A stretch of 64,000 nt of DNA from Clostridiales bacterium (GTDB taxonomy: Bacteria > Bacillota > Clostridia > Saccharofermentanales > Saccharofermentanaceae): contig JAFSPU010000007.1 of NCBI GenBank assembly GCA_017451265.1, forward strand, positions 183,281 to 247,280. Reading direction: 5' to 3'. Made by a program: the position numbers and the translations under genes. Below, in pieces: positions 1 to 64,000 of this stretch. Within the stretch, counting starts at the first letter, position 1. The number at the start of each line of letters is the position of its first letter. The notes under the pieces were generated by a model that saw only the letters and a list, made by a program, of their open reading frames with translations, had not been told where the DNA came from and searched no databases.

Positions 1-671
1 CGATCCTCGCAGAGCAGGGCATCACACTTGAGATCGTTCAGCTTGAGGATTCCGTTACACCTAACACAGGCGTTATCGAAGGTTCCCTCGATGCTAACTA
101 CTTCCAGCACGTACCTTACCTTGACCAGTTCAACCTCGAGAACGGTTCCGACCTGGTTTCCATCGGTGCAGTACACTATGAGCCGTTCGGCATCTACGCA
201 GGAAGAGTTTCTGACCTCGCTGACCTTGAGGAAGGCGCTGTAGTTGCAGTACCTAATAACGTAACAAACGAAGCAAGAGCATTGCTCCTCCTCGCACAGG
301 AAGGCCTCCTCGTATTAAGTGACGACGCAGGCATCAATGCTACAGTAGAAGATATCGTAGAGAACCCTCTTAACATCCAGTTCGAAGAGCTCGCACCCGA
401 GCAGCTCGTAGCAGCACTTCCTGACGTAGATGTAGCAGTTATTAACGGTAACTACGCAATTGAGGGTGGCCTCCACGTAAGCCAGGCTCTCGCAGTAGAG
501 GCTAACGACGGACTTGCAGCACAGACATACGGCAACATCATCGCAACATCACCCGAGCACGCTGATGACCCTGCACTCCAGGCTCTCGTAGAAGTACTCC
601 AGGGACCTGAAGTAGCTCAGTACATCAACGACACATACGACGGTGCAGTAGTACCCCTCTACGGAAACTAA
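1..671 (+). CDS. MetQ/NlpA-family ABC transporter substrate-binding lipoprotein (5' end missing)
   Basis: This is the C-terminal part of a periplasmic-binding-type protein of the MetQ/NlpA family, which captures methionine (or a related substrate) outside the membrane for a MetNI-type importer. The frame is open from base 3 and ends at 671. Family hallmarks are visible: EGSLDANYFQH near the left edge, HYEPFGIY, and PNNVTNEARALLLL, the equivalent of the PNDPTNEGRALLLL block of MetQ. The signal peptide, lipobox and any upstream metN/metI genes lie outside the window. It sits 26 bases upstream of an alcohol dehydrogenase with a good ribosome binding site, so the two may share a transcript. Substrate is inferred from the family only. 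Confidence 0.85.
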   Translation, partial: ILAEQGITLEIVQLEDSVTPNTGVIEGSLDANYFQHVPYLDQFNLENGSDLVSIGAVHYEPFGIYAGRVSDLADLEEGAVVAVPNNVTNEARALLLLAQEGLLVLSDDAGINATVEDIVENPLNIQFEELAPEQLVAALPDVDVAVINGNYAIEGGLHVSQALAVEANDGLAAQTYGNIIATSPEHADDPALQALVEVLQGPEVAQYINDTYDGAVVPLYGN

Positions 672-697
672 TCTCGTATAAAAGGAGATCACATACG

Positions 698-1858
698 ATG
701 ATAGGTTTTGAGTACTACAACCCGGCTAAGATCGTTTTCGGTGAGGGTGCTGAACAGAGTTTAAGCAAGCTTCTTAAAGAATATAAAGTTACATCACTTC
801 TGCTGGTCTACAGCGGAGACTTCGTAAAGACTCTCGGCATCTATGATGTTATCAAGGCTGCCGTAGACGAACTCGGAATCAAGTTCTCTGAAAGCGGCGA
901 AGTAGTACCGAACCCTTCCATCGAACTCGTAAGAAAACTTGTCGCACAGGGCAAGAAAGATAAAGTAGATTTTGTTCTGGCAGTCGGTGGAGGTTCCTCC
1001 ATCGACACCGCCAAAGCAATAGCACTCGGTATACCGTATGATGGCGATGTCTGGGACTTCTTTGACAAAGGCAGCTCCCCTGAATCAGTCCTTAACATCG
1101 GAGTCATCGCGACAACGGCATCAAGCGGTTCCGAGACAAGCAACTGCGCGATCCTCTCATACGGTGAGTGGAAGAAGGGCTTTGAGGATGACCGCATTAT
1201 CCCCAAGTTCGCGATAATGAATCCCCGTTATACCGCGAACCTTCCTTCATATCAGACGAATGTAGGTATTGCAGACGTGCTTTCACACCTTCTGGAAAGA
1301 TACTTCTCAGACGAGAAGAATTCAGACACCACAGACTACCTGATCGAAGGTGCGGTAAGAGCACTCCTCGTGAATGCTGACAGACTGATCGCTGATCCTC
1401 AGAACATCAACGCCAGAGCAGAGATACAGTGGCTCGCTTCTGTGGCACATAACAATTTCCTTGATGCCGGAAGAAGAGCTGACTGGGGTTCACACAGGAT
1501 CGAGCATGAGCTGTCAGCGCAGTACAACATCACACACGGCGAGGGCATGGCAGTAGTCTTCACGGCATGGACAAAGTACATCGCTGACATCAAGCCCTGG
1601 AGACTGGCACTGCTCGCATCACGAGTTTACGGCAAAGATCCGTATGACTATGACGAACGTGAAAGAGCTCTGCTCCTTTCACAGGAACTGGAAGCATTCT
1701 TCAGGAAACTGGGACTTAAGACTCATCTGTCTGAGCTCGGGATAACGAATGAAGACTTCGAGGTAATGGCAGCCCGTGCCACAAAGGGCGGAGAAGTAGG
1801 ACATTATGTTCCGCTTAACGCACAGAAGATCATTGAGATCTTAAACATCGCATTATAA
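698..1858 (+). CDS. Iron-containing alcohol dehydrogenase (BdhA/YugJ type)
   Basis: A 386-residue NAD(P)-dependent, metal-dependent alcohol dehydrogenase of the Fe-ADH (group III) family, cytosolic, interconverting an alcohol and its aldehyde or ketone. The cofactor-binding GGGSSIDTAKAIA lies at about residues 97-109. Metal ligands are seen in ADVLSHLLE (Asp and His), HRIEHELSAQ and THGEGMAVV. Length is normal for the butanol-dehydrogenase-like branch. The start follows AAAGGAGATCACA at a good distance. The same Shine-Dalgarno context precedes the next gene, which suggests that both are strongly translated from one operon. The natural substrate cannot be told from sequence. Confidence 0.93.
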   Translation: MIGFEYYNPAKIVFGEGAEQSLSKLLKEYKVTSLLLVYSGDFVKTLGIYDVIKAAVDELGIKFSESGEVVPNPSIELVRKLVAQGKKDKVDFVLAVGGGSSIDTAKAIALGIPYDGDVWDFFDKGSSPESVLNIGVIATTASSGSETSNCAILSYGEWKKGFEDDRIIPKFAIMNPRYTANLPSYQTNVGIADVLSHLLERYFSDEKNSDTTDYLIEGAVRALLVNADRLIADPQNINARAEIQWLASVAHNNFLDAGRRADWGSHRIEHELSAQYNITHGEGMAVVFTAWTKYIADIKPWRLALLASRVYGKDPYDYDERERALLLSQELEAFFRKLGLKTHLSELGITNEDFEVMAARATKGGEVGHYVPLNAQKIIEILNIAL

Positions 1859-1888
1859 AAAATAACCATAAAAAGGAGATCACACAAA

Positions 1889-2446
1889 ATGGCTAGAATT
1901 AAATTGGTAGAACAGAACGAAGTTACAGGCGCCGAGAAGGAGCGTTATGACGAGCTCGCAGGCAGAAACGCAGTAACAAACATGAAGAAGGGCCTTCTGA
2001 ATGACGCAGCTACATACGACGCATTCATGGCTTGGTACACTTCCTGGAACCGTCTCGTAGAAGTAATCGGTGAGAAGGATGCTATCCTCTTCGCACATAA
2101 GATCTCTACAACTAACTCTTGCCAGCTGTGCTCCTTGTTCTTCATCAGCGACGTTAAGGGCTTAGGTCTTGATCCCGCTAACCTCGTATACGATGAGAAG
2201 GAGACACTGCTCACCACATTGGCAGAGCAGATCGTTAAGGATCCTACAGCTGTTTCCGATGAGCTTTTCGCAGATCTTAAGAAGTTCTTCAACGATCAGG
2301 AACTCGTAGTTATCGTAGGATTCGCAGGTCAGATGATCGCTACAAACAACTTCAACTCAGTATTCAAGATCGATGTTGACCAGCGTCTGCTTCCTCTCGT
2401 TAAGGAGTTCAAGCCCGCTACCTGGAGAGCTGATATTAAGAAGTAA
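1889..2446 (+). CDS. AhpD/carboxymuconolactone decarboxylase-like protein
   Basis: A 185-residue, all-helical protein of the CMD/AhpD superfamily. The family signature is a redox CxxC, here Cys78-Gln-Leu-Cys81 in TNSCQLCSLFF, followed by a second repeat-like helix ending ATNNFNSVFKIDVDQRL, where the family usually has its NxxN(A) and hydrophobic pattern. Members act as alkylhydroperoxidases or thiol-dependent reductases. The distance to the upstream alcohol dehydrogenase is 30 bases, with AAAAGGAGATCACA as ribosome binding site, so the two probably work together, perhaps detoxifying a reactive carbonyl or peroxide; that role is inference. The distal histidine common in true AhpD is not obvious. 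Confidence 0.75.
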   Translation: MARIKLVEQNEVTGAEKERYDELAGRNAVTNMKKGLLNDAATYDAFMAWYTSWNRLVEVIGEKDAILFAHKISTTNSCQLCSLFFISDVKGLGLDPANLVYDEKETLLTTLAEQIVKDPTAVSDELFADLKKFFNDQELVVIVGFAGQMIATNNFNSVFKIDVDQRLLPLVKEFKPATWRADIKK

Positions 2447-2458
2447 TCAGAAGTTCAG

Positions 2459-3637
2459 TTACGAACCTCTGTAAGAACCGGAGAGGTACCCATATGCGAT
2501 TACATTACCGTAAGTCGCAGGGGTGCCTCTTTCACTTATGTTAAGAATCCTGTAGTAGAAGTAATCAGGGGAGAAGGACGCATCATCGAATGTGATCTCG
2601 TATTCCGAGTCAGGCTCACCGGCCATGGCATAGACGGACACGGAGTATGTGTTTCCGGGGTAGCTGGGAATCACGTCCAGACGGCGGTAAGTGCCTTCTT
2701 CATTTCCTGCCTCAAGCTCGGTCTCATGAAGATCATCGATATACCAGTGGACACAGGATCCGTCGGTCTCATTTACCATATAGACAACATAATACTGCGC
2801 ACCCTCGACCTCTTCGAAGCTTAACTGCGGTGCGCGGTAAGACAGGGCACTGTCCCACACGCCGTCGACGAGATCATCCGAAGTAACTTCCAGCGTGGCG
2901 CCTTCCATGAAATCGTACATCGTTCTCTCATATCCGCCGTTTCTGGATTTGTAGATATAATCCGTCATGGAATCCATGCAGACGATACCGAATATTCCGA
3001 CCACTCCCACGATCAAGATTATGAATATGGCAGTGAAGATATTGAGTCTGGTCTTGCGGGTGTCGGAAGGGGTTCTGACATCGACGTTATCTACGTATTT
3101 CTCCGTGAAGGTCTGCAGGTAAAAGACAAATGCCAGCACCAGGAAGATCAGGCAGCCGAGGGCGATTACCACTGCAAATGCCACACAGTCCGGCTCATAA
3201 TCTTTCCACTTAAGATAGTAATTCGCATCCGCGCCGAGGAAGCCTAAGAAGGCGAGCAGGGAGATAAGTGCAGCAGCCTTGCTGTCAGATGTATATCTGT
3301 TAACAACCGGCTCGCCCGTGCGAGGAAGCTTATGCAGAAGGTAGTCATACTCTTTCCTGTCCTCAGGCACCGTGAAACCGTTCTTCTTAAGTCGGTTCAG
3401 GTAAACGGCGGTGTTGCAGTAGTTGTATAAAAATATCAGGAACAGCGGGACCCCGACAATGTCCATATACATGCAGATGCCTATGAAATTGCTGTATTTC
3501 AGATTCGGATCGTCAGAAGACGAGAGCACAAGGCCGATTACAAGTCCGACGACGATCATCACGAGAGTAATGATAATGCCTGTCCTGCAGTTCTTCTTCG
3601 TATTTTTGTCGTAGATAATCTTGGCCGGTGTATTCAT
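2459..3637 (-). CDS. Polytopic membrane protein with C-terminal PEBP-like domain
   Basis: A 392-residue protein with about five hydrophobic segments in the first 225 residues (roughly 19-38, 50-72, 119-137, 150-175, 200-222) and a soluble C-terminal part. The latter looks like the YbhB/YbcL (phosphatidylethanolamine-binding protein, PEBP) fold: RAPQLSFEEVEGAQYYVVYM matches the family's SPxLSW...G..SfaL block, CVHWYIDDL matches HWxxxnI, SVSVYAM matches FxlYAL, and the end NVIAYGYLSGSY matches the terminal A.G.ltGtY. The family's GxHR loop is not conserved (GNTYSVS). An odd number of membrane segments would place the PEBP domain outside the cell. Function unknown; ligand binding is inferred. 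A promoter is seen directly upstream. Confidence 0.6.
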   Translation of the reverse strand: MNTPAKIIYDKNTKKNCRTGIIITLVMIVVGLVIGLVLSSSDDPNLKYSNFIGICMYMDIVGVPLFLIFLYNYCNTAVYLNRLKKNGFTVPEDRKEYDYLLHKLPRTGEPVVNRYTSDSKAAALISLLAFLGFLGADANYYLKWKDYEPDCVAFAVVIALGCLIFLVLAFVFYLQTFTEKYVDNVDVRTPSDTRKTRLNIFTAIFIILIVGVVGIFGIVCMDSMTDYIYKSRNGGYERTMYDFMEGATLEVTSDDLVDGVWDSALSYRAPQLSFEEVEGAQYYVVYMVNETDGSCVHWYIDDLHETELEAGNEEGTYRRLDVIPSYPGNTYSVSVYAMAGEPDSEYEITFDDASFSPDYFYYRILNISERGTPATYGNVIAYGYLSGSYRGS

Positions 3638-3660
3638 ATTCTATCCCTCCGTATGAGCCC

Positions 3661-3689
3661 ATTATAGACTAAGTCGAAGTGAATATCAA
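3661..3689 (-). promoter_or_regulatory. Sigma-A-type promoter of the PEBP-domain membrane protein gene
   Basis: Read on the minus strand, TTGATA (3689-3684) and TATAAT (3666-3661) are separated by 17 bases and lie about 24 bases before the start codon at 3637, which has GGAGG as ribosome binding site. Confidence 0.65.
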
Positions 3690-3740
3690 TACAAATATAT
3701 CGAATAACGATAACAAATTAATCTAATACAGAAACAGAAC

Positions 3741-4163
3741 TCACTGCAGCCCTCTGCGTATGGTCTCAGCCATATTAAGGAAATGGTCGCTCTTCATGAT
3801 GGCAAGGCCGGCACCTTCGTCACCGAGCACCACCAGGTTGTCTCCGGGGTTGATGTCGAACAGCTTGCGTGCCTTGGCAGGGATCACGATCTGCCCCTTG
3901 TCTCCCACGGTTACCAGCCCGAAAAGGTGTTTCCCGCGCGGCGCCACACCGAGCCCCAAGTTATCGCCGGGCTTATACTTCGCGAGATCATCCAGGCTTA
4001 CGCCGAAAGCGTCCGCAATGAGCATGCTCTTCTCAAGGTCAGGGACAGTCTCGCCGGACTCCCACTTGGCCACAGCCTGACGCGATACGCCGACTTTCTC
4101 CGCCAGGTCCTCCTGCGTCATCTTAAGAAGCTTACGCATTGATACGAGATTTTCACTGAACAT
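3741..4163 (-). CDS. XRE-family regulator with C-terminal AbrB-like domain
   Basis: A 140-residue DNA-binding protein with two DNA-binding modules. Residues about 1-62 are a lambda-repressor-type helix-turn-helix (TQEDLAEKVGVSRQAVAKWE, PDLEKSMLIADAFGVSLDDL). Residues about 82-128 form a SpoVT/AbrB swapped-hairpin (VGDKGQIVIPAKARKLFDI NPGD, then LVVLGDEGAGLAIM). Such fusions occur in Clostridia as small transcription regulators. The start codon lies inside the end of the acyltransferase gene (11-base overlap on the same strand), so translation is probably coupled and the regulator may control that gene or itself. Confidence 0.88.
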   Translation of the reverse strand: MFSENLVSMRKLLKMTQEDLAEKVGVSRQAVAKWESGETVPDLEKSMLIADAFGVSLDDLAKYKPGDNLGLGVAPRGKHLFGLVTVGDKGQIVIPAKARKLFDINPGDNLVVLGDEGAGLAIMKSDHFLNMAETIRRGLQ

Positions 4164-5247
4164 CTTTCTGTACCTTCTTTCTGCTTATTCCGAGTACGGC
4201 CCATCTTATGAACGGAATCCTCGAGAGGATTGTATAAAGTATAATACCTGCTCCAAAACCTGCGGCTGCCGTCAGGATATATACGCACCATGCGGGCAGG
4301 ATGCCTGCCTTGGCTACAAACAGACCGAATGCCGATATTCCGATGTAGTGGAAGATGTAGATTCCCCACGCCTTCTTGCTCATCCACGCAGTGAAGCTGT
4401 TTCGGAAATCCAGGAACTTCGCACCGAATGCGAGAACAGTGACACTCATCCAGTAAGCAAAGAAGCTGAAGAAGACCGTTCTGTTCACGGGTGCGTCGGC
4501 GTAGTTATCACCGAAGTTTGTGACTGTGAATGCAATACCCGAAGCCAGTGCGAGCACAGCGAATATCGGCAGGAACTTCTTGATCTTATCGATGATCTCA
4601 TCATGCGAGAAGACGAAATATCCGAGGAAAAATGCGAAGCCGTACAGACCGAATCTGTAGACGGCGATGACCGGTGTATTCAGGATAAGGCCTGCGCCGA
4701 ACATCGGGATCGCTAGCAGGATGAGAACAACCAGGGGAGTCTTGGCGCATACATTCCACAGACGGTCTTTGTCGATATTTCTTACCGGAACAAGAACAAG
4801 CGACAGGACCCACAGAACCTGCAGGAACCACAGAACGCCGGTTCCGGAGACGCACATAATGAGGTAACGGACGATGAGAGGAGCCTGCGCCATCGAATCC
4901 AATGCGCCCTCTGTCAGACTTGCATTGAGCCAGCCCTGAACATATCCGAATACCAGAAGGCCGATCGTGGAAGGCACGAGGAGCTTCACAGTTCTGCTTC
5001 TGATGAATTCTTTATTGGTATGCTTATTCAGATAGAGTCTTGATGAGATACCCGCGACGATAAACAGAACCGTCATAAACCACGGATAGACTGCATACTC
5101 GAATACATCGCCCGGAATGAAGGGTGTCTTCGTGATCGGACCGACGACCGAAGTCATCGTAAGGCTGCTGTACATGAAACAGACATGGTACAGGACTACG
5201 AGGACCTGTACGATCCATCTGATGTTGTCCAAGTAGTGCTTTCTCAT
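4153..5247 (-). CDS. Acyltransferase family 3 integral membrane protein
   Basis: A 364-residue membrane protein of the acyltransferase-3 family (OatA/OafA/MdoC-like), which moves acyl groups across or at the membrane onto sugars or other exported molecules. The N-terminus MRKHYLDNIRWIVQVLVVLY fits the family's start (LDxlR.......V...H), with His22 after LVVLY being the conserved catalytic-region histidine. About ten hydrophobic segments follow. There is no extracytoplasmic SGNH domain. The acceptor is unknown. It is the first gene of a two-gene unit with the overlapping XRE-AbrB regulator, and is preceded by an AAAGGTGGGAT ribosome binding site. Confidence 0.85.
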   Translation of the reverse strand: MRKHYLDNIRWIVQVLVVLYHVCFMYSSLTMTSVVGPITKTPFIPGDVFEYAVYPWFMTVLFIVAGISSRLYLNKHTNKEFIRSRTVKLLVPSTIGLLVFGYVQGWLNASLTEGALDSMAQAPLIVRYLIMCVSGTGVLWFLQVLWVLSLVLVPVRNIDKDRLWNVCAKTPLVVLILLAIPMFGAGLILNTPVIAVYRFGLYGFAFFLGYFVFSHDEIIDKIKKFLPIFAVLALASGIAFTVTNFGDNYADAPVNRTVFFSFFAYWMSVTVLAFGAKFLDFRNSFTAWMSKKAWGIYIFHYIGISAFGLFVAKAGILPAWCVYILTAAAGFGAGIILYTILSRIPFIRWAVLGISRKKVQKDVQ

Positions 5248-5381
5248 ACATATCCCACCTTTGCAATTAATCTTAACATTATTTTAGATGTGGGGACAGA
5301 AGAGGTCTACCAACCGAAGCTTACATAAACGGGCGATATTTGTTAACAACTGTTGCGCATGCATCCGCGGCGCATTAACAG

Positions 5382-5387
5382 TATAAT
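5382..5387 (+). promoter_or_regulatory. Possible -10 box for the AGE epimerase gene
   Basis: TATAAT lies 56 bases before the start at 5443. No convincing -35 box is spaced at 16-18 bases. A perfect 10-base palindrome TTGTTAACAA at 5340-5349 lies a little upstream and could be a regulator site. The intergenic region is divergent from the acyltransferase gene. Confidence 0.3.
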
Positions 5388-5442
5388 TACAGGTAGATCT
5401 AAACTTACATCAGGGATGGTTCTATGATCACGAGGTAAAGCC

Positions 5443-6675
5443 ATGAGACAGTACATTATCGACACGGAAGAGAACATCAGATTCTTAAAGCAGAATGCCA
5501 GGGATCTCATCACATTCGGAAGAAGATTTCCCTCGCCGCAGGGTTCGTCTTATTACCTCGGTGATGAAGGCCTTCCGATGACCGAAAGGCCGCGTGAGAC
5601 CTGGATTACTTCCAGAATGACGCACGTGTACAGCATCGCCTCCATGATGGATGACGAGAAGTCAAAGATCCTCGCCGAGGCTGCGTTAAGCGGACTTCAG
5701 GGCGAGCTTAAGGACACGGTTAACGGCGGCTGGTTCGCAGGCGTCGATAAGGACGGCAACCCGCTTCCCGATAAGCAGTGCTACGCGCACGCTTTCGTTA
5801 TCCTGGCGTCTTCAAGTGCATACCTTGCGGGCCTCCCGGGAGCTAAGGAACTTCTTAAGGAAGCACTGGAACTTTACGATGAGAAGTTCTGGGATGAGAA
5901 AGAGGGCCTCGCGGTCGACACCTGGAATACCGAGTTCACGGTATTAAGCGATTACCGCGGACTTAATGCCAACATGCATACTGTGGAGGCTTTCCTCGCT
6001 GTGGCGGATGCGCTCGATGACAGCTACAGGGTGCGTGCGGGAAGGATAATTGACCGCGTTATCGGCTGGGCGAAAGACAATAACTTTCGCATCCCCGAGC
6101 ACTTCACGTCAGACTGGCAGCCTGACCTCGAGATGAATAAGGAGAAACCTGACGACCCGTTCAAGCCTTACGGTGCCACACCCGGCCACGGGATCGAGTG
6201 GGCAAGGCTTATCACACAGTGGGCTTTGAGCACTTTCCGTGAGACTCCTGCTGATGCGGCTCCGTATATCGAGGCTGCACGCAAGCTTTATGAGAGAGCC
6301 ATTGATGACGCGTGGAACAGGGACGGCGCCGAGGGCATCGTCTATACCACGGATTGGAACGGAGAACCCGTCGTACATGACCGCATGCACTGGACGCTCG
6401 CAGAGGCCATCAACACTTCTGCCGTGCTGTTCAGAGTTACGGGTGAGGAAAGATATAAGAATGATTATGAGATGTTTATGCGTTACCTGGATCAAGTCGT
6501 GCTCGATCACGAGACGGGTTCCTGGTTCCATCAGCTCGATGAACATAATCAGCTTAAGGGAACGGTCTGGCCGGGTAAGTCTGATCTGTATCACGCTTTC
6601 CAGGCCATGCTGATCCCTTACAGCGAGACGAATCTTTCCATCGCCACCGCCGTTCACAGGAAGCACAGAGGATAA
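5443..6675 (+). CDS. AGE-family sugar epimerase/isomerase (YihS-like)
   Basis: A 410-residue enzyme of the N-acylglucosamine 2-epimerase superfamily, an alpha6/alpha6 barrel that interconverts aldoses and ketoses or 2-epimers. Recognisable blocks are RPRETWITSRMTHVYSIA near residue 50, CYAHAFVILASSS, NANMHTVEAFLAVADAL (family histidine), ATPGHGIEWARL (second histidine) and WPGKSDLYHAFQAMLIP near the C-terminus. The sequence pattern is closest to the YihS branch, which includes mannose isomerases and sulfoquinovose isomerase, but no sulfoquinovose catabolic genes are adjacent. It is followed after 9 bases by a BMP-domain protein, so the two are probably co-transcribed. Confidence 0.85.
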   Translation: MRQYIIDTEENIRFLKQNARDLITFGRRFPSPQGSSYYLGDEGLPMTERPRETWITSRMTHVYSIASMMDDEKSKILAEAALSGLQGELKDTVNGGWFAGVDKDGNPLPDKQCYAHAFVILASSSAYLAGLPGAKELLKEALELYDEKFWDEKEGLAVDTWNTEFTVLSDYRGLNANMHTVEAFLAVADALDDSYRVRAGRIIDRVIGWAKDNNFRIPEHFTSDWQPDLEMNKEKPDDPFKPYGATPGHGIEWARLITQWALSTFRETPADAAPYIEAARKLYERAIDDAWNRDGAEGIVYTTDWNGEPVVHDRMHWTLAEAINTSAVLFRVTGEERYKNDYEMFMRYLDQVVLDHETGSWFHQLDEHNQLKGTVWPGKSDLYHAFQAMLIPYSETNLSIATAVHRKHRG

Positions 6676-6684
6676 GAGACAACC

Positions 6685-8547
6685 ATGAAAAGTGATTATA
6701 AAGCAGCCAAGAAGAAGGCCGAGAAGGCAGTAAGGGACGCCGTCAGAGAAGGCCGCTCTCCTTATCTTCCGGTGCTGGATGCCCTGGAGGAGATCAAGCA
6801 TGCCACGGTAACGCGCAGCATCGGTCTTCTGGACCTTCCCGTAAACCGCATCAAGGGTAACAAGGAGCAGGGAAGAAACTCCGCCTTTGCCGCCAACTTC
6901 ATGCCGCTTCTGGATGAGAACACAGAGTTCGCGCTGAAGTGGTCGGACCTGTACGACTCCTACAAGCAGCAGGGCATCAGGGATGCCATCAAAGTCTACG
7001 AGTACATGCACCAGTTCTATGTGCAGGAGGGCAATAAGCGCGTCTCCGTATCCAAGTTCGGAGGCACGGATTACATGCTCGCGGACGTCACCCGAGTGAT
7101 CCCCGATAAGTCCGATGACCCTGAAGTTATCGCGTACTACGAGTATATGGATTTCTTTAAGGTCACGCATAATCACCTGATAGTTTTCACGCAGCCGGGC
7201 GAGTATAAGCGCCTCGCAGAGCTCGTAGGGCAGGACCTGAAGAACCCCTGGCCCGAGGACCTGTGCAAGGACCTTAAGTCTGCTTACTTCCGCTTTGCCA
7301 GGATGCTTAAGAAGGAGTTCAAGATAGAAGACATGTACATGGTGGGCAACGCGTTCCTCGTGTACCTGTCGATCTTCCCTCTGGCGACTTTCTCGGAGGA
7401 TTCCGACGACCAGATCCTGAAGAACGTGAGACTCGCGCGCCATGAGATCCTGACCGCGGGCACACTCGACAGCGTCACTTTCCTTGACCAGGCTGCAGCG
7501 GGGGAACAGAAGAATTCCATCATCACCAACTTCTTTACAAAGCCGCGCAAGTACACTGAGGACGCCCCTCTTAAGGTCGGCTTCATATACGATAAGGGCG
7601 TGGACGACTCCAGGTGGATCGACTCCCATGAGGCGGGCAGGCTTTACATCGACGTAATGGTGGGCAAGAACGTCAGCACCGCTGTTTACTACACGGGTGA
7701 CGACGGCATTAAACCCACGCTCGAGAAGTGCATCGCGGACGGCTGTGAGCTGGTCTTCTCCGTGTGCCCCGAGCATTACAAGGAGGTGCTGAAGGCTGCC
7801 GTAAAGCACCCTGAAGTGAAGTTTGCGAGCTGCTCTGCAGGCCAGACGAACCCCTCCGTGAGGTGCTACCAGGGCAAGCTTTATGAGCCGTCTTTTCTTA
7901 TCGGCGTGCTTGCGGCACAGACGCAGCTGCTGGAGTATGGAAACACCGAAGACCGCAAGATAGGCTACCTTGCGCGCGGCACTGACGCCATCAACAGGAT
8001 CAACCTGAATGCCTTTGCCATCGGCGTTGCCATGGCTGACCCGGAGTGTAAGATCTCGCTTAAGGCGGCGGGGCGCGATGAGGATTACCGTCAGCAGTGG
8101 GAGTCGGAAGGCGTGAAGGTCTACTCCGACATGGAATACTCGCCCACGTCTAACACGGGACTTCGCCCGGGCGTCTACAAGATAAAGGACGGCAAGGACA
8201 TTTACGTCGGTGCATCCTACTACAACTGGGGTAAGTATTACCTGCAGATCGTAAGCTCCGTGCTTAACGGCATGTGGAACATAAATGAGATTATTGACAA
8301 GCACATTGCCGCGAACTACTGGTTCGGACTTGCGACCGGCGTGGTGGACATAAGAGTGCCTGACATAAATAAGCAGACGCTTAAGATGCTGGACTTCTTT
8401 AAGGACGCGGTCATAAGCGGCACGGATCCTTTCTCGGGCAAGCTTAAAGATAACGAGGGTAACGAGCGGACCTTCACGGGAAAGATCACTCCCGGTGATG
8501 TCCTCACCATCGACTGGCTTAACGAGAACATTGAGGGTTCGTTGTAA
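6685..8547 (+). CDS. Cytosolic BMP-family protein with ParB-like N-terminal region
   Basis: A 620-residue protein in two parts. Residues about 1-260 include VNRIKGNKEQGRNSAFAANF and YVQEGNKRVSVSKFGGTDY, which resemble ParB/Srx-type N-terminal domains. Residues about 295-620 form a periplasmic-binding-type BMP (Med, PnrA-like) domain: LKVGFIYDKGVDDSRWIDSH, then ISLKAAG and KIGYLARG-like strands. PnrA proteins bind purine nucleosides outside the cell, but this one has no signal peptide or lipobox, so it should be cytosolic and act as a sensor or regulator rather than a transporter receptor. No ABC transporter genes follow. Similar fusions are annotated as BMP proteins in Clostridia; function is not known. 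Confidence 0.7.
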   Translation: MKSDYKAAKKKAEKAVRDAVREGRSPYLPVLDALEEIKHATVTRSIGLLDLPVNRIKGNKEQGRNSAFAANFMPLLDENTEFALKWSDLYDSYKQQGIRDAIKVYEYMHQFYVQEGNKRVSVSKFGGTDYMLADVTRVIPDKSDDPEVIAYYEYMDFFKVTHNHLIVFTQPGEYKRLAELVGQDLKNPWPEDLCKDLKSAYFRFARMLKKEFKIEDMYMVGNAFLVYLSIFPLATFSEDSDDQILKNVRLARHEILTAGTLDSVTFLDQAAAGEQKNSIITNFFTKPRKYTEDAPLKVGFIYDKGVDDSRWIDSHEAGRLYIDVMVGKNVSTAVYYTGDDGIKPTLEKCIADGCELVFSVCPEHYKEVLKAAVKHPEVKFASCSAGQTNPSVRCYQGKLYEPSFLIGVLAAQTQLLEYGNTEDRKIGYLARGTDAINRINLNAFAIGVAMADPECKISLKAAGRDEDYRQQWESEGVKVYSDMEYSPTSNTGLRPGVYKIKDGKDIYVGASYYNWGKYYLQIVSSVLNGMWNINEIIDKHIAANYWFGLATGVVDIRVPDINKQTLKMLDFFKDAVISGTDPFSGKLKDNEGNERTFTGKITPGDVLTIDWLNENIEGSL

Positions 8548-8577
8548 ACTCACGCGCCGCGGGACTATAATAGCCGC

Positions 8578-9231
8578 ATGAATTACAAGGTTATCGACAA
8601 AGAGCAATATTACCGCAAGGGTGTTTACGACCACTTCACCAAGGACTGCAAATGTTCCACGTCCATGACGGCGCGCATTGATGTTACGCGTCTGGTGCAG
8701 CATTCCAAGGTGAGCGGGACTAAGTTCTACCTGAACTTCCTGTATATACTTTCCAAGGTCCTCAACTCACGTGAAGACTACAGGATGGGTTACCTGTGGC
8801 AGACGGACGAGCTTGTCTGCTTCGATCAGATAAACCCCATCCAGTACTGCTTCCATGAGGACACGGAGACATGCACGCCCGTGTACACCACTTACTGTGA
8901 GGACTATAAGACTTTCTACGACAATGCTCTGAAGGACCTGGAGGAAGCCAAGAAAACGCGTGAGTATAAGGTGGATGTGCAGGGACACCCGAACTGGTTC
9001 GATGCGTCCTACATCTCATGGCTTTCCTATGATTCGCTTAACATAGAGCTTCCTGACGGGTATCTGCATTTCCCGCCGATCGTAAACTGGGGCAGGTACC
9101 GCGAAGAGGACGGCAGACTCATGATGCCCGTCAGCGTGCGCATGAACCACGCAATCGCGGACGGCTTCCTCATAGCCAACGTATTCCGCCTCCTCGAGAA
9201 GGAGATGGCAGGGGAAGAATGGTCTGTGTGA
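8578..9231 (+). CDS. Chloramphenicol acetyltransferase-like (type A CAT fold) protein
   Basis: A 217-residue protein of the CAT family, which transfers acetyl from acetyl-CoA using a histidine in the motif HHAxxDG. Here the motif is NHAIADG near residue 198, which keeps the catalytic second His and the Asp; Asn at the first position is found in other Firmicute homologs. KFYLNFLYILSKVLNS and NWFDASYISWLSYDSLN match the trimer-fold core. Length is normal. It follows the BMP gene by 30 bases. Whether it acetylates chloramphenicol is not shown; many chromosomal homologs act on unknown substrates. Confidence 0.8.
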   Translation: MNYKVIDKEQYYRKGVYDHFTKDCKCSTSMTARIDVTRLVQHSKVSGTKFYLNFLYILSKVLNSREDYRMGYLWQTDELVCFDQINPIQYCFHEDTETCTPVYTTYCEDYKTFYDNALKDLEEAKKTREYKVDVQGHPNWFDASYISWLSYDSLNIELPDGYLHFPPIVNWGRYREEDGRLMMPVSVRMNHAIADGFLIANVFRLLEKEMAGEEWSV

Positions 9232-9267
9232 TCAGGTCAAATGTTTTAACATATTTAATACTTTTAG

Positions 9268-9276
9268 TGTTATAAT
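9268..9276 (+). promoter_or_regulatory. Extended -10 promoter element for the DUF4214 gene
   Basis: TGTTATAAT is a perfect extended -10 element 64 bases before the start at 9340. The A/T-rich block upstream has no good -35 hexamer. Confidence 0.5.
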
Positions 9277-9339
9277 TTATTTTGAGAAATCGGGCAGGGG
9301 GTCCGAATTTATCATTTGAACAAGAAATGAGGTGTGATT

Positions 9340-10206
9340 ATGAATAGATTAAAGAAGATCATTGCGGTCCTTCTGGTATCTGTTGTTTTCTTTGCCGCTG
9401 TACCTGTTAAGCAGGACAAAGTTTATGCAGACGTTACCTATGTAGACCGTGAGGGAAAGCATCAGTACTGGATCAACGGTATTTATGACTTCATCGACAG
9501 CCTTTATATCATCGGACTCGAGAGAGGTTCTGATCCGGACGGAAGATTTGCATGGTTTAACCACATCATTTATGACGGTTATTCAGGTGCTGATATCGTA
9601 AGAGGAATTCTCTATTCACCTGAGTTCCTTAACAAGAACGTAAGCAACAGAGACTTCGTTCTCATCGTTTACAGAGCTATCCTCGGCAGAGAGGCTGATG
9701 AAGAGGGTCTTGCACACTGGACAGCCAAGCTCGATTCCGGCGTTTCCCGTCAGCAGATCGTAGAGGGCTTCTTAGGTTCCGTAGAGTGGGCTAACACATG
9801 CCGCTGGTACGGTATCCCTTCAGGAACTAACGTAGCTCCTTCCATCAATGTCCTTCCTACAAGAGACAGCAGAACTTTCGTAGGTTTCTTAAGCTCACAG
9901 ATCATGAATCAGTCTGAGACTAACGATAACGTTGAGCTCTATGCTGCACAGCTTCTGAACTTCCAGCTGTCCGGCACACAGCTTGCTCATAACTATCTGT
10001 TCAGCCCCTATGTAAACTCTCTGAGCAACTATGACTACCTCACCAGAGTTTACAGAACGATCCTCGCCCGCGAGCCTGACGGTGACTTCCAGACAAACCT
10101 TGATAAGATCAACAACGGTACAATGAGCCGTGAAGATTTCTTCAACTACGCTGTAAGCACTGATATTTGGGCACAGACATGCGGCGGATTCGGAATCCTC
10201 AGATAG
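9340..10206 (+). CDS. Exported DUF4214-domain protein, two repeats
   Basis: A 288-residue exported protein. Residues 1-30 are a signal peptide (NRLKKIIAVLLVSVVFFAAV, likely cut after VYA). Two DUF4214 repeats follow: one around residues 50-150 (RGSDPDGRFAWFNHI, FVLIVYRAILGREADEEGL, HWTAKL) and a second around 175-285 (YLTRVYRTILAREPDGDFQ). The domain is a helical module found in surface or S-layer-linked and allergen-V5-like proteins; its role is unknown. The ATG at 9340 is preferred because GAGGTG lies 5 bases upstream, although GTG at 9334 is in frame. A strong terminator follows. Two more DUF4214 genes lie at 33895 and 34933. Confidence 0.85.
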   Translation: MNRLKKIIAVLLVSVVFFAAVPVKQDKVYADVTYVDREGKHQYWINGIYDFIDSLYIIGLERGSDPDGRFAWFNHIIYDGYSGADIVRGILYSPEFLNKNVSNRDFVLIVYRAILGREADEEGLAHWTAKLDSGVSRQQIVEGFLGSVEWANTCRWYGIPSGTNVAPSINVLPTRDSRTFVGFLSSQIMNQSETNDNVELYAAQLLNFQLSGTQLAHNYLFSPYVNSLSNYDYLTRVYRTILAREPDGDFQTNLDKINNGTMSREDFFNYAVSTDIWAQTCGGFGILR

Positions 10207-10235
10207 TCAATTTGTATAAAATTAATAATAATAAG

Positions 10236-10263
10236 AGCTGCGGCCTATGACCGCAGCTTTTTT
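10236..10263 (+). terminator. Rho-independent terminator after the DUF4214 gene
   Basis: A perfect 8-base stem (AGCTGCGG / CCGCAGCT, 10236-10243 with 10251-10258) with a 7-base loop is followed by a run of six T. Confidence 0.9.
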
Positions 10264-10317
10264 ATGTTATCATTATGTGGTTTAAAATCCATTAACTACA
10301 GGAAAGGTGTGCTCCTT

Positions 10318-11814
10318 ATGACGAAATCAGGTTCATTCCTCAAGGACGTTCTGAAGAATTTGGGATTCGCTGTACTGGCATTCATAATAGGATTTCCGCA
10401 TTTAGTTCTGGCACGTTATTCTATCCCGGGAGCTGACGACTTCTCCTGTGCTAATGCCGTTTCCATTTACAGGGAGAATCACAATGCCGTTGCTTCCGCT
10501 CTGGCTTATACAAGAGACGTATACCAGTCATGGCAGGGAACATACACAGGCGAGTTCATCATGGGAATGGAGCCTTCAGTAAGAGAGTCTTACACGGCTC
10601 TGCGCGTGATCATGGTAATCAGCGTTATCCTCTTCGTGACGGCACTCATCTTCCTCGTACACACCATCTGCACCAAGGCCCTCAAGATGACTTCCGGTCA
10701 GGGCTGGGCTGTAGGTCTTCTTTCTGAATTCATCGTATTTAACATCTCACTTACAGGTGAGCTTTTCTCATGGTACACAGGCGCTGCAGTTTATACTTTC
10801 CCTCTTATCGGAATGCTCCTGTGCCTCGCTTTTTCCATAAGAAGTTACTTTGACGGCAAGCTCGTATATGCGATCCTTGCGGGCATCTTCGGCGTTATCG
10901 GTGCCGGCGGATCCCTGCAGGTAGTAGGATTCGGCTGCGCCGCTTACCTCGTGGCACTCATCGCCTACATGACAGGCATCAAGAACATCAAGGCCAACAT
11001 CAAGAGGATCCTCTTCCTGTGCCTGCCTTTCATCTTTACTGTAGCCGGCGCGCTCGTCAACACGGCTGCTCCCGGCAACTTCAAGCGTCATGACGCAATG
11101 GAGGCCGGCGGCGTCTTTGAGGTAGGCATGACGTTCACCTCAAGCTGGTACAACATGATCACTCACATCGGCTACATGCTTACGGCTTATCTGGTTCCCG
11201 CTGTAATTGCGGCTGCATTCCTTATCTGCGTGTGCTCCGCTTCCAAGGTGGCAGTGACAGGCAAGGCCCTCGCTGCAAGTGCATGCGGCGCAGTTTTCAT
11301 TGCCGTGGTAACGATCTTCCCGGTTATCCTGGGCTACGGCACTTACGACATCGACTCTTATCTTTCCAGCTCCAGAATCCACTACGTATTCGACATGACC
11401 ATCACGATGCTCTTCGTGCTGATTGCATGCGTTGCGGGCTTCTACATGAAGGAGCTTTTGCGCCGCAATAACATCTCCGTCAAGGAGCAGGCACTTAAGA
11501 CTGTGCTCATCGCAGTGGTACTTGTGCTTATGTTCTCCGGTGAGGTGTTCAAGAACTATCAGAACGGCATGAACTACAAGATCATGGATGATCTTAAGTG
11601 CAACAGACTTATCGTGGCTTCAGAGCAGATGGAAGCTCTGTACGAGAAGGTGGATGCTGCAGAGGACGGCTCTGATGTAGTGATCGAGGAGCCTGTCCTG
11701 CCCGGTACAGTTCTGTACATTCCTCTTTATATCGACTATCCCGATTACTTCGCTAACCACGAGGTTGCAAATTATTATCATGTTAATTCGTTCTCTGTTC
11801 ACTGGATCGCATAA
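10318..11814 (+). CDS. Polytopic membrane protein, GT-C-like/DUF6056-type
   Basis: A 498-residue membrane protein with about ten hydrophobic segments. After the first segment it carries YSIPGADDFSCANA, an acidic DDF motif in the first outer loop that recalls the catalytic loop of GT-C glycosyltransferases and of DUF6056 proteins. I did not find a stronger match, so glycosyl transfer from a lipid-linked sugar is inference. The start at 10318 is chosen because AGGAAAGGTG precedes it; an in-frame codon 18 positions upstream has no ribosome binding site and lies next to the terminator. It is followed after 27 bases by a PTS IIC-like gene. Confidence 0.6.
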   Translation: MTKSGSFLKDVLKNLGFAVLAFIIGFPHLVLARYSIPGADDFSCANAVSIYRENHNAVASALAYTRDVYQSWQGTYTGEFIMGMEPSVRESYTALRVIMVISVILFVTALIFLVHTICTKALKMTSGQGWAVGLLSEFIVFNISLTGELFSWYTGAAVYTFPLIGMLLCLAFSIRSYFDGKLVYAILAGIFGVIGAGGSLQVVGFGCAAYLVALIAYMTGIKNIKANIKRILFLCLPFIFTVAGALVNTAAPGNFKRHDAMEAGGVFEVGMTFTSSWYNMITHIGYMLTAYLVPAVIAAAFLICVCSASKVAVTGKALAASACGAVFIAVVTIFPVILGYGTYDIDSYLSSSRIHYVFDMTITMLFVLIACVAGFYMKELLRRNNISVKEQALKTVLIAVVLVLMFSGEVFKNYQNGMNYKIMDDLKCNRLIVASEQMEALYEKVDAAEDGSDVVIEEPVLPGTVLYIPLYIDYPDYFANHEVANYYHVNSFSVHWIA

Positions 11815-11841
11815 CAGGGAACTAATTGGAGGGTATAAAGA

Positions 11842-12918
11842 ATGAAGGGTAACACAAAGGAATTTCTGAAGAAGAAGGGCATTAACATCAGTGCCAAGAC
11901 TTACTTCGTCGACGCCATGGGTGGAATGGCTCAGGGCCTGTTTGCATCGCTCCTCGTAGGAACGATCCTCACGACGATCTCCAAGTACATCGGCATGATC
12001 GACGGCGCATTTTTCGAGCGCTTCGCACACTTCCTCTCAAGAGCAGGAGCTATGTCTTCTGCAATCTCAGGAGCTGCCATCGGCGTAGGCATTGCAGCAG
12101 CTCTTAACGCACCCATGCTCGTATTGGCATGCGCTGCAGCAGTAGGCTACTTTGCCAACGCATATCCGGGACAGCCTTACGCGGCAGGTCCTCTGGGCGT
12201 ATTCATCGCAGTTATCATCGCAGTCGAGTTCGGTAAGGCTATCTCCAAGGAGACTAAGGTAGATATTCTCGTAACACCTCTCGTTACGCTCGGTGTCGGC
12301 TATCTGACCGCTTACCTCACATGCCCCGCCATCGCGGTGGCTATGAACTGGCTCGGCGAGTTCATCAACTTCGCAACAACGATGCACCCGTTCCTCATGG
12401 GTATCATCATCTCTGTAGTAGTAGGTATCATCCTCACACTGCCTATCTCCAGTGCCGCTATCTGCGCTTCCATCGGAATCTCCGGTATCGCAGGCGGTGC
12501 AGCTCTCGCAGGCTGCTGCGCTCAGATGGTAGGCTTCGCTGTGGCATCCTTTCGTGACAATAAGTGGGGCGGCGTCGTTTCACAGGGCCTCGGAACTTCC
12601 ATGCTCCAGATGCCTAACATCGTAAAGAAGCCCGTTATCTGGCTTCCTGCCACACTCGCTGCTGCCATCACAGGCCCTCTGGCTACCATCGTGTTCCAGC
12701 TGGAGTGCTCCAAGGTATCCGCAGGTATGGGTACATGCGGCATGGTAGGCCCCATCGGATGCTTCTCTGATATGTCTGCTTCAGGCACTCTTGATGCCAA
12801 GGCATGGATCGGAATGGCTGTAGTCTGCATCATAGCACCTGCAGTTCTCTCACTTATTTTCTCTGAAATCATGAGAAAGCTCGGATGGATCAAACCTGAC
12901 GACATGAAACTCTCATAA
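11842..12918 (+). CDS. PTS EIIC-like membrane protein (PfoR family)
   Basis: A 358-residue protein of the PTS_EIIC_2 family, the type of membrane domain first named after Clostridium perfringens PfoR. MAQGLFASLLVGTILTTISK at the start and repeated Gly/Ala-rich helices fit the family. It has no IIA or IIB domain, and none is encoded nearby, so it may be a stand-alone sugar permease or act in regulation. It starts after TTGGAGGG. The residues ahead of the first helix (KGNTKEFLKKKGINISAKTY) are typical for these proteins. Confidence 0.8.
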   Translation: MKGNTKEFLKKKGINISAKTYFVDAMGGMAQGLFASLLVGTILTTISKYIGMIDGAFFERFAHFLSRAGAMSSAISGAAIGVGIAAALNAPMLVLACAAAVGYFANAYPGQPYAAGPLGVFIAVIIAVEFGKAISKETKVDILVTPLVTLGVGYLTAYLTCPAIAVAMNWLGEFINFATTMHPFLMGIIISVVVGIILTLPISSAAICASIGISGIAGGAALAGCCAQMVGFAVASFRDNKWGGVVSQGLGTSMLQMPNIVKKPVIWLPATLAAAITGPLATIVFQLECSKVSAGMGTCGMVGPIGCFSDMSASGTLDAKAWIGMAVVCIIAPAVLSLIFSEIMRKLGWIKPDDMKLS

Positions 12919-12921
12919 TAA

Positions 12922-12930
12922 TGGTATACT
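12922..12930 (+). promoter_or_regulatory. Extended -10 element upstream of the ACT-domain gene
   Basis: TGGTATACT lies 33 bases before the start at 12963 and just after the PTS IIC-like stop codon. The start has GGGAGG as ribosome binding site. Confidence 0.5.
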
Positions 12931-12962
12931 AATAGTGTACTAACACATCGGGAGGTCTCATT

Positions 12963-13394
12963 ATGTCAGTAAAGCAGATCAACGTATTCCTTGAGAACGA
13001 ACCCGGAAGACTTGCTGAAGTTACAGCAGCTCTTTCTGAAGCCAAGATCGATATAAGAGCAGTCTATATCACAGATTCATCTACATACGGTATGCTCAGA
13101 ATGATCGTCGATCAGCCTGATGAGGCCAAGATAGTGCTTATGAGCAAGGGCTTCACAGTAAGCATCTCTCATGTTATCGCGGTATCGTTGAAGGATGTGC
13201 CGGGAACACTTGATAAGGTCCTGAGACTTCTTTCTGACAATAATATCCAGCTTGAGTATCTGTACGCTTTCGTAGGACGCCTTTCCACAGAGGCTGTAGT
13301 TGTCTTAAGAGTTGACGACAGGACTAAGACGATGGAGATATTCGAAGCTAATAAGATCCCCGTTATCGAGGATAAGGAGGTTTACGGCATCTGA
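12963..13394 (+). CDS. Tandem ACT-domain protein
   Basis: A 143-residue protein made of two ACT domains: residues about 4-68 (INVFLENEPGRLAEVTAALS) and 70-140 (VIAVSLKDVPGTLDKVLRLL). ACT domains bind amino acids and act as allosteric or regulatory modules. No catalytic domain is fused, so this is a stand-alone sensor. The stop overlaps the start of the next gene by one base (TGATG), so translation is coupled to the PLP enzyme; amino-acid-dependent control of that enzyme is a reasonable guess. Confidence 0.88.
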   Translation: MSVKQINVFLENEPGRLAEVTAALSEAKIDIRAVYITDSSTYGMLRMIVDQPDEAKIVLMSKGFTVSISHVIAVSLKDVPGTLDKVLRLLSDNNIQLEYLYAFVGRLSTEAVVVLRVDDRTKTMEIFEANKIPVIEDKEVYGI

Positions 13395-14644
13395 TGTCGA
13401 ATCCCTACAGTATTTACGGTGTAAGTAACGAAGCAGCTTCTCTCGCTATTCAGGCGGGGGAAGCTGTTCTTCCTGTATTCAGGAAAATTGAGCAGACGCG
13501 CGAGAAGAATCAGCTGCGCGTTATGGAAGCTTTCAGAAAGCATAAGTTCTCCGAGCCCCACCTGGGTCTTACCACGGGCTACGGTTACGACGACATCGGC
13601 CGCGAGAAGATAGAAGACATCTTCGCCGAGATTATGGGCGCGCCCAAGTCCTACGTGAGGATCCAGATAAGCTCCGGCACGCAGTCGATCTCCTCGATGC
13701 TTTACGGCATCACGCGTCCCGGCGATGTTATCCTTTCTGCCACGGGCAGGCCTTATGACACACTGGCTTCCACGCTGGGCCTTACAGAGGAGACTTACGA
13801 CGGTTCCCTCAAGCAGTACGGCATCGGCTACGACGAGGTGGAGCTTAATCCTGACGGCACCTTCAAGCGTGAGGAGCTCCTGTCCAAAATCACGGACAAG
13901 ACCCGTGTCGTTTTCATACAGAAGTCCAGAGGCTACACGGGAAGACGTGCCCTCAGGAAGGACGACATCAAGGATATCTGCGATGCAGTCCATAACAAGC
14001 GCTCCGATATCATCGTGGCGGTGGATAACTGCTACGGCGAGTTCACGGAAGACGCTGAGCCCTGTTCCTACGGCGCCGACATCTGCGCCGGCTCCATGAT
14101 TAAGAACCCCGGCGGCGGCATCGCACCTTCCGGCGGTTACATTGCGGGCAGGGAAGATCTGGTAGAGAAGGTAGCACGCCATATCTCGGCTCCCGGCCTC
14201 GGCAGCGAGGTAGGACCTTCACTGGGCTTTAACAGACAGCTTGCGCAGGGCATCTTCATGGCGCCCCACGTAGTAGCTGAGTGCCTTAAGGGCGCTGTTT
14301 TCGCGGCTGCGGCCTTCGAGCTTGCAGGCATAACCACATCTCCTTCTTATAAGGAAGACCGCGGCGACATCGTGCAGACGATAATCTTTAACGATCCCGA
14401 TAAGCTTATAAACTTCTGCGGCAAGGTGCAGAGCTGTTCGCCCGTGGACTCTTTCGTAACACCCGAGCCCTGGGATATGCCGGGTTATCAGGATCAGGTA
14501 GTAATGGCGGCTGGTACTTTCACCTCAGGCGCCACCACGGAATTCTCCTGCGACGGCCCCATAAAGCCGCCGTATATAGCTTACATGCAGGGCGGACTCG
14601 TCTACGAGCAGGTTAAACTTGCAGTGATGAGGGCTTTGTCATAA
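13394..14644 (+). CDS. Methionine gamma-lyase-family PLP enzyme (aluminium-resistance family)
   Basis: A 416-residue PLP-dependent enzyme of the Met_gamma_lyase family, a fold-type I group often annotated as aluminium resistance protein. SSGTQSISSMLYG binds the cofactor phosphate, VAVDNCYGEF carries the PLP-ring aspartate, and GSMIKNPGGGIAPSGGYIAG contains the Schiff-base lysine. In many Firmicutes the gene lies near hfq/miaA; here it sits between an ACT protein and the yggS-sepF cluster. Its true substrate is not established. Length is normal. Confidence 0.85.
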   Translation: MSNPYSIYGVSNEAASLAIQAGEAVLPVFRKIEQTREKNQLRVMEAFRKHKFSEPHLGLTTGYGYDDIGREKIEDIFAEIMGAPKSYVRIQISSGTQSISSMLYGITRPGDVILSATGRPYDTLASTLGLTEETYDGSLKQYGIGYDEVELNPDGTFKREELLSKITDKTRVVFIQKSRGYTGRRALRKDDIKDICDAVHNKRSDIIVAVDNCYGEFTEDAEPCSYGADICAGSMIKNPGGGIAPSGGYIAGREDLVEKVARHISAPGLGSEVGPSLGFNRQLAQGIFMAPHVVAECLKGAVFAAAAFELAGITTSPSYKEDRGDIVQTIIFNDPDKLINFCGKVQSCSPVDSFVTPEPWDMPGYQDQVVMAAGTFTSGATTEFSCDGPIKPPYIAYMQGGLVYEQVKLAVMRALS

Positions 14645-14656
14645 ACTGACTTACGT

Positions 14657-16426
14657 ATGCCGGATAACGAGAATAAACAATGGTTTGAGCAAAGCGAGAA
14701 AGATCGCGAGAAGAGGAAGAGCAGAACCGGTGGCAAGAAGCCTGCCGGCAGTTCTCCTAAGGCTCCCGCTGATCCTTCACGCCGTAAGCGCGCTCCCGAG
14801 AGAGGCACAGCGCCCGCGGGTAAGCGTCCTAATAAGCCTGCTCAGCCTTCCGGACGTCCGAATTCAGCTAAGAGAAATCCTTCCGCGGGTCCTGCGGTAC
14901 CTCCTAAGGACGCTCCTGCGGATAAGTCCCATAAGGATATAAAAAAGAATAATAAGAAGGCAGCGGCTAAGGCCGAGCGCAAGCCTTTGCCTAAGGCGGG
15001 TGCTAAGGCTGACCCCAAGCCCAAGGCTGTTAACAAGAACGAGCCCAAGCCCATTCCTCAGGCTGCCATCCCTGCCAAGGGTGAACCCGAGCCTAAGGCT
15101 GAGAAGGCGCACAAGGGCAGTACACCCACACCTAACGAGATAAGAAAGAAGTCTTCAAGGCATAAGGCCCTGATGAACTCCGTGCTGGCGGTAACTCTCG
15201 TGCTTGCAGGCGCGCTGGTGCTTATGTTTGTGGTGCACCACCTTTTCGATTACTTCGCAGTTAAGCCTAACCTCGAGTTCGTTACCAACGGTTCGATCGA
15301 GCACACCATCGGAGCCAGAGCCATTATCGTAAGAGACGAGAGCGTAATCGTTTCAGACCACGGCGGTGACTTCGTAACACAGGCTGCCGAGGGCTCACGT
15401 GTCGCTTCCGGACAGTCCATTGCCATGGTAGTTCCGGCTGACATGCAGACTGTAGTAGAGAACCTGCGTAATACGCAGTCACAGATTTCCGATGTACAGC
15501 AGGAGCTGATCGCAAATGGTTCCGCTGACGGCGCTGATGCGATCTACAGTGACATCAACCAGTCTCTTACGCCTATTATCAATATGTTGAGGATCGACTC
15601 CATGAACGGCAATATCTCGGAGCTTCCGTCATATGCCTCATCCATCTCGGTTCTTCTTAACCAGAGGGAACTTGAGCTCGCGGATATCGATCTTGATGAT
15701 GAGCGTCTGCGTGTGCTTCGTTCTGATGAGAGGGGATATGAGTCCCAGCTTCAGAACAGAGCGTCCGTTATCACGGCGTCTGAGCCCGGAATCGTTTCCT
15801 TCAAGCTTGACGGCTTGGAGACTGTAATTAACTTTGAAGTATTGCTTAACGCCGACCCCGGCACCATCCGCGATTACATCGACAATGCAGTAGGCGTCAT
15901 CACATCCGACCTCGTAGTAGAGGCGGGAGATAACGTAGCAAGGATCGCAAGTAACCAGGAGCAGTACATCGCATGCTTCCTGAATGAGTCTGACGCGCCT
16001 TCTTCGGCTTTCGAGGTAGGCTCACAGCATACCGTTATCGTAGGTTCCGAGGGCTTGAGTATCGGTAAGTGTATCGTTCAGAGGATACAGCCTACATCGA
16101 ATGGCAATTACCTCGTCGTATTCTCCACCACGCGTTATGTGGAGGATCTGCTTGATGTAAGAACAGTCGACATCGAGGTCGTTATCACTGAGACACGCGG
16201 TCTGCGTGTGCCTGTTTCGAGCCTTGTTGACCCCGATTACAGCAGGGGCGTCGCTACCATGTATATTAACGATCAGGGCTTCTGTAACCAGATCGGCGTA
16301 CTGATCGTGGACTATGACCGTGAGTTCGCCATCGTTACTCCTATGGGTGACAGCTCTGTTCCGAGCCTGCAGACTGTTTACATTACTAATCCGGGTTCTG
16401 TAAATCCGGGAGATCAGGTAGGCTGA
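14657..16426 (+). CDS. HlyD-like membrane protein with basic Pro/Ala/Lys-rich cytoplasmic tail
   Basis: A 589-residue type II membrane protein. Residues 1-165 are a low-complexity basic region rich in Lys, Pro and Ala, presumably cytosolic. One membrane helix follows (LMNSVLAVTLVLAGALVLMF, about residues 173-192). The outer part starts like HlyD adaptors (IEHTIGARAIIVRDESVIVS) and has a coiled-coil-like stretch (VVENLRNTQSQISDVQQELI). The same kind of gene lies upstream of yggS and sepF in many Clostridia, which suggests a role linked to the cell envelope or division rather than a classic exporter; that is inference. No partner ABC or RND transporter is nearby. Confidence 0.7.
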   Translation: MPDNENKQWFEQSEKDREKRKSRTGGKKPAGSSPKAPADPSRRKRAPERGTAPAGKRPNKPAQPSGRPNSAKRNPSAGPAVPPKDAPADKSHKDIKKNNKKAAAKAERKPLPKAGAKADPKPKAVNKNEPKPIPQAAIPAKGEPEPKAEKAHKGSTPTPNEIRKKSSRHKALMNSVLAVTLVLAGALVLMFVVHHLFDYFAVKPNLEFVTNGSIEHTIGARAIIVRDESVIVSDHGGDFVTQAAEGSRVASGQSIAMVVPADMQTVVENLRNTQSQISDVQQELIANGSADGADAIYSDINQSLTPIINMLRIDSMNGNISELPSYASSISVLLNQRELELADIDLDDERLRVLRSDERGYESQLQNRASVITASEPGIVSFKLDGLETVINFEVLLNADPGTIRDYIDNAVGVITSDLVVEAGDNVARIASNQEQYIACFLNESDAPSSAFEVGSQHTVIVGSEGLSIGKCIVQRIQPTSNGNYLVVFSTTRYVEDLLDVRTVDIEVVITETRGLRVPVSSLVDPDYSRGVATMYINDQGFCNQIGVLIVDYDREFAIVTPMGDSSVPSLQTVYITNPGSVNPGDQVG

Positions 16427-16429
16427 CAT

Positions 16430-17161
16430 ATGGATTACACGGAAGAACTTCTTAATAAGCTCGCGTCTAATATCGCTTCGGTACGTAAGAACATTGACGA
16501 TGCCTGCCGTGAAGCCGGAAGGGATCCTTCTTCTGTTACGCTTATCGGCGTGTCCAAGGTTTTCCCTGTGGAGTATGCGGAGGCTGCTTTCATGTCAGGC
16601 CTTAAGAACCTTGCCGAGAACCGCGTGCAGGAGCTCGTGCCCAAGACAGAGCGCTTTAACGAGCTCGGCCTTACGCCTAACTGGCACCTCATCGGCACGC
16701 TGCAGCGCAATAAGGTTAAATATATTATAGGAAAGACATATCTTATACATTCCGTTAATACGCTCGAGCTTGCGGAGGAGATCTCCAAGAGGTCTGCGGC
16801 AGCAGGGTTAGTTACAGACATACTTCTCCAGGGCAATATCTCGGGCGAGGAAAGCAAGCATGGCTTCAGCCCCGAAGAGCTTGAGGGTGCGGTGCAGGCA
16901 GTGTCTGCGCTTGAGGGCGTGCGTATGAGAGGTCTTATGACGATGGCTCCCATTGAGACTGCGCCGGGGCAGGCAAGACCTGTTTTCGAGCGTACGCGTG
17001 AGATATATGAGGAGTTGAAGTCTTCTGTCAAGGACCCGTCCTGCTGGGATACGCTCTCCATGGGTATGAGCGGCGATTACAGGGAAGCAATAGCCGAAGG
17101 AAGCACCTGCGTGCGCATCGGAACCGCGATATTTGGTGACAGAAACGCCTTAAAAGCCTGA
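16430..17161 (+). CDS. yggS: YggS-family pyridoxal phosphate homeostasis protein
   Basis: A 243-residue PLP-binding alanine-racemase-like barrel without the C-terminal racemase domain, as usual for YggS/YlmE/PLPBP. The PLP lysine is in LIGVSKVFP. Other family blocks are FGENRVQEL-like (LAENRVQELVPK), WHLIGTLQRNKVKYI, MRGLMTMAP and LSMGMSGDYREAIAEGST with RIGTAIFG at the end. The protein keeps free PLP levels in balance. It lies 3 bases after the HlyD-like gene and upstream of sepF, as in the ylm cluster of other Firmicutes. Confidence 0.95.
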   Translation: MDYTEELLNKLASNIASVRKNIDDACREAGRDPSSVTLIGVSKVFPVEYAEAAFMSGLKNLAENRVQELVPKTERFNELGLTPNWHLIGTLQRNKVKYIIGKTYLIHSVNTLELAEEISKRSAAAGLVTDILLQGNISGEESKHGFSPEELEGAVQAVSALEGVRMRGLMTMAPIETAPGQARPVFERTREIYEELKSSVKDPSCWDTLSMGMSGDYREAIAEGSTCVRIGTAIFGDRNALKA

Positions 17162-17171
17162 TTCCTGTGTC

Positions 17172-17205
17172 TTCTGTAACATAGATAATGCTCTATGTTA
17201 CAGAA
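17172..17205. repeat. 14-base perfect inverted repeat between yggS and sepF
   Basis: Left arm 17172-17185 and right arm 17192-17205 are exact reverse complements (TTCTGTAACATAGA) around the loop TAATGC. It starts 10 bases after the yggS stop. No T-run follows, so it is not a classic terminator; it could be an mRNA-stabilising hairpin or an operator upstream of the sepF promoter. Confidence 0.8.
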
Positions 17206-17249
17206 AAATGTCTTTAATTTTCCATTGAATTACAACTACTCAAATTCCC

Positions 17250-17278
17250 TTGTGCATGTGATTTTCAATTTGTATTAT
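17250..17278 (+). promoter_or_regulatory. Promoter of sepF
   Basis: TTGTGC (17250-17255) and TATTAT (17273-17278) are separated by 17 bases and lie 72 bases upstream of the sepF start, which has an AGGAGG ribosome binding site. Confidence 0.6.
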
Positions 17279-17349
17279 CAAGTCATACTTTTTATCAACC
17301 ACGCGGGTTTTGTGGTTTACATACAATTAAATTAGGAGGAACGAAAAGT

Positions 17350-17850
17350 ATGGGCAAGTTTTCTGATTTCATGAAGAAACTTTATGATTATGAGGAAGTT
17401 GATGAAGTAAACGAGTACGGTGAGTACGACATGGAAGAGTACGACGACTCCGCAGAGTCTGATTACGAAGCATCTTATGATTCTTTCCAGGAAGAGGTAC
17501 CTTATATGCAGCCTGAGACACAGTCATACATCCAGCAGCCTGTCGCTACAACAACACCCGTTAGATCCGCTTCTACAGCTACCGTTGTAATGCTTTCACC
17601 CTATGACATCAGAACTTCTCAGATCGTTTGCGATCATATCCGTGAGGGCCACATAGTTATCTGCAACCTCACACCTAACGCTAACAACCAGAGAGTTGTT
17701 GACTACATCTCCGGTGCAGTTTACTCCCTCGATGGTAAGATCGAGCCTACACCTGTAAAGACAACATTCGTCTGCACACCTAGAGCAGTTGAGCTCATCG
17801 TTGACAGCCAGGCTTCCGAGGAAGGCGCTTCCAAGGTTTCCGCTCTCTGA
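17350..17850 (+). CDS. sepF: Cell division protein SepF
   Basis: A 166-residue SepF. The N-terminal amphipathic membrane anchor (GKFSDFMKKLYDYEEVDE) is followed by an acidic Tyr/Glu/Asp linker and the SepF core from about residue 75: TVVMLSPYDIRTSQIVCDHI, VICNLTPNANNQRVVDYISG, AVYSLDGKIE and FVCTPRAVEL. SepF links FtsZ filaments to the membrane at the septum. The gene has its own promoter and terminator, so it can be expressed apart from yggS. Length and domain order are normal. Confidence 0.95.
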   Translation: MGKFSDFMKKLYDYEEVDEVNEYGEYDMEEYDDSAESDYEASYDSFQEEVPYMQPETQSYIQQPVATTTPVRSASTATVVMLSPYDIRTSQIVCDHIREGHIVICNLTPNANNQRVVDYISGAVYSLDGKIEPTPVKTTFVCTPRAVELIVDSQASEEGASKVSAL

Positions 17851-17884
17851 TAAAGAAGAGAATCCTGTAAGTAGATTGATTAAT

Positions 17885-17913
17885 AAAGCCGGGATGAAAG
17901 TCCCGGCTTTTTT
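17885..17913 (+). terminator. Terminator after sepF
   Basis: A perfect 9-base stem (AAGCCGGGA / TCCCGGCTT, 17886-17894 and 17901-17909) with loop TGAAAG is followed by TTTT. Confidence 0.9.
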
Positions 17914-17960
17914 ATGTTATTATTAGAGTATCAATTAATCGATTAGTCTTCGGGGGCGAG

Positions 17961-18581
17961 ATGAGAGAAGCAGATCGCGAATATGTATTTACCTGTATAT
18001 CCAGGCTTTGTCAGACTTTGATCTCAGAGTGTGAAGTTCTTTGTGAGTTTATTGATGAAGAAGGAGATGTTGATCACATCACCAGACACATCGCATCTCT
18101 TGAAGATGATGCCGATAATATCAAGCATGACCTTCAGTTCTATTATCAGGAGAACAAGCTTTATAAGGATCAGGACTGCATGATCATCTTCGAGATTATT
18201 TCATCTATTGAGGACTGCACTGATAAGATCTACGACATCGCCAAGACTTTCATCAGACTTAATATCCCCGAGGTTAAAGATAATATCGTATCCAGCTTTA
18301 TGAGTGCGGGTACCGGAGCCGTCAGAATGGCAGAGCTCATGAATACCATCCGCAGACTTAATAAGGTTGATACTCCTGTAAGAGACATTATTGAGCTTGA
18401 CCACTTCAGTGTGGAATATAACAGGATCTATGAGATCAATATGAAGAAGCTTTATGTAGACGGTACCGACCCTCTCGAGGTAATGAGATGGACTGCCGTC
18501 TATGATGCTTTTAAGAAGCTTTTCGAGGGATATGAAGCTGTGGCTGAGGCCTGCGGTAAGTATTGCCTCGTTACAGAGTGA
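17961..18581 (+). CDS. PhoU-like (DUF47/TIGR00153-type) protein
   Basis: A 206-residue all-helical protein resembling the DUF47 branch of PhoU-like proteins. Blocks include ECEVLCEFIDEEGDVDHITR, LEDDADNIKHDL (the ExxxD-type metal-binding helix), ISSIEDCTDKIYDIAKTF and a third repeat-like helix pair. In many bacteria such proteins partner a Pit phosphate permease, but no pit gene is adjacent; the next gene is a cytidine deaminase. The start at 17961 follows GGGGGCGAG. A phosphate-related role is inferred from the family. Confidence 0.75.
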   Translation: MREADREYVFTCISRLCQTLISECEVLCEFIDEEGDVDHITRHIASLEDDADNIKHDLQFYYQENKLYKDQDCMIIFEIISSIEDCTDKIYDIAKTFIRLNIPEVKDNIVSSFMSAGTGAVRMAELMNTIRRLNKVDTPVRDIIELDHFSVEYNRIYEINMKKLYVDGTDPLEVMRWTAVYDAFKKLFEGYEAVAEACGKYCLVTE

Positions 18582-18586
18582 TCCAA

Positions 18587-19012
18587 GTGAAAAAGTACGA
18601 AGTTACCTCTGATGATATGAAGCTTATTGATGAGGCGTATGATGCGCTTCATAAAGCTCAGCAGCCGGGTAACTTTTTTCATACCGTAGGATGCTGCCTG
18701 AAGGCCAAGGACGGCACGCTGTATCACGGTGTGAACTGTGACTGTATTCACGGCTCATGCGCCGAATTTATCGCTGTAGGTAATGCCAAGGTGAATGGCT
18801 GTCATGATTTCGATACCATCGTTTCCGTGCATCCTGACGGCCCTGCAGGACTGTTCTCGCCCTGTGGTAACTGCAGACAGATGCTGATGGAATATGCGCC
18901 TGATATTAAGGTGATCCTCGCAGATGAGGAAGGAAAGATCATCAAGACTGATATTGCCGAATTACTGCCCCTGGCATGGACCAGACTGCCTACCGGCGAT
19001 CTCATGCATTAG
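18587..19012 (+). CDS. Cytidine deaminase-like zinc enzyme
   Basis: A protein of about 141 residues with the cytidine deaminase fold. The zinc site is formed by Cys and Glu in HGSCAEFIAVGNA and by two cysteines in SPCGNCRQMLMEY. This matches the CDA branch (C-A-E and P-C-x-x-C). Substrate may be cytidine, deoxycytidine or another N-heterocycle such as blasticidin S. The GTG at 18587, 5 bases after the upstream stop, gives a complete N-terminus (KKYEVTSDDM); ATG at 18617 would be too short for the first helix. The end overlaps the convergent metF gene by 4 bases. Confidence 0.85.
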   Translation: MKKYEVTSDDMKLIDEAYDALHKAQQPGNFFHTVGCCLKAKDGTLYHGVNCDCIHGSCAEFIAVGNAKVNGCHDFDTIVSVHPDGPAGLFSPCGNCRQMLMEYAPDIKVILADEEGKIIKTDIAELLPLAWTRLPTGDLMH

Positions 19013-19869
19013 ACTATATTTCTAATACCTTCGCAGATGCGGCGGGCGACGAGCGGGTTATTCATGGTATACAGGTGAATTCCGCGCGTGTCATGTACGA
19101 GCAGATCAATTATCTGACTTAAACAGTAAGACATTCCCGCATCGAACAGCGCTGCTTTATTATCCTCATAACGGTTGACAATCCTCTGAAATCTCAAGGG
19201 GAAAGACGCATGACATAAAGTCACCATGCGCTTTATCTGCGCGGCATTGATTACGGGCATGATCCCGGGGATTATTGGTATGTTGATGTCTGCAATGCGG
19301 CACTCCTCATGGAAGTGATAGAAGATGCTGTTGTCGAAGAATAACTGTGACAGCAGCACTTCCGCACCGGCATCCACCTTTTTCTTAAGGCTCTTGATCT
19401 CGCTTATGGTGTTAGGCGACTCCGGATGACACTCCGGGTAACATGCTCCTAAGAAGCAGAAATCGTTACGGTCTTTAAGGTAAGAGATGAGATTAGATGA
19501 GTTCTTGAAGTCATCCTTGGCAGGGGCATTGGGATTCGGATCCCCGCGAAGAGCGAGGATATTCTCGATCCCTTCAGCCTTAAGCACATGTGCGAACTCA
19601 TCGATCTCCTGTCTGTCGTAATGCAGGCATGTAAGATGCACCACGGGTTCTATCCCGTACTCGTATTTGATCTTCCTGGCAAGCTCGATGGTCCTGTTGC
19701 AGTTTGATGAACCGCCTGCGCCGAACGTTACGCTTATAAAGTCAGGCTTAAGCTCGGACAGGACCTCGAGGGTGTCATCGATGTTTCTAAGCTCGTCGTC
19801 CCTTTTAGGAGGAAAGATCTCGAACGACAGAGTTCTCTTATTATCCCTGTAAAGATCGGTTATCTTCAT
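19009..19869 (-). CDS. metF: 5,10-methylenetetrahydrofolate reductase
   Basis: A 286-residue FAD-dependent barrel enzyme that reduces methylene-THF to methyl-THF, the methyl donor for methionine synthesis. Family blocks are LSFEIFPPK (N-terminal strand), FISVTFGAGGS, HLTCLHYDR, ILALRGDPN and LLSQLFFDN. The length is that of the bacterial single-domain enzyme. Its start overlaps the metE stop by 4 bases on the minus strand, so metE-metF form an operon that supplies the methyl group and carries out the last methionine step. Confidence 0.96.
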   Translation of the reverse strand: MKITDLYRDNKRTLSFEIFPPKRDDELRNIDDTLEVLSELKPDFISVTFGAGGSSNCNRTIELARKIKYEYGIEPVVHLTCLHYDRQEIDEFAHVLKAEGIENILALRGDPNPNAPAKDDFKNSSNLISYLKDRNDFCFLGACYPECHPESPNTISEIKSLKKKVDAGAEVLLSQLFFDNSIFYHFHEECRIADINIPIIPGIMPVINAAQIKRMVTLCHASFPLRFQRIVNRYEDNKAALFDAGMSYCLSQIIDLLVHDTRGIHLYTMNNPLVARRICEGIRNIV

Positions 19870-22124
19870 CTTAACTTCTTTGCTGCCTCAACGAGGTTCT
19901 TAAGGCTCTTTACTGTCTCTTCATTGCCGCGTGTCTTAAGACCGCAGTCAGGGTTAACCCAGAGCTTGCTGTCGTCGATCTTGGTTCTCATCTTGGTGAG
20001 GGCAGTAATGATCTCGTCGACGGAAGGGACACGGGGACTGTGGATGTCGTAAACGCCGGGGCCTACCTCAGTCTTAAAGTTGTTCTCCTTGAGTGAGTCG
20101 AGGATGAGCAGGTCAGACCTGGATGCCTCGAATGTGATGACGTCTGCGTCCATAGCATCGATCGCGGGGATGATGTCAGTGAACTCGCTGTAGCACATAT
20201 GAGTGTGGATCTGTGTCTCGGGCTTTACGCCGGAAGCCACGAGTCTGAAGGCGGGGATGGCCCAGTCGAGGTACTCGCTGTACCAGTCGGACTTTCTTAA
20301 AGGCAGCTTCTCACGCAGTGCGGCCTCATCGATCTGGATTATGTTGATGCCGTTGGCCTCGAGGTCGAGAACCTCATCGCGGATAGCGAGTGCGATCTGC
20401 AGTGTGCTCTCCTTGATGGAGATGTCTTCACGCGGGAAGGACCAGTTCAGGATCGTAACAGGGCCTGTAAGCATGCCCTTTACTTCCTTGTCTGTGCAGC
20501 TCTTCGCGAATGCGGACCACTTAACCGTGATGGGCTCCTTACGTGATACGTCACCCCAGATGAACGGAGGCTTAACGCATCTTGTGCCGTAGGACTGTAC
20601 CCATGCCTTCTCGGTGAACAGGTAGCCTTCGAGGTGCTCGCCGAAATACTCTACCATGTCGTTACGCTCGAACTCGCCGTGAACGAGAACGTCGAGGCCG
20701 ATCTCCTCCTGGAGCTTAATGCACTCCGCAATCTTGTTCTTGTTAAAGTTTACATACTCCTCCTCGGATATGTTGCCCTTTCTGAAGTCCTGGCGGTTCT
20801 TTCTGACGTCAGCTGTCTGCGGGAAGGAACCGATAGTCGTGGTAGGGAACAGAGGCAGGTTAAAGCGCTCCTTCTGGATCTTCTCACGCTCCGCAAAAGC
20901 CGGGAGCCTCGTGTAATCTGAATCTTTAATGTTTTTGACTCGCTCCTGTACCTTGGCGTCAAAGACGTTTGCGCGGCTCTCGTGCAGCTTCCTGTTAGCC
21001 TCGAGTACAGATGCGTCTGCGTTTACTGCTAGGGAAGCGATTTCTTTAAGCTCAGGCAGCTTCTCCTCGGCAAAGGCGAAGTGCTTCTTGTAATCGTCCG
21101 TAAGCTTCGTTTCGCTTGCGAGCGTGTAAGGCACGTGCAGGAGGGAGCAGGATGTGTTTACTACGATGTTGTCTGCGCCTGCGGCAGCCTTGATCTCGTC
21201 GATGATGCCGAGTGTCTTCGCGTAGTTGTTCTTCCAGATGTTCTTGCCGTTTACGACGCCTGCAAAGAGGAGCTTACCTTCAGGGAAGCCGTTAGTCTTA
21301 ACGAGCTCGAGCGTCTTCTTGCCCTCAATGAAGTCGAGACCGATACCGTCGAAAGGCAGTGCAGTTACTTCATGATAGATGTCTCTGATGTCACCGAAGT
21401 ATGTTTGCAGGAGCACCTTTACGCTGCCCTTGCTGCCGAGGATCGTGTTGTAGATATCCTTGAAGATCTTGATGTCTTCTGTACTTAAATCGTGCACTAG
21501 GTAAGGCTCGTCGAACTCGATCCACTCGGCGCCTGCGTCTGCTACGGTGTTGATGAGCTTGATGTACTCAGCGGCGAAGACGGGAGCGTAGTCTGCGATA
21601 GTCTTGGAGCCTGTGTAGCGCAGAAGCTTCAGGAAAGTGAAGGGTCCTGTTACTGAAACCTTGGTGTTGACGCCCTGTGCTGCGGCTTCCTTATACTCAT
21701 CGACAGGCTTGGTGCCTGTAAGCTTTACATCAATGCTGTCGTCAATCTCGGGTACGAGGTAGTGGTAGTTGGTGTTGAACCACTTCTTCATGGCGAGTGC
21801 CTTTACGTTGCCCTTGTCGCCCTGGTAGCCCCTCGCCATCGCGAAGTATGTGTCGAGTGCGGGCAGACCGAGCTCGGTGTAGCGCGCGGGGATGATGTTA
21901 AACAGAACTGCAGTGTCGAGGACGTTGTCGTAGAAAGAGAAGTTGTTACTTGAGATGAAGTTGATGCCTGCGTCCTTCTGTGCCTTGAGGTTTCCGGCGC
22001 GGATGGCTGCTGCTGTCTCGTTAAGCTCCTTCTCGGAGATCTCGCCCTTGAAGTACTTCTCTGAAGCAAACTTGAGCTCTCTGTCCTTTCCTATTCTGGG
22101 GTAACCGATAACTGATGTCTTCAT
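19866..22124 (-). CDS. metE: Cobalamin-independent methionine synthase
   Basis: A 752-residue two-barrel enzyme that transfers the methyl group from methyl-tetrahydropteroyl-triglutamate to homocysteine. The N-terminal half begins SVIGYPRIGKDRELKFASEK. The catalytic half carries the zinc ligands: His and Cys in HTHMCYSEF, Glu in ITFEASRS and Cys in NPDCGLKTRG. FPTTTIGSFPQT marks the start of the second barrel. The start is preceded by AAGGAGAAAAC. A LysR-family gene is divergent and a set of dyads between them is the likely control region. Methionine transport (left edge) and metE-metF together suggest active methionine supply. Confidence 0.97.
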   Translation of the reverse strand: MKTSVIGYPRIGKDRELKFASEKYFKGEISEKELNETAAAIRAGNLKAQKDAGINFISSNNFSFYDNVLDTAVLFNIIPARYTELGLPALDTYFAMARGYQGDKGNVKALAMKKWFNTNYHYLVPEIDDSIDVKLTGTKPVDEYKEAAAQGVNTKVSVTGPFTFLKLLRYTGSKTIADYAPVFAAEYIKLINTVADAGAEWIEFDEPYLVHDLSTEDIKIFKDIYNTILGSKGSVKVLLQTYFGDIRDIYHEVTALPFDGIGLDFIEGKKTLELVKTNGFPEGKLLFAGVVNGKNIWKNNYAKTLGIIDEIKAAAGADNIVVNTSCSLLHVPYTLASETKLTDDYKKHFAFAEEKLPELKEIASLAVNADASVLEANRKLHESRANVFDAKVQERVKNIKDSDYTRLPAFAEREKIQKERFNLPLFPTTTIGSFPQTADVRKNRQDFRKGNISEEEYVNFNKNKIAECIKLQEEIGLDVLVHGEFERNDMVEYFGEHLEGYLFTEKAWVQSYGTRCVKPPFIWGDVSRKEPITVKWSAFAKSCTDKEVKGMLTGPVTILNWSFPREDISIKESTLQIALAIRDEVLDLEANGINIIQIDEAALREKLPLRKSDWYSEYLDWAIPAFRLVASGVKPETQIHTHMCYSEFTDIIPAIDAMDADVITFEASRSDLLILDSLKENNFKTEVGPGVYDIHSPRVPSVDEIITALTKMRTKIDDSKLWVNPDCGLKTRGNEETVKSLKNLVEAAKKLR

Positions 22125-22163
22125 ATGTTTTCTCCTTGTGGTGATGCATGTTTTATGTTGCCG

Positions 22164-22192
22164 AGTATAAGCCTATTGACATGGTGGGTAAA
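22164..22192 (-). promoter_or_regulatory. Possible metE promoter
   Basis: On the minus strand TTTACC and TATACT are separated by about 17 bases, roughly 40 bases upstream of the metE start. The leader is too short for a SAM riboswitch or T-box, and none was seen. Confidence 0.45.
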
Positions 22193-22215
22193 ATACATAA
22201 AATTGGAGTGTAAGT

Positions 22216-22253
22216 ATAGATAAAATCTATGGAACTGATGTGAGCATAGATTT
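22216..22253. promoter_or_regulatory. LysR-type operator between metE and the LysR regulator gene
   Basis: Three half-sites of the same sequence lie in the divergent region: ATAGAT (22216-22221), ATCTAT (22225-22230) and ATAGAT (22246-22251). The first two make a perfect 6+3+6 palindrome, ATAGAT-AAA-ATCTAT. The second and third form the arms of a larger dyad, AAATCTATG (22223-22231) and CATAGATTT (22245-22253). A T-N11-A-like palindrome with an extra half-site is typical for LysR regulators. It resembles in layout the methionine-related box of streptococcal MtaR/MetR-type regulators. Confidence 0.7.
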
Positions 22254-22267
22254 CTGTGAGGTGTACG

Positions 22268-23170
22268 ATGACTCTTAAACAACTGAATTACGCTGTAACC
22301 ATAGCCGAGACCGGCAGCATTACCGAGGCTTCCAAGAAGCTGTTCCTGGCGCAGCCGAGCCTTACGGCTTCGATCCGCGAGCTCGAGAAGGAATACGGTG
22401 TCACCATCTTCACCAGGAGCAAGAAGGGCATCGAAGTAACCAAGGAGGGCGAGGAGTTCTTAGGATACGCGAGGCAGGTGCTGGAGCAGGCGAACCTTAT
22501 AGAAGAAAGGTACAACGGCGCGCATAAAGGTAAGGTCAGATTCTGTGTGTCCTCGCAGCACTACTCGTTTGCGGTTGAGGCTTTCGTAAAGCTTCTGAAG
22601 GACCTGGATCCGGATAAGTATGAGTTCCATATGAGGGAGACCGAGACCTACGACATCATAAATGACGTGGCCACTTTAAGGAGCGATATCGGCATCCTGT
22701 ATCTTAACAAGTTTAATGAGACAGTTATCATGAAGACACTTAAGGATAATGATCTGGAGTTTCATGAGCTGTTCGTGGCCAAGCCGCATGTGTTTGTCGG
22801 CAAGGACTCGCCGCTCGCGGGTAAGAAGAGGATCAAGCTCGATGACTTGAAGCCGTACCCCAGGCTTTCGTACGAGCAGGGGAGTCATAACTCGTTTTAT
22901 TTTTCAGAGGAGATCTTAAGCACGCTCGACTGTGATAAGGAGCTGATCGTACGTGACCGTGCGACGCTGTTTAATCTGCTGATCGGTATGAACGGTTATA
23001 CGATCTGCAGCGGCGTGATCAATGAAGATCTTAACGGACCGAACATTGTGGCGCGCCCTCTGGCTGTCGACGATTATATGCAGATTGGGTTTATTAAGCC
23101 TTCAAATAACGTGACCTCGCGCCTCGCGGCGCTTTATATTGAAGCCTTGCAGGAGATGGTAAGGGCGTAG
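22268..23170 (+). CDS. LysR-family transcription regulator (likely controls metE-metF)
   Basis: A 300-residue LysR-type regulator. The winged helix-turn-helix is in residues about 1-60 (MTLKQLNYAVTIAETGSITE, LFLAQPSLTASIRELEKEYG). An effector-binding domain follows, with KVRFCVSSQHYSFAVEAFVK and PYPRLSYEQG. It is transcribed away from metE, the usual arrangement for a regulator of the neighbour, and the spacer carries a repeated dyad. By position it is a candidate methionine regulator; homocysteine or O-acetylserine as effector is only a guess. The ATG at 22268 is chosen because GAGGTG precedes it. Confidence 0.9.
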   Translation: MTLKQLNYAVTIAETGSITEASKKLFLAQPSLTASIRELEKEYGVTIFTRSKKGIEVTKEGEEFLGYARQVLEQANLIEERYNGAHKGKVRFCVSSQHYSFAVEAFVKLLKDLDPDKYEFHMRETETYDIINDVATLRSDIGILYLNKFNETVIMKTLKDNDLEFHELFVAKPHVFVGKDSPLAGKKRIKLDDLKPYPRLSYEQGSHNSFYFSEEILSTLDCDKELIVRDRATLFNLLIGMNGYTICSGVINEDLNGPNIVARPLAVDDYMQIGFIKPSNNVTSRLAALYIEALQEMVRA

Positions 23171-23179
23171 TTTTTTCGG

Positions 23180-23227
23180 TTGACAGCGGCGGTTCACGTC
23201 TCTATTATATAAGTGTAATTATATAAT
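23180..23227 (+). promoter_or_regulatory. Promoter and operator of the TetR gene
   Basis: TTGACA (23180-23185) and TATTAT (23203-23208) are separated by exactly 17 bases. A perfect inverted repeat, ATTATATAA (23204-23212) and TTATATAAT (23219-23227) with a 6-base centre, covers the -10 box and the start point. This is the expected layout for an autorepressing TetR protein, and the site would also control the downstream membrane protease gene. Confidence 0.8.
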
Positions 23228-23252
23228 CACGCTAATATAATGAGGTGCGGTA

Positions 23253-23834
23253 ATGGCGCGTAAGACAACTATCGGTAAAGACGTTATCCTTGAGGCGGCA
23301 CTGCAGATGCTTATCAGGGACGGTTATGATTCCATCAATATAAGAACTCTCGCGGAAGACATCGGCTGTTCGTCGCAGCCGCTGGTCTGGCACTTTGAGA
23401 ACATGGAAGGCCTTCGCAAGGCGCTCGCTGTCTATGCGCGTGATTATGCTGTGCATAAGGCGGACCCTGGTAAAAGGGAAGGCGCGGAAGCCTTCGAGTT
23501 CATGGGCAGGGCTTACATCAGGATGGCGATGAAGGCGCCGAATCTGTTTAAGTTCCTGTACCTGGGGCAGTGTCCTCAGGAGAAGCCTCTTACGATTAAC
23601 GGCATCTCTCGTGAAGCTGATTCCGCCGCCATGATCACTGCCATAAGCGCGCAGACCGGACTCACACCCGAGCAGACTCTTAAGGTTATTCAGAACACGA
23701 TAATGTACTCGCACGGCATCGCGACTATGCTCGCGACAGGCGTGTTTAGGGCTCCCGAGAAGCAGGTGATGACGATGATCAAGAGTGCGTCTGAAGCTTT
23801 CGTTCTTCAGCAGAAAGCAGGCTTACATGAATAA
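23253..23834 (+). CDS. TetR-family transcription regulator
   Basis: A 193-residue TetR-type repressor. The N-terminal helix-turn-helix is in residues about 8-55 (ILEAALQMLIRDGYDSINIR, LAEDIGCSSQPLVWHFENME). The C-terminal ligand-binding domain is helical. Its last 8 bases overlap the start of the CPBP protease gene, so the two are translationally coupled, and the operator over its promoter suggests the pair is induced together by an unknown ligand. Confidence 0.9.
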   Translation: MARKTTIGKDVILEAALQMLIRDGYDSINIRTLAEDIGCSSQPLVWHFENMEGLRKALAVYARDYAVHKADPGKREGAEAFEFMGRAYIRMAMKAPNLFKFLYLGQCPQEKPLTINGISREADSAAMITAISAQTGLTPEQTLKVIQNTIMYSHGIATMLATGVFRAPEKQVMTMIKSASEAFVLQQKAGLHE

Positions 23835-24546
23835 TCCGAAACTGCCTTGGCTGCTGCCCGTGCGTTCTGTATTGTTTCTTCTTATATTCGTAATTGGTGC
23901 CGCGGTGACGGGCAAAGCCGTAGACGAGATCACGAACTGGTGGACAGTTGTGGTTACTGCCGTGAATGTGATCACTATTGCGCTGCTTGTTATTGCCGCC
24001 AGGCGAAGCGGCATGACTTATAAGGAGCTCATTAACTATAAGAGGGGCGTTACCCGTGTGCGTGGGGTGATTGGCATGATCGTGATCGTTTTCCTCTTGG
24101 GGATGGGCTGCATGTACCTTACGGCTTTCCTTCTGTACGGTACTGTGATGCCTGAGCCCGCGGTGAAGATGGCGGCACCGATTCCTGCTGTGCTTGCGGT
24201 GATCAACTTCCTTCTTTTTCCCGTGTCTGTGCCTTTCGCTGAGGACGGACTGTACCTGGGTTACGGCGTGAACAGGATTAAGAATGATACGCTTGCTATC
24301 ATCGTGCCGGCGTTTTTCTTTGCGGTGCAGCACTGCTTTATACCCGTGTTCTTTGATGTGAGGTACATACTGTACCGTTTCTTATCGTTCCTGCCGCTGA
24401 CGCTGGTACTGTGCTGGCATTACCGTAAGCATCGAAACCCGCTCCCCATCATGATAGGACACGGCCTGATCGACATGAGTATGTCGGTGATGGTACTCGT
24501 GATGTCTCTGAGTCCCGCTCTGTACGAATCAATAATTAACGCATAG
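23827..24546 (+). CDS. CPBP-family intramembrane protein with altered motif
   Basis: A 239-residue membrane protein with about seven hydrophobic segments that fits the CPBP (CAAX protease and bacteriocin-processing, Rce1-like) family. Motif 1, normally EExxxR, reads AEDGLYLGY and so keeps Glu but not Arg. Motif 2 is FAVQH (FxxxH), and motif 3 is GHGLID (His retained, the usual Asn replaced by Asp). It may be a diverged protease or a non-catalytic member. The start at 23827 lies in the TetR stop region; no upstream start has a ribosome binding site. Confidence 0.7.
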   Translation: MNNPKLPWLLPVRSVLFLLIFVIGAAVTGKAVDEITNWWTVVVTAVNVITIALLVIAARRSGMTYKELINYKRGVTRVRGVIGMIVIVFLLGMGCMYLTAFLLYGTVMPEPAVKMAAPIPAVLAVINFLLFPVSVPFAEDGLYLGYGVNRIKNDTLAIIVPAFFFAVQHCFIPVFFDVRYILYRFLSFLPLTLVLCWHYRKHRNPLPIMIGHGLIDMSMSVMVLVMSLSPALYESIINA

Positions 24547-24589
24547 TTAACATAGGTCAATGCGCTGTGTCTTATTCTTCTGTTATAGT

Positions 24590-24604
24590 AACAGCAGAAG
24601 GTTA
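24590..24604. promoter_or_regulatory. Palindrome CTGTTA-TAG-TAACAG over a possible -10 box
   Basis: The 6+3+6 palindrome contains TATAGT (24594-24599) and lies just before the ribosome binding site of the aldo/keto reductase gene. It could be an operator overlapping the promoter of that gene. Confidence 0.45.
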
Positions 24605-24615
24605 GGGAGGCAGAT

Positions 24616-25533
24616 ATGAAAGACGTATTGATCGGAACATGGGCGTGGGGCCCGGGAATGAACGGAACCAAGATGGTGTTCGGAAACAAGCAGGATCCGC
24701 AGGCATTGACAGAGTCATTTAATGAGGCGATAAAGCTCGGATTTCTTAACTGGGATACGGCGGCCGTGTATGGTATGGGTTCGTGTGAGAAGTTCTTAGG
24801 CGGGCTTATTGCAGGTCACCCCGAGGTGTTCATTTCTACCAAGTTTATGCCTTCCAAGAAGTATAAGGCAGGCGCGCTTAAGAAGTCTTTCGAGGAGAGT
24901 ATGCAGCGTCTGGGCCGCGCGTATGCCGATCTGTTCTGGATACATGTGCCGAATGCTCTTGAGCAGAATCTTTCTGAGGCTATTCCGCTTATGAAGGATG
25001 GCAGGATTAAGTCTTTAGGTGTGTCTAATGTTTCGCTCGCGCACATTAAGCTCGCGCAGGAGCTGCTCGCCAAGGAAGGTCTGAAGCTCGGTGCGGTACA
25101 GAATCACTTCAGCATTATCCGTAACGATCAGCAGCCAATCATCGATTACTGTAATGAGAACGGTATCAAGTATTACGCGTACATGGTGCTCGAGCAGGGG
25201 GCTCTCGCGGGCCATTACAGCTATGAGCATCCGTTCCCGGCGTTCTCCTTTAGAAGCTTCATGTTTCCGAGGAAGAATTTTAAGATGATAGAAGGCCTGC
25301 TTAAGATCATGCGTGAGGTCGCAGGCAAGTATGATATCGATCCTTCGCAGGTTCCGATCCTGTGGGTAATGGCAAAGGGCGCTAATCCCATCGTAGGTAT
25401 CACGAAGCCCTCGCATGCCAAGAAGCTTGCGGCTGCGATAGATGTGGAGTTAACGCCTGATGAAGTGGAGATGCTCACGAAGGAAGCCGCTGCGACAGGT
25501 ATTCGTCAGCAGGGCGCCTGGGAGCCTCAATGA
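24616..25533 (+). CDS. Aldo/keto reductase
   Basis: A 305-residue NAD(P)H-dependent aldo/keto reductase barrel. The catalytic tetrad is visible: Asp and Tyr in NWDTAAVYG, Lys in FISTKF and His in LFWIHVPNA. The C-terminal cofactor block is PIVGITKPSHAKKL. Substrate is unknown. The gene is expressed on its own after a good AGGGAGG site, with a palindrome over the presumed promoter. It is convergent with the zinc-ribbon gene that follows. Confidence 0.93.
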   Translation: MKDVLIGTWAWGPGMNGTKMVFGNKQDPQALTESFNEAIKLGFLNWDTAAVYGMGSCEKFLGGLIAGHPEVFISTKFMPSKKYKAGALKKSFEESMQRLGRAYADLFWIHVPNALEQNLSEAIPLMKDGRIKSLGVSNVSLAHIKLAQELLAKEGLKLGAVQNHFSIIRNDQQPIIDYCNENGIKYYAYMVLEQGALAGHYSYEHPFPAFSFRSFMFPRKNFKMIEGLLKIMREVAGKYDIDPSQVPILWVMAKGANPIVGITKPSHAKKLAAAIDVELTPDEVEMLTKEAAATGIRQQGAWEPQ

Positions 25534-25614
25534 CACCTTGCTCGCTCAGGTCCTCCGCGCTGCGCTTGTGCGGAAGTCGCTGCGCAAGGGCGTCACATCG
25601 GCGAACAAAATTGA

Positions 25615-27012
25615 TCATTTATATATATACTCTGAGTTGCTGAACAGTTCGGCGTTATCGAACTCTATCTTCGTTTTGGAGTCGTAATACTCGTATGCGG
25701 GAGGACGCTTGCCCACATGCATGTTAGTTTCCTCATAAAGTCTTTTGTATGATTCGCGTCTGCTGTCGAGGATGCGTGTTATCGGGCTCGTGATAAAGCC
25801 TGCCACGGTTTCCGTTTTGCCGCCGATGTCGAAGTTGAAACCATTGCGCATGATGCTCATGCCCACGAGAGGCACGGAGACGCACAGCACGATAAGCAGT
25901 GTCAGTGCGAGGCTTGTGTTTGAAAGGTAAATAAGCAGGAAGTAGAAGCCGACCAGTATCCCCGCGAAGAGGCCTGCCGCAAGGATCCACGCGAGTACAT
26001 CAACGATCCTGTGCAGCACAAGAAGTATAGTTCTTTTTACGCGGTCTACCGGGAGATAACCGTCTACTTTTCCGGTCTGACCGTTGACCGCGATCCTGTA
26101 GTTTCCGCCGTTGTACTTGTAGTTAAGGAACCAGATAGGGTACAGGGAGTAGGACTGCTCGATGTCGTAAGGTCTGACACCGCAGGCACCAATCTCCACC
26201 GAGTCGTACTCGTGCAGCGACATGGCTGCCGTTTCCTTTCCATAGCGCTCCATTCTGGTGATGATGCGGTCGGTGAGTTTGTCAGGCGTGAGGTTGAATT
26301 TCTGTGCGTAGAAGCCCTGCAGGTAAGATGTACCGAAAGGCTTTTTGTCTGAAGTGTCGAAGGGTTCCACCGCTTCCATCAAATCATCAGCGATCTCCAC
26401 GGAGCCGTCGAAAGGAACGTTGTTGTATTTAACGTCGAAGTCCGACATCAGTACGTACTTGTCGGTGCGGCCGAGCTTGCGCTTGAAGCCTTCGCCTCTG
26501 ACGCTGACGGAACACCTTGAACTAATGGTCCAGAAGGGAACGTAGATGCCCGTGATCTTATCCAGGTTGTCCTTGTTGTAGTAGTCGCGCGGGACGTACT
26601 TACGGGTCTTGGCGAACTCGATGAACTTCTGCTCAGCCTGTTCCTTGGTGACCTTGAAGGGGATAATGTAGTCAGGTCTGAAACGGTTGGAAAGGCGCCT
26701 CGTGATAACGGCAGGGGAGCCGCAGAAAGCGCAGAAGGTCGAAACCGTGTCGTTGTCGGTGATAAGAACCGCGCCGCAGTTGTCGCAGACGATCTCGCTC
26801 TTATCCTCTTCAGCCTCGGAGGCTTCACCGTCATCAGCTGGACGGATCTGCTCGAGCACTTCAAGCTTCTCGGGTGTGTATGTGTTCTCGCAGAAGTTGC
26901 AGGTGAGAAGCTGTGTCTCGGGATTGAATATAAGTTTTCCGCCGCATGAAGGACACTTACGGGTTTCCGAAGAGAAGGTCTTCATTTCCTTGTTGTCGGA
27001 TAGAGTGTCCAT
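25615..27012 (-). CDS. Zinc-ribbon membrane protein (TFIIB-type zinc finger family)
   Basis: A 465-residue protein. Two or three zinc ribbons occupy the N-terminus: RKCPSCGGKL with LTCNFCENTY (about residues 18-45), then VCDNCGAVL with STFCAFCGSPAVI (about 74-105). A soluble middle part follows (YIIPFKVTKEQAEQKFIEFA, PYDIEQSYSLYPIWFLNYKY), then two long hydrophobic stretches near residues 335-400 and a cytosolic tail. Proteins of this form are common in Clostridia without known role. The gene lies directly downstream of ssrA on the same strand. Confidence 0.7.
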   Translation of the reverse strand: MDTLSDNKEMKTFSSETRKCPSCGGKLIFNPETQLLTCNFCENTYTPEKLEVLEQIRPADDGEASEAEEDKSEIVCDNCGAVLITDNDTVSTFCAFCGSPAVITRRLSNRFRPDYIIPFKVTKEQAEQKFIEFAKTRKYVPRDYYNKDNLDKITGIYVPFWTISSRCSVSVRGEGFKRKLGRTDKYVLMSDFDVKYNNVPFDGSVEIADDLMEAVEPFDTSDKKPFGTSYLQGFYAQKFNLTPDKLTDRIITRMERYGKETAAMSLHEYDSVEIGACGVRPYDIEQSYSLYPIWFLNYKYNGGNYRIAVNGQTGKVDGYLPVDRVKRTILLVLHRIVDVLAWILAAGLFAGILVGFYFLLIYLSNTSLALTLLIVLCVSVPLVGMSIMRNGFNFDIGGKTETVAGFITSPITRILDSRRESYKRLYEETNMHVGKRPPAYEYYDSKTKIEFDNAELFSNSEYIYK

Positions 27013-27052
27013 ATTTTGATTATAGCATTAGCAAGAAAATAGTTAATGGAAC

Positions 27053-27082
27053 GCATAAAGCCTGTGCTGCAGCACAGGCCTT
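27053..27082 (-). terminator. Hairpin after tmRNA (likely terminator or processing signal)
   Basis: A 20-base perfect palindrome (27060-27079, GCCTGTGCTG and its complement) lies 15 bases beyond the tmRNA CCA end. On the minus strand it is followed by TTTAT only, a weak T-run. Confidence 0.6.
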
Positions 27083-27093
27083 AATTGCAGTTT

Positions 27094-27466
27094 TGGTGGA
27101 GGTGAGGAGAATCGAACTCCTGTCCGAAACCATATCCTCTGAGACGTCTCCGGGTGCAGACAGTGTTTAAAGATTTCCCTTTGGACAGGGCCCGCTGTCA
27201 GGCGTGCCCGCCGGTAGCTTCATAGATACAACATAGGCTCAAAGCTTTGCCTGTGAGGTTGTCCCATTTAACCTCTCCCGGGTAAGGTCTGCCGGCAACG
27301 TCTTTCTAAGGTGGCAGAAGGCCGAAGAAGACGGTAGCTAGATTAAGCAGCTACGAGCTGTGTGTCGTTTGCAATTACTTGCGTTTCCCGTTTTTTAAGG
27401 AGGCCAACGAGAATCCTCCACCCGCTTTCTCAGTATCAACGACCCCGTCGAAACCGGTACACCCCC
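27094..27466 (-). ncRNA. ssrA: Transfer-messenger RNA (tmRNA)
   Basis: A one-piece tmRNA of 373 bases that rescues stalled ribosomes. The 5' end GGGGGTG (27466) pairs with CACCTCC before the 3' ACCA (27094), including one G-U. GTTTCGACGGGG near the 5' end and the T-arm GAGTTCGATTCTC near the 3' end are diagnostic. The reading frame resumes at GCA (27372) and encodes ANDTQLVAA then TAA (27343). The tag ends in the usual hydrophobic-Ala-Ala degradation signal, but with VAA in place of the common LAA or FAA. Several short stems after the tag correspond to the pseudoknots. Confidence 0.95.
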
Positions 27467-27480
27467 GTATAGGGAATGTT

Positions 27481-27508
27481 ATTATAACACACTATTATTG
27501 TCGTCGAA
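27481..27508 (-). promoter_or_regulatory. Promoter of ssrA
   Basis: On the minus strand TTCGAC (27508-27503) and TATAAT (27486-27481) are 16 bases apart and lie just before the mature tmRNA 5' end. The -35 part sits inside the end of the upstream zinc-ribbon gene. Confidence 0.6.
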
Positions 27509-27958
27509 ATCGTCGAAGTTAAGATCCTTGGATACATCGTAAGGCTTGTAAGGATCGTTCTCGACTGCCTGTGCCCAGCGCTCTTTCTGCGCTGCTTCTT
27601 CCTGCTGCTGTGCCATGGCGGCATCTACCTCGACTGCGATATCACGTGCCTCATAAGGGTTGATGATCGACTCCATTCCGCAGTAGATGCACTTGATCTT
27701 GAAGTTGCCTGAAAGCTGCGCATTACGTCCGCAGTTAGGGCAGGCCATACCCTTAAGTGCCTTGTTACCCTCAGCCTCGATCTTCAAAGCCTCAGCCAAA
27801 GCCTCATCGAGCATCTCGTCTGTATAACCGTTCTTCTGGAACATGATCCAGAATGCGTGAATCATGGTCTCGATCTTGCTGAATCTGGTCTCGTCTCTGT
27901 CGTAGTCGAGAGCCTTCATGCTTGAGAAGACGTTGTAACCCATATCGTAGTCAGACAT
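27482..27958 (-). CDS. Small acidic protein with one zinc ribbon, unknown function
   Basis: A 158-residue soluble protein. A zinc ribbon is formed by CPNCGRNAQLSG and IKCIYCG (about residues 73-95). The N-terminal 70 residues look helical, and the C-terminal part has a Gln/Glu/Ala-rich helix followed by an acidic Asp/Asn tail (DFDDNN). I do not recognise a family. It follows the amidase-like gene by 21 bases on the same strand, so the two are likely co-transcribed, and ssrA starts right behind it. Confidence 0.65.
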   Translation of the reverse strand: MSDYDMGYNVFSSMKALDYDRDETRFSKIETMIHAFWIMFQKNGYTDEMLDEALAEALKIEAEGNKALKGMACPNCGRNAQLSGNFKIKCIYCGMESIINPYEARDIAVEVDAAMAQQQEEAAQKERWAQAVENDPYKPYDVSKDLNFDDFDDNNSVL

Positions 27959-27979
27959 TAATACTTTCCCCCTTATGTA

Positions 27980-29203
27980 TCATTCTGTGAACTCTGCGCA
28001 GAAGACAGCAACTGCTTCCGCAACACGAGCAATATTCTCCTCATTGACCAGCACTGTCTCGTCGTCACTGTTGGATAAGAAACCGAGACTTAACTGGAAC
28101 GCTCTAATAGTATTAGCATAATTAAGGCCAGTGTACAAACTTGTGGCTCTTACTTCATTCACCTCAAGACCCTCTGCGTCGGCAACCAGCTCGGCGAGCT
28201 GCTCTGCGTAAGCGGGAGAGGTATCGGTGTAGCTTCCGTTGTCAGGGATGTATACGCGCACGCCGGAAGCAGCGGAGTCACCTGCGGCATCAGCATGAAT
28301 TCTCAAGAATACGTCAGCGTTGTTAGAGACGGCGATCTGCGCTCTTTCCTGGTTGGAGAGGTTGACGTCATTAGTGTCTCTGGTGAGTATTACGTTGGCA
28401 CCGCACTGCTCGAGATAGTCCGCAATGATAAGCGAGTAGTCCAAAGTGAGCTCGTACTCGGGAGTGCCCGTTACAACGCCTGCGGCACCTGCAGTGCAGC
28501 GGGGCTTGGTGGCTGACAGCCAGGAAGCATACAGCTCCTGCTCGGTGTCGGCAGTCTCCTGGTGACCCGGGTCAAGAACGACCGTAAGGCCGGTGAGGTC
28601 AGGTGCATCTGCAGCCAAAGGAACACGGGTTGGCTCCGGTGTGGGAGTTACCGTGGGAGTTGCGGTGGGTGCGGCAGTAGTCTCCGCAATGCTGGGCTCA
28701 GTGTAATTTACTGTGGTAGCGTCAGGGTCAGAAGGGAAGATGGTGTCCCTGAACGTGTACGCAATGATGCCGGTTACACCCAGGATCAGCACGAGGACTA
28801 TTGCGGTGAGGCCGTTCTTAACGCCCTTCTTAAGCTTGCGCTTGGGAGCAGGACGCTCTTCCGGTGAACGGTTCTCATATTGTGTTCGTGAATATTCTGT
28901 GTGAGCAGGTGTGGGGCGCTCTGCTACAAATCTGTTAGGCTCTACTTCCGCGGGCTGCTCGAAGCTTTCCTCGTAAGGGACCTCTTCGGCTGGCTCGTAA
29001 GAGACTTCATTGGAAGGGTTAAGTTCAGACTGAACGAACGGATTGTTTAATCTGGATTCGTAAGTTTTTACGATCTTCTCGATTATGTCCCACTTCTGAT
29101 CTTCTGTGGCAGTCATGAGGTGAGCCTGAAGTGTGGCTCTCTGATCGGGAGTCATGGTCCTGAATATCTGTTCGAATTTTTTCTTCGTCTCTTCAGTAAT
29201 CAT
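27980..29203 (-). CDS. Membrane-anchored amidase_3-family protein lacking the catalytic Glu
   Basis: A 407-residue type II membrane protein. Residues 1-145 are cytosolic with acidic and Arg/Pro-rich stretches, a membrane helix (NGLTAIVLVLILGVTGIIAY) follows, then a Thr/Pro linker (TAAPTATPTVTPTPEPTR) and an N-acetylmuramoyl-L-alanine amidase domain from about residue 205. Zinc ligands are present: His in VVLDPGHQE, Glu in TPEYELTLD and His in FLRIHADAA. The catalytic Glu, normally in a VE(x)G(F/Y) block, is replaced by Ser in FQLSLGFLSN. The domain may thus bind peptidoglycan without cutting it, or be weakly active. Confidence 0.8.
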   Translation of the reverse strand: MITEETKKKFEQIFRTMTPDQRATLQAHLMTATEDQKWDIIEKIVKTYESRLNNPFVQSELNPSNEVSYEPAEEVPYEESFEQPAEVEPNRFVAERPTPAHTEYSRTQYENRSPEERPAPKRKLKKGVKNGLTAIVLVLILGVTGIIAYTFRDTIFPSDPDATTVNYTEPSIAETTAAPTATPTVTPTPEPTRVPLAADAPDLTGLTVVLDPGHQETADTEQELYASWLSATKPRCTAGAAGVVTGTPEYELTLDYSLIIADYLEQCGANVILTRDTNDVNLSNQERAQIAVSNNADVFLRIHADAAGDSAASGVRVYIPDNGSYTDTSPAYAEQLAELVADAEGLEVNEVRATSLYTGLNYANTIRAFQLSLGFLSNSDDETVLVNEENIARVAEAVAVFCAEFTE

Positions 29204-29295
29204 CAGCTGTTCAAACCGTCCGTATTGTTTTTCTTAAGATGTGGTAAACTAGTTCCAGAAAAATTATACATTAATTAAGAAAAATGGGAGCAAAA

Positions 29296-30003
29296 ATGGA
29301 AGATAGTCTTTATATTGTAATGCCCGCGTATAATGAGGAGGCTAACATTGAAGAAGTTGTCAAAGAGTGGCACGAAGTTGTAACAAAGATCGGACCTTCT
29401 TCAAGACTCGTGGTCGTTAACGACGGCAGTAAAGACAAAACCTACGAGAAGCTTCTCGAGCTTAAGGCTTCCTACCCCCAGCTCGAGCCCATCAACAAGC
29501 CTAATTCAGGACACGGCGCCACAGTTCTCTACGCATATAACTATGCTGTGGAGCAGAAGGCAGATTATATCTTCCAGACTGATTCCGACGGACAGACACT
29601 TCCTTCCGAGTTCGGCCCTTTCTGGGAGGACCGCAAGCTTTACGATGCGCTTATCGGTCACCGTAACCACAGAGAGGACGGCTTCTCGCGCATATTCGTA
29701 ACGAAGGTGCTAAAGCTCGTGATCAAGCTTACTTTCGGCGTGACGGTAACTGACGCCAACACCCCATACAGACTCATGCCGCGTAAGACTTTGGAGAAGT
29801 ATCTTCCCAAGATCCCGAAGGACTTCTTCCTTTCGAACGTGCTGCTGTCAGTGCTTCTGGTGAAGAACAAGGATAACGTCAAGTTCATACCCATCACGTT
29901 CCGACCTAGACAGGGCGGCAAGAATTCCATCAACATGAAGCGCATCTTCAAGATCGGCTGGCAGGCTTTAAAAGATTTCAGGCAGCTGCGTAAAACCATC
30001 TGA
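29296..30003 (+). CDS. Glycosyltransferase family 2 (dolichyl-phosphate-mannose-synthase-like)
   Basis: A 235-residue GT-A glycosyltransferase. SLYIVMPAYNEEANIEEVVK begins the nucleotide-binding fold, VVVNDGSKDKT and QTDSDGQ carry the acidic sugar-nucleotide/metal motifs, and ANTPYRLMPRKTL lies in the acceptor half. It has no membrane helices, so it acts at the inner face, probably on a polyprenyl phosphate or other lipid. The ATG at 29296 is preferred over the one 12 bases upstream because GGGAG lies 5 bases before it. Confidence 0.88.
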   Translation: MEDSLYIVMPAYNEEANIEEVVKEWHEVVTKIGPSSRLVVVNDGSKDKTYEKLLELKASYPQLEPINKPNSGHGATVLYAYNYAVEQKADYIFQTDSDGQTLPSEFGPFWEDRKLYDALIGHRNHREDGFSRIFVTKVLKLVIKLTFGVTVTDANTPYRLMPRKTLEKYLPKIPKDFFLSNVLLSVLLVKNKDNVKFIPITFRPRQGGKNSINMKRIFKIGWQALKDFRQLRKTI

Positions 30004-30077
30004 ATAAGTCCGGACCTGTGTCCGCATTGTCAAGCAAAAGTAAAACTAGTTTCCTTGCTAAACATTATAATGTGAGT

Positions 30078-30551
30078 ATGGGATTCAATCGAAACATCTA
30101 CAATACGCGTTATGAGATCGAGCAGAAGAGCCTGCCCGAGCGTTTTTATGAGACGCCTAAGGATGTGATCGCGAGTATTCTGGAGCCCGGTAACAACACT
30201 TTCTATAAGCTGTTTAAGATCCTTATCGAGCGTACCGGCGAAGAGTTCCCTTATAAAGAATCCGATTTTTACACCAAGTGTTTTAAGTTTAACGACGGCA
30301 CTTTCGGCTGCTTCGTAACTTTGCCGAAGCCCGAGTCGGTCATGCTGTGTGCGCATATCGTTTATGTTTTCTCGCCTGACCTTAAGACGCTGATGTTCTT
30401 CACTGTAGAGACCGATGAGTTCATCGGCCATGCCAATTACCGCCTGTGTTCCATAAGCCGAGAAGGTAAGCACACTGTTCACGGCGGCTGCCCCATGACT
30501 GCTTCCGGTATCATCGGCAAAGTAACCGAGATCTATAATTCCAATCATTGA
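30078..30551 (+). CDS. Conserved hypothetical protein
   Basis: A soluble protein of about 157 residues that I do not recognise. It has an N-terminal helical region (EIEQKSLPERFYETPKDVIA) and a mixed alpha/beta C-terminal part (FGCFVTLPKPESVMLCAHIV, LKTLMFFTVETDEF) ending in a Gly/Cys/His-containing stretch (HTVHGGCPM). The likely start is the ATG at 30078; an in-frame upstream codon lies in non-coding-looking sequence with a TATAAT at 30067. Its stop overlaps the metallopeptidase start by one base (TGATG), so the two are coupled. Confidence 0.6.
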   Translation: MGFNRNIYNTRYEIEQKSLPERFYETPKDVIASILEPGNNTFYKLFKILIERTGEEFPYKESDFYTKCFKFNDGTFGCFVTLPKPESVMLCAHIVYVFSPDLKTLMFFTVETDEFIGHANYRLCSISREGKHTVHGGCPMTASGIIGKVTEIYNSNH

Positions 30552-31252
30552 TGTTAAGGCAGATCGTTCTTGACGGTAAGACACTCGAGTATGAGCTGAC
30601 TCGTAAGCGTGTCAGAAATATCAACCTGCGCATTAACCCTGACGGCTCCGTGAAAGTATCATGTCCCGCGCGCACTTCCGTGGCTGAGGTGGAACGGTTC
30701 CTGCGTTCGGAGTCGGCATTTATATTCAGAAGCCTCGCCAAGGTAAGCTCCAGGATCGACAACGCTGCGCGCCCGAGTACTTACGAAGACGGGGAGCAGG
30801 TGAAGGTTTTCGGTGAGCTTTGCACGCTGCATGTCAGCCCCGGCTTTCCTTTCAAGGGGGTGCGTTACAGCTACCCTGACATCTACGTGTGCTCCGACTC
30901 GCCCGAGAAGACACAGCGCCTTTACGAGAAATGGAAGCGGCAGAAGCTGCGCGATAAGGTAAGCGAGATGCTTGAGTACTACGTGCCCATGTTTGAGCGC
31001 AAAGGCGTGAAGCCTCCGGCTGCAGTGGCTTTTCGCACGATGACATCGCGCTGGGGTGTGTGCTCGCCTTCGACAGGGAAGATCACTTTTAACTATAATC
31101 TGTTCGAGACGCCGGAGGAGCTGATCGCGTACATAGTCGTGCACGAGATGGCGCACTTCCTCGAGGCTAACCACTCAGAGCGCTTCTGGGCCCATGTAGA
31201 GGACGTGATGCCTGACTACAAGGCCCGCCGCAAGCTTCTCAGGGAGTATTGA
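30551..31252 (+). CDS. YgjP-like (DUF45) metal-dependent hydrolase
   Basis: A 233-residue protein of the YgjP/WLM-type family. The N-terminal part (YELTRKRVRNINLRINPDGS) is the usual beta region; the catalytic motif HEMAHFLEANHSERFW gives HExxH and a third His. FRTMTSRWGVCSPSTG with TFNYNLFETP is characteristic. The E. coli relative has been described as a UTP pyrophosphatase, while the fold is that of zinc peptidases. The start ATG overlaps the previous stop. A HAD phosphatase gene starts 2 bases behind the stop. Confidence 0.88.
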   Translation: MLRQIVLDGKTLEYELTRKRVRNINLRINPDGSVKVSCPARTSVAEVERFLRSESAFIFRSLAKVSSRIDNAARPSTYEDGEQVKVFGELCTLHVSPGFPFKGVRYSYPDIYVCSDSPEKTQRLYEKWKRQKLRDKVSEMLEYYVPMFERKGVKPPAAVAFRTMTSRWGVCSPSTGKITFNYNLFETPEELIAYIVVHEMAHFLEANHSERFWAHVEDVMPDYKARRKLLREY

Positions 31253-31253
31253 T

Positions 31254-31907
31254 ATGAAATATAAACTAGCAGTATTTGACCTGGACGGTACAGTCCTTAA
31301 CACCATAGGCGGCCTGACGCACGCCGTAAATGCCGTGCTCGAGCGAAATGGGATTCCCGTTAAGTCTAAGGCGCAGGTGCAGGCCATGGTGGGAAACGGC
31401 ACGCGCAAGCTGATCGAACGCTCATTAGGTGAGGGAGCAGACCCGGCCCTGATCGAGAAGGTGTTTGCCGAGTATAAGGAGTTCTACCGCGACAACTGCT
31501 CTTATGATACGTTCCCGTATGACGGCATTACCGAGATGCTTCAGGCTCTGAATGACGCAGGAGTGAAGTGTGCGGTGGTAACGAATAAGCCTGATGCGCC
31601 TGCTAAGACGCTGATAGAAGAACACTTCGGAGGGCTTATATGCGAGACTCACGGCAATGTTCCCGAGGTGCCGGTAAAGCCGGATCCGACTTTTGTTTTT
31701 GAGGTTATGAAGAACGCCGGAGTGCAGCCGTCGGAGGCTTGTTATATCGGCGATTCGGATGTAGATATCAGGACTGGAAAGAACGCCGGGATCGACTTTA
31801 TCTCAGTTGACTGGGGCTTCCGTACCCGAGATTTTCTTATAGAAAACGGGGCCGGAATTATCTTTTCCGACCCCGCTGAATTAGCAAGTTATCTTATTTC
31901 AGATTAA
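31254..31907 (+). CDS. HAD-family phosphatase (phosphoglycolate phosphatase-like)
   Basis: A 217-residue HAD hydrolase. Motif I is FDLDGTVLNT, motif II is CAVVTNK, motif III uses the Lys in VKPDPT and motif IV is YIGDSDVDI. The cap is the small helical type inserted between motif I and II, as in Gph/PpaX. Substrate cannot be told. It is the last gene of the run starting at 30078 and overlaps the convergent ddh gene by 4 bases. Confidence 0.92.
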   Translation: MKYKLAVFDLDGTVLNTIGGLTHAVNAVLERNGIPVKSKAQVQAMVGNGTRKLIERSLGEGADPALIEKVFAEYKEFYRDNCSYDTFPYDGITEMLQALNDAGVKCAVVTNKPDAPAKTLIEEHFGGLICETHGNVPEVPVKPDPTFVFEVMKNAGVQPSEACYIGDSDVDIRTGKNAGIDFISVDWGFRTRDFLIENGAGIIFSDPAELASYLISD

Positions 31908-32890
31908 AGCATCTTTGCTCTTAATTCATCACCGGAGAGAGGTGAGAGGAGAGCGGGTGCGATGTCGAAAACTGTCTTGCAGCCGTAGTCTCCCTTTTCG
32001 TAGAGGCGGAAAGCAGCACGTGCATAAGCGAGGATGACTGATGCCGTGAACTCAGGGTTGGAGTCGAGCTTCAGGCTGTACTCAATGATGTGCTTGTGCT
32101 CGCCGTTGAGGCCTGTGGTGCCGGAACGGAATACGAAGCCGCCGTGGTTGAGCTTGCTGTGGTTAGCTGCGAACTCTTCCTCGGAGATGAAGTGTACTGT
32201 AGTGTCGTAGTCAGCGAAGTAGTTGGGCATTTCCTTGATAGTCTTCTCGATGAGAGCCTTGTCAGCGCCTTCCTCAGCAACTACGAAGCACTCTCTGGTG
32301 TGCTTCTGTCTTGTGGTGAGCTCAGGGTTGGAGCCGGATCTTACTGCATCGAGAGCAGCGGGAACGGGAATGGTGTACTGCTTGCCGTTCTTTACGCCCG
32401 GGATTCTTCTGATGGCGTCGGAGTGTCCCTGGGATACGCCCTTGCCCCAGAATGTGTAGTCATTACCCTCGGGGAGGATGCAGTTGCTGTAGAGTCTCTG
32501 GAGTGAGAACATTCCGGGGTCCCAGCCTGCGGAGATGATAGATACCTTGTTAGCGCTCTTGGAAGCGTCATCTACTGCCTTGAAGTGCTCAGGGATCTTA
32601 GCGTGTGTGTCGAAGCTGTCGATAACGTTATAAAGTGCAGCGTACTCGGGTGTTGTAACGGGAAGGTCCGTAGCGGAACCGCCGCAGTTGATCATGATGT
32701 CGAAGTCCGCTGTCTTGTCCTTAAGGTCACTTACAGAAAATACGGGAACGCCCTCAGTCTTGATCTTAACGGAAGAAGGGTCACGTCTTGTGAATACCCC
32801 CTTAAGTTCCATGTCAGGACAGCGTCTGATCTCACTCTCAACGCCTCTGGCGAGGTTGCCGTAACCGATAATACCAATTCTTATTGCCAT
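31904..32890 (-). CDS. ddh: meso-Diaminopimelate dehydrogenase
   Basis: A 328-residue NADPH-dependent enzyme that makes meso-diaminopimelate from tetrahydrodipicolinate and ammonia in one step, for lysine and peptidoglycan. The Rossmann motif IGIIGYGNLARG is at the N-terminus; INCGGSATDLP, SFDTHAKIPEHF, ISAGWDPGMFSL and FWGKGVSQGHSDAIRRIPG are characteristic of Ddh. Length matches characterised enzymes. Its presence indicates the one-step dehydrogenase variant of the pathway. The gene stands alone with its own ribosome binding site (GGAGGCAG). Confidence 0.95.
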   Translation of the reverse strand: MAIRIGIIGYGNLARGVESEIRRCPDMELKGVFTRRDPSSVKIKTEGVPVFSVSDLKDKTADFDIMINCGGSATDLPVTTPEYAALYNVIDSFDTHAKIPEHFKAVDDASKSANKVSIISAGWDPGMFSLQRLYSNCILPEGNDYTFWGKGVSQGHSDAIRRIPGVKNGKQYTIPVPAALDAVRSGSNPELTTRQKHTRECFVVAEEGADKALIEKTIKEMPNYFADYDTTVHFISEEEFAANHSKLNHGGFVFRSGTTGLNGEHKHIIEYSLKLDSNPEFTASVILAYARAAFRLYEKGDYGCKTVFDIAPALLSPLSGDELRAKML

Positions 32891-33008
32891 TTTATCTGCC
32901 TCCTCGGCTTATAAATTTCTTTCAGATTATAGTGTATTGTTTTCAGTTTTTAAATATTTGATATAAAGAAAAGTTGTAAAATATAAATACCTGAAACAGA
33001 TATTCAAG

Positions 33009-33018
33009 GGAGGTGATC
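33009..33018 (+). promoter_or_regulatory. Ten-base Shine-Dalgarno sequence
   Basis: GGAGGTGATC is complementary over ten bases to the 3' end of 16S rRNA and lies 2 bases before the ATG of the cytidylate-kinase-like gene, counting from its last base. It is longer than any other ribosome binding site seen in the window. Confidence 0.8.
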
Positions 33019-33020
33019 CT

Positions 33021-33623
33021 ATGTCGATCAAGATAATCACTATCAGCAGACAGTTCGGAAGCGGCGGAAGATCCATTGCGAAGGAGCTTGCCAACAGGCT
33101 TGGGTACGAATACTACGATAAGGAGATTATCGAGCAGGTAGCCGAGAAGACAGGTTTCTCCAAGGAAATCGTAGCAGCTAAGGGCGAGGAAGCTCCCGGA
33201 AAGAGTATCTTCTCTTATGGTTTTGAAGCTCAGGCCACTCCGGGTATCATGAACGGAATGACAATGAATGATTACATCTGGTCCGTTCAGCGTAAGGTCA
33301 TCAAGGACATCGCGGAGTCCGGCAAGCCGTGCGTAATCGTAGGCCGCTCGGCAGATTATATCCTCAGGGACTATGACAGCGTTCTTAATGTTTATATCTG
33401 TGCGGACATGGAATTCCGTAAGGAGCGTATAGTTAAGCTCTACGGCGAGACTGATAAGAAGCCGGAGAAGAGGCTTGAAGAGAAGGATAAGAAGAGAGCT
33501 GCCAACCACAAGCATTTCACGGATCTGGAGTGGGGATATGCACCTAACTACGATATCTGCCTGAACTCCGGAGTCCTCGGCATCGACAAGTGCGTGGATA
33601 TCATAGAGGGCCTGGTAAAGTAA
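33021..33623 (+). CDS. Cytidylate kinase-like protein
   Basis: A 200-residue P-loop protein of the cytidylate kinase-like family. The nucleotide-binding loop is SRQFGSGGRSIAKEL at residues about 8-22; YYDKEII, VIVGRSADYIL, RKERIVKLYG and KRAANHKHFTD follow in family order. The last carries the Arg-rich lid. Such proteins are common in Clostridia beside true cmk; the phosphorylated substrate is not known. It starts after a very long Shine-Dalgarno sequence and ends before a strong terminator. Confidence 0.85.
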   Translation: MSIKIITISRQFGSGGRSIAKELANRLGYEYYDKEIIEQVAEKTGFSKEIVAAKGEEAPGKSIFSYGFEAQATPGIMNGMTMNDYIWSVQRKVIKDIAESGKPCVIVGRSADYILRDYDSVLNVYICADMEFRKERIVKLYGETDKKPEKRLEEKDKKRAANHKHFTDLEWGYAPNYDICLNSGVLGIDKCVDIIEGLVK

Positions 33624-33649
33624 GCGTTTTTACATAGTAATTTGTTATG

Positions 33650-33677
33650 GGGCTGTTCGTAATGAACAGCCCTTTTT
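33650..33677 (+). terminator. Terminator after the cytidylate-kinase-like gene
   Basis: GGGCTGTTC (33650-33658) and GAACAGCCC (33664-33672) form a perfect 9-base stem, followed by TTTTT. Confidence 0.92.
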
Positions 33678-33685
33678 GTCAGTGT

Positions 33686-33729
33686 CTGAGTCGGCTACAA
33701 TCTGCGGATACTTCTGCGTTAATGTTTAA
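33686..33729 (+). pseudogene. 44-base relic of the 3' end of a DUF4214 gene
   Basis: Bases 33686-33729 match 34697-34740, the last 44 bases of the DUF4214 gene downstream including the TAA stop, with one mismatch (33692). The coded end would be the same ATICGYFCVNV. No open frame leads into it; the terminator of the previous gene ends 9 bases upstream. This is most simply the remnant of a third tandem DUF4214 gene that was deleted, or a small recombination footprint. Confidence 0.85.
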
Positions 33730-33826
33730 TCTTCTCTGATTTCGCATTAATTCATCAGTAATTAACATGACGGCATTATTAATACTTCGTAAGGATAGCA
33801 TATTATTCAAATATATTGAGTCAAGT

Positions 33827-33855
33827 TTGATTTTCTAAAACGGGTTTGATATAGT
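33827..33855 (+). promoter_or_regulatory. Promoter of the first tandem DUF4214 gene
   Basis: TTGATT (33827-33832) and TATAGT (33850-33855) are separated by 17 bases, about 40 bases before the start codon. The ribosome binding site is AGGAGG. Confidence 0.7.
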
Positions 33856-33894
33856 GTTTTTTATGAAACGATATCTTTTTAGGAGGAAGTATAT

Positions 33895-34740
33895 ATGAAA
33901 TCGTTATCTAAGAAATTGTTAGGAATCGCTATGGCAGCTACTATGGTATTTGCTTGCAGCGCTACAGCATTGGCTGATGAACGTGTGCCTGTATCTATTC
34001 GTGTACCTGTAATTGGACCGGGACCTTATGTAGAATCTACAGAGTACTCACCTGAGCCCGGTGATCTTGTAGATTGGTGCTACGGTAGTATTACTTATAG
34101 CAGAAGGTCCTGGCAGCCTTATGGCGCTTATCTGTTTGCTCCTGTATCTGGTACTTATACTCTGGATCTTTATAATATTGTTAAGGGTCAGAGCGGCGTG
34201 CTTACAGTTACTGTAGATGGCGTTGAAATAGCTGAGGGCGCAACTACTGTTACACTTAGCGAGGGTTACCATTATGTTTATGCTACTGGTTCCAGAACAA
34301 ATACCCGTGAAGCTATCACATTTGATCTGGATCTCTACTATACACCTGACGCTTCCGTTGAAGAGCACTTCACAGCAGAGCAGCTCAGACAGATGTCCGT
34401 AACTACTTTCGTAGAGTCTCTGTATGTTAAGATCCTTGACAGAACTTATGATCCTACAGGTAGAGACGCTTGGTTCAGCACACTCATGGAGAACGGCACA
34501 GCAACAGCTGTAGTGTCCGGATTCCTTAACAGCGCTGAGTTCTCCGCAAAGAACATGAGCAATGAGGAGTTCGTAGCTGTTTGCTACAGCGTATTCTGCA
34601 ACAGAACAGCTTCTGCAGCTGAGGCTGCTTCTTGGGTAGAGGCACTTGAGAATGGTGCAACAAGAGCTGACGTAGTAAGCGGCTTCGCAGCATCACCTGA
34701 GTGGGCTACAATCTGCGGATACTTCTGCGTTAATGTTTAA
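33895..34740 (+). CDS. Exported protein with C-terminal DUF4214 domain
   Basis: A 281-residue exported protein. The signal peptide is KSLSKKLLGIAMAATMVFAC with likely cleavage after ALA (about residue 27). Residues about 30-155 look beta-rich (YGAYLFAPVSGTYTLDLYNI), like a small carbohydrate- or ligand-binding sandwich. Residues about 163-281 form a DUF4214 domain starting EQLRQMSVTTFVESLYVKIL and ending CGYFCVNV. The next gene encodes a paralog with a different middle part. No sorting signal is present. Its last 44 bases are duplicated upstream. Confidence 0.8.
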   Translation: MKSLSKKLLGIAMAATMVFACSATALADERVPVSIRVPVIGPGPYVESTEYSPEPGDLVDWCYGSITYSRRSWQPYGAYLFAPVSGTYTLDLYNIVKGQSGVLTVTVDGVEIAEGATTVTLSEGYHYVYATGSRTNTREAITFDLDLYYTPDASVEEHFTAEQLRQMSVTTFVESLYVKILDRTYDPTGRDAWFSTLMENGTATAVVSGFLNSAEFSAKNMSNEEFVAVCYSVFCNRTASAAEAASWVEALENGATRADVVSGFAASPEWATICGYFCVNV

Positions 34741-34797
34741 TAAGAAGTAATAATATATTGACACGATAGTTTGTTTAGTGTAATAAATTATCTCGGT

Positions 34798-34830
34798 AGG
34801 GCTGTCCGAGGAGGGCAGCCTTTAATTTTT
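34798..34830 (+). terminator. Terminator after the first tandem DUF4214 gene
   Basis: GGCTGTCC (34800-34807) pairs with GGGCAGCC (34813-34820) with one G-U, extended by two weaker pairs, followed by TTTAATTTTT. Confidence 0.75.
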
Positions 34831-34868
34831 GTAACATGTAATCTTAGAGTAAATTATGTTAAATTTTA

Positions 34869-34898
34869 TTGATTATAATTAGTTGTAAATGGTACAAT
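34869..34898 (+). promoter_or_regulatory. Promoter of the second tandem DUF4214 gene
   Basis: TTGATT (34869-34874) and the extended -10 TGGTACAAT (34890-34898) are 18 bases apart (hexamer to hexamer), about 34 bases before the start. The -35 is the same as for the first DUF4214 gene. AGGAGG is the ribosome binding site. Confidence 0.65.
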
Positions 34899-34932
34899 AG
34901 TTGTGTCAATCTAATTATCAGGAGGAAATAAG

Positions 34933-35685
34933 ATGAGAATAAAGTCATTGCTTAAGCCCGTTGTTTCTCTGGCAGTAACTATGTCAGTTGTACTGTCTAT
35001 GGGAGTTGCTATATTTGCAAGAGAGGCTGAAGGAACACCGAACACTAGTTTTGATGTAGGAGATACTATCACAGCCGGTACAGTTATTTATGATTCTTAT
35101 ACTTACTCAGATGTGTTTATATACCCGTCTCAGGAAGAATATGATCAGGGTGGTTATGATTATACACAAGTCTATCTACGAGGAAGTGGTACTTGGGAAG
35201 CTGATAAGGCTTATTTGGTAGTTGATGTAGATTATGATTATTCTTACCGCCACGGCTTTTATTATGATTTATATGTAGTTCCACTCAGCTCCGACTCCGG
35301 TGAGTCCTCATTGACAGCTGAGCAGCTCAGACAGTTGTCCGTTAATATCTTTGTAGAGACTCTGTATGAGAGAATCCTCGGAAGAACTTATGATGTTACA
35401 GGCAGAGATTACTGGGTAGATCAGCTTAATAATCACGGCGCTACTGGTGCAGACGTAGTTCGCGGTATTCTCAGAAGTGCAGAATTCAATCCCGGTGATT
35501 TGACAGAAGAAGAGCTCGTACTCGCTCTGTACAGCGATCTGTACAACAGAATCCCCAGTGCAGGTGAGACTGCTAACTGGACCGGTGCTATAAAGGACGG
35601 AGCAACCAGACAAGCAGTTCTTGATTACTTCCTCTCTTCACCTGAGTGGGAAGCTATCTGTGCATACTACTGTGTAAACTTCTAA
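34933..35685 (+). CDS. Exported protein with C-terminal DUF4214 domain (paralog)
   Basis: A 250-residue exported protein. The signal peptide is RIKSLLKPVVSLAVTMSVVL with cleavage near IFA. Residues about 35-125 are Tyr/Asp-rich and beta-like (YSDVFIYPSQEEYDQGGYDY). A DUF4214 domain follows from about residue 133: EQLRQLSVNIFVETLYERIL, YDVTGRDYWVDQL, LVLALYSDLYNRIPSAG, ending CAYYCVNF. The domain is clearly related to that of the preceding gene while the N-terminal parts are not alike, which suggests domain shuffling after tandem duplication. Confidence 0.8.
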   Translation: MRIKSLLKPVVSLAVTMSVVLSMGVAIFAREAEGTPNTSFDVGDTITAGTVIYDSYTYSDVFIYPSQEEYDQGGYDYTQVYLRGSGTWEADKAYLVVDVDYDYSYRHGFYYDLYVVPLSSDSGESSLTAEQLRQLSVNIFVETLYERILGRTYDVTGRDYWVDQLNNHGATGADVVRGILRSAEFNPGDLTEEELVLALYSDLYNRIPSAGETANWTGAIKDGATRQAVLDYFLSSPEWEAICAYYCVNF

Positions 35686-35700
35686 TCTCATAGGTTTATA

Positions 35701-35730
35701 TTGACACACGCGCGAATTTTATTATATAAA
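35701..35730 (+). promoter_or_regulatory. Promoter of the sodium symporter gene
   Basis: TTGACA (35701-35706) and TATAAA (35725-35730) are 18 bases apart. A similar TTGACA-17-TAATAA (34758-34786) lies at the same position behind the first DUF4214 gene. Confidence 0.6.
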
Positions 35731-35741
35731 TAGTTTCCGTG

Positions 35742-35767
35742 AGGGCTGTCCTTGCAAGGGCAGCCCT
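35742..35767 (+). terminator. Hairpin between the promoter and the symporter start (attenuator-like)
   Basis: A 26-base near-perfect palindrome (AGGGCTGTCCTTG with its complement, one G-U) begins about 5 bases after the presumed transcription start and is followed by TTAATTT and then the ribosome binding site GGAGG. It may end DUF4214 transcription and also act as a 5' hairpin for the symporter mRNA. Confidence 0.65.
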
Positions 35768-35784
35768 TTAATTTGGAGGTAGTT

Positions 35785-37332
35785 ATGATAATTAAGATCC
35801 TGATGCTTATCGTGTTCTTCGCGGTACTCATTCTCGTCGGCGTTTTAAGCCGTAAGAGTGCGAAGAATGTTGACGGCTTCGTTCTCGGCGGAAGATCCGT
35901 CGGTCCCTGGCTTACGGCTTTCGCGTATGGTACGAGTTATTTCTCTGCTGTAATCTTCATCGGTTACGCAGGACAGTTCGGTTGGAAATTCGGTGTCGCT
36001 TCCACTTGGATCGGTATCGGTAATGCGGTCATCGGATCGCTCCTCGCTTGGGTAATCCTCGGAAGAAGAACACGTCTTATGACTCATAAGCTCGACTCTT
36101 CCACGATGCCTGAGTTCTTCTCCAAGAGATTTAACTCCAAGAGCCTTCGCATAGGATCTTCGTTCATTGTATTTATATTCCTGATCCCTTATACAGCTTC
36201 TCTGTACAACGGTCTTTCCAGACTGTTCGAGATGGCTTTTAACATCGACTACAAGTACTGCATCATCGCCATGGCAGTGCTCACGGGTATCTACGTTATC
36301 GTAGGCGGCTACATGGCAACTGCGATCAACGACTTCATCCAGGGCATCATCATGCTGATCGGTATCGTTGCAGTTATCGTTGCAGTTCTTAATGTTAACG
36401 GCGGCTTCATGGGTTCCATGATGGAGCTTGCTAAGATCCCCGGTGATTTCCCTGAGTATAACGGTGCATATACATCTTTCGTAGGCCCGCTGCCGTTTGA
36501 CCTTCTCGGTGTTGTTATCCTTACATCCCTCGGTACATGGGGTCTTCCTCAGATGGTACAGAAGTTCTACGCCATCAAGCACGAGGATGCAATCCGTAAG
36601 GGAACTATCATCTCCACATTCTTCGCCATCATCGTAGCAGGAGGCTGCTACTTCCTTGGAGGTTTCGGAAGACTCTTCCTTACACCTGACGAGGTAAAGG
36701 AGATGGGCTTTGATGCTATCGTTCCTTCAATGCTCTCAACACTGCCTGACATCCTCATCGCAGTTGTTGTTATCCTTGTTCTTTCCGCATCAATGTCCAC
36801 ACTCTCTTCGCTTGTACTTACATCAAGCTCCACTCTGACTTTGGACTTCATCTCAGGAACAGTTGTAAAGAATATGAAGGAGACAAGCAAGCTTATCTGC
36901 CTGCGTGTGCTCGTAGTTGTATTCATTATCATCTCTTCCGTGATCGCACTTATCCAGTACAGCTCGTCTGTTACTTTCATCGCTCAGCTCATGGGTGTTT
37001 CCTGGGGTGCTCTCGCAGGTGCATTCCTTGCGCCTTTCCTGTTCAGCCTTTACTGGAAGAAGACAACGAAGGCTTCCTGCTGGGTTTGCTTCCTGTTCGG
37101 ATCTCTGTTAATGATCGCCAACATGCTGTTCAGAGCTTCATTCCCCGCAGTGCTGCAGTCACCTATCAATTGCGGTGCCTTCGCAATGCTTGCAGGCTTC
37201 ATCATTGTGCCTGTAGTAAGTCTGATATCCAAGAAGCCTGATGAGGCACTCGTAGAGAATGCATTCTCTAGCTACGAGAGACCTGTTACGGTTAAGTCCA
37301 AGAGCATTCTCGAAGAAGAGGAAGAGAATTAA
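35785..37332 (+). CDS. Sodium:solute symporter family protein
   Basis: A 515-residue membrane transporter of the SSS family with about thirteen hydrophobic segments. FVLGGRSVGPWLTAFAYGTS and YFSAVIFIGYAGQFGWKFG are the conserved first core helix region; VGGYMATAINDFIQGIIML is the SSS signature around helix five. It takes up a small solute with sodium; the substrate is unknown. The ATG at 35785 follows TTTGGAGG; codons further upstream lie within the hairpin. The C-terminal tail is acidic. Confidence 0.9.
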   Translation: MIIKILMLIVFFAVLILVGVLSRKSAKNVDGFVLGGRSVGPWLTAFAYGTSYFSAVIFIGYAGQFGWKFGVASTWIGIGNAVIGSLLAWVILGRRTRLMTHKLDSSTMPEFFSKRFNSKSLRIGSSFIVFIFLIPYTASLYNGLSRLFEMAFNIDYKYCIIAMAVLTGIYVIVGGYMATAINDFIQGIIMLIGIVAVIVAVLNVNGGFMGSMMELAKIPGDFPEYNGAYTSFVGPLPFDLLGVVILTSLGTWGLPQMVQKFYAIKHEDAIRKGTIISTFFAIIVAGGCYFLGGFGRLFLTPDEVKEMGFDAIVPSMLSTLPDILIAVVVILVLSASMSTLSSLVLTSSSTLTLDFISGTVVKNMKETSKLICLRVLVVVFIIISSVIALIQYSSSVTFIAQLMGVSWGALAGAFLAPFLFSLYWKKTTKASCWVCFLFGSLLMIANMLFRASFPAVLQSPINCGAFAMLAGFIIVPVVSLISKKPDEALVENAFSSYERPVTVKSKSILEEEEEN

Positions 37333-37336
37333 TCGG

Positions 37337-37365
37337 TTGTTGCTTTCGCAGCGGGGTGGTATAAT
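37337..37365 (+). promoter_or_regulatory. Promoter of tRNA-Ala
   Basis: TTGTTG (37337-37342) and TATAAT (37360-37365) are 17 bases apart; TGG before the -10 makes it an extended -10. It begins 5 bases after the symporter stop codon and lies 16 bases before the tRNA. Confidence 0.75.
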
Positions 37366-37380
37366 CATCCCGTTGCTCTT

Positions 37381-37456
37381 GGGGCATTAGCTCAGCTGGG
37401 AGAGCGCTACGCTGGCAGCGTAGAGGTCACGGGTTCGAGCCCCGTATGCTCCACCA
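37381..37456 (+). tRNA. tRNA-Ala (anticodon GGC)
   Basis: A 76-base tRNA with encoded CCA. The acceptor GGGGCAT pairs with ATGCTCC (one G-U), the D arm is GCTCAGCTGGGAGAGC, the anticodon stem CTACG/CGTAG holds the loop CTGGCAG with anticodon GGC, and the T arm is ACGGGTTCGAGCCCCGT. It reads GCC and GCU alanine codons. Confidence 0.97.
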
Positions 37457-37477
37457 AATCAAAAACGGACGTCCATT

Positions 37478-37508
37478 GAACGATCGGCATAGCCGGTCGT
37501 TCTTTTTA
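37478..37508 (+). terminator. Terminator after tRNA-Ala
   Basis: GAACGATCGGC (37478-37488) and GCCGGTCGTTC (37492-37502) form an 11-base stem with one mismatch-type pair, followed by TTTTT. Confidence 0.88.
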
Positions 37509-37557
37509 ATTCTATTCATAACTGTTGATGTATTATATATGCTTGGAGGGTGATGAG

Positions 37558-37986
37558 ATGTTCAATTATGTATGGCCGATTGTGCTGGTTATTTTTTCAA
37601 ATGTGGTATATCAGATCTGCGCTAAGTCAGTGCCTAAAAAGATGAATCCTTTTGCTTCTCTTACGATAACGTACATTGTCGGAGCGGTAGCAAGTGCTAT
37701 TTTGTATTTTGTGCTTGAGAAGGATGGAAATCTTATAAAAGAATACAGCAAGCTTAACTGGGCTCCGCTTGTCCTTGGTATTGTAATCGTAGGATTGGAA
37801 ACCGGATGGATCTACGCGTATAAGGCCGGGTGGCAGGTGAGCACCGGTTTTATTGTCCAGAGTTCAGTGCTTGCTGTTATGCTCCTTGTAGTCGGGTATT
37901 TTCTATACCATGAAGCTTTTACATGGAACAAGGTGGTCGGAGTTGTTATTTGCTTGATCGGACTTGTATTCATAAACTACAAGTAA
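37558..37986 (+). CDS. Small EamA/DMT-superfamily transporter
   Basis: A 142-residue membrane protein with four to five hydrophobic helices, the half-size form of the drug/metabolite transporter superfamily. FNYVWPIVLVIFSNVVYQIC begins the first helix; VVGVVICLIGLVFINYK is the typical last helix. Half-size members work as dimers. The substrate is unknown. The start at 37558 follows TTGGAGGG. It lies upstream of the birA-like and bioY genes, but a biotin role cannot be claimed. Confidence 0.75.
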   Translation: MFNYVWPIVLVIFSNVVYQICAKSVPKKMNPFASLTITYIVGAVASAILYFVLEKDGNLIKEYSKLNWAPLVLGIVIVGLETGWIYAYKAGWQVSTGFIVQSSVLAVMLLVVGYFLYHEAFTWNKVVGVVICLIGLVFINYK

Positions 37987-38063
37987 GGTTAACGATATGG
38001 AATCGATAAGACTGTCCGTGAAGAGAGACTGCGTGCGTTTGAGGCTGGTGACGCGGAGGGGAT

Positions 38064-38840
38064 ATGAATACATCACAAAAGGTACTGTTTATACTTGAAT
38101 CCAATAAGGATACCTATACTTCCGGGGAAGAAATGGCGAGACAGTGCGGCATCTCGAGAAATGCTGTTTGGAAAGCCATAAAGGATCTACGTGAGAGGGG
38201 TTACAGCATAGATGCGGTCAGTAACAAGGGTTATAAGCTGACCGGTAATACTGACATCATATCTGCTGAGGGCATAATGGCCGAGCTGCCTGAGGCTCTC
38301 AGGGACGCCGAGATACTGGTGTATGACAGTCTTGAATCCACCAGTGACAAAGCCAAGGAGCTTGCTGTAAAAGGTGCGGTACACGGGACTTCTGTTGTTG
38401 CCGTTACACAGACCGGTGGCAGAGGCCGTAAGGACCATTCATTTTTCTCGCCTGAGGGCGGAATCTACCTTAGCATTATTCTTAAACCTGAAATGCTGTC
38501 AGAGACAGACAGTAAAGCCGTTACCGCATTTGTGGGCGGAGCGGTAATAGATGCGATAAATGAGCTTACAGGCATTAAGCCTTATATAGATGGCATTAAT
38601 GATCTGTATGTTGACGGCAAAAAGATCTGCGGTATTCTGCTTGAATCCGGAAACGAATTTGACAGCAATACACTGCAGTGGATAGTGGCGGGAATAGGTA
38701 TTAATTTTGATTCGGATATAAGCAGATTTCCTGAGGATGTTAAAGAAAGAGCTGCCGGTCTGTTTGGCCCCGGTAAGGCAGCAATTACAAAGAATACGCT
38801 TATAGCCGGGATAATAAGAAATATCATATCGTCAACCTAA
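38064..38840 (+). CDS. BirA-like biotin regulator/ligase, short and with an altered active site
   Basis: A 258-residue protein with BirA order: an N-terminal winged helix-turn-helix (SGEEMARQCGISRNAVWKAI, residues about 20-40), then the ligase core with GGRGRKDHSFFS (biotin/ATP loop, Gly119-Arg122) and WIVAGIGINF. The block that is KW(P/V)NDL in active ligases reads DGINDL at 176-181, so the catalytic Lys is Asp and the Trp is Gly. The protein also ends right after the core and lacks the C-terminal SH3-like domain (E. coli BirA has about 320 residues). It may be a repressor that has lost ligase activity. The operator-like dyad before bioY overlaps its stop codon. Confidence 0.85.
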   Translation: MNTSQKVLFILESNKDTYTSGEEMARQCGISRNAVWKAIKDLRERGYSIDAVSNKGYKLTGNTDIISAEGIMAELPEALRDAEILVYDSLESTSDKAKELAVKGAVHGTSVVAVTQTGGRGRKDHSFFSPEGGIYLSIILKPEMLSETDSKAVTAFVGGAVIDAINELTGIKPYIDGINDLYVDGKKICGILLESGNEFDSNTLQWIVAGIGINFDSDISRFPEDVKERAAGLFGPGKAAITKNTLIAGIIRNIISST

Positions 38841-38860
38841 ATCAATTATAAGTTGACGAT
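38828..38860. promoter_or_regulatory. BirA-type operator upstream of bioY
   Basis: ATCGTCAAC (38828-38836) and GTTGACGAT (38852-38860) are perfect inverted 9-base arms with a 15-base A/T-rich spacer. This fits the BirA site layout (GTTAAC-type arms around 14-16 bases). The right arm overlaps the -35 hexamer TTGACG (38853-38858) of a promoter whose -10 is TACCTT (38876-38881), so binding would block bioY transcription. Confidence 0.8.
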
Positions 38861-38911
38861 TAGCTGCAGTTGTGCTACCTTCTCATATGTATTTGAAGGA
38901 GGAATAGTTCC

Positions 38912-39478
38912 ATGAGACGCGAAGCAGCAGATAAAACCAGCAAAAAGTTTAAAACTTTAGATCTCGTTTATTGTTCGATAGGTGCGGCATTGATCGCCGT
39001 TTGTTCATGGATAAGCATTCCCACTGAAGTTCCCTTTACACTTCAGACATTCGCGGTATTTCTTGTTCTGCTGCTTCTGGGCGGCAAGAGAGGCACCATA
39101 GCGACTGCTGTGTATATTCTGCTCGGAGCGGTCGGAGCACCGGTTTTCGCAGGTTTTAAAGCGGGCGCAGGCGTTCTTCTCGGAAGCACGGGCGGATACA
39201 TTTTCGGATTCCTGTTTATCGGACTAATCTATATCTTTTTTACAAGTCTGATTAAGGACAATATTGTGATTAAACTCGCAGCTCTTGTCCTTGGACTTGT
39301 CGTTTGCTATGCATTTGGAACAGCCTGGTTTATGTATGTTTATTTGAAGAACACCGGAGATGTCGGACTTCTTACTGTTCTCGGATGGTGTGTTTTCCCG
39401 TTCATTATTCCTGACCTTATAAAGATGACGATTGCCGCAGTAATTGCAAAGAGAATAGAGCCTGTAATAAAAAAGTGA
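38912..39478 (+). CDS. bioY: Biotin transporter BioY
   Basis: A 188-residue membrane protein, the biotin-binding S component of ECF-type transporters. After a short basic N-terminus, TLDLVYCSIGAALIAVCSWI and IPTEVPFTLQTFAVFLVLLL are diagnostic, as is GGKRGTIATAVYILLGAVGA. About six helices. No ECF A/T genes are near, so it uses the shared energising module or works alone. It is placed behind a BirA-type operator, so it should be induced when biotin is low. AAGGAGG precedes the start. Confidence 0.95.
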   Translation: MRREAADKTSKKFKTLDLVYCSIGAALIAVCSWISIPTEVPFTLQTFAVFLVLLLLGGKRGTIATAVYILLGAVGAPVFAGFKAGAGVLLGSTGGYIFGFLFIGLIYIFFTSLIKDNIVIKLAALVLGLVVCYAFGTAWFMYVYLKNTGDVGLLTVLGWCVFPFIIPDLIKMTIAAVIAKRIEPVIKK

Positions 39479-39515
39479 CTCTGTGGTAAACTTGTTAGCG
39501 TCGGAGGCGTTAATA

Positions 39516-40046
39516 ATGTCAGATACAGATATACAGCAGGAAATCTGGGATCTTTATGACCGTAACGGAAACAGAACCGGAGAGACATTTGTAAGAGGAT
39601 TCGGAAACTTCAGGGATATTCCTGAGGGCAAATATCATCTTGTTGTTGATCTGCTGGTCCTTCACGCTGACGGGACATATCTTCTTACCAAGAGAAGCGA
39701 CATTAAAGACGTTTACCCGGGTTACTGGGAGGCGAGTGCCGGCGGTTCTGCCGTGAGCGGTGAAGAGCCTTTGGAAGCTGCTGTAAGAGAGCTTTACGAA
39801 GAGACCGGGCTTACTGCTGATTCTCTGGAGTTAGTGGATATCACATACAGAGATGTAAGTCACGGTGTTTACTATTCTTATCTGGCACGCGTAAGCGGTG
39901 ATAAGGACAGGATCGTGCTTCAGGAAGGTGAGACCACGGATTACAAATGGGTTGACCGTGAAGGCCTTCTTGATTATGTGGATTCAGATGAAGCGATGAC
40001 GGCGCATAATGATAGGTACAAGTCCTACATTAACAAGCTCAGATAG
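39516..40046 (+). CDS. Nudix hydrolase
   Basis: A 176-residue Nudix enzyme that hydrolyses a nucleoside diphosphate linked to another group. The Nudix box is GSAVSGEEPLEAAVRELYEE followed by TGL, with the required Gly, Glu, Arg-Glu and Glu-Glu. The N-terminus EIWDLYDRNGNRTG is like isopentenyl-diphosphate isomerase or YfcD-type members. The start at 39516 is chosen from GGAGG 10 bases upstream. It lies 37 bases after bioY and may share its transcript. Substrate unknown. Confidence 0.92.
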   Translation: MSDTDIQQEIWDLYDRNGNRTGETFVRGFGNFRDIPEGKYHLVVDLLVLHADGTYLLTKRSDIKDVYPGYWEASAGGSAVSGEEPLEAAVRELYEETGLTADSLELVDITYRDVSHGVYYSYLARVSGDKDRIVLQEGETTDYKWVDREGLLDYVDSDEAMTAHNDRYKSYINKLR

Positions 40047-40139
40047 AGCCTGATCCAACTTATACTTTCCTTAAATATTGTTGTTCTCCCGTTCATATAT
40101 AATCTTCCCCAATAAGAAATATCCAGGGAGGATAAGAAA

Positions 40140-41048
40140 ATGAAAAACAAGAATACAACAAGATGGATCGTCACGGGACTGATCGTTATCGCAGCCCTCG
40201 TAATGATCGGTAATGCATTTAAGATTGTGCCTACGGGTTACACCGGCGTGCGTGTAAGACTGGGTCAGGTAAGTGAAGAAAATATCCCCTCAGGTGTTGC
40301 ACTGAAGATCCCGTTCGTCGACAGCATCAGACTTGTTAATAACAAGCAGCAGGATGTTACGATCGAAGGCCAGATCTGGAGTGAGACAAGCGAGCGTACA
40401 GCTCTGTACTATGAGGGTATCAACATCACTTACAGAATCAACACTGGCAGATCTGCATGGCTGGTCGCAAATGTGAATGATTATGAGCATACGCTTCTTA
40501 CCAGCAGCTTCGTTGCTTCTTCAGTAAAGACGGCATCCAAGCAGTTCACGGCAATCGATGCGACCAACAGAGGAATCATCGAGCCCGCTATTGCTCAGGC
40601 ACTTCAGGCTTCCGTAGATGAGAAGTACGGTGAAGATACCATTACCATCATCAAGGTTGTCGTAAACAATGCTGATTATGAGGACTCTTATAATGAGGTA
40701 ATCGCTGAGCAGCAGGCAGCACAGATCCGTTATCAGACACAGCAGATCGAGAATCTGAGAGCAATCGAGCAGGCAGAAGCTCAGGCCACTGTAACAATAA
40801 CATCAGCTCAGGCTGAGGCGGATGCACTTCTGATTGCTGCAGAGGCTGAGGCAGAAGCAAATGCTGTAAGAGAGGAGTCGCTGACACCTAACATCATCCG
40901 TTATGAGACCATCACCAGATGGGACGGCAGACTGCCTATGGTCCAGACAGGCGAAGACGGCAGCATCATCCCGATGATCGATATGAGCGGTATCTATGAT
41001 GAAGCAGCATCTGCACCGGCATTAATTGAAACAGCGAACGAAGGTTAA
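40140..41048 (+). CDS. SPFH/prohibitin-domain membrane protein
   Basis: A 302-residue protein with one N-terminal membrane helix (RWIVTGLIVIAALVMIGNAF) and an SPFH (stomatin/prohibitin/flotillin) domain: VPTGYTGVRVRLGQVSEENI, IPSGVALKIPFVDSIRLVNN. The C-terminal half is a long Ala/Glu/Gln-rich coiled coil (AEAQATVTITSAQAEADALL). Such proteins form rings or cages at membrane microdomains. No NfeD or protease gene is adjacent. A strong terminator follows, and AGGGAGG precedes the start. Confidence 0.9.
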   Translation: MKNKNTTRWIVTGLIVIAALVMIGNAFKIVPTGYTGVRVRLGQVSEENIPSGVALKIPFVDSIRLVNNKQQDVTIEGQIWSETSERTALYYEGINITYRINTGRSAWLVANVNDYEHTLLTSSFVASSVKTASKQFTAIDATNRGIIEPAIAQALQASVDEKYGEDTITIIKVVVNNADYEDSYNEVIAEQQAAQIRYQTQQIENLRAIEQAEAQATVTITSAQAEADALLIAAEAEAEANAVREESLTPNIIRYETITRWDGRLPMVQTGEDGSIIPMIDMSGIYDEAASAPALIETANEG

Positions 41049-41069
41049 GTATAACGGTCTGTACCCGAG

Positions 41070-41095
41070 GGGCCCGGAGTAATCCGGGCCCTTTT
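41070..41095 (+). terminator. Terminator after the SPFH gene
   Basis: GGGCCCGGA (41070-41078) and TCCGGGCCC (41083-41091) form a perfect 9-base stem with loop GTAA and a TTTT tail. Confidence 0.9.
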
Positions 41096-41133
41096 CGTTT
41101 GCATGGGATTATCACTCTTTAATGAAATATGTA

Positions 41134-41161
41134 TTGACTTATATATACCTCGTGATATGAT
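41134..41161 (+). promoter_or_regulatory. Promoter of the exported hydrolase cluster
   Basis: TTGACT (41134-41139) and the extended -10 TGATATGAT (41153-41161) are 16 bases apart (hexamer to hexamer) and lie about 40 bases before the start at 41202. Confidence 0.65.
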
Positions 41162-41201
41162 GTATAGCGTAACAAGTAGTATTTCGGAAAGAGAGGTATA
41201 T

Positions 41202-42164
41202 ATGAAGAAGATATTTAGAGTTACCGGTAAAGTCTTGCTGATTCTGATTGCGGCAATCGCGGCTTTCTTGTTGGTGATGTTTGTTTACAATCAGATCATG
41301 CTTAAGAAGGAAGCGGTGATATTTGAGCATCCGCCTGTAGGTCAGTTCGTTGAGGTCGACGGGCACAACATGTGCATCTATACAGAAGGTGAGGGGGACC
41401 ATACATTGGTATTCTTGTCAGGTTCCGGGATTTCCTCGCCCATATACGATTTCAAGTCTCTGTACTCGTTGCTGTCTGACGACTACCGTATAGTTGTTGT
41501 AGAGAAATTCGGTTACGGCTTCAGTGATGTCGTCGAGGGTGAGAGGTCGATCAGCACTATCTTAAGACAGGACAGAGAAGCGCTTGCACTGAGCGGAATC
41601 GAAGGACCTTTCATCCTGTGTCCCCACTCATTCTCGGCACTTGAGGCTTTGATGTGGGCACAGCAGTACCCGGATGAGATCGAGGCTATCGTGGGACTTG
41701 ATATGGCTGTCCCGCAGACTTATGAGAACTATGATTCAAATAATCATTCTTATGATGCGCAATACCTGCTCATCAAGGCTTTGCGCCTGTCCGGCATAAG
41801 CAGACTGTTTCCCGATGACGTGCTCCTGTATACGGAAGGATTGACGGAAGAAGATATTCAGACTTTCAGACAGATCATGTATGCGAGACTGCTGAATGAG
41901 ACCGTTTTGAATGAAGGTAATGATATCCCGGAAGTCAGTGAGCAGATCATGAATGCTCCGCAGCCTGATATTCCGATGCTTCTTTTCGTTGCGGACGGAG
42001 GCGAGGCTGATGTGGACCTGTGGCGCAGACAGACAAATGATTTCGTGCAGGAGCAGGTAAACGCAAGCGTAGTAGAACTCGACTGCGGTCACTTGGTTTA
42101 TGACTTCGAGCAGGAACGGATCGCCGCTGACATGAGAGTTTTCATCGAAAACCTTGACGCATGA
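41202..42164 (+). CDS. Membrane-anchored alpha/beta hydrolase
   Basis: A 320-residue alpha/beta-fold hydrolase with one N-terminal membrane helix (VLLILIAAIAAFLLVMFVYN). The oxyanion region is LVFLSGSGISSP. The nucleophile is in LCPHSFSALEAL, a variant of GHSxGG in which both flanking glycines are Pro and Ala. The catalytic acid is likely in FVADGGEAD and the His in ELDCGHLVYD. Active site outside the membrane is inferred. The ATG at 41202 follows AGAGAGG. Substrate unknown. The next two genes follow closely. Confidence 0.85.
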   Translation: MKKIFRVTGKVLLILIAAIAAFLLVMFVYNQIMLKKEAVIFEHPPVGQFVEVDGHNMCIYTEGEGDHTLVFLSGSGISSPIYDFKSLYSLLSDDYRIVVVEKFGYGFSDVVEGERSISTILRQDREALALSGIEGPFILCPHSFSALEALMWAQQYPDEIEAIVGLDMAVPQTYENYDSNNHSYDAQYLLIKALRLSGISRLFPDDVLLYTEGLTEEDIQTFRQIMYARLLNETVLNEGNDIPEVSEQIMNAPQPDIPMLLFVADGGEADVDLWRRQTNDFVQEQVNASVVELDCGHLVYDFEQERIAADMRVFIENLDA

Positions 42165-42178
42165 GGGAGAATATTAAT

Positions 42179-42958
42179 ATGAAAAAGAGAATCTTGATAG
42201 CGGTCAGCGTGATACTCATTCTGTGCATTGGATTCGCGGCGTTCTGGTACTTTACGTATTTGTATAAATACAACCAGATCGTGGAATTCAGGAATGACAG
42301 AGATCAGGATATCTACATGCTGGGCACATACCATTCGCAGCACTTTAACCAAAGCATGGGTTATTCCATGGCTGATATCGTAAATTGCATTAAGAATGTG
42401 GATCCTGACGTGGTGCTGATCGAAGCAAGGGAAGAAACATTTGACAGATACGGTGCCATTGACGGACCCATCGATATGATCCTGGCGTACAGCTACTGCG
42501 TGCAGGAGGGGATTGATGTCGGTATGATCGATTACTGGAAGATCGATGATGATACAAGACCTAATACGACTGATAAGTACAGAGATGATAATATCCACAC
42601 CAATATCCTTGAGAAATTGGATTCGATAGATGAGGGAAGCCGTGTAATGATCATCTGTGGTGATACGCATCTTCATGAACAGACAAAAAGATTCAAGGCT
42701 GACGGTTACGAGTGGGTGAATATTCAGAACAGAAGAAGCCTTTTCGAAGGGGAGGGGGAGTTCGTATATCCTGAAGTGATGTCAGAAGTTATCGAGGCCA
42801 AGATCGCTTATCTGACGGTGTTCGCAGATGATGAGATAAACAGTAATGTTGAAGATGAGCGAATACGGCAGGAGTGGTTTAACGCTACTTCCAATCTGGC
42901 CGATACCTTGCGAAGTCAATTGGTTATGGTCGAAAACAATGAGTTGTATTACACTTGA
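42179..42958 (+). CDS. Membrane-anchored TraB/Tiki-like protein
   Basis: A 259-residue protein with one N-terminal membrane helix (RILIAVSVILILCIGFAAFW). The outer part starts with a GxxH block, MLGTYHSQHF, continues with DPDVVLIEAREETFD and later has a second GxxH, ICGDTHLHEQ. These paired motifs occur in the TraB/PrgY-Tiki and ChaN/EreA-like fold, where they bind metal; I assign it there with caution. ATG at 42179 is chosen from GGGAG upstream; an ATG at 42161 overlaps the previous stop but has no ribosome binding site. Confidence 0.55.
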   Translation: MKKRILIAVSVILILCIGFAAFWYFTYLYKYNQIVEFRNDRDQDIYMLGTYHSQHFNQSMGYSMADIVNCIKNVDPDVVLIEAREETFDRYGAIDGPIDMILAYSYCVQEGIDVGMIDYWKIDDDTRPNTTDKYRDDNIHTNILEKLDSIDEGSRVMIICGDTHLHEQTKRFKADGYEWVNIQNRRSLFEGEGEFVYPEVMSEVIEAKIAYLTVFADDEINSNVEDERIRQEWFNATSNLADTLRSQLVMVENNELYYT

Positions 42959-42991
42959 TATTCAAGAAATTGAAAGTGTGAGGCAGACGGC

Positions 42992-43792
42992 GTGCCAAGG
43001 GCGTTAATAGCATTATTTGCTTCTTTGAGTATATTTACCAATTCTGTTGCTTTCTTTACCGGAGGCAATGATAACGGCAGTGCGGGGAATATTAACGGAA
43101 CGACTATAGTCATCACACTGTTTGTAAGTGATGTTGAATACGGATGGGATGTTAAGACTTATGATGATGTCCAAAGGATCGATACCGTTAACGAGTATCT
43201 TTCCATGGCAGGAGATTATCTTGAAGATCAGGTGAGCGGTTACGGTGGCGATGCTGTCTTTATCACTGATTTCATAACGAATAAAGATCTTGCATATTAT
43301 ATCCGGGTCAACCGTAACATGGAGAATGCGGAACTTGACGGTGATTACGGGGCTAATGAAGAAGCCTTGTGGATCAACATAGATGAGCAGATTGATGTTG
43401 ATGCATTAAAGGCAAAGTATCAGGCAGATAATGCGGTGTTCCTCGCGGTGTTTAATACTGATGTGACTAATCCTGCTATTACTTGTACACGTAACTGGTA
43501 TCCCGGAATAGAGAGTGATAATGAGATAGTATTCCTGTACTATATCGATTACGGGCAGGTTAATCCTCCTGCGGTTTATGCGCACGAGATCCTGCATACA
43601 TTCTCTGCGCCCGATCTTTATGCGGCAGATCCGGATTACGGGATAACATCAAGGAATCTGTCCGGTCTGCAGGATAAGTATCCTAATGACATCATGCTTA
43701 CCTGTTCGGATTTAAGCACCGGAGAATATGTATATGATCGCATAACCAACGACATTACCGAGGTTACGGCATCCTATATCGGACTTATCTGA
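42992..43792 (+). CDS. Exported putative zinc metallopeptidase
   Basis: A 266-residue protein starting at GTG 42992 (GTGAGG upstream). A short hydrophobic N-terminus (ALIALFASLSIFTNSVAFF) serves as signal or anchor. The zinc motif HEILH is at residues 198-202, in VYAHEILHTFSAPDLY; the Asp or Tyr further on may be the third ligand. I do not recognise a closer family. Its end overlaps the convergent diguanylate cyclase gene by 8 bases. With the two previous genes it forms a set of three exported hydrolase-like proteins. Confidence 0.7.
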   Translation: MPRALIALFASLSIFTNSVAFFTGGNDNGSAGNINGTTIVITLFVSDVEYGWDVKTYDDVQRIDTVNEYLSMAGDYLEDQVSGYGGDAVFITDFITNKDLAYYIRVNRNMENAELDGDYGANEEALWINIDEQIDVDALKAKYQADNAVFLAVFNTDVTNPAITCTRNWYPGIESDNEIVFLYYIDYGQVNPPAVYAHEILHTFSAPDLYAADPDYGITSRNLSGLQDKYPNDIMLTCSDLSTGEYVYDRITNDITEVTASYIGLI

Positions 43793-45869
43793 CTTCGCGG
43801 CCTTCTTTCAGTTCTACCTTGTTGGCATACATAGCCTGATCTGCACGTTCATATACATCTGCAACAGAAACGCCTTTCTGATAAGTGGCAGTGCCACAGG
43901 CGATAACTACACCTCCGGAGGGGAGAGCCTCCTTGTTATGGTCTCTGATTATCTGTACCAGATCATTAAGATTCTCGTAGTCATCTCCCTGTGAGATAAC
44001 ACAAAATTCATCTCCTCCGACTCGGAAAACAGGACTGCGCTTGAAGGTGGTACAGACTATACGGCAGGCTTCACGGATCCACTGATCTCCGGCCTGATGT
44101 CCCATGTTGTCATTAACATATTTAAGGTCGTTGATGTCGACAATGCTAATTGCAAACTTGGGATCACTGGTTTCTTTGATAGTGTATTCGAGACGGGTCT
44201 CGTACTCCAGGTAAGCGTGCTTGTTCCTGACACCTGTCATGGAATCGATGTTTGCCTGACGCTGGGCCGAAGCAAGGCGGCGCGTTAAGTCAGCTTCTCT
44301 AAGCAGATCCTGAGCACGGCGGATCTTCATTTCTTCATCAACATCAGTTACTCCGATGATGATTACATTATTATCATCCAATGCGCGGGTAGCTCGCATA
44401 CGCACATAGAAAGGTTCGCCTTCCTTAGGTACACGATATGTCATCTCGAAAGCTCTTCTCATTTCGATCTGTTCAAGCAAAGTCTCTTTTACCATTGCCT
44501 TGCTGAATTGCTCACGGTCCGGCTCACAGACGAGTGTATTCACCTCTACCTGACAAGAATCAAAGAACTTCGGTCCTCGGCGCTTCTCAAAGAGCAAACC
44601 GTGGTCGTCTATTCCGTAGTTGATATAGTCATCGGTATCCAGATGTACATAGAAGACCTCATCGTATCCGTATGCCAAAGCCTGCGCGAGATGGGTGTAA
44701 ATAATACCGTTGATCTTAGCCTGTTCATACTCTGCCTTGGTGGTTGCAAACTCACGTCTCAAGAGAGTTACATCGGTTTTTTCAGAAGCCATACAGAGTA
44801 CACAGATTCGTCCGAATGAATCAGTATACTTAAGCTTTGTGGTTTTAAACTGTCTTGTATTGCCATCACTATCGATAATATCCTCGACAAAGACATACGG
44901 TTCGTCCATTGACATGGCAAGACGGTCATCTTTGCCAAAACGTTCGGCCATTTCCGGCTTAAAGAGCTCAGCGTCAGTTAAGCCTATGACATCTTTCGGA
45001 CTTTTCTTGCCTACATAAACGGCAAATGCCTGATTACATGCAAGGTACATGCTTGTTTCCGGCTCTTTGGTGAAAGTTATAGCCGGCATGTTATCGAGCA
45101 ATGAAGAAATTGTTTTGTTAAGCTCGTCAGCTCTCTTCTGTTTGTCTATATCCAGTTTGTATTCTTCGATCTCATCTCCGATTACAAAAACTCTGACCAA
45201 ACTCGTACCCATCAGGTAAGCTACAGCATATAGGGGAAGATAGGGGAACCACAGCTGAATTGTGAGAAACGCTACCATAATAAGTCCGAACAAGGTAACC
45301 GTACGATAGCGGGGCTTGAGCTTATCTCTTCTGTCTTTGACCTTAGCAAAAGCTGCGAAGGCGTATACCGATATTATGAACTGGAAAACTATCTGAGCGA
45401 TAAGAATTAAGTGTCTTAACGGCAAAGCTTTATACACGCATGCATCATCTACCGTAAAAATGATCGGCGTGAATATGTTTATGAGGGATAATGCCGTGAT
45501 GATCGTAGCTAGAGTTCGTCCTGAAACTATAAGGATAGGTCCGAATCTGCCGTTTGCCTTAATATAGTAGAAAACACTGGTGCTCCACAGAACTATACAG
45601 GCTGCCATAACAATGAAGTATATGGTGGTGTCTATAAATAGAGGCATGACGAGTTTATAGTATTCGAAGATGCCCCACAGCGTGTCGGTAACATAGTAGG
45701 CAAGAACAGCGAAAAGAAAACGTCTGTATATCGTCCAGGTTCTGGCCTTCATGGACGGTCTCTTGTTGAAGATAATATCTTGATTTTCTATAAGCAATAT
45801 CAGTATTGCCAGAAGATCCATTGACGCATAATACATATTAGTTCCCCCTGAACTTGATACAAAACCCAA
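43785..45869 (-). CDS. Membrane-bound diguanylate cyclase (PAS-GGDEF)
   Basis: A 694-residue signalling protein. The N-terminal 235 residues hold about seven membrane helices. A short coiled stretch leads to a PAS domain (MPAITFTKEPETSMYLACNQ) and a less clear second one (about residues 385-510). The C-terminal GGDEF domain begins QANIDSMTGVRNKHAYLEYE and has an intact FRVGGDEFCVI at 618-622, so it should make cyclic di-GMP. The inhibitory RxxD site is not present in the expected place. The gene is alone on the minus strand. Input signal is unknown. Confidence 0.92.
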   Translation of the reverse strand: MGFVSSSGGTNMYYASMDLLAILILLIENQDIIFNKRPSMKARTWTIYRRFLFAVLAYYVTDTLWGIFEYYKLVMPLFIDTTIYFIVMAACIVLWSTSVFYYIKANGRFGPILIVSGRTLATIITALSLINIFTPIIFTVDDACVYKALPLRHLILIAQIVFQFIISVYAFAAFAKVKDRRDKLKPRYRTVTLFGLIMVAFLTIQLWFPYLPLYAVAYLMGTSLVRVFVIGDEIEEYKLDIDKQKRADELNKTISSLLDNMPAITFTKEPETSMYLACNQAFAVYVGKKSPKDVIGLTDAELFKPEMAERFGKDDRLAMSMDEPYVFVEDIIDSDGNTRQFKTTKLKYTDSFGRICVLCMASEKTDVTLLRREFATTKAEYEQAKINGIIYTHLAQALAYGYDEVFYVHLDTDDYINYGIDDHGLLFEKRRGPKFFDSCQVEVNTLVCEPDREQFSKAMVKETLLEQIEMRRAFEMTYRVPKEGEPFYVRMRATRALDDNNVIIIGVTDVDEEMKIRRAQDLLREADLTRRLASAQRQANIDSMTGVRNKHAYLEYETRLEYTIKETSDPKFAISIVDINDLKYVNDNMGHQAGDQWIREACRIVCTTFKRSPVFRVGGDEFCVISQGDDYENLNDLVQIIRDHNKEALPSGGVVIACGTATYQKGVSVADVYERADQAMYANKVELKEGREVR

Positions 45870-45996
45870 AATCTATACCTACAGTCTAAACTTAGAATTA
45901 GAGCTAAATTTTAAGCGTATGTTAATTTTCTTTTATAAATAGCAAAAATGAACATTTCACCGGGACTGCTTTAAGACTTATCTTAAGCCTTCTGTA

Positions 45997-46002
45997 TATA
46001 AT
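45997..46002 (+). promoter_or_regulatory. Possible -10 box of the lipid operon
   Basis: TATAAT lies 62 bases before the first gene at 46065. A 6+4+6 palindrome TTAAGA-CTTA-TCTTAA (45971-45986) lies at the place of the -35 box, where no good hexamer is seen, as would fit a regulated promoter. Confidence 0.4.
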
Positions 46003-46064
46003 GCGCGAGTTTATTTATTATAGAAAAATAATGTGTTGTGGTAGGATATTTCAGGGAGGATCAT

Positions 46065-46655
46065 ATGCTTCGTTATATTCTTATGATGTATGCCACGCTC
46101 ATACCGGTGATATTTGCCGGAATACTTGTAATGCTGTGGTGCAAGCTGCCGATACTGAAGCCTCTGGCACGCCCCATCGATAACGGAAAGAACTTTACCG
46201 ACGGCAGAAGGATATTCGGTGATAACAAGACCTGGAAAGGACTTCTGGGTTACGTCATCTTTAACATCATCTTCGCTGTGATCTGGGGCTTTGTCTGTAA
46301 GAATACATCCTTAGGCGAATACAATTTCTTCTATCAGAATCATGAGAATACTTTGGCCTTTAATCTTCTGATCGGCTTTCTGCTGGGACTTGGGTACGCG
46401 CTGTTCGAGCTTCCTAACAGCTTCCTTAAAAGAAGGCTGGACATCACTCCCGGAAAGACCGTTTCGGGCGTAAGCAAAGTGTTCTTTGTTTTCCTTGATC
46501 AGGCGGATTCCATCTTCGGCGTGGCGCTCGTAGTATGGCTTTTCTATCCCCTCGGAATCCTGCTTTATCTTGCATATGTGCTCGTAGGAGCCGTCACTCA
46601 CATCTTGATCAATATGATGCTGTACTTCATGCATCTTAGAAAAAACATGGTATAA
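46065..46655 (+). CDS. CDP-archaeol synthase-like (CarS/DUF46) membrane protein
   Basis: A 196-residue membrane protein with about five helices of the CarS family, which in archaea attaches CDP to unsaturated archaetidic acid. Matching blocks are IFGDNKTWKGLLGYVIF (family FGxxKTWxG), FELPNSFLKRRLDITPGKT and FFVFLDQADSIFG (the DQxD motif). It is unlike the bacterial CdsA signature. Bacterial members exist and their substrate has mostly not been tested; it may use an ordinary phosphatidic acid. It is the first of eight closely spaced genes on this strand that mostly encode lipid enzymes. AGGGAGG precedes the start. Confidence 0.85.
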   Translation: MLRYILMMYATLIPVIFAGILVMLWCKLPILKPLARPIDNGKNFTDGRRIFGDNKTWKGLLGYVIFNIIFAVIWGFVCKNTSLGEYNFFYQNHENTLAFNLLIGFLLGLGYALFELPNSFLKRRLDITPGKTVSGVSKVFFVFLDQADSIFGVALVVWLFYPLGILLYLAYVLVGAVTHILINMMLYFMHLRKNMV

Positions 46656-46664
46656 GGAACGGAT

Positions 46665-49166
46665 ATGATAACCAGACTGGACAGCACCGGCAGCGATAAC
46701 GGCAAGCTCGGTAACAAGGGAAGATTCCTGCTTTTGATGAAGCAGAACGGGTTTAATGTGCCCGGCGGTTTTGTTCTTGACAGCGACACTTACGATGAGA
46801 CTGTGAAGGGAAGCCTGCAGCAAAGGATAGAAACGGAACTTGCCGCGCTTACGCCGGAAAATATAAAGCAGACTGGTGAGCGGCTGAAGGCGCTTTTCGA
46901 TGAGGTGACTTTGCCTGAGGACGTAAGTCGTGAGATAAGTGGGCTCCTTAAGCCCGACACCCTATACGCGGTAAGAAGCAGCGGCACCAAGGAGGACCTC
47001 GATGAGTTCTCCTTTGCGGGGCAGTATCAGACTTTCCTTAACACGCCCGCAAAGGACGTGGAGGCCAAGGTGATCGAGTGCTACCGCTCCATGTTCGGCG
47101 AGACTATCCTAAGCTACCTTGTAAACCGCAGGATAGACACGGCTGACCTCAAGATGGCGGTGGTGGTGCAGGAGATGGTTCCTTCCGAGGTAAGCGGCAT
47201 CTGCTTCACGATCGACCCCGTCACGGGTGACGACAAGACCATGCTCGTTGAGGTCTCGGAGGGCCTGGGCGAAGACATCGTAAGCGGCAAGACTGCTCCC
47301 GAGCAGTACCGGTACAACTGGTACGAGAACATCGAGAAGGACCGCGCCGCAAGTAACAGGCTCATTCCTGCCGTGAAGCTCAGTGAGTATGCGCGTGTGT
47401 TCTCTGGGATTCAGCAGCAGTTCGGCTACCCGTGTGACATCGAGTTTGCGCTGGCGGACGGGGAGCTTTATATCCTTCAGAGCAGAAGGATAACCAAGCT
47501 TAACTACTCCGGTATCAACGACGTGTGGACTACCGCGGACTTCAAGGACGGCGGCGTTTCTGCCAATGTCTGCACGCCTTATATGTGGAGCCTTTATGAG
47601 TATATCTGGGAGTATTCCTTAAGGAGCTTTATCGTGGATAATAAGCTTCTGCGTGATGATGAGCTGCCGAAGAAACTCGGTCAGATGTACTACGGCAGAT
47701 GCTACTGGAATCTGTCTGCGGTTAAGAAGACGATGGAGCAGATCGTCGGTTATAAGGAAAGAGAATTCGATAACGAGTACGGCATCGTAGGTGATTACGA
47801 GGGAGACGGCAAGGTCACGGGAGCAACGCCCAAGGTGCTGTTTCACATGATCCCGATAATCATAAAGCAGAAGCAGCTTCTGGATGACAGGCGTAAGAAT
47901 TCCGAGCGCTATAAGCAGGAACTGCTGGACCTGTATTACGGCTACAAGGATAAGCTTGATAACGGGAAGATAGAGGATATAACGAAGGAATTCGTCAAGA
48001 TCACGCATGAGACTTACTTAAGAAGTGAGACAACTTATTTCCATCAGATCTTCATTAATACGATCCACCAGTCGCTTTATAAAGACAGTCTTCTTAAGTA
48101 TGTATCGGAGAGCGAGTATCTGTCTTTGCTCGGAAGCATAGATAATATCTCGCACCTGCTGCCTTTCTACGACATGTGGGATATAACAAGAAAGATAAGG
48201 GCGGATGAGGATGTTTATAAGTTCTGGACTGAGAAATCCGCTGATGAAATCGAAAAGCTTATTTCAGAAGATAAGTATGAGATGCCGCTTGTCCGTAAGC
48301 TTATAGATGATTACGGTTACCATTCCGATAAGGAGCTGGATATCACATATCCGTGCTACTACGAAGAGCCTCAGGTTATGGTATCCATGATAAAAGACAT
48401 GGTGCTGCTGGATGATTCTTTCTCACCTAAAGAGGACAAGGAAAGAGGAACGGCTGTATATGAGAAGATCCTTAAGGACCTCGAGGGGAAAGTGTCTTCT
48501 TCCAAGCATAAGAAGATCACTCAGAAGGTCGCAGGCATGAGGAAGATGCTTTGGTGGAGAGAGGAGTTCCGTGACGTCTCCACCAGGTTCTACTACATGC
48601 TTCGTATGTACACGCTTGAATATGCGAAGAAACTCGTAGCTGACGGCGTGCTTGAAAGGGTTGAAGATGTGTGGTTCCTGAAGGTCGGAGACCTGTGGGA
48701 TTACATAGACGGTAAGAAAACGAAGGCTGATCTTAATGACCTTCTGGTTAAGAATAAGTTCTACTACAACGCATACCGCAATTACATCAGCGATAACGAG
48801 ATAGGCCATAACTTCAAGGTAATCCCGGATGCTGAAGGAAAGAATATGATCAAGGGCTTAGGCGCCAATAACGGTAAGATCACGGGAATCGCGAGGGTGA
48901 TCGAGGATTTCACTCAGATCGAAAGGCTGCAGCAGGGAGATATACTGGTAACGAGGTTTACCGATACCGGATGGACCCCCAAGTTCGCGATACTTTCAGG
49001 CATCGTAACAGAATACGGCGGAATCCTCTGCCACGCGGCCATCGTTTCCAGAGAATACGGTATTCCGGCCATCGTCTGCTGCAAGGATGCCATGAGTAAA
49101 ATACGTGACGGACAGATCATAACGATCGACGGAAGTTCCGGCGCAGTTGCTATCTCGGAGGGATAA
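46665..49166 (+). CDS. PEP-synthase/rifampin-phosphotransferase-like dikinase (first copy)
   Basis: An 833-residue protein. Residues about 1-280 are the ATP-grasp, PPDK_N-type domain (LGNKGRFLLLMKQNGFNVPG, LYAVRSSGTKEDL, CDIEFALADGELYILQSRRI). A 450-residue middle domain has no clear match. The C-terminal swivelling phosphohistidine domain has GGILCHAAIVSREYGIPAIV with His790. The PEP/pyruvate barrel of real PEP synthase is missing, so the order is that of rifampin phosphotransferase, where the middle domain binds the acceptor. The acceptor here is unknown; the lipid genes on both sides suggest a lipid or lipid precursor. Gap of 9 bases to the upstream gene. Confidence 0.85.
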   Translation: MITRLDSTGSDNGKLGNKGRFLLLMKQNGFNVPGGFVLDSDTYDETVKGSLQQRIETELAALTPENIKQTGERLKALFDEVTLPEDVSREISGLLKPDTLYAVRSSGTKEDLDEFSFAGQYQTFLNTPAKDVEAKVIECYRSMFGETILSYLVNRRIDTADLKMAVVVQEMVPSEVSGICFTIDPVTGDDKTMLVEVSEGLGEDIVSGKTAPEQYRYNWYENIEKDRAASNRLIPAVKLSEYARVFSGIQQQFGYPCDIEFALADGELYILQSRRITKLNYSGINDVWTTADFKDGGVSANVCTPYMWSLYEYIWEYSLRSFIVDNKLLRDDELPKKLGQMYYGRCYWNLSAVKKTMEQIVGYKEREFDNEYGIVGDYEGDGKVTGATPKVLFHMIPIIIKQKQLLDDRRKNSERYKQELLDLYYGYKDKLDNGKIEDITKEFVKITHETYLRSETTYFHQIFINTIHQSLYKDSLLKYVSESEYLSLLGSIDNISHLLPFYDMWDITRKIRADEDVYKFWTEKSADEIEKLISEDKYEMPLVRKLIDDYGYHSDKELDITYPCYYEEPQVMVSMIKDMVLLDDSFSPKEDKERGTAVYEKILKDLEGKVSSSKHKKITQKVAGMRKMLWWREEFRDVSTRFYYMLRMYTLEYAKKLVADGVLERVEDVWFLKVGDLWDYIDGKKTKADLNDLLVKNKFYYNAYRNYISDNEIGHNFKVIPDAEGKNMIKGLGANNGKITGIARVIEDFTQIERLQQGDILVTRFTDTGWTPKFAILSGIVTEYGGILCHAAIVSREYGIPAIVCCKDAMSKIRDGQIITIDGSSGAVAISEG

Positions 49167-49169
49167 AAC

Positions 49170-49781
49170 ATGATCGTAGGTAAGTGGAACAAGTCAGTTA
49201 TATTGACCTATGCGGGCCTGCTTCTGGCGGTGCTCGGTATCTTCCTTGCTTTCACTGCAGAGAAGATTACATACTCATTCTGCTGCCTCATGGTGGCCGG
49301 TATCTGCGATCTTTTTGACGGCATGGTGGCCAGACGCTGCAAGAGAACTGAAGAGGAGAAGATGTTCGGGATTGAGCTGGATTCACTGGTAGATGTGGTG
49401 AGCTTCATTGCGCTGCCTGTATGCATTTTCATTGCCCTCGGGTTTACTTCCGTGTGGCACCTGATCATCTACCTTGTGTACGCGCTGTTCGGAGTGGCGA
49501 GGCTTGCGTATTTTAATATCGCTACCGCCGACAGTGAGAAGGCGGTTAAGTATTATATCGGTCTGCCCGTAACTTATACGGCACTGATATTTCCGCTGCT
49601 TTATCTTCTGAGCGCAGTGTTCACTGATGCCGTTTTCGTGCCTGTATTCACATGCGGAATTGTTGTTGTTTCCGTTCTTGAGATAGTTAAGATTAAAGTC
49701 CCTAAGCCGAAGGGAATCTGGTACGGCATCTTCGGTATTATGGCGATCGGAATGCTTGTTATCTATCTGGCGGTGCTCTGA
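49170..49781 (+). CDS. CDP-alcohol phosphatidyltransferase (PssA-like)
   Basis: A 203-residue membrane enzyme that swaps CMP of a CDP-lipid for an alcohol, here most likely serine because a decarboxylase follows. The signature is D50-G51-xx-A54-R55, then G67, D71 and D75 in CKRTEEEKMFGIELDSLVD. There are 11 residues between AR and G, three more than in the classic pattern, a form I know from clostridial members. Five to six helices follow. The archaetidylserine synthase branch shares this fold. Spacing of 3 bases to the gene before. Confidence 0.88.
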   Translation: MIVGKWNKSVILTYAGLLLAVLGIFLAFTAEKITYSFCCLMVAGICDLFDGMVARRCKRTEEEKMFGIELDSLVDVVSFIALPVCIFIALGFTSVWHLIIYLVYALFGVARLAYFNIATADSEKAVKYYIGLPVTYTALIFPLLYLLSAVFTDAVFVPVFTCGIVVVSVLEIVKIKVPKPKGIWYGIFGIMAIGMLVIYLAVL

Positions 49782-49786
49782 AACTT

Positions 49787-50641
49787 ATGAAGATCTACGA
49801 CAGAGCGCAAGGCAGATACGAACAGATAGAGCAGTACGGTGCAGGTAAACTGGAGTTCCTGTATAACAATCCTGCGGGCCGTCTTCTGCTTTGGCTTGCT
49901 GTTTCGCCGTTGGTGTCGAATATATACAGATTCAAAAACTCCGGGAAAAGTTCGGTTAAGGTTATCCCCGAGTATATCGAGAATCACAAGATAGACATGA
50001 GTGATTATGAGGATAAGGAATACGAATCATTTAACGACTTCTTTATAAGAAAGCTTAAGCCCGGCAAGCGCCCTGTGGATATGAGCCCTGAAGCGCTCAT
50101 CGCACCTGCGGATTCCAAGCTGCTTGTTTATAAGATCGGCACTGATACGCGCATGACGATCAAGGGCAGAGAATATACCGTAAGTGAGATCTTAGGGGAT
50201 GATAAGTACGCGCAGGAATTTGGTAACGGATATGCGCTGGTGTTCAGGCTGACCGTCGACGACTACCACAGATACTGTTTCCCTGACAGCGGCAGCGTTT
50301 TAAGCAGCAGGCATATTAAAGGGAAGCTTCATACCGTAAGCCCCATTTCCAAAGATCATAAGATCTACCATGAGAATACGCGTAACGTCAGCATACTTAA
50401 GACCGATAACTTCGGTGTTATCGCTTATATCGAAGTGGGTGCCATGCTCGTGGGAAGGATCGTGGATGAAGGAAAGACGCACTTTGCCAAGGGTGAAGAG
50501 AAAGGGCATTTCGAGCCCGGCGGCTCCACGGTGGTGCTCCTCGTTAACGGCATTGAAATTGACGAAGATATTATGAGGGAGAGTGCCGAAGGTACCGAGA
50601 CCAAAGTAAGATACGGAGAGAAGGTAGGACAGAAGAGATGA
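49787..50641 (+). CDS. psd: Phosphatidylserine decarboxylase
   Basis: A 284-residue pyruvoyl enzyme that turns phosphatidylserine-type lipids into the ethanolamine form. YESFNDFFIRKLKPGKRPVD and IAPADSKLLVY are family blocks, VDDYHRYCFPDSG holds the catalytic His, and the self-cleavage site is FEPGGSTVVLL with Ser247 as the future pyruvoyl. Length matches the proenzyme. It is downstream of the CDP-alcohol transferase by 5 bases and overlaps the UbiA-like gene by 4 bases (ATGA). Confidence 0.93.
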   Translation: MKIYDRAQGRYEQIEQYGAGKLEFLYNNPAGRLLLWLAVSPLVSNIYRFKNSGKSSVKVIPEYIENHKIDMSDYEDKEYESFNDFFIRKLKPGKRPVDMSPEALIAPADSKLLVYKIGTDTRMTIKGREYTVSEILGDDKYAQEFGNGYALVFRLTVDDYHRYCFPDSGSVLSSRHIKGKLHTVSPISKDHKIYHENTRNVSILKTDNFGVIAYIEVGAMLVGRIVDEGKTHFAKGEEKGHFEPGGSTVVLLVNGIEIDEDIMRESAEGTETKVRYGEKVGQKR

Positions 50642-51546
50642 TCAAGCGCCTTCGTGTGTATTTTAAAGAGCGTTACCCGATTATCCCCAGACTCATTCTG
50701 GGAGTGATAGTATTCCTGGAGATACACTTCATAATCCTGCTTAATATGGGAGTTACCAAGGATCAGTTCAGGATCGGTATACAGGAGGCTGTCGGAGCTT
50801 TCACGGTGTTCGCTTTCCTGCTGTGGCTCAGAGTTGCCGATGACCTTAAGGATTTCGAGACGGATAAGAGACTGTTCCCGGACAGGCCCCTGCCCAGCGG
50901 ACGCGTGTACAAGAAGGACGTTATGATCGCCTGCGTGCTCGTGCAGGCTATTGCGGTGGCGCTGAATGTGATCTTCATGAGAGATAACCTGTGGGCCTTC
51001 GTGATCCTGTATATCTACGGCTACCTTATGAGTAAGTGGTTCTTCCGCAAAAAGAAGATACAGCCGAGCCTGCCGCTCGCACTTATTACGCATAACCCGG
51101 TACAGGCGATCATCAATCTTTATATCATATCGTTCACTGTTATTAAGTATGATCTGGAGCCTATTACACTGACTAATATCATGGCTCTGTGGACGCTGTA
51201 TTTCCCCGCGCTTATCTGGGAGGTGTCCCGTAAGATCAAAGCTCCCAAGGACGAGAACGACTACACCACTTATTCCAAGCTGTTCGGCTACAAGAAGTCG
51301 ACGAGGTTCGTGCTGATACTGACCATTATGGACATCATCACCAACTTCATCCTGGTGTGGAACCTTAACAAGATATCCGTCTGCGTGCTGGCACTGCTCG
51401 TGTCCTGGATGACCTGGAAGTTTATCCAGTTTATGAAAGATCCCGAGAGGTTCGTACTGGTAACTAAAGTGGAGATCTACACATATCTTCAGGAAACCAC
51501 GATGCTGCTGACCATTGCGGCGTTCCTGCTGTTCGGAAAGGTATAA
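50638..51546 (+). CDS. UbiA-family prenyltransferase-like membrane protein
   Basis: A 302-residue protein with about eight to nine helices. The first Asp-rich motif is DDLKDFETD at residues 68-76, equal to NDxxDxxxD with Asp first, followed by LFPDRPLPSGRV, which is characteristic of the superfamily. The second motif region is IWEVSRKIKAPKDENDYTTY, a diverged form. UbiA enzymes prenylate an acceptor with magnesium; in archaea the DGGGP synthase joins a second prenyl group to glycerol phosphate. The substrate here is unknown. It overlaps psd and abuts the next gene without a gap, which ties it to phospholipid synthesis. Confidence 0.85.
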   Translation: MIKRLRVYFKERYPIIPRLILGVIVFLEIHFIILLNMGVTKDQFRIGIQEAVGAFTVFAFLLWLRVADDLKDFETDKRLFPDRPLPSGRVYKKDVMIACVLVQAIAVALNVIFMRDNLWAFVILYIYGYLMSKWFFRKKKIQPSLPLALITHNPVQAIINLYIISFTVIKYDLEPITLTNIMALWTLYFPALIWEVSRKIKAPKDENDYTTYSKLFGYKKSTRFVLILTIMDIITNFILVWNLNKISVCVLALLVSWMTWKFIQFMKDPERFVLVTKVEIYTYLQETTMLLTIAAFLLFGKV

Positions 51547-53799
51547 ATGTACGGGGCCAAGATCGACAACCTGATAAAGCTTAAGGAGAACGGATTTAAT
51601 GTTCCGGCCTTTTGCGTGCTGCCTTATGAAGAGACTGTTAAAGACGATCTTAAGATCACATTCCCGTCAGAGGGCGCGCTGTTCGCTGTAAGAAGCTCTG
51701 CCAATGTCGAAGACGGCAGTGAATTAAGTTTTGCAGGTCAGTTCGAGACTTTCCTTAATGTCCCGCGTGATGAAGTCCCTTCTAAGATCAGAAGCATTAT
51801 CGCGTCTGTTAACAGCGGGAACGTGAACGCCTATGCTGACGGCCTTAAGGATGTAAAGATGAATGTCATCGTCCAGGATATGGTGGACTCGGATATATCC
51901 GGCGTCCTCTTCACGGCCAATCCGCAGGGAATCTTAAACGAGAGCGTTATCACGGTAGGCCGCGGGCTCGGTGAGGGCGTCGTAAGTGAGCGCGTTGATA
52001 CCACTTCTTACTACTACAACCTGACCGACAGAGTCTGTTATTACGAAGGTAAGGAAGATCTGTTAAGCCAGGTTCTTACGGATGAACTGATCGGGATTTC
52101 TGAGAAGATTAAGACAATATTCGGCGAGTATCTGGACATTGAGTTCGCGGTGAAGGGGGACGAGATCTTTATCCTTCAGGTGCGTCCCATAACGACATTA
52201 AAGACTGACGATCCGCTCATCATGGACAACAGCAATATCGTCGAAAGCTATCCCGGGATCTCTCTGCCGCTCACCACTTCATTCGTAGACCTGGTCTACA
52301 GCGGCGTGTTCAGGGGAGTATGCAGAAGGATCCTTAAGAACGATAAGGAATTAAGTAAGCATGACGATGTATTCCTTCACATGACAGGTCACGTCAACGG
52401 CCGCGTTTACTACAAAATCAGCAACTGGTATACGGTTCTTAAGTTCCTGCCTTTTAACAAGAAGATCATCCCTGTGTGGCAGGAGATGATGGGCGTGCGT
52501 AACAAGTCATACAACGACGATGATGTGAACCTTAACTTTTTCGTGCGCACGGCAACTTACATCAACTCTCTTTACGAGCTCCTGGCCGCGCCGAAGAATA
52601 TGAAGAAGCTTAATGAGGACTTCATTAAGATAAATGATGATTTCTATTCTAAATTTTCACCTTCGCTCACGCCCGCGCAGCTGATTGACTTGTTTAACGA
52701 CATCAAGGTTAAGCTTTTTGACTGCTGGGACGTGACGCTTGTAAACGACATGTACGCATTCATCTTCACGGGACTTCTTAAGTCACGCCTTAAGAAGAAA
52801 TACATCAAGTCCGACAGGGAGATAAACGACTACATAAGCGGCATCTCGGACATCGAGAGTATGAAGCCCGTAATTGAGATCATGAGGATCGCGCTTCTTA
52901 AGGCATCCGGCAGTGAAGAATATGAGAAAGAAAAGGCTGAATACATAAGAAGATTCGGTGACCGTAACCTGGAGGAACTTAAGCTGGAGAGCAGGACGTT
53001 CAGAAGTAATCCCGAGCTTTTTGACAGGAAGACCGATGAATATATTAAAGATCCTAATCTGGCACAGCGTTATGCCGGCCTTAAGGCGGATAAGACTAAG
53101 GAAGATAAGTATGACGTCCTAACAAGGTCTTATGTAAAGAAGGCGTCACTCGGTATCTATAACCGTGAGATCTCCAGACTTAACAGGAGCCGTATTTACG
53201 GCATAGTGAGACTTATCATTGATACGCTTGCGGTAAAGTATGCGCAGCAGGAGATCTTAAGCGAAGCATCCGACATCTACTACCTGGAGATCAGCGAAGT
53301 TCTTAAGCTTGCTTCCGAACCCTCTGATATGCGCATGGTAATAGAAGACCGTAAGGACAGATACCGTCTGTTCCGCGAGCTTCCTGCGTATACCAGACTT
53401 ATCTTTGCTGATCATGAATTCGATAAGAATCACGTGTGCATCAACTCTTATAAAAAGCAGGCATCAGGGGACGCGCTTCAGGGCGTTCCGTGCTCAGGCG
53501 GCACAGCTGAGGGTGAGACGCTTGTTATAAGTGACATCAATAACATCGGTGACACCAGGGACAAGATACTTATAACCAGAATGACCGACCCCGGCTGGGT
53601 GTTCCTGCTTACTTCGGCAAAGGGCGTTATCTCCGAGAAGGGCTCGCTGCTTTCGCACACGGCGATCATCTCACGTGAACTCGGGATACCTTCTGTCGTA
53701 GGCGTGAAAGACCTGCTGCTTACGGTTAAAGACGGCGATTATATACGCATGAACGGTGACACGGGAAAGATAGATATCATCAGGAGAGGCAGCAAATAA
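51547..53799 (+). CDS. PEP-synthase/rifampin-phosphotransferase-like dikinase (second copy)
   Basis: A 750-residue paralog of the dikinase four genes upstream. It has a slightly shorter ATP-grasp domain (LIKLKENGFNVPAFCVLPYE, LFAVRSSANVEDGSELSFAG, LDIEFAVKGDEIFILQVRPI), its own middle domain of about 400 residues, and the phosphohistidine domain KGSLLSHTAIISRELGIPSV with His704. The middle parts of the two proteins do not look alike, so they should act on different acceptors. No PEP-binding barrel is present. It starts directly after the UbiA-like stop and overlaps the GNAT start by one base (TAATG). Confidence 0.85.
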   Translation: MYGAKIDNLIKLKENGFNVPAFCVLPYEETVKDDLKITFPSEGALFAVRSSANVEDGSELSFAGQFETFLNVPRDEVPSKIRSIIASVNSGNVNAYADGLKDVKMNVIVQDMVDSDISGVLFTANPQGILNESVITVGRGLGEGVVSERVDTTSYYYNLTDRVCYYEGKEDLLSQVLTDELIGISEKIKTIFGEYLDIEFAVKGDEIFILQVRPITTLKTDDPLIMDNSNIVESYPGISLPLTTSFVDLVYSGVFRGVCRRILKNDKELSKHDDVFLHMTGHVNGRVYYKISNWYTVLKFLPFNKKIIPVWQEMMGVRNKSYNDDDVNLNFFVRTATYINSLYELLAAPKNMKKLNEDFIKINDDFYSKFSPSLTPAQLIDLFNDIKVKLFDCWDVTLVNDMYAFIFTGLLKSRLKKKYIKSDREINDYISGISDIESMKPVIEIMRIALLKASGSEEYEKEKAEYIRRFGDRNLEELKLESRTFRSNPELFDRKTDEYIKDPNLAQRYAGLKADKTKEDKYDVLTRSYVKKASLGIYNREISRLNRSRIYGIVRLIIDTLAVKYAQQEILSEASDIYYLEISEVLKLASEPSDMRMVIEDRKDRYRLFRELPAYTRLIFADHEFDKNHVCINSYKKQASGDALQGVPCSGGTAEGETLVISDINNIGDTRDKILITRMTDPGWVFLLTSAKGVISEKGSLLSHTAIISRELGIPSVVGVKDLLLTVKDGDYIRMNGDTGKIDIIRRGSK

Positions 53800-54866
53800 T
53801 GAAGCTAATTAAGTTCGATAAAGAGGAAAGATATATCAAGGCTTTCACTAGGCTTCCGAAGCTACTGTACAGCAGGGAAGACAACATGGAAGATCCTGGT
53901 ACGATGAGGAAGATACTTCTGGGCGAGCACCCGTTAAGCGGCTGCTTCAGCCTGGACAAGTTTCTCGTGCTTGATGACTCGGACAAACCGCTGGGCCGCT
54001 TTTGCATCACGTCTTATGAAGGTGATGACACGGCTTACTTCGGCTTCTTTGAGTGTGTTGATGATGCCGATGCCGCGCGTTTTCTTTTCGAGAAGGCGTA
54101 TGAGTTCTGCAAGGAGCGTGGGTTTAAGAAGATCCTGGGCCCCGTGGATGCATCTTTCTGGATCAAGTATAGGCTTAAGATCAATAAGTTCGACAAGCCT
54201 TACACGGGCGAGCCTTACAACAAGGACTACTATCTGAAGCTGTTTACGGATAACGGGTTTGAGGTGGCGGAGCATTATACTTCTCACGCTTTCAGAGCCA
54301 TCGACGAGTCTTATGCCAACGATGTCTATGAGCAGCGTTTTAAGACTTTCACTGACGCAGGCTATGAGATCAGAAGCCCTAAGGAGGAAGAGTTTTCTTC
54401 TGCTATAGATGACGTGTACCGCCTGGTAACCGAGCTGTACAGTGACTTTCCCGTGTTCAAGAATGTTAAGCAGGAAGACTTCCGTGAAGTGTTCATGAGC
54501 TATAAGCAGATAATGAACATGAGCATGACCAAGCTCGCTTACTATGAAGGCAAAGCTGTGGGCTTCTATGTGTCGATACCTGACTACGGCAACCTCGTCT
54601 ATCACACGGGCAACCCGCTCAACATAATGAAGATCCTGAGTACCAAGAAAAAGCCTTCGCGCTACATCATGCTTTACATGGGCGTGGACCAGAGCCACAG
54701 GGGCCTTGGCAAGGCTCTCGTGTATTCCATCATGAAGGAGCTCATGAGCAATAAGCTGCCGAGTATCGGAGCGCTCATGAGAGACGGCAAGAAGACTCAG
54801 GAATATGCCGCAGGTGAGATAACCGATGTTTATGAATATGTGCTGCTTTCAAGGGGGATACAGTAA
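53799..54866 (+). CDS. GNAT-fold N-acyltransferase (YghO/BcerS-like)
   Basis: A 355-residue soluble protein with two GNAT-like halves. ILGPVDASFWIKYRL, then KPYTGEPYNKDYYLKLFTDN, matches the YghO-type family (GPxxxS...GF...P...YY..L). The C-terminal half has the acyl-CoA loop MGVDQSHRGLGKALV. Members of this family include the Caulobacter bacterial ceramide synthase BcerS, which adds a fatty acyl group to an amine. An N-acyl transfer to an aminolipid is thus plausible, with the acyl group supplied by the following ligase. The first Met overlaps the dikinase stop. Confidence 0.7.
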   Translation: MKLIKFDKEERYIKAFTRLPKLLYSREDNMEDPGTMRKILLGEHPLSGCFSLDKFLVLDDSDKPLGRFCITSYEGDDTAYFGFFECVDDADAARFLFEKAYEFCKERGFKKILGPVDASFWIKYRLKINKFDKPYTGEPYNKDYYLKLFTDNGFEVAEHYTSHAFRAIDESYANDVYEQRFKTFTDAGYEIRSPKEEEFSSAIDDVYRLVTELYSDFPVFKNVKQEDFREVFMSYKQIMNMSMTKLAYYEGKAVGFYVSIPDYGNLVYHTGNPLNIMKILSTKKKPSRYIMLYMGVDQSHRGLGKALVYSIMKELMSNKLPSIGALMRDGKKTQEYAAGEITDVYEYVLLSRGIQ

Positions 54867-54867
54867 C

Positions 54868-56325
54868 ATGAATGAGCTGGAAAAGATCTTAAGAGCCGAC
54901 TATGAGAAGTGGAAGGATAATGAGTACCTTCACGAGATGGTTGACGGTAAGTACAAGGCTGTCACTTTCGGCGAGTTTATCGAGAAGGTAAACTACCTGG
55001 CGTCATACCTGCTGTCCCGCGGGTATAAGGGCAAGAATATTGGCATCTACAGCCCCAACTCCATTGATTGGATGATCGCGGACGTGGCTGTCATGAACTA
55101 TATCGGCATCGCCGTCGGCCTTTCCAAGGACTGGGTGGGAGATAACCTGGACTACGCCATAGGCAAGTGCGATATCTCGTGCCTGCTTTACAGCAAGGTA
55201 AACGAGACCCACGTAGACGGCGTCAGGGGCAAATACCCGGAAGTGGAGTTCATCTGCATTGAGGACAGCTTCGCAGGCATGCTTGAAGAGGGCAAGAAGC
55301 TTTGCGATGGGCTTTTTAAGCTCGAGCCTGCCGATGAGGACGCGCCTGTTAAGATCGTGTTCACGAGCGGCTCCACATCATTTCCTAAGGCTGTCATGCT
55401 CTCTGTGAAAAACATCTTCTCAAGTTACGAGGCCCTGGCAAGGCGCGTGCCTTTTAACGAGCACGATGTCTGCTACCTTTTCCTCCCGCTTAACCACACT
55501 TACGGCTCCATCTTCAACTTCCTGTACTCGCTTGTGTTCGGCTTTAACATTTACCTTACGGGTGACATCAAGAACATGGCGCAGGAGATGATGCTCGTGA
55601 AGCCGACCGTGTTCTGCGCGGTGCCTCTTGTTTACACAAGGTTCCTGGAGGGAGCCAAGGCCATGAATGTTCCGCTTAAGGCGCTCCTCGGAGGCGAGCT
55701 CAAGTATGCGTTTATCGGAGGCTCGGTGCTGCCGCACAGCTTGAGGCAGGCTTATATCGACGCGGGGATCAACCTCATGAATGCGTATGCGCTGTCAGAG
55801 ACGTCCTCGGGCTTCTCCATCGATTACCCTGATGTCACTGACCTCGACAGCGCGGGCACTTTGCTCGAGTATGTTGATGCCAAGGTGAAGGACCCGGATG
55901 TCGAAGGCTACGGCGAGCTTGCCATCAAGGGCCCCAATGTTTTCGGCGGCTACTATAATGACCCCGAGGCCACGAAGCGGGCTTTCGATGAGGACGGTTA
56001 CTACCTCACGGGCGACATCGGCAAGATCAGCGGGGGCATCGTTTATGTGCGCGGCAGGAAGGATACCATGATAGTCTTGAGTAACGGCGAGAACGTGTCC
56101 TCAGCGCGCATCGCCGATAAGGTCAAGGCTGCGGACCCGAGGATCGCTTCTGTTAAGGCCTTCGTGCGTGACGGCGAGCTTACATGCAATATCTTCGTCA
56201 AGGCAGGCGAGAGCACCGGCGGTGACTGGCAGGCAGTGATAGACCGTGTGAACGAGGACCTGTCGAAGTACGAGAAAATAAGAAAGTTCAGCGTGGCGGA
56301 CGTAAGCACGCTTATTAAAGGCTGA
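54868..56325 (+). CDS. AMP-dependent acyl ligase (acyl-CoA/acyl-AMP synthetase family)
   Basis: A 485-residue adenylate-forming enzyme. ATP is bound by IVFTSGSTSFPKAVMLS (motif A3), then LFLPLNHTYGSIFNFLYSL, MNAYALSETSSGF (A5), YLTGDIGKISGGIVYVRGRK (A7/A8). The catalytic Lys of the C-terminal domain may be in EKIRKFSV. It probably activates a fatty acid as acyl-AMP or acyl-CoA for the neighbouring GNAT-like acyltransferase. It is the last gene of the run, and its start lies one base after the previous stop. Confidence 0.88.
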   Translation: MNELEKILRADYEKWKDNEYLHEMVDGKYKAVTFGEFIEKVNYLASYLLSRGYKGKNIGIYSPNSIDWMIADVAVMNYIGIAVGLSKDWVGDNLDYAIGKCDISCLLYSKVNETHVDGVRGKYPEVEFICIEDSFAGMLEEGKKLCDGLFKLEPADEDAPVKIVFTSGSTSFPKAVMLSVKNIFSSYEALARRVPFNEHDVCYLFLPLNHTYGSIFNFLYSLVFGFNIYLTGDIKNMAQEMMLVKPTVFCAVPLVYTRFLEGAKAMNVPLKALLGGELKYAFIGGSVLPHSLRQAYIDAGINLMNAYALSETSSGFSIDYPDVTDLDSAGTLLEYVDAKVKDPDVEGYGELAIKGPNVFGGYYNDPEATKRAFDEDGYYLTGDIGKISGGIVYVRGRKDTMIVLSNGENVSSARIADKVKAADPRIASVKAFVRDGELTCNIFVKAGESTGGDWQAVIDRVNEDLSKYEKIRKFSVADVSTLIKG

Positions 56326-56327
56326 CG

Positions 56328-57188
56328 TTACTCTTCCTTCTGGTAGTAGAAGTAGCCCGAGAGCTTCTCGGTTCTTACGAGGTTGATGAAAGCTTCGGGA
56401 TCGACTTCCTTAACGCTTCTTATAACGCGCCTTGAGTCTGACCTGGAGATTACCGAGTAGACCACGTTCTTCTCGCAGTGCCCGAAGGAGCCCTCGCCCT
56501 CAATGATGGTTGCGCCGTGGTTCGAGACCTCGTATATCTTGGCGCAGACCTCGCTAGGCTTCGTGGTTACGATGAAGAGCGTAGACTGCTGGAACTTGAG
56601 GTAAAGCGTCCTTATCACGATGGTGGACGCGTACTGGAAGATGATGGAGTACAGGGCCTTGTCCCAGCCGAAAAGGGCACCCGCGGCAAGCAGTATGCAC
56701 GCATTGCCCGCAAGGATTATGTTGAAGGCGTCGTAGCCTTTCTTCTCTGACAGGTAAATGCTGATGAAGTCCGTGCCGCCCGAGGTAGCTCCCGCGAGGA
56801 GGCAGATGCTGATGGCGACGCCGTTTATGATGCCGCCGAAAATGCTGATGAGCAGCGTGTCCTGGGTGACAGCGAAGCCCGGCAGCAGGTCGGTAAGCGT
56901 GCTCGCAAGGAAGATCATCACGATTGAGAAGACCGTGAACTTCTTGCCGATGTGCTTGAAACCGATGTAAATGGGGAGCGCATTAAGCGTCAGGTTTACG
57001 AACGTAAAGGGCGGGGTATACCCGGTCGACATGGTGAATATGTGCTGGATGAGGATGGTAAGTCCGTTGACGCCTCCCGGGAAAAGGTCTCCGGCCCTTA
57101 CGAATGTTTTTATGTTCAGCGCCATAAGGACCGCCGCCACGACGATGCTCAGAAGTGTCTTAAGATCCTTGCGCCAATCGAATTTCAT
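56328..57188 (-). CDS. YitT-family membrane protein
   Basis: A 286-residue protein of the YitT (DUF161 + DUF2179) family. Five helices in residues about 10-190 include NIKTFVRAGDLFPGGVNGLT and GGIINGVAISICLLAGATSG with GTDFISIYLSEKKG; the C-terminal soluble domain starts VTTKPSEVCAKIYEVSNHGA and ends FYYQKEE. The role is not known. It is convergent with the acyl ligase gene (2 bases apart) and divergent from the phosphatase gene. Confidence 0.9.
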   Translation of the reverse strand: MKFDWRKDLKTLLSIVVAAVLMALNIKTFVRAGDLFPGGVNGLTILIQHIFTMSTGYTPPFTFVNLTLNALPIYIGFKHIGKKFTVFSIVMIFLASTLTDLLPGFAVTQDTLLISIFGGIINGVAISICLLAGATSGGTDFISIYLSEKKGYDAFNIILAGNACILLAAGALFGWDKALYSIIFQYASTIVIRTLYLKFQQSTLFIVTTKPSEVCAKIYEVSNHGATIIEGEGSFGHCEKNVVYSVISRSDSRRVIRSVKEVDPEAFINLVRTEKLSGYFYYQKEE

Positions 57189-57285
57189 AATTCATCTTAC
57201 ACCCCGGACGTGCTGTCTGAATACACCGGACGGCAGACGTTTACTTATTATTAATATATGCGCGACTGACTTGCGTGCTCGTAAT

Positions 57286-57294
57286 GGTATAATC
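57286..57294 (+). promoter_or_regulatory. Extended -10 promoter of the partner-switching cassette
   Basis: TGGTATAAT lies 44 bases before the start at 57338. No strong -35 hexamer is needed with an extended -10; CTGACT (57267-57272) is the nearest. Confidence 0.55.
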
Positions 57295-57337
57295 AAGACG
57301 CTGGGATATAAAATTTCCCTGATTTACGGAGGTGCAG

Positions 57338-59500
57338 ATGAAGAAGATTCTGGGACTGTCTATAGGAGGCCTTAAGCAGAAGCTCTTAAGCCTTGTTATA
57401 GTTATTTTCCTCATTATGCTTGTCTTCGTCACCATCCTGTCTGTTTACAAGACCAGATATCTTTCAAGCGTAGTAAGTTCCACTAACGAAGTACAGCAGG
57501 CGGCCCTGGGTGAGGTGTCCACCGGCACTCTTTACGATGTGCTTGAGTCCAGCGTTACCAAGAATAATACCCTGCAGGCATACATCGCAGATGATATGTT
57601 CGAAGAGATCGTTACTGATGTAAATACTCTGCAGGCTCTGGCTGAAGGTTATTTCTCACATAAGGGGGCATATGATCCGATCCCGTACTATCCGCCGGAT
57701 CCTGCTATGGACGGTACGATCACCGCTCAGGTCCTCTGGGATGAGACAGTAGTAGATTACGGGGATTCCGATTATCTGGAGATAGCTGCACATATGAGCG
57801 ACATCATGATCGCCATGTGTGAGAGCTCAGGCTATATGGATAACTGCTATATCGGTTTCGAGGACGGAACCTCGCTGTGCATAGATGCCATGTCGGCTAA
57901 TAAATATGATGAAGACGGCAACCTTATCTATTTCCCGGCCCGTGTGCGCCCCTGGTATGAGGAGGCTGTTGCCGAGGACGGACTGGTTATATCCGGAGTT
58001 ATCTATGATACGTTCTCAGGAAGATCATGCGTTACATGCTCGGCTCCTATTGAAGTGGACGGTGAGCTTATCGGTGTCGTAGGAATTGACCTTTTCCTTG
58101 ATGAACTTGAGGCATATGTCGATCAGTCTGCAGGTAATGTCGGATTCATCTGCATTGTAAACAGTGACGGCCAGGTTATATTCGCGCCTGAAGACAATGG
58201 CCTGTTCGAGGTCGAGGATCAGTATGTGGCATATGATCTTCGTGAGTCTAATAATAGTGATCTTGCCGAATTTGTTACGCAGGCTCTGGTAATGAGTACG
58301 GATCTTCAGCTTGTTAACATCAACGGTAAAGAGTATTACATGGCGGGAAGTCCCATTCCGACTGTCGGCTGGACTGCTATCTCAGTAGTAGAGAAGGAAC
58401 TGACAGAGACACCTACCAATCTGATGCTCGAGGAGTATGACCGTATCAACACCGAAGCACGAGAGAACTATAAGGAAGCTCAGGCTAAGCTCATGATCCT
58501 TTCATCGATCCTGGTCGGACTTATCATGATAGCCGGTGTTATTGTTACTCTCATTCTGGCTGACAGGATCGTTAAGCCTATCGAATCCATGACTCAGGAC
58601 ATCATAGAAGGTTCCAACAGCGGTAAGCTATTTGAGATGAAACCGATCTACAATACCAATGATGAGATCGAGATCCTCGCTGAATCATTCGATGATCTTT
58701 CCAAGAAGACGAAGCAGTATATTACCGAGATCACCCAGATCACCAAGGAGTCAGAGCGTATAAGCACTGAGCTTACGCTGGCCACTCAGATCCAGGCGTC
58801 CATGCTGCCTCATGATTTCCCTCCGTTCCCGAACCGCAGTGAGTTTGACCTTTACGCTGTTATGGATCCTGCGAGGGAGGTAGGAGGAGACTTCTACGAT
58901 TACTATCTGATAGATGACGATCATCTGGCACTCCTTGTTGCAGATGTATCCGGTAAGGGAATTCCGGCTGCACTTTTCATGATGATATCCAAGACGATCC
59001 TTCAGAGCTGTGCAATGCTCGGTAAGTCTCCGGCGGAGGTTCTTGATAAGACCAACCAGGCACTGTGTACCAATAATCTGGTCGAGATGTTCGTTACAGT
59101 CTGGATTGGAATACTTGAGATCTCCACAGGTAAGCTCCTTGCTGCCAATGCTGGTCATGAGTATCCTGTACTCAGAAGAGCAGGCGGTAAGTTTGAAGTG
59201 TTTAAGGACAAACACAGCCTCGCCGTGGGCGCAATGGATACGACTGTTTATCACGAGTATGAGCTTGATCTTAAGAAGGGTGATAAACTGTTTATATACA
59301 CGGACGGTGTTCCTGAAGCTACTGATGCTGATGACAACATGTTCGGCTCAGAGAGGATGCTTAATGCATTGAATGCAGATCCCGATGCTGATCCTGAGAC
59401 TTTGCTGAAGAGCGTTAAGCAGGCAGTAAGCGACTTCGTAAAGGACGCTGAGCAATTTGATGACCTTACGATGCTTGGATTCGAGTATCACGGAAAATAA
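57338..59500 (+). CDS. Sensor protein phosphatase: dCache, HAMP and SpoIIE/RsbU-type PP2C
   Basis: A 720-residue membrane receptor. The first helix is at about residues 15-38 (SLVIVIFLIMLVFVTILSVY). An outer double-Cache-like region (VRPWYEEAVAEDGLVISGVI, GELIGVVGIDLFLDELEAYV) runs to about residue 355, a second helix follows at about 385-405, then HAMP (ADRIVKPIESMTQDI) and a SpoIIE-type phosphatase from about 470: REVGGDFYDYYLI, VADVSGKGIPAALFMM and GDKLFIYTDGVPEA, with the metal aspartates. It should dephosphorylate a STAS-domain antagonist, very likely the one encoded two genes downstream. Confidence 0.93.
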   Translation: MKKILGLSIGGLKQKLLSLVIVIFLIMLVFVTILSVYKTRYLSSVVSSTNEVQQAALGEVSTGTLYDVLESSVTKNNTLQAYIADDMFEEIVTDVNTLQALAEGYFSHKGAYDPIPYYPPDPAMDGTITAQVLWDETVVDYGDSDYLEIAAHMSDIMIAMCESSGYMDNCYIGFEDGTSLCIDAMSANKYDEDGNLIYFPARVRPWYEEAVAEDGLVISGVIYDTFSGRSCVTCSAPIEVDGELIGVVGIDLFLDELEAYVDQSAGNVGFICIVNSDGQVIFAPEDNGLFEVEDQYVAYDLRESNNSDLAEFVTQALVMSTDLQLVNINGKEYYMAGSPIPTVGWTAISVVEKELTETPTNLMLEEYDRINTEARENYKEAQAKLMILSSILVGLIMIAGVIVTLILADRIVKPIESMTQDIIEGSNSGKLFEMKPIYNTNDEIEILAESFDDLSKKTKQYITEITQITKESERISTELTLATQIQASMLPHDFPPFPNRSEFDLYAVMDPAREVGGDFYDYYLIDDDHLALLVADVSGKGIPAALFMMISKTILQSCAMLGKSPAEVLDKTNQALCTNNLVEMFVTVWIGILEISTGKLLAANAGHEYPVLRRAGGKFEVFKDKHSLAVGAMDTTVYHEYELDLKKGDKLFIYTDGVPEATDADDNMFGSERMLNALNADPDADPETLLKSVKQAVSDFVKDAEQFDDLTMLGFEYHGK

Positions 59501-59527
59501 TAAATAACAAATAAACGGAGGCATAAA

Positions 59528-60142
59528 ATGAACAAGAATTCAGTAATCATTGACAATACAGGCAACGGCTTTGCCGAAGCACTCGAGATATCCAACAAGA
59601 TGGGAGTCGAAGCAGGTCTCGACAAGAAGGAGCTGTTAAGATTAAGACTTCTCACTGAAGAGACTATCGGTCTTCTCAGAGGTATTGCAGGTGATATCAA
59701 GGCTGAGTATACAATCGCTCAGTACGGCAAGGAGTTTACTTTAAGCCTTAATGGTGACGTAGTCCTTGATAAGACTATGCACGATCAGCTTATCGACGCT
59801 TCCACCAGGGGAGAGAACTCCGCAGTCAAGGGCTTCACAGGCAAGCTTAAGGAGATGATCGGTACTATGCTTCTGCCGGGTACTCTGGGTCATACAGTAG
59901 TTTCCGGTCTTTCCATGGGTCTGACCAACATGGGCAGCCCTGCTTCCATCGATACTTCTGCTACAGCAGCCAAGGAGTACCTGTGGTCCCTTGAGAAGTA
60001 TGAGGAGGCTGTTAAGGAGAGCAATAATCCTTCAGCTACAGATATGCTGGAGAAGTCCATCATTGCTAATGTCGCTGATGAAGTTCAGGTAAATATCGTT
60101 AATCCTCATGTTGAGATCAAGGTGTTTAAGATCTTCTCATAA
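59528..60142 (+). CDS. GHKL-like protein of the partner-switching cassette (copy A)
   Basis: A 204-residue protein, clearly paralogous to the product at 60524-61153. Shared blocks are LRLRLLTEETIGLLRGIAGD (an N-box-like helix, as in histidine-kinase-type ATPases), GENSAVKGFTGKLKEMI and YLWSLEKYEEAVK. The Gly-rich ATP-lid motifs of RsbW kinases are not evident, so ATP binding is uncertain. It lies between the phosphatase and the STAS gene. A role as an extra sensor or adaptor in the switch is inference. Confidence 0.65.
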   Translation: MNKNSVIIDNTGNGFAEALEISNKMGVEAGLDKKELLRLRLLTEETIGLLRGIAGDIKAEYTIAQYGKEFTLSLNGDVVLDKTMHDQLIDASTRGENSAVKGFTGKLKEMIGTMLLPGTLGHTVVSGLSMGLTNMGSPASIDTSATAAKEYLWSLEKYEEAVKESNNPSATDMLEKSIIANVADEVQVNIVNPHVEIKVFKIFS

Positions 60143-60216
60143 TTTAAGATATAAATTAGTATTGATAAATTAGTTATAGTATAATCTTTAGTAATGCTTA
60201 TAAAGGGAGAGTCGTT

Positions 60217-60516
60217 ATGCTGAACATTAGTAAAAGAACTGATGGCAAGAAGCTGACAATTACAGTAGAGGGAAGACTTGATACTACAAGTGCTCCTCAG
60301 CTTGAAGAGATCGTAAGAGGTCAGATCGGTGATTCCGAGACCCTCGTATTTGATTTCGAGAAGTTGGACTACATCTCCAGTGCCGGCCTTCGTGTCCTTC
60401 TGGCTGCTCAGAAGATCATGAACAAGCAGGGCAAGATGGTAGTCAAGAATGTTTCTGAAGAAGTTAAAGAAATCTTCGAAGTAACAGGTTTCTGCGATAT
60501 CCTGACACTCGAGTGA
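60217..60516 (+). CDS. STAS-domain anti-sigma factor antagonist (SpoIIAA/RsbV-like)
   Basis: A 99-residue single STAS domain. The phospho-acceptor serine is in DYISSAGLRVLL, as in SpoIIAA and RsbV. LTITVEGRLDTTSAPQLEEI is the typical first half. It would bind the anti-sigma kinase when unphosphorylated, and be phosphorylated by that kinase and reset by the SpoIIE-type phosphatase upstream. It has its own GGGAGAG site and is 74 bases from the previous gene. Confidence 0.93.
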   Translation: MLNISKRTDGKKLTITVEGRLDTTSAPQLEEIVRGQIGDSETLVFDFEKLDYISSAGLRVLLAAQKIMNKQGKMVVKNVSEEVKEIFEVTGFCDILTLE

Positions 60517-60523
60517 GGATACG

Positions 60524-61153
60524 ATGACCAAAACGGATAAGCTTTACATCGATAACACGGAAGAGAAAGCTTCTGCCGCTATCGATATGGTCGATGAGTT
60601 CCTTGCTGATAAGGAGCTCGATCGTAAGAAGATGATCCACCTTCGTCTGCTCGCAGAAGAGACGGTCGGCATGGTTAAGGCCATGACCGGTGATTTCGAG
60701 GCATTCTTCTGGATGGAAGAAGATGACGGGGAGTACAGGGTCAAGCTCAATCTTAAGACTGATATGGACAGGGAAAAGAAGGAAGACCTTCTGTCTTTGT
60801 CGACTACAGGTGAGAATACGGCAGCCAAAGGTTTTATGGGGCGTCTGCGTGAAGTAATCGAGAACAGCCTTCTTGATTTTGATTCCACACTGAAGCTTCA
60901 GCAGCAGACCGAAGGCAATGTCGGATACAACTATATGGGTATGGGCGTCGTAGGAGATGCTTCAATGACAGGAAGCCCCATCGTATGGTCACTTGCAGGA
61001 TATAAGCAGTCTTTGGAAGACGGTGAATCTGAAGAAAGTGAATCTCAGGAAGCCTGGGATGAGCTTGAGAGGTCTATCGTGGCAAGTCTTGCTAAGGATG
61101 TAACCATAGGAATCAGGAGCAATGTGGTTGATATGACCATATTGGCACGATGA
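60524..61153 (+). CDS. GHKL-like protein of the partner-switching cassette (copy B)
   Basis: A 209-residue paralog of the product at 59528-60142. The shared helix is HLRLLAEETVGMVKAMTGDF and the shared loop GENTAAKGFMGRLREVIENS; IVWSLAGYKQSLE matches copy A's YLWSLEKYEEAVK. The region between holds different low-complexity stretches, and a Ser/Glu-rich segment (EDGESEESESQEA) is unique. Canonical ATP-lid glycines are not seen. It lies 7 bases after the STAS gene and 18 before the RsbW-like kinase gene. Confidence 0.65.
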   Translation: MTKTDKLYIDNTEEKASAAIDMVDEFLADKELDRKKMIHLRLLAEETVGMVKAMTGDFEAFFWMEEDDGEYRVKLNLKTDMDREKKEDLLSLSTTGENTAAKGFMGRLREVIENSLLDFDSTLKLQQQTEGNVGYNYMGMGVVGDASMTGSPIVWSLAGYKQSLEDGESEESESQEAWDELERSIVASLAKDVTIGIRSNVVDMTILAR

Positions 61154-61171
61154 ATAAAGAGAGGCTTTAAT

Positions 61172-61594
61172 ATGAGTGATGATATTAAAGATTTAAATAT
61201 CGAGGCATTACCCGAGAACCTGTCACAGGTTATGGAGTATGTCGACGGACGCCTTGAGTCTATCGATTGTCCGATTAAGGTCCAGATGCAGATCGATGTT
61301 GCCTTGGAAGAGATCTTTATCAACATAGCTAATTACGCTTATCAGCCTGAAACCGGTCCTGCTACAGTCCGCGTTGATGTGCTGCCGGAGCCTTTGACGG
61401 TAACTATCACATTTATTGATCACGGCATTCCTTATGATCCGCTTGCCAAGGAAGATCCGGATATCACTCTTCCTGCAGAAGAGAGGGAGATTGGCGGTCT
61501 CGGCATCTTCATGACCAAGAAGCTTATGGACGATGTAGTCTATGAGTATAAGGATGGAAGCAATATATTGAGATTGATTAAGAAAATAGGTTGA
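61172..61594 (+). CDS. RsbW/SpoIIAB-like ATP-binding anti-sigma kinase
   Basis: A 140-residue HATPase_c_2 protein. The N-box is ALEEIFINIANYAY, the G1 box FIDHGIPYDPL and the G2 box GGLGIFMTKKLMD. These are the ATP-site motifs of serine kinases that phosphorylate STAS antagonists and hold a sigma factor or another target. No sigma factor gene is within the window, so the output of the switch may be elsewhere or not a sigma factor. A strong terminator follows. Confidence 0.92.
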   Translation: MSDDIKDLNIEALPENLSQVMEYVDGRLESIDCPIKVQMQIDVALEEIFINIANYAYQPETGPATVRVDVLPEPLTVTITFIDHGIPYDPLAKEDPDITLPAEEREIGGLGIFMTKKLMDDVVYEYKDGSNILRLIKKIG

Positions 61595-61683
61595 TTTTTC
61601 TCCTTTTGTCCATTGTGCATGTAGCACAACCTCTCACCAACAATTGTGGCGAGATTGTGAAAAAATATTACTGAAATATTAAT

Positions 61684-61714
61684 AGCCCCTTGTAATTATT
61701 ACATAGGGGCTTTA
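61684..61714 (+). terminator. Terminator of the partner-switching cassette
   Basis: AGCCCCT and AGGGGCT enclose a second dyad TGTAAT-T-ATTACA with a one-base bulge; TTTATT follows. Confidence 0.85.
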
Positions 61715-61766
61715 TTATCGGACTATCTTTACCATAAGGGTAACTATGCCTTTCAGGGGGACAAGA

Positions 61767-64000
61767 ATGATTACAAAACCGTCAACAAGAAGATTGTTTG
61801 GCCTAATTTCTACAGCACTCGTTGCATCCATCACGATGCAGTGGCTGATTATTCCTAAGTTTCAGTGGGGAGTAAAAGCGGATACTGACTCAGAACGTTA
61901 TGTTCCTATTCAGTTTGATTCAGCAAATCTTGTAAACTTCGAGACGATCCTCGGAGGTGCAGTAGATTATGGTATTGTTGCTAATACACTTAATCAGACG
62001 GGTCACTCTGAGACCACATTCGCTGTTAATTATTATTCAACTTCCGCTAATAACGACGTTGACTATGTAACCGATACAGCACATTTCATTATCGGTCAAG
62101 GATTCTCCACAACAGGTGAGGCACAGGAAGTATTCCTTGGTAAGTCACGAGCTTGCAGTGTAGTCTTCGAAGGCCCTCAGTCTGTATTCGGTTATTATGC
62201 TGAGAGCGGCGACCCTATGGATCTTACGGCTTTCCAGAATATTGACGGCAACCGTTTGTCAGGTCATGACAGTGATACTCCCTATTCAGAGACGATTACA
62301 AATGGAAGATTAGGTAATTTCAGATTTAATAATGAGTTCCAGTTCGGATCTTATCCTGAATCCGAGTTCATTCAGTCAGTAAATGACAGTGCCAGTCTTA
62401 ATGTAAACAGAATTATCAACAGAATCAGGGGAGAAGTTGGTAATACCGGTAGATCCGAAGAGATTAATACCCGTGCTTCAGCTAACAGCGATTTTGTTTT
62501 GAATCCTGATGGTGATGCTTGTTATTGGTTCGGCGGTCAGAATGGCAGAGATACAGCAATCGACCCCCTCAATCATTATGGTATTTATATTAATGATTCT
62601 GAATTCGCTAACAGAGTTGTATACATCAACGTTACTCCTAATATGTTGACCGCTATCCAGAATGGCGGATTGGAGATTCACAAGATTCCTTCTACTGTAG
62701 TGATATTCAATTTCCCGGCTTCAATGACGGACGTAACAATCAAGAATCCTAAGCTTACAGTATATAGCGAGGATGATCCTTCAACTGTCCTGATACCCCA
62801 GATGGATTCCGATACTGCAACCAACGGTAACGGTTGGGATGAAGAGAATGGCTGCCTGAAGGAGAAAGAGGCTAACGTAGAGCGTTACTTTAACCATAGC
62901 GTTGTATGGAATGTTATGGGATCCGGTACTGTTGAACTTGCTGTCGTAGCGGGTGTTATGCTTTGTCCTAATGCAAGCCTGGTTGAGATTTCAGGACAGT
63001 CTACTGGTTGGCTCGTTGCAGGTGGTACCGTTAATACTAGAGCTGAAATGCATTACCTTTACAATGGAGGCAGTTCAGATACTTTAGGTGAGATGCATTT
63101 CTCTTTGAGAAAGTCTTTCGAGAATCTTGCCGGTGAAGATGACCGTTCCATTTCGTTTAATCCGGGTGATGTACAGTTTACAATGTACAACTCTGACAGC
63201 AGTTATAGCATTGGCTCAATATTTGATGTTGGTTCAATTGATGCCTACAGTATTATTAACTTTAATGAGATTGACTTTACGACCGGCGATTATTTAGTTG
63301 AAGCACCTGCCGAGGGAGCTAATCCGAACAGTAGAGATTTTTACTTTGTTATAAGGGAAACCAAGTGTAATACTCCCGGATATTCAATATCGTCTGACGA
63401 GATACGTATACACTTGAGAGTTACCCGAAGCAGTGCTACTAGTTTTTCGTTTGAGGTTGAGGACAGCTCTACCGGTAACCAGACAATTAGTCGTACCCTT
63501 AAACCTATGTCAGGTGTTCAGTTTGACCTTGGTGCTTTCAGAAATGTCGCTGTACCTCCTGTTGGAGATCTTGTTATCACCAAGACTATTGCCGGCGGCG
63601 TTGATCTTGATGAGCTCGATGCAATTAGCTTCACAGTAACAGGCCCGAGCACTGTTTCTATTCTTGACCTTACATCATCAAATGTAGGAACAGGTAAGTG
63701 GGAGCAGAATGGTAATGTCTATACTTATACAGTTCATGATGTAGAGATTGGTACTTACACAGTACATGAGTCTTCAAACGGAGAGACAACTGAGTGGACT
63801 ATCGTAGCTGGAAGTTCTACCACAGATGATCAGGAAGCAACAGTAGCTGAGGACTCTGCTCAGACAGTAGCAGCTGCATTTGTTAATACATACGAGCAGC
63901 AGACTACACCTGTACCGACATCCACGCCGGCACCTACGTCAACGCCTGTGCCGACTTCAACACCTGTACCTACATCGACACCGGCACCTACATCTACACC
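61767..64000 (+). CDS. Cell-surface adhesin with choice-of-anchor A and pilin-type domains (3' end missing)
   Basis: The frame is open from ATG 61767 to the right edge, 744 codons. A signal peptide is visible (RLFGLISTALVASITMQWLI, likely cut after VKA). A choice-of-anchor A region ends around residues 400-430 (VAGVMLCPNASLVEISGQST, GWLVAGGTV, EMHYLYN). From about residue 600 a pilin isopeptide-type domain follows (GDLVITKTIAGGVDLDEL, VEIGTYTVHESSNG, AAAFVNTYEQ). The visible end is a Thr/Pro stalk with TPVPTSTPAPTS repeats. A wall-sorting signal is expected beyond the window. GGGGG lies 8 bases before the start. Role: adhesion or pilus-like display, inferred. Confidence 0.8.
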   Translation, partial: MITKPSTRRLFGLISTALVASITMQWLIIPKFQWGVKADTDSERYVPIQFDSANLVNFETILGGAVDYGIVANTLNQTGHSETTFAVNYYSTSANNDVDYVTDTAHFIIGQGFSTTGEAQEVFLGKSRACSVVFEGPQSVFGYYAESGDPMDLTAFQNIDGNRLSGHDSDTPYSETITNGRLGNFRFNNEFQFGSYPESEFIQSVNDSASLNVNRIINRIRGEVGNTGRSEEINTRASANSDFVLNPDGDACYWFGGQNGRDTAIDPLNHYGIYINDSEFANRVVYINVTPNMLTAIQNGGLEIHKIPSTVVIFNFPASMTDVTIKNPKLTVYSEDDPSTVLIPQMDSDTATNGNGWDEENGCLKEKEANVERYFNHSVVWNVMGSGTVELAVVAGVMLCPNASLVEISGQSTGWLVAGGTVNTRAEMHYLYNGGSSDTLGEMHFSLRKSFENLAGEDDRSISFNPGDVQFTMYNSDSSYSIGSIFDVGSIDAYSIINFNEIDFTTGDYLVEAPAEGANPNSRDFYFVIRETKCNTPGYSISSDEIRIHLRVTRSSATSFSFEVEDSSTGNQTISRTLKPMSGVQFDLGAFRNVAVPPVGDLVITKTIAGGVDLDELDAISFTVTGPSTVSILDLTSSNVGTGKWEQNGNVYTYTVHDVEIGTYTVHESSNGETTEWTIVAGSSTTDDQEATVAEDSAQTVAAAFVNTYEQQTTPVPTSTPAPTSTPVPTSTPVPTSTPAPTST
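63906..64000 (+). repeat. Tandem Thr/Pro/Ser stalk repeats
   Basis: Period-18 and period-12-type repeats coding for units of (T)PVPTS and (T)PAPTS run to the right edge inside the adhesin gene. Codons vary at third positions, so the repeat is held at protein level and is not a fresh expansion. Confidence 0.85.

Follow-up and report, generated by a model that had tools for sequence, protein, structure and literature searches.

Archaetidylethanolamine is synthesized in archaea by DGGGP synthase, CarS, archaetidylserine synthase and a decarboxylase, and ordinary bacterial phosphatidylethanolamine (PE) arises through CdsA, PssA and Psd. In plants, phytol is salvaged by the kinases VTE5 and VTE6, which feed UbiA-type prenyltransferases. 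The phosphosphingolipid genes of Caulobacter, as given in two papers (PMC9386255, PMC11324152), include spt, an ACP gene, an acyl synthetase gene, CC_1154 and CC_1159-1161. The operon studied here, found in a range of gut bacteria, is compared with these systems below. It lies in the window, i.e., the whole 64,000-nucleotide stretch of Clostridiales DNA that was analysed, and its probable product is a phosphoethanolamine membrane lipid with an unusual backbone that is isoprenoid in part. The initial annotation had taken it for the source of an unusual ethanolamine lipid, perhaps of the archaeal type; a single conserved operon, the head-group branch and possible N-acylation stood up in our analysis, but the archaeal type did not. 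Literature searches covering titles and abstract openings returned no description of such an operon or lipid.

Layout and distribution of the operon

Eight open reading frames occupy positions 46065-56325 on the plus strand (Table 1), and the ORF list and families were confirmed. The genes are nearly contiguous, as first noted, with gaps of 9, 3, 5, -4, 0, -1 and 1 base from carS to lig, and Pfam bore out the family names, gnat falling marginally below its cut-off. The start of lig was picked by a purine-rich stretch upstream of it. A promoter scan yielded 12 consensus matches versus 14.2 +/- 3.7 in shuffles, and no promoter stands out. Upstream of the operon, a 266-residue open frame (42992-43792) has no Pfam match at E 0.01.

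Table 1. Coordinates of the operon genes in the window and of related features at other loci (L, locus; G, genome; C, contig)
Feature	Description	Coordinates	Strand	Match
carS	CDP-lipid synthase, CarS-like family	46065-46655	+	PF01864, PDB 5guf
dik1	Dikinase (ATP-binding domain, phosphohistidine domain at the C terminus); proposed to supply CarS as a lipid-alcohol kinase	46665-49166	+	
pssA	CDP-alcohol phosphatidyltransferase; proposed CDP-lipid:serine transferase	49170-49781	+	PF01066
psd	Phosphatidylserine decarboxylase family	49787-50641	+	PF02666
ubiA	UbiA-superfamily prenyltransferase, operon core	50638-51546	+	Pfam UbiA
dik2	Second dikinase; proposed prenol or prenyl-phosphate kinase	51547-53799	+	PF01326 + PF00391
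gnat	Tandem-GNAT acyltransferase, YghO relative	53799-54866	+	Acetyltransf_1, below cut-off
lig	AMP-forming acyl-CoA / acyl-ACP ligase family	54868-56325	+	PF00501
L113 operon	All eight genes	L113:3429-13741 = G521:C2:82145-92457		
DgkA-family kinase	Adjoins carS, dik1 missing	L123:4739-5089; L124:5368-5730; L128:5326-5682		

From a named scan with UbiA as the query, which gave 188 relatives, the best 80 were retained, mostly from MAGs, and all counts of loci, named homologues and record titles below refer to these best 80. Their labels include Saccharofermentans, Butyrivibrio, Lachnospiraceae, Ruminococcaceae and Saccharibacteria; the named-strain carriers among them are Butyrivibrio sp. XPD2006 and INlla14 and Lachnospiraceae P6A3 and AC2028, which we take to be cultured rumen isolates. 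In 48 loci, at least 5.3 kb upstream and at least 7 kb downstream were available. These full-flank loci all carry carS, ubiA (the query), dik2 and gnat (each 48/48), with dik1 and psd present in 47 each, lig in 43 and pssA in 40. The initial annotation would have been refuted had the genes never occurred together elsewhere; the complete set of eight was found in 34 of the 48. Two loci with displaced genes are included in this count: L073, where 8.4 kb separate ubiA from a pssA-like gene downstream, and L121, where the operon closes with pssA and psd. Since 46 of the 48 loci, found through UbiA, retain the window's order for the genes present, the grouping is not due to chance. At L043 and L064, psd is lost, and a 184-residue open frame with a lipoprotein-like start lies between ubiA and dik2.

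The pssA and psd genes stand at the operon end at L132, as at L121, both are missing from the operon at L079, and ubiA-dik2-gnat-lig occurs alone at L112, where 2.4 kb of upstream sequence was examined. These arrangements speak for a division of the operon into two modules, one for the head group (module A) and a core (module B). Mean identity to the window protein is 77% for UbiA, which was also the search query, versus 53-67% for the other seven.

The window's genome is a MAG, 69.5% complete, with a single UbiA. Within the family, 41 of 115 genomes have UbiA, and the UbiA model NF010118 found 1 of 398 genomes sampled phylum-wide, namely the window's own, so the operon is rare; a search of 72,556 plasmid records with UbiA gave no match. 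The original designation of the carrier as a Firmicute proved too narrow, since three MAGs labelled Saccharibacteria carry the operon. One further record, L057, is titled Fibrobacter succinogenes; its PssA and Psd group with Clostridia records in both trees, and the label is thus doubtful.

Head-group genes and the kinase beside carS

CarS scored 67.9 bits on PF01864 (cut-off 22), and its only PDB match is 5guf, a CDP-archaeol synthase (E 7e-6). The motif DQxD is kept in 68/68 named homologues, whereas the protein remains below the CDP-archaeol synthase equivalog NF003114 (81.7 of 148 bits); a 'KRRL' pattern in 62/68 was not used as evidence. PssA (PF01066 CDP-OH_P_transf, 51.6 bits) reached 80.9 bits on the archaetidylserine synthase model NF038087 and 77.5 on the bacterial model TIGR00473, both below cut-off. 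Its motif DGxxAR...G...D...D has an 11-residue spacer after AR in 61/61 sequences (60 named loci and the window); the spacer is 12 residues in five ordinary PssA proteins and 8 in the canonical CDP-alcohol motif. Psd scored 179.6 bits on PF02666, and a GGST/LGST-type self-cleavage motif is present in 76/76 named homologues. CarS, PssA, Psd, UbiA and dik2 each fall under their best equivalog cut-off.

We then considered a genus sample of 18 genomes, split by UbiA into 10 carriers and 8 non-carriers. CdsA was found in 17 of the 18, the exception being the incomplete genome of the window (G000), and strong CarS matches (61-77 bits) occurred in 10/10 carriers and 0/8 non-carriers; weaker matches, some above the cut-off of 22, correspond to the CdsA gene. 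A CarS-type synthase, as initially proposed, is hence present beside the housekeeping CdsA. A second pssA-psd pair exists in 2 of the 10 carriers, the window's genome and G062, and in three non-carriers, and its products share 34-36% (PssA) and 42-46% (Psd) identity with the operon copies, from which they are split at 100/100 in both trees. In the window's genome, an LPG_synthase_TM gene and then the second pssA and psd stand in a row (L133:8686-11231, G000:C1). The operon Psd is the sole Psd found in 8 of the 10 carriers, which leaves room for ordinary PE as a product too, and PssA may not be backbone-specific, as 8 of the 48 full-flank operons lack pssA yet contain psd. The families of PssA and Psd agree with the serine/ethanolamine head-group branch first suggested, and we regard the head-group module as well supported and quite probable.

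Both dikinases matched PPDK_N and PEP-utilizers only in Pfam, and the PEP/pyruvate-binding barrel of PEP synthase was not matched. Their best PDB matches are 5hv2/5fbs (about 240 bits for dik1), deposited as 'phosphoenolpyruvate synthase' and presumably the Listeria rifampin phosphotransferase. Of the named homologues, 66/68 for dik1 and 71/73 for dik2 retain the phosphohistidine motif; a 'QxR' pattern in dik1 (28/68) and an 'ATP Arg' in dik2 (56/73) were not used as evidence. The dik2 protein reached 789 bits on NF004882 (cut-off 850), and its gene directly follows ubiA in nearly all loci, being more than 60 bases away at L064 and L095 only.

The dik1 gene was detected in 70 of 73 named carS-bearing loci. 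At the three exceptions, L123, L124 and L128, a DgkA-family protein of 116-120 residues is encoded directly upstream of carS, scoring 82.7, 81.6 and 71.9 bits, respectively, on PF01219. Such a gene thus adjoins carS in 3/3 carS-bearing loci without dik1 versus 0/70 with it. When a profile built from the three DgkA proteins was run against all six frames, no such protein appeared in the other loci or in the window; with 20 extra loci counted, some from the same genomes, this held for 0 of 89 dik1-bearing loci. Since operons without dik1 have a DgkA-family kinase in its stead, the most likely role of dik1 is to make the lipid phosphate used by CarS. In the CarS tree, the three loci form one clade (99/98), whereas the UbiA and Psd trees place L123 among dik1-type operons, apart from L124 and L128 (28 and 26 of 500 shuffles, respectively, reach as few changes). 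These placements suggest either that the kinase was exchanged at least twice or that it was transferred together with carS as one cassette, and the branches under the DgkA-type CarS clade are long (2.63 for L123), such that attraction may have contributed.

One could argue that these genes form an ordinary PE branch for scavenged diacylglycerol, in which dik1 is a diacylglycerol kinase and CarS an extra CdsA, with UbiA and the rest directed to another product and only co-regulated. DgkA as a replacement is compatible with diacylglycerol, and the sole Psd in 8 of the 10 genus carriers and the eight operons lacking pssA agree with that reading as well. However, 48/48 full-flank operons have dik2 and gnat along with ubiA and carS, CdsA already exists, and 2 of the 10 carriers possess the separate pssA-psd pair. 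We consider this explanation unlikely.

UbiA and the archaeal-lipid question

UbiA scored 38.1 on Pfam (cut-off 34.2). A fold comparison placed it nearest to DGGGP synthase, and the window protein alone matches PDB 6m31 at E 0.011; a PDB profile search with the UbiA alignment returned nothing up to E 10. The first aspartate-rich motif, [ND]DxxDxxxD, is present at 78/78 named loci, whereas the second, as in 6m31, is missing from 79/79 proteins including that of the window and replaced by WExxRKIxxPxxE. With this motif abnormal, even prenyl transfer is something we infer. The scores on the curated DGGGP synthase models are far below cut-off (NF009522, 25.4 of 353 bits; NF009521, 19.1 of 296).

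When 50 UbiA members were compared with curated models, nine model families were matched, and quinone models were not among them. Weak matches to (bacterio)chlorophyll synthase models were recorded for 20/50 and 7/50 members, certain chlorophyll synthase models being matched as often as those of DGGGP synthase, and heme o synthase was weakly matched by 3/50. A quinone or haem UbiA was ruled out on these grounds; judged by profile scores and fold comparison, the protein did not fall in a quinone or haem branch, the placement that the initial annotation had named as fatal to its proposal. A broader alternative is that the operon has nothing to do with membrane lipids and serves to make a prenylated quinone, a haem or a natural product. 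Enzymes of this sort do occur both in the UbiA superfamily and among the dikinases (RPH, PigC), and the chlorophyll synthase matches would fit, but the model matches just described and a lipid head-group branch of CarS, PssA and Psd oppose such a pathway, which appears highly improbable.

The rest of the genomes was also searched for GGGP synthase, as the initial annotation had proposed. None of 34 genomes, several of them incomplete MAGs, exceeded the PF01884 cut-off of 23.9, and four partial matches reached 19-20 bits, while 5 of 14 control genomes exceeded the cut-off. The fold of UbiA, the slightly higher score of PssA on the archaetidylserine synthase model and the sole PDB match of CarS would all suit a true archaeal-type lipid, namely archaetidylethanolamine made in series by DGGGP synthase, CarS, archaetidylserine synthase and the decarboxylase. 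In contrast, the second UbiA motif is absent from all 79 proteins, GGGP synthase is over the cut-off in 0/34 genomes, and the dikinases and the acyl arm have no archaeal role and would be left unexplained. Thus, the archaeal-type lipid first envisaged is very unlikely.

Acyl arm, salvage and the proposed lipid

GNAT scored 19.4 on Acetyltransf_1, just short of the cut-off of 20.7. A one-sequence search related it to YghO at 51 bits, a score that speaks for relatedness only, and the single hit of its alignment in a PDB profile search, an antibody chain at E 0.22, was taken as chance. YghO is listed among ceramide N-acyltransferases of the CC_1154 type in one paper. In contrast to that listing, the annotation of E. 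coli K-12 yghO (L138:3044-4216) reads putative DNA-binding transcriptional regulator. The lig product matched AMP-binding PF00501 at 195.2 bits, and no serine palmitoyltransferase was found among the eight operon genes. As a YghO relative, GNAT supports N-acylation, raised initially, as a possibility. Old reports are said to describe N-acyl-ethanolamine lipids in Butyrivibrio; our literature search did not recover them.

Three carriers, L106, L113 and L122, hold all eight genes in MAGs of 0.7-1.1 Mb labelled Saccharibacteria. The contig context was checked for L113, the loci of L106 and L122 being on short contigs. The 187-kb contig of L113 also bears the main cluster of ribosomal genes as well as rpoB, tuf and fusA, the GC content is similar throughout, and fewer than 60 bases separate the aligned parts of rpsE and rplO, leaving no space for uL30, which, to our knowledge, CPR bacteria lack. 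Neither PF00348 (trans-prenyl synthase) nor PF00109 (ketoacyl synthase) was matched in any of the three MAGs, which can be incomplete. In the whole 1.08 Mb of the L113 genome (G521), E. coli Dxs, Dxr, IspH, IspA, FabH, FabD, FabF, AcpP, PlsX and PlsC matched nothing at E 1e-3, while UppS, CdsA, MraY and a FabG-like reductase were matched and the DgkA proteins found a weak relative. UppS requires a prenyl starter, so an outside prenyl source is needed anyway, and the missing PF00348 is not specific to the operon. According to one paper, another Saccharibacterium is unable to make fatty acids and has no pathway to isopentenyl diphosphate (PMC6031116). PF00348 was also unmatched in the non-Saccharibacteria carriers G523 and G526 and in G000, and PF00109 in the carriers G516, G525 and G526. 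The presence of the full operon in three Saccharibacteria MAGs in which neither a ketoacyl synthase nor a trans-prenyl synthase was detected points to salvage.

We propose a dedicated, horizontally mobile phospholipid operon of two modules. In module A, a lipid alcohol would be phosphorylated by dik1, or by the DgkA-type kinase in some operons, CarS would convert the phosphate to a CDP derivative, PssA would couple serine, and Psd would decarboxylate it to yield a phosphoethanolamine lipid apart from ordinary PE. In module B, UbiA would attach a prenyl chain, dik2 would probably supply it by phosphorylating a salvaged prenol or prenyl phosphate, and the YghO-like GNAT and the acyl ligase would attach a fatty acyl chain, probably in amide linkage, to give the lipid alcohol. 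The data show the operon and its conservation, the gene families, the exchange of the kinase and a GGGP synthase score below cut-off; all substrates, the order of steps within module B, the amide and salvage are what we infer, and the chances for and against the whole scheme seem to us evenly balanced.

Alternatively, the two dikinases could work one after the other, one on prenols such as dietary phytol and the other on the resulting prenyl phosphates, and thereby provide a diphosphate donor for a DGGGP-synthase-like UbiA with a lysophosphatidate-type acceptor, CarS taking the UbiA product directly. Gram-positive DgkA-family enzymes are undecaprenol kinases, in line with this route, as are the unmatched PF00348 in the three Saccharibacteria carriers and the unmatched dxs, dxr, ispH and ispA in G521. 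Moreover, an animal is named in 32 of the 80 record titles, and each time it is a herbivore (28 titles with ruminants or horse and 4 with 'Lapin', by a manual count that had no control group), a hint towards phytol rather than evidence for it. But the kinase type tracks carS, not ubiA, and the kinase belongs to module A. At L112, no dik1 was seen in the 2.4 kb upstream of ubiA-dik2-gnat-lig, and one PF00348 synthase is present in 11 of 16 non-genus and 9 of 10 genus carriers. Serial prenol kinases are possible, though doubtful. Within the two-module scheme, we offer only tentatively, as a view with a modest chance of being right, that the lipid is assembled from a fatty acid and a prenol scavenged from plants or neighbours, phytol being the obvious candidate in herbivore guts, and is half isoprenoid, half acyl and ceramide-like, the operon having passed between Clostridia and Saccharibacteria.

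If the scheme is true, the product would represent a class of bacterial membrane lipids not yet described, whose isoprenoid part is added by a relative of DGGGP synthase although the organisms lack the archaeal pathway, which would matter for the lipid divide. For Saccharibacteria, the scheme touches on the question of how CPR cells come by their membranes; with scavenged parts, a host-dependent CPR bacterium would make its own phospholipid without fatty-acid synthase or trans-prenyl synthase. A new role as lipid-alcohol or prenol kinases is predicted for RPH-kind dikinases, for which the matched NCBIfam models say PEP synthase. As carriers include named strains, the product is directly testable by lipid mass spectrometry.

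Compared with known systems, the operon shares with the archaeal phospholipid pathway a DGGGP-synthase-near UbiA, CarS-like activation and PssA/Psd-type steps, but adds two dikinases, a GNAT and an acyl ligase, with GGGP synthase below cut-off in 34/34 genomes and the second UbiA motif lost. Activation and head-group reactions are of the same types as in ordinary bacterial PE synthesis, whereas here the CarS-type synthase is linked to a kinase and PssA and Psd belong to a separate lineage tied to UbiA. The plant VTE5/VTE6 route offers a possible logic of two kinases feeding a UbiA enzyme, but its kinases are unrelated, and the acceptor here would be a lipid instead of an aromatic head. The dikinases resemble RPH, PigC and PEP synthase in their N-terminal ATP-binding, middle and C-terminal phosphohistidine domains with the motif kept, yet pass none of the listed equivalog models and are paired in a lipid operon. 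The proposed scheme would parallel the phosphosphingolipid route of Caulobacter, whose region likewise brings together an acyl synthetase, a YghO-related acyltransferase, a lipid-alcohol kinase, a CdsA-like enzyme and a CDP-alcohol transferase; the operon differs in having UbiA at the place of serine palmitoyltransferase, a dikinase or DgkA as the kinase, and a serine/ethanolamine head group via PssA and Psd.
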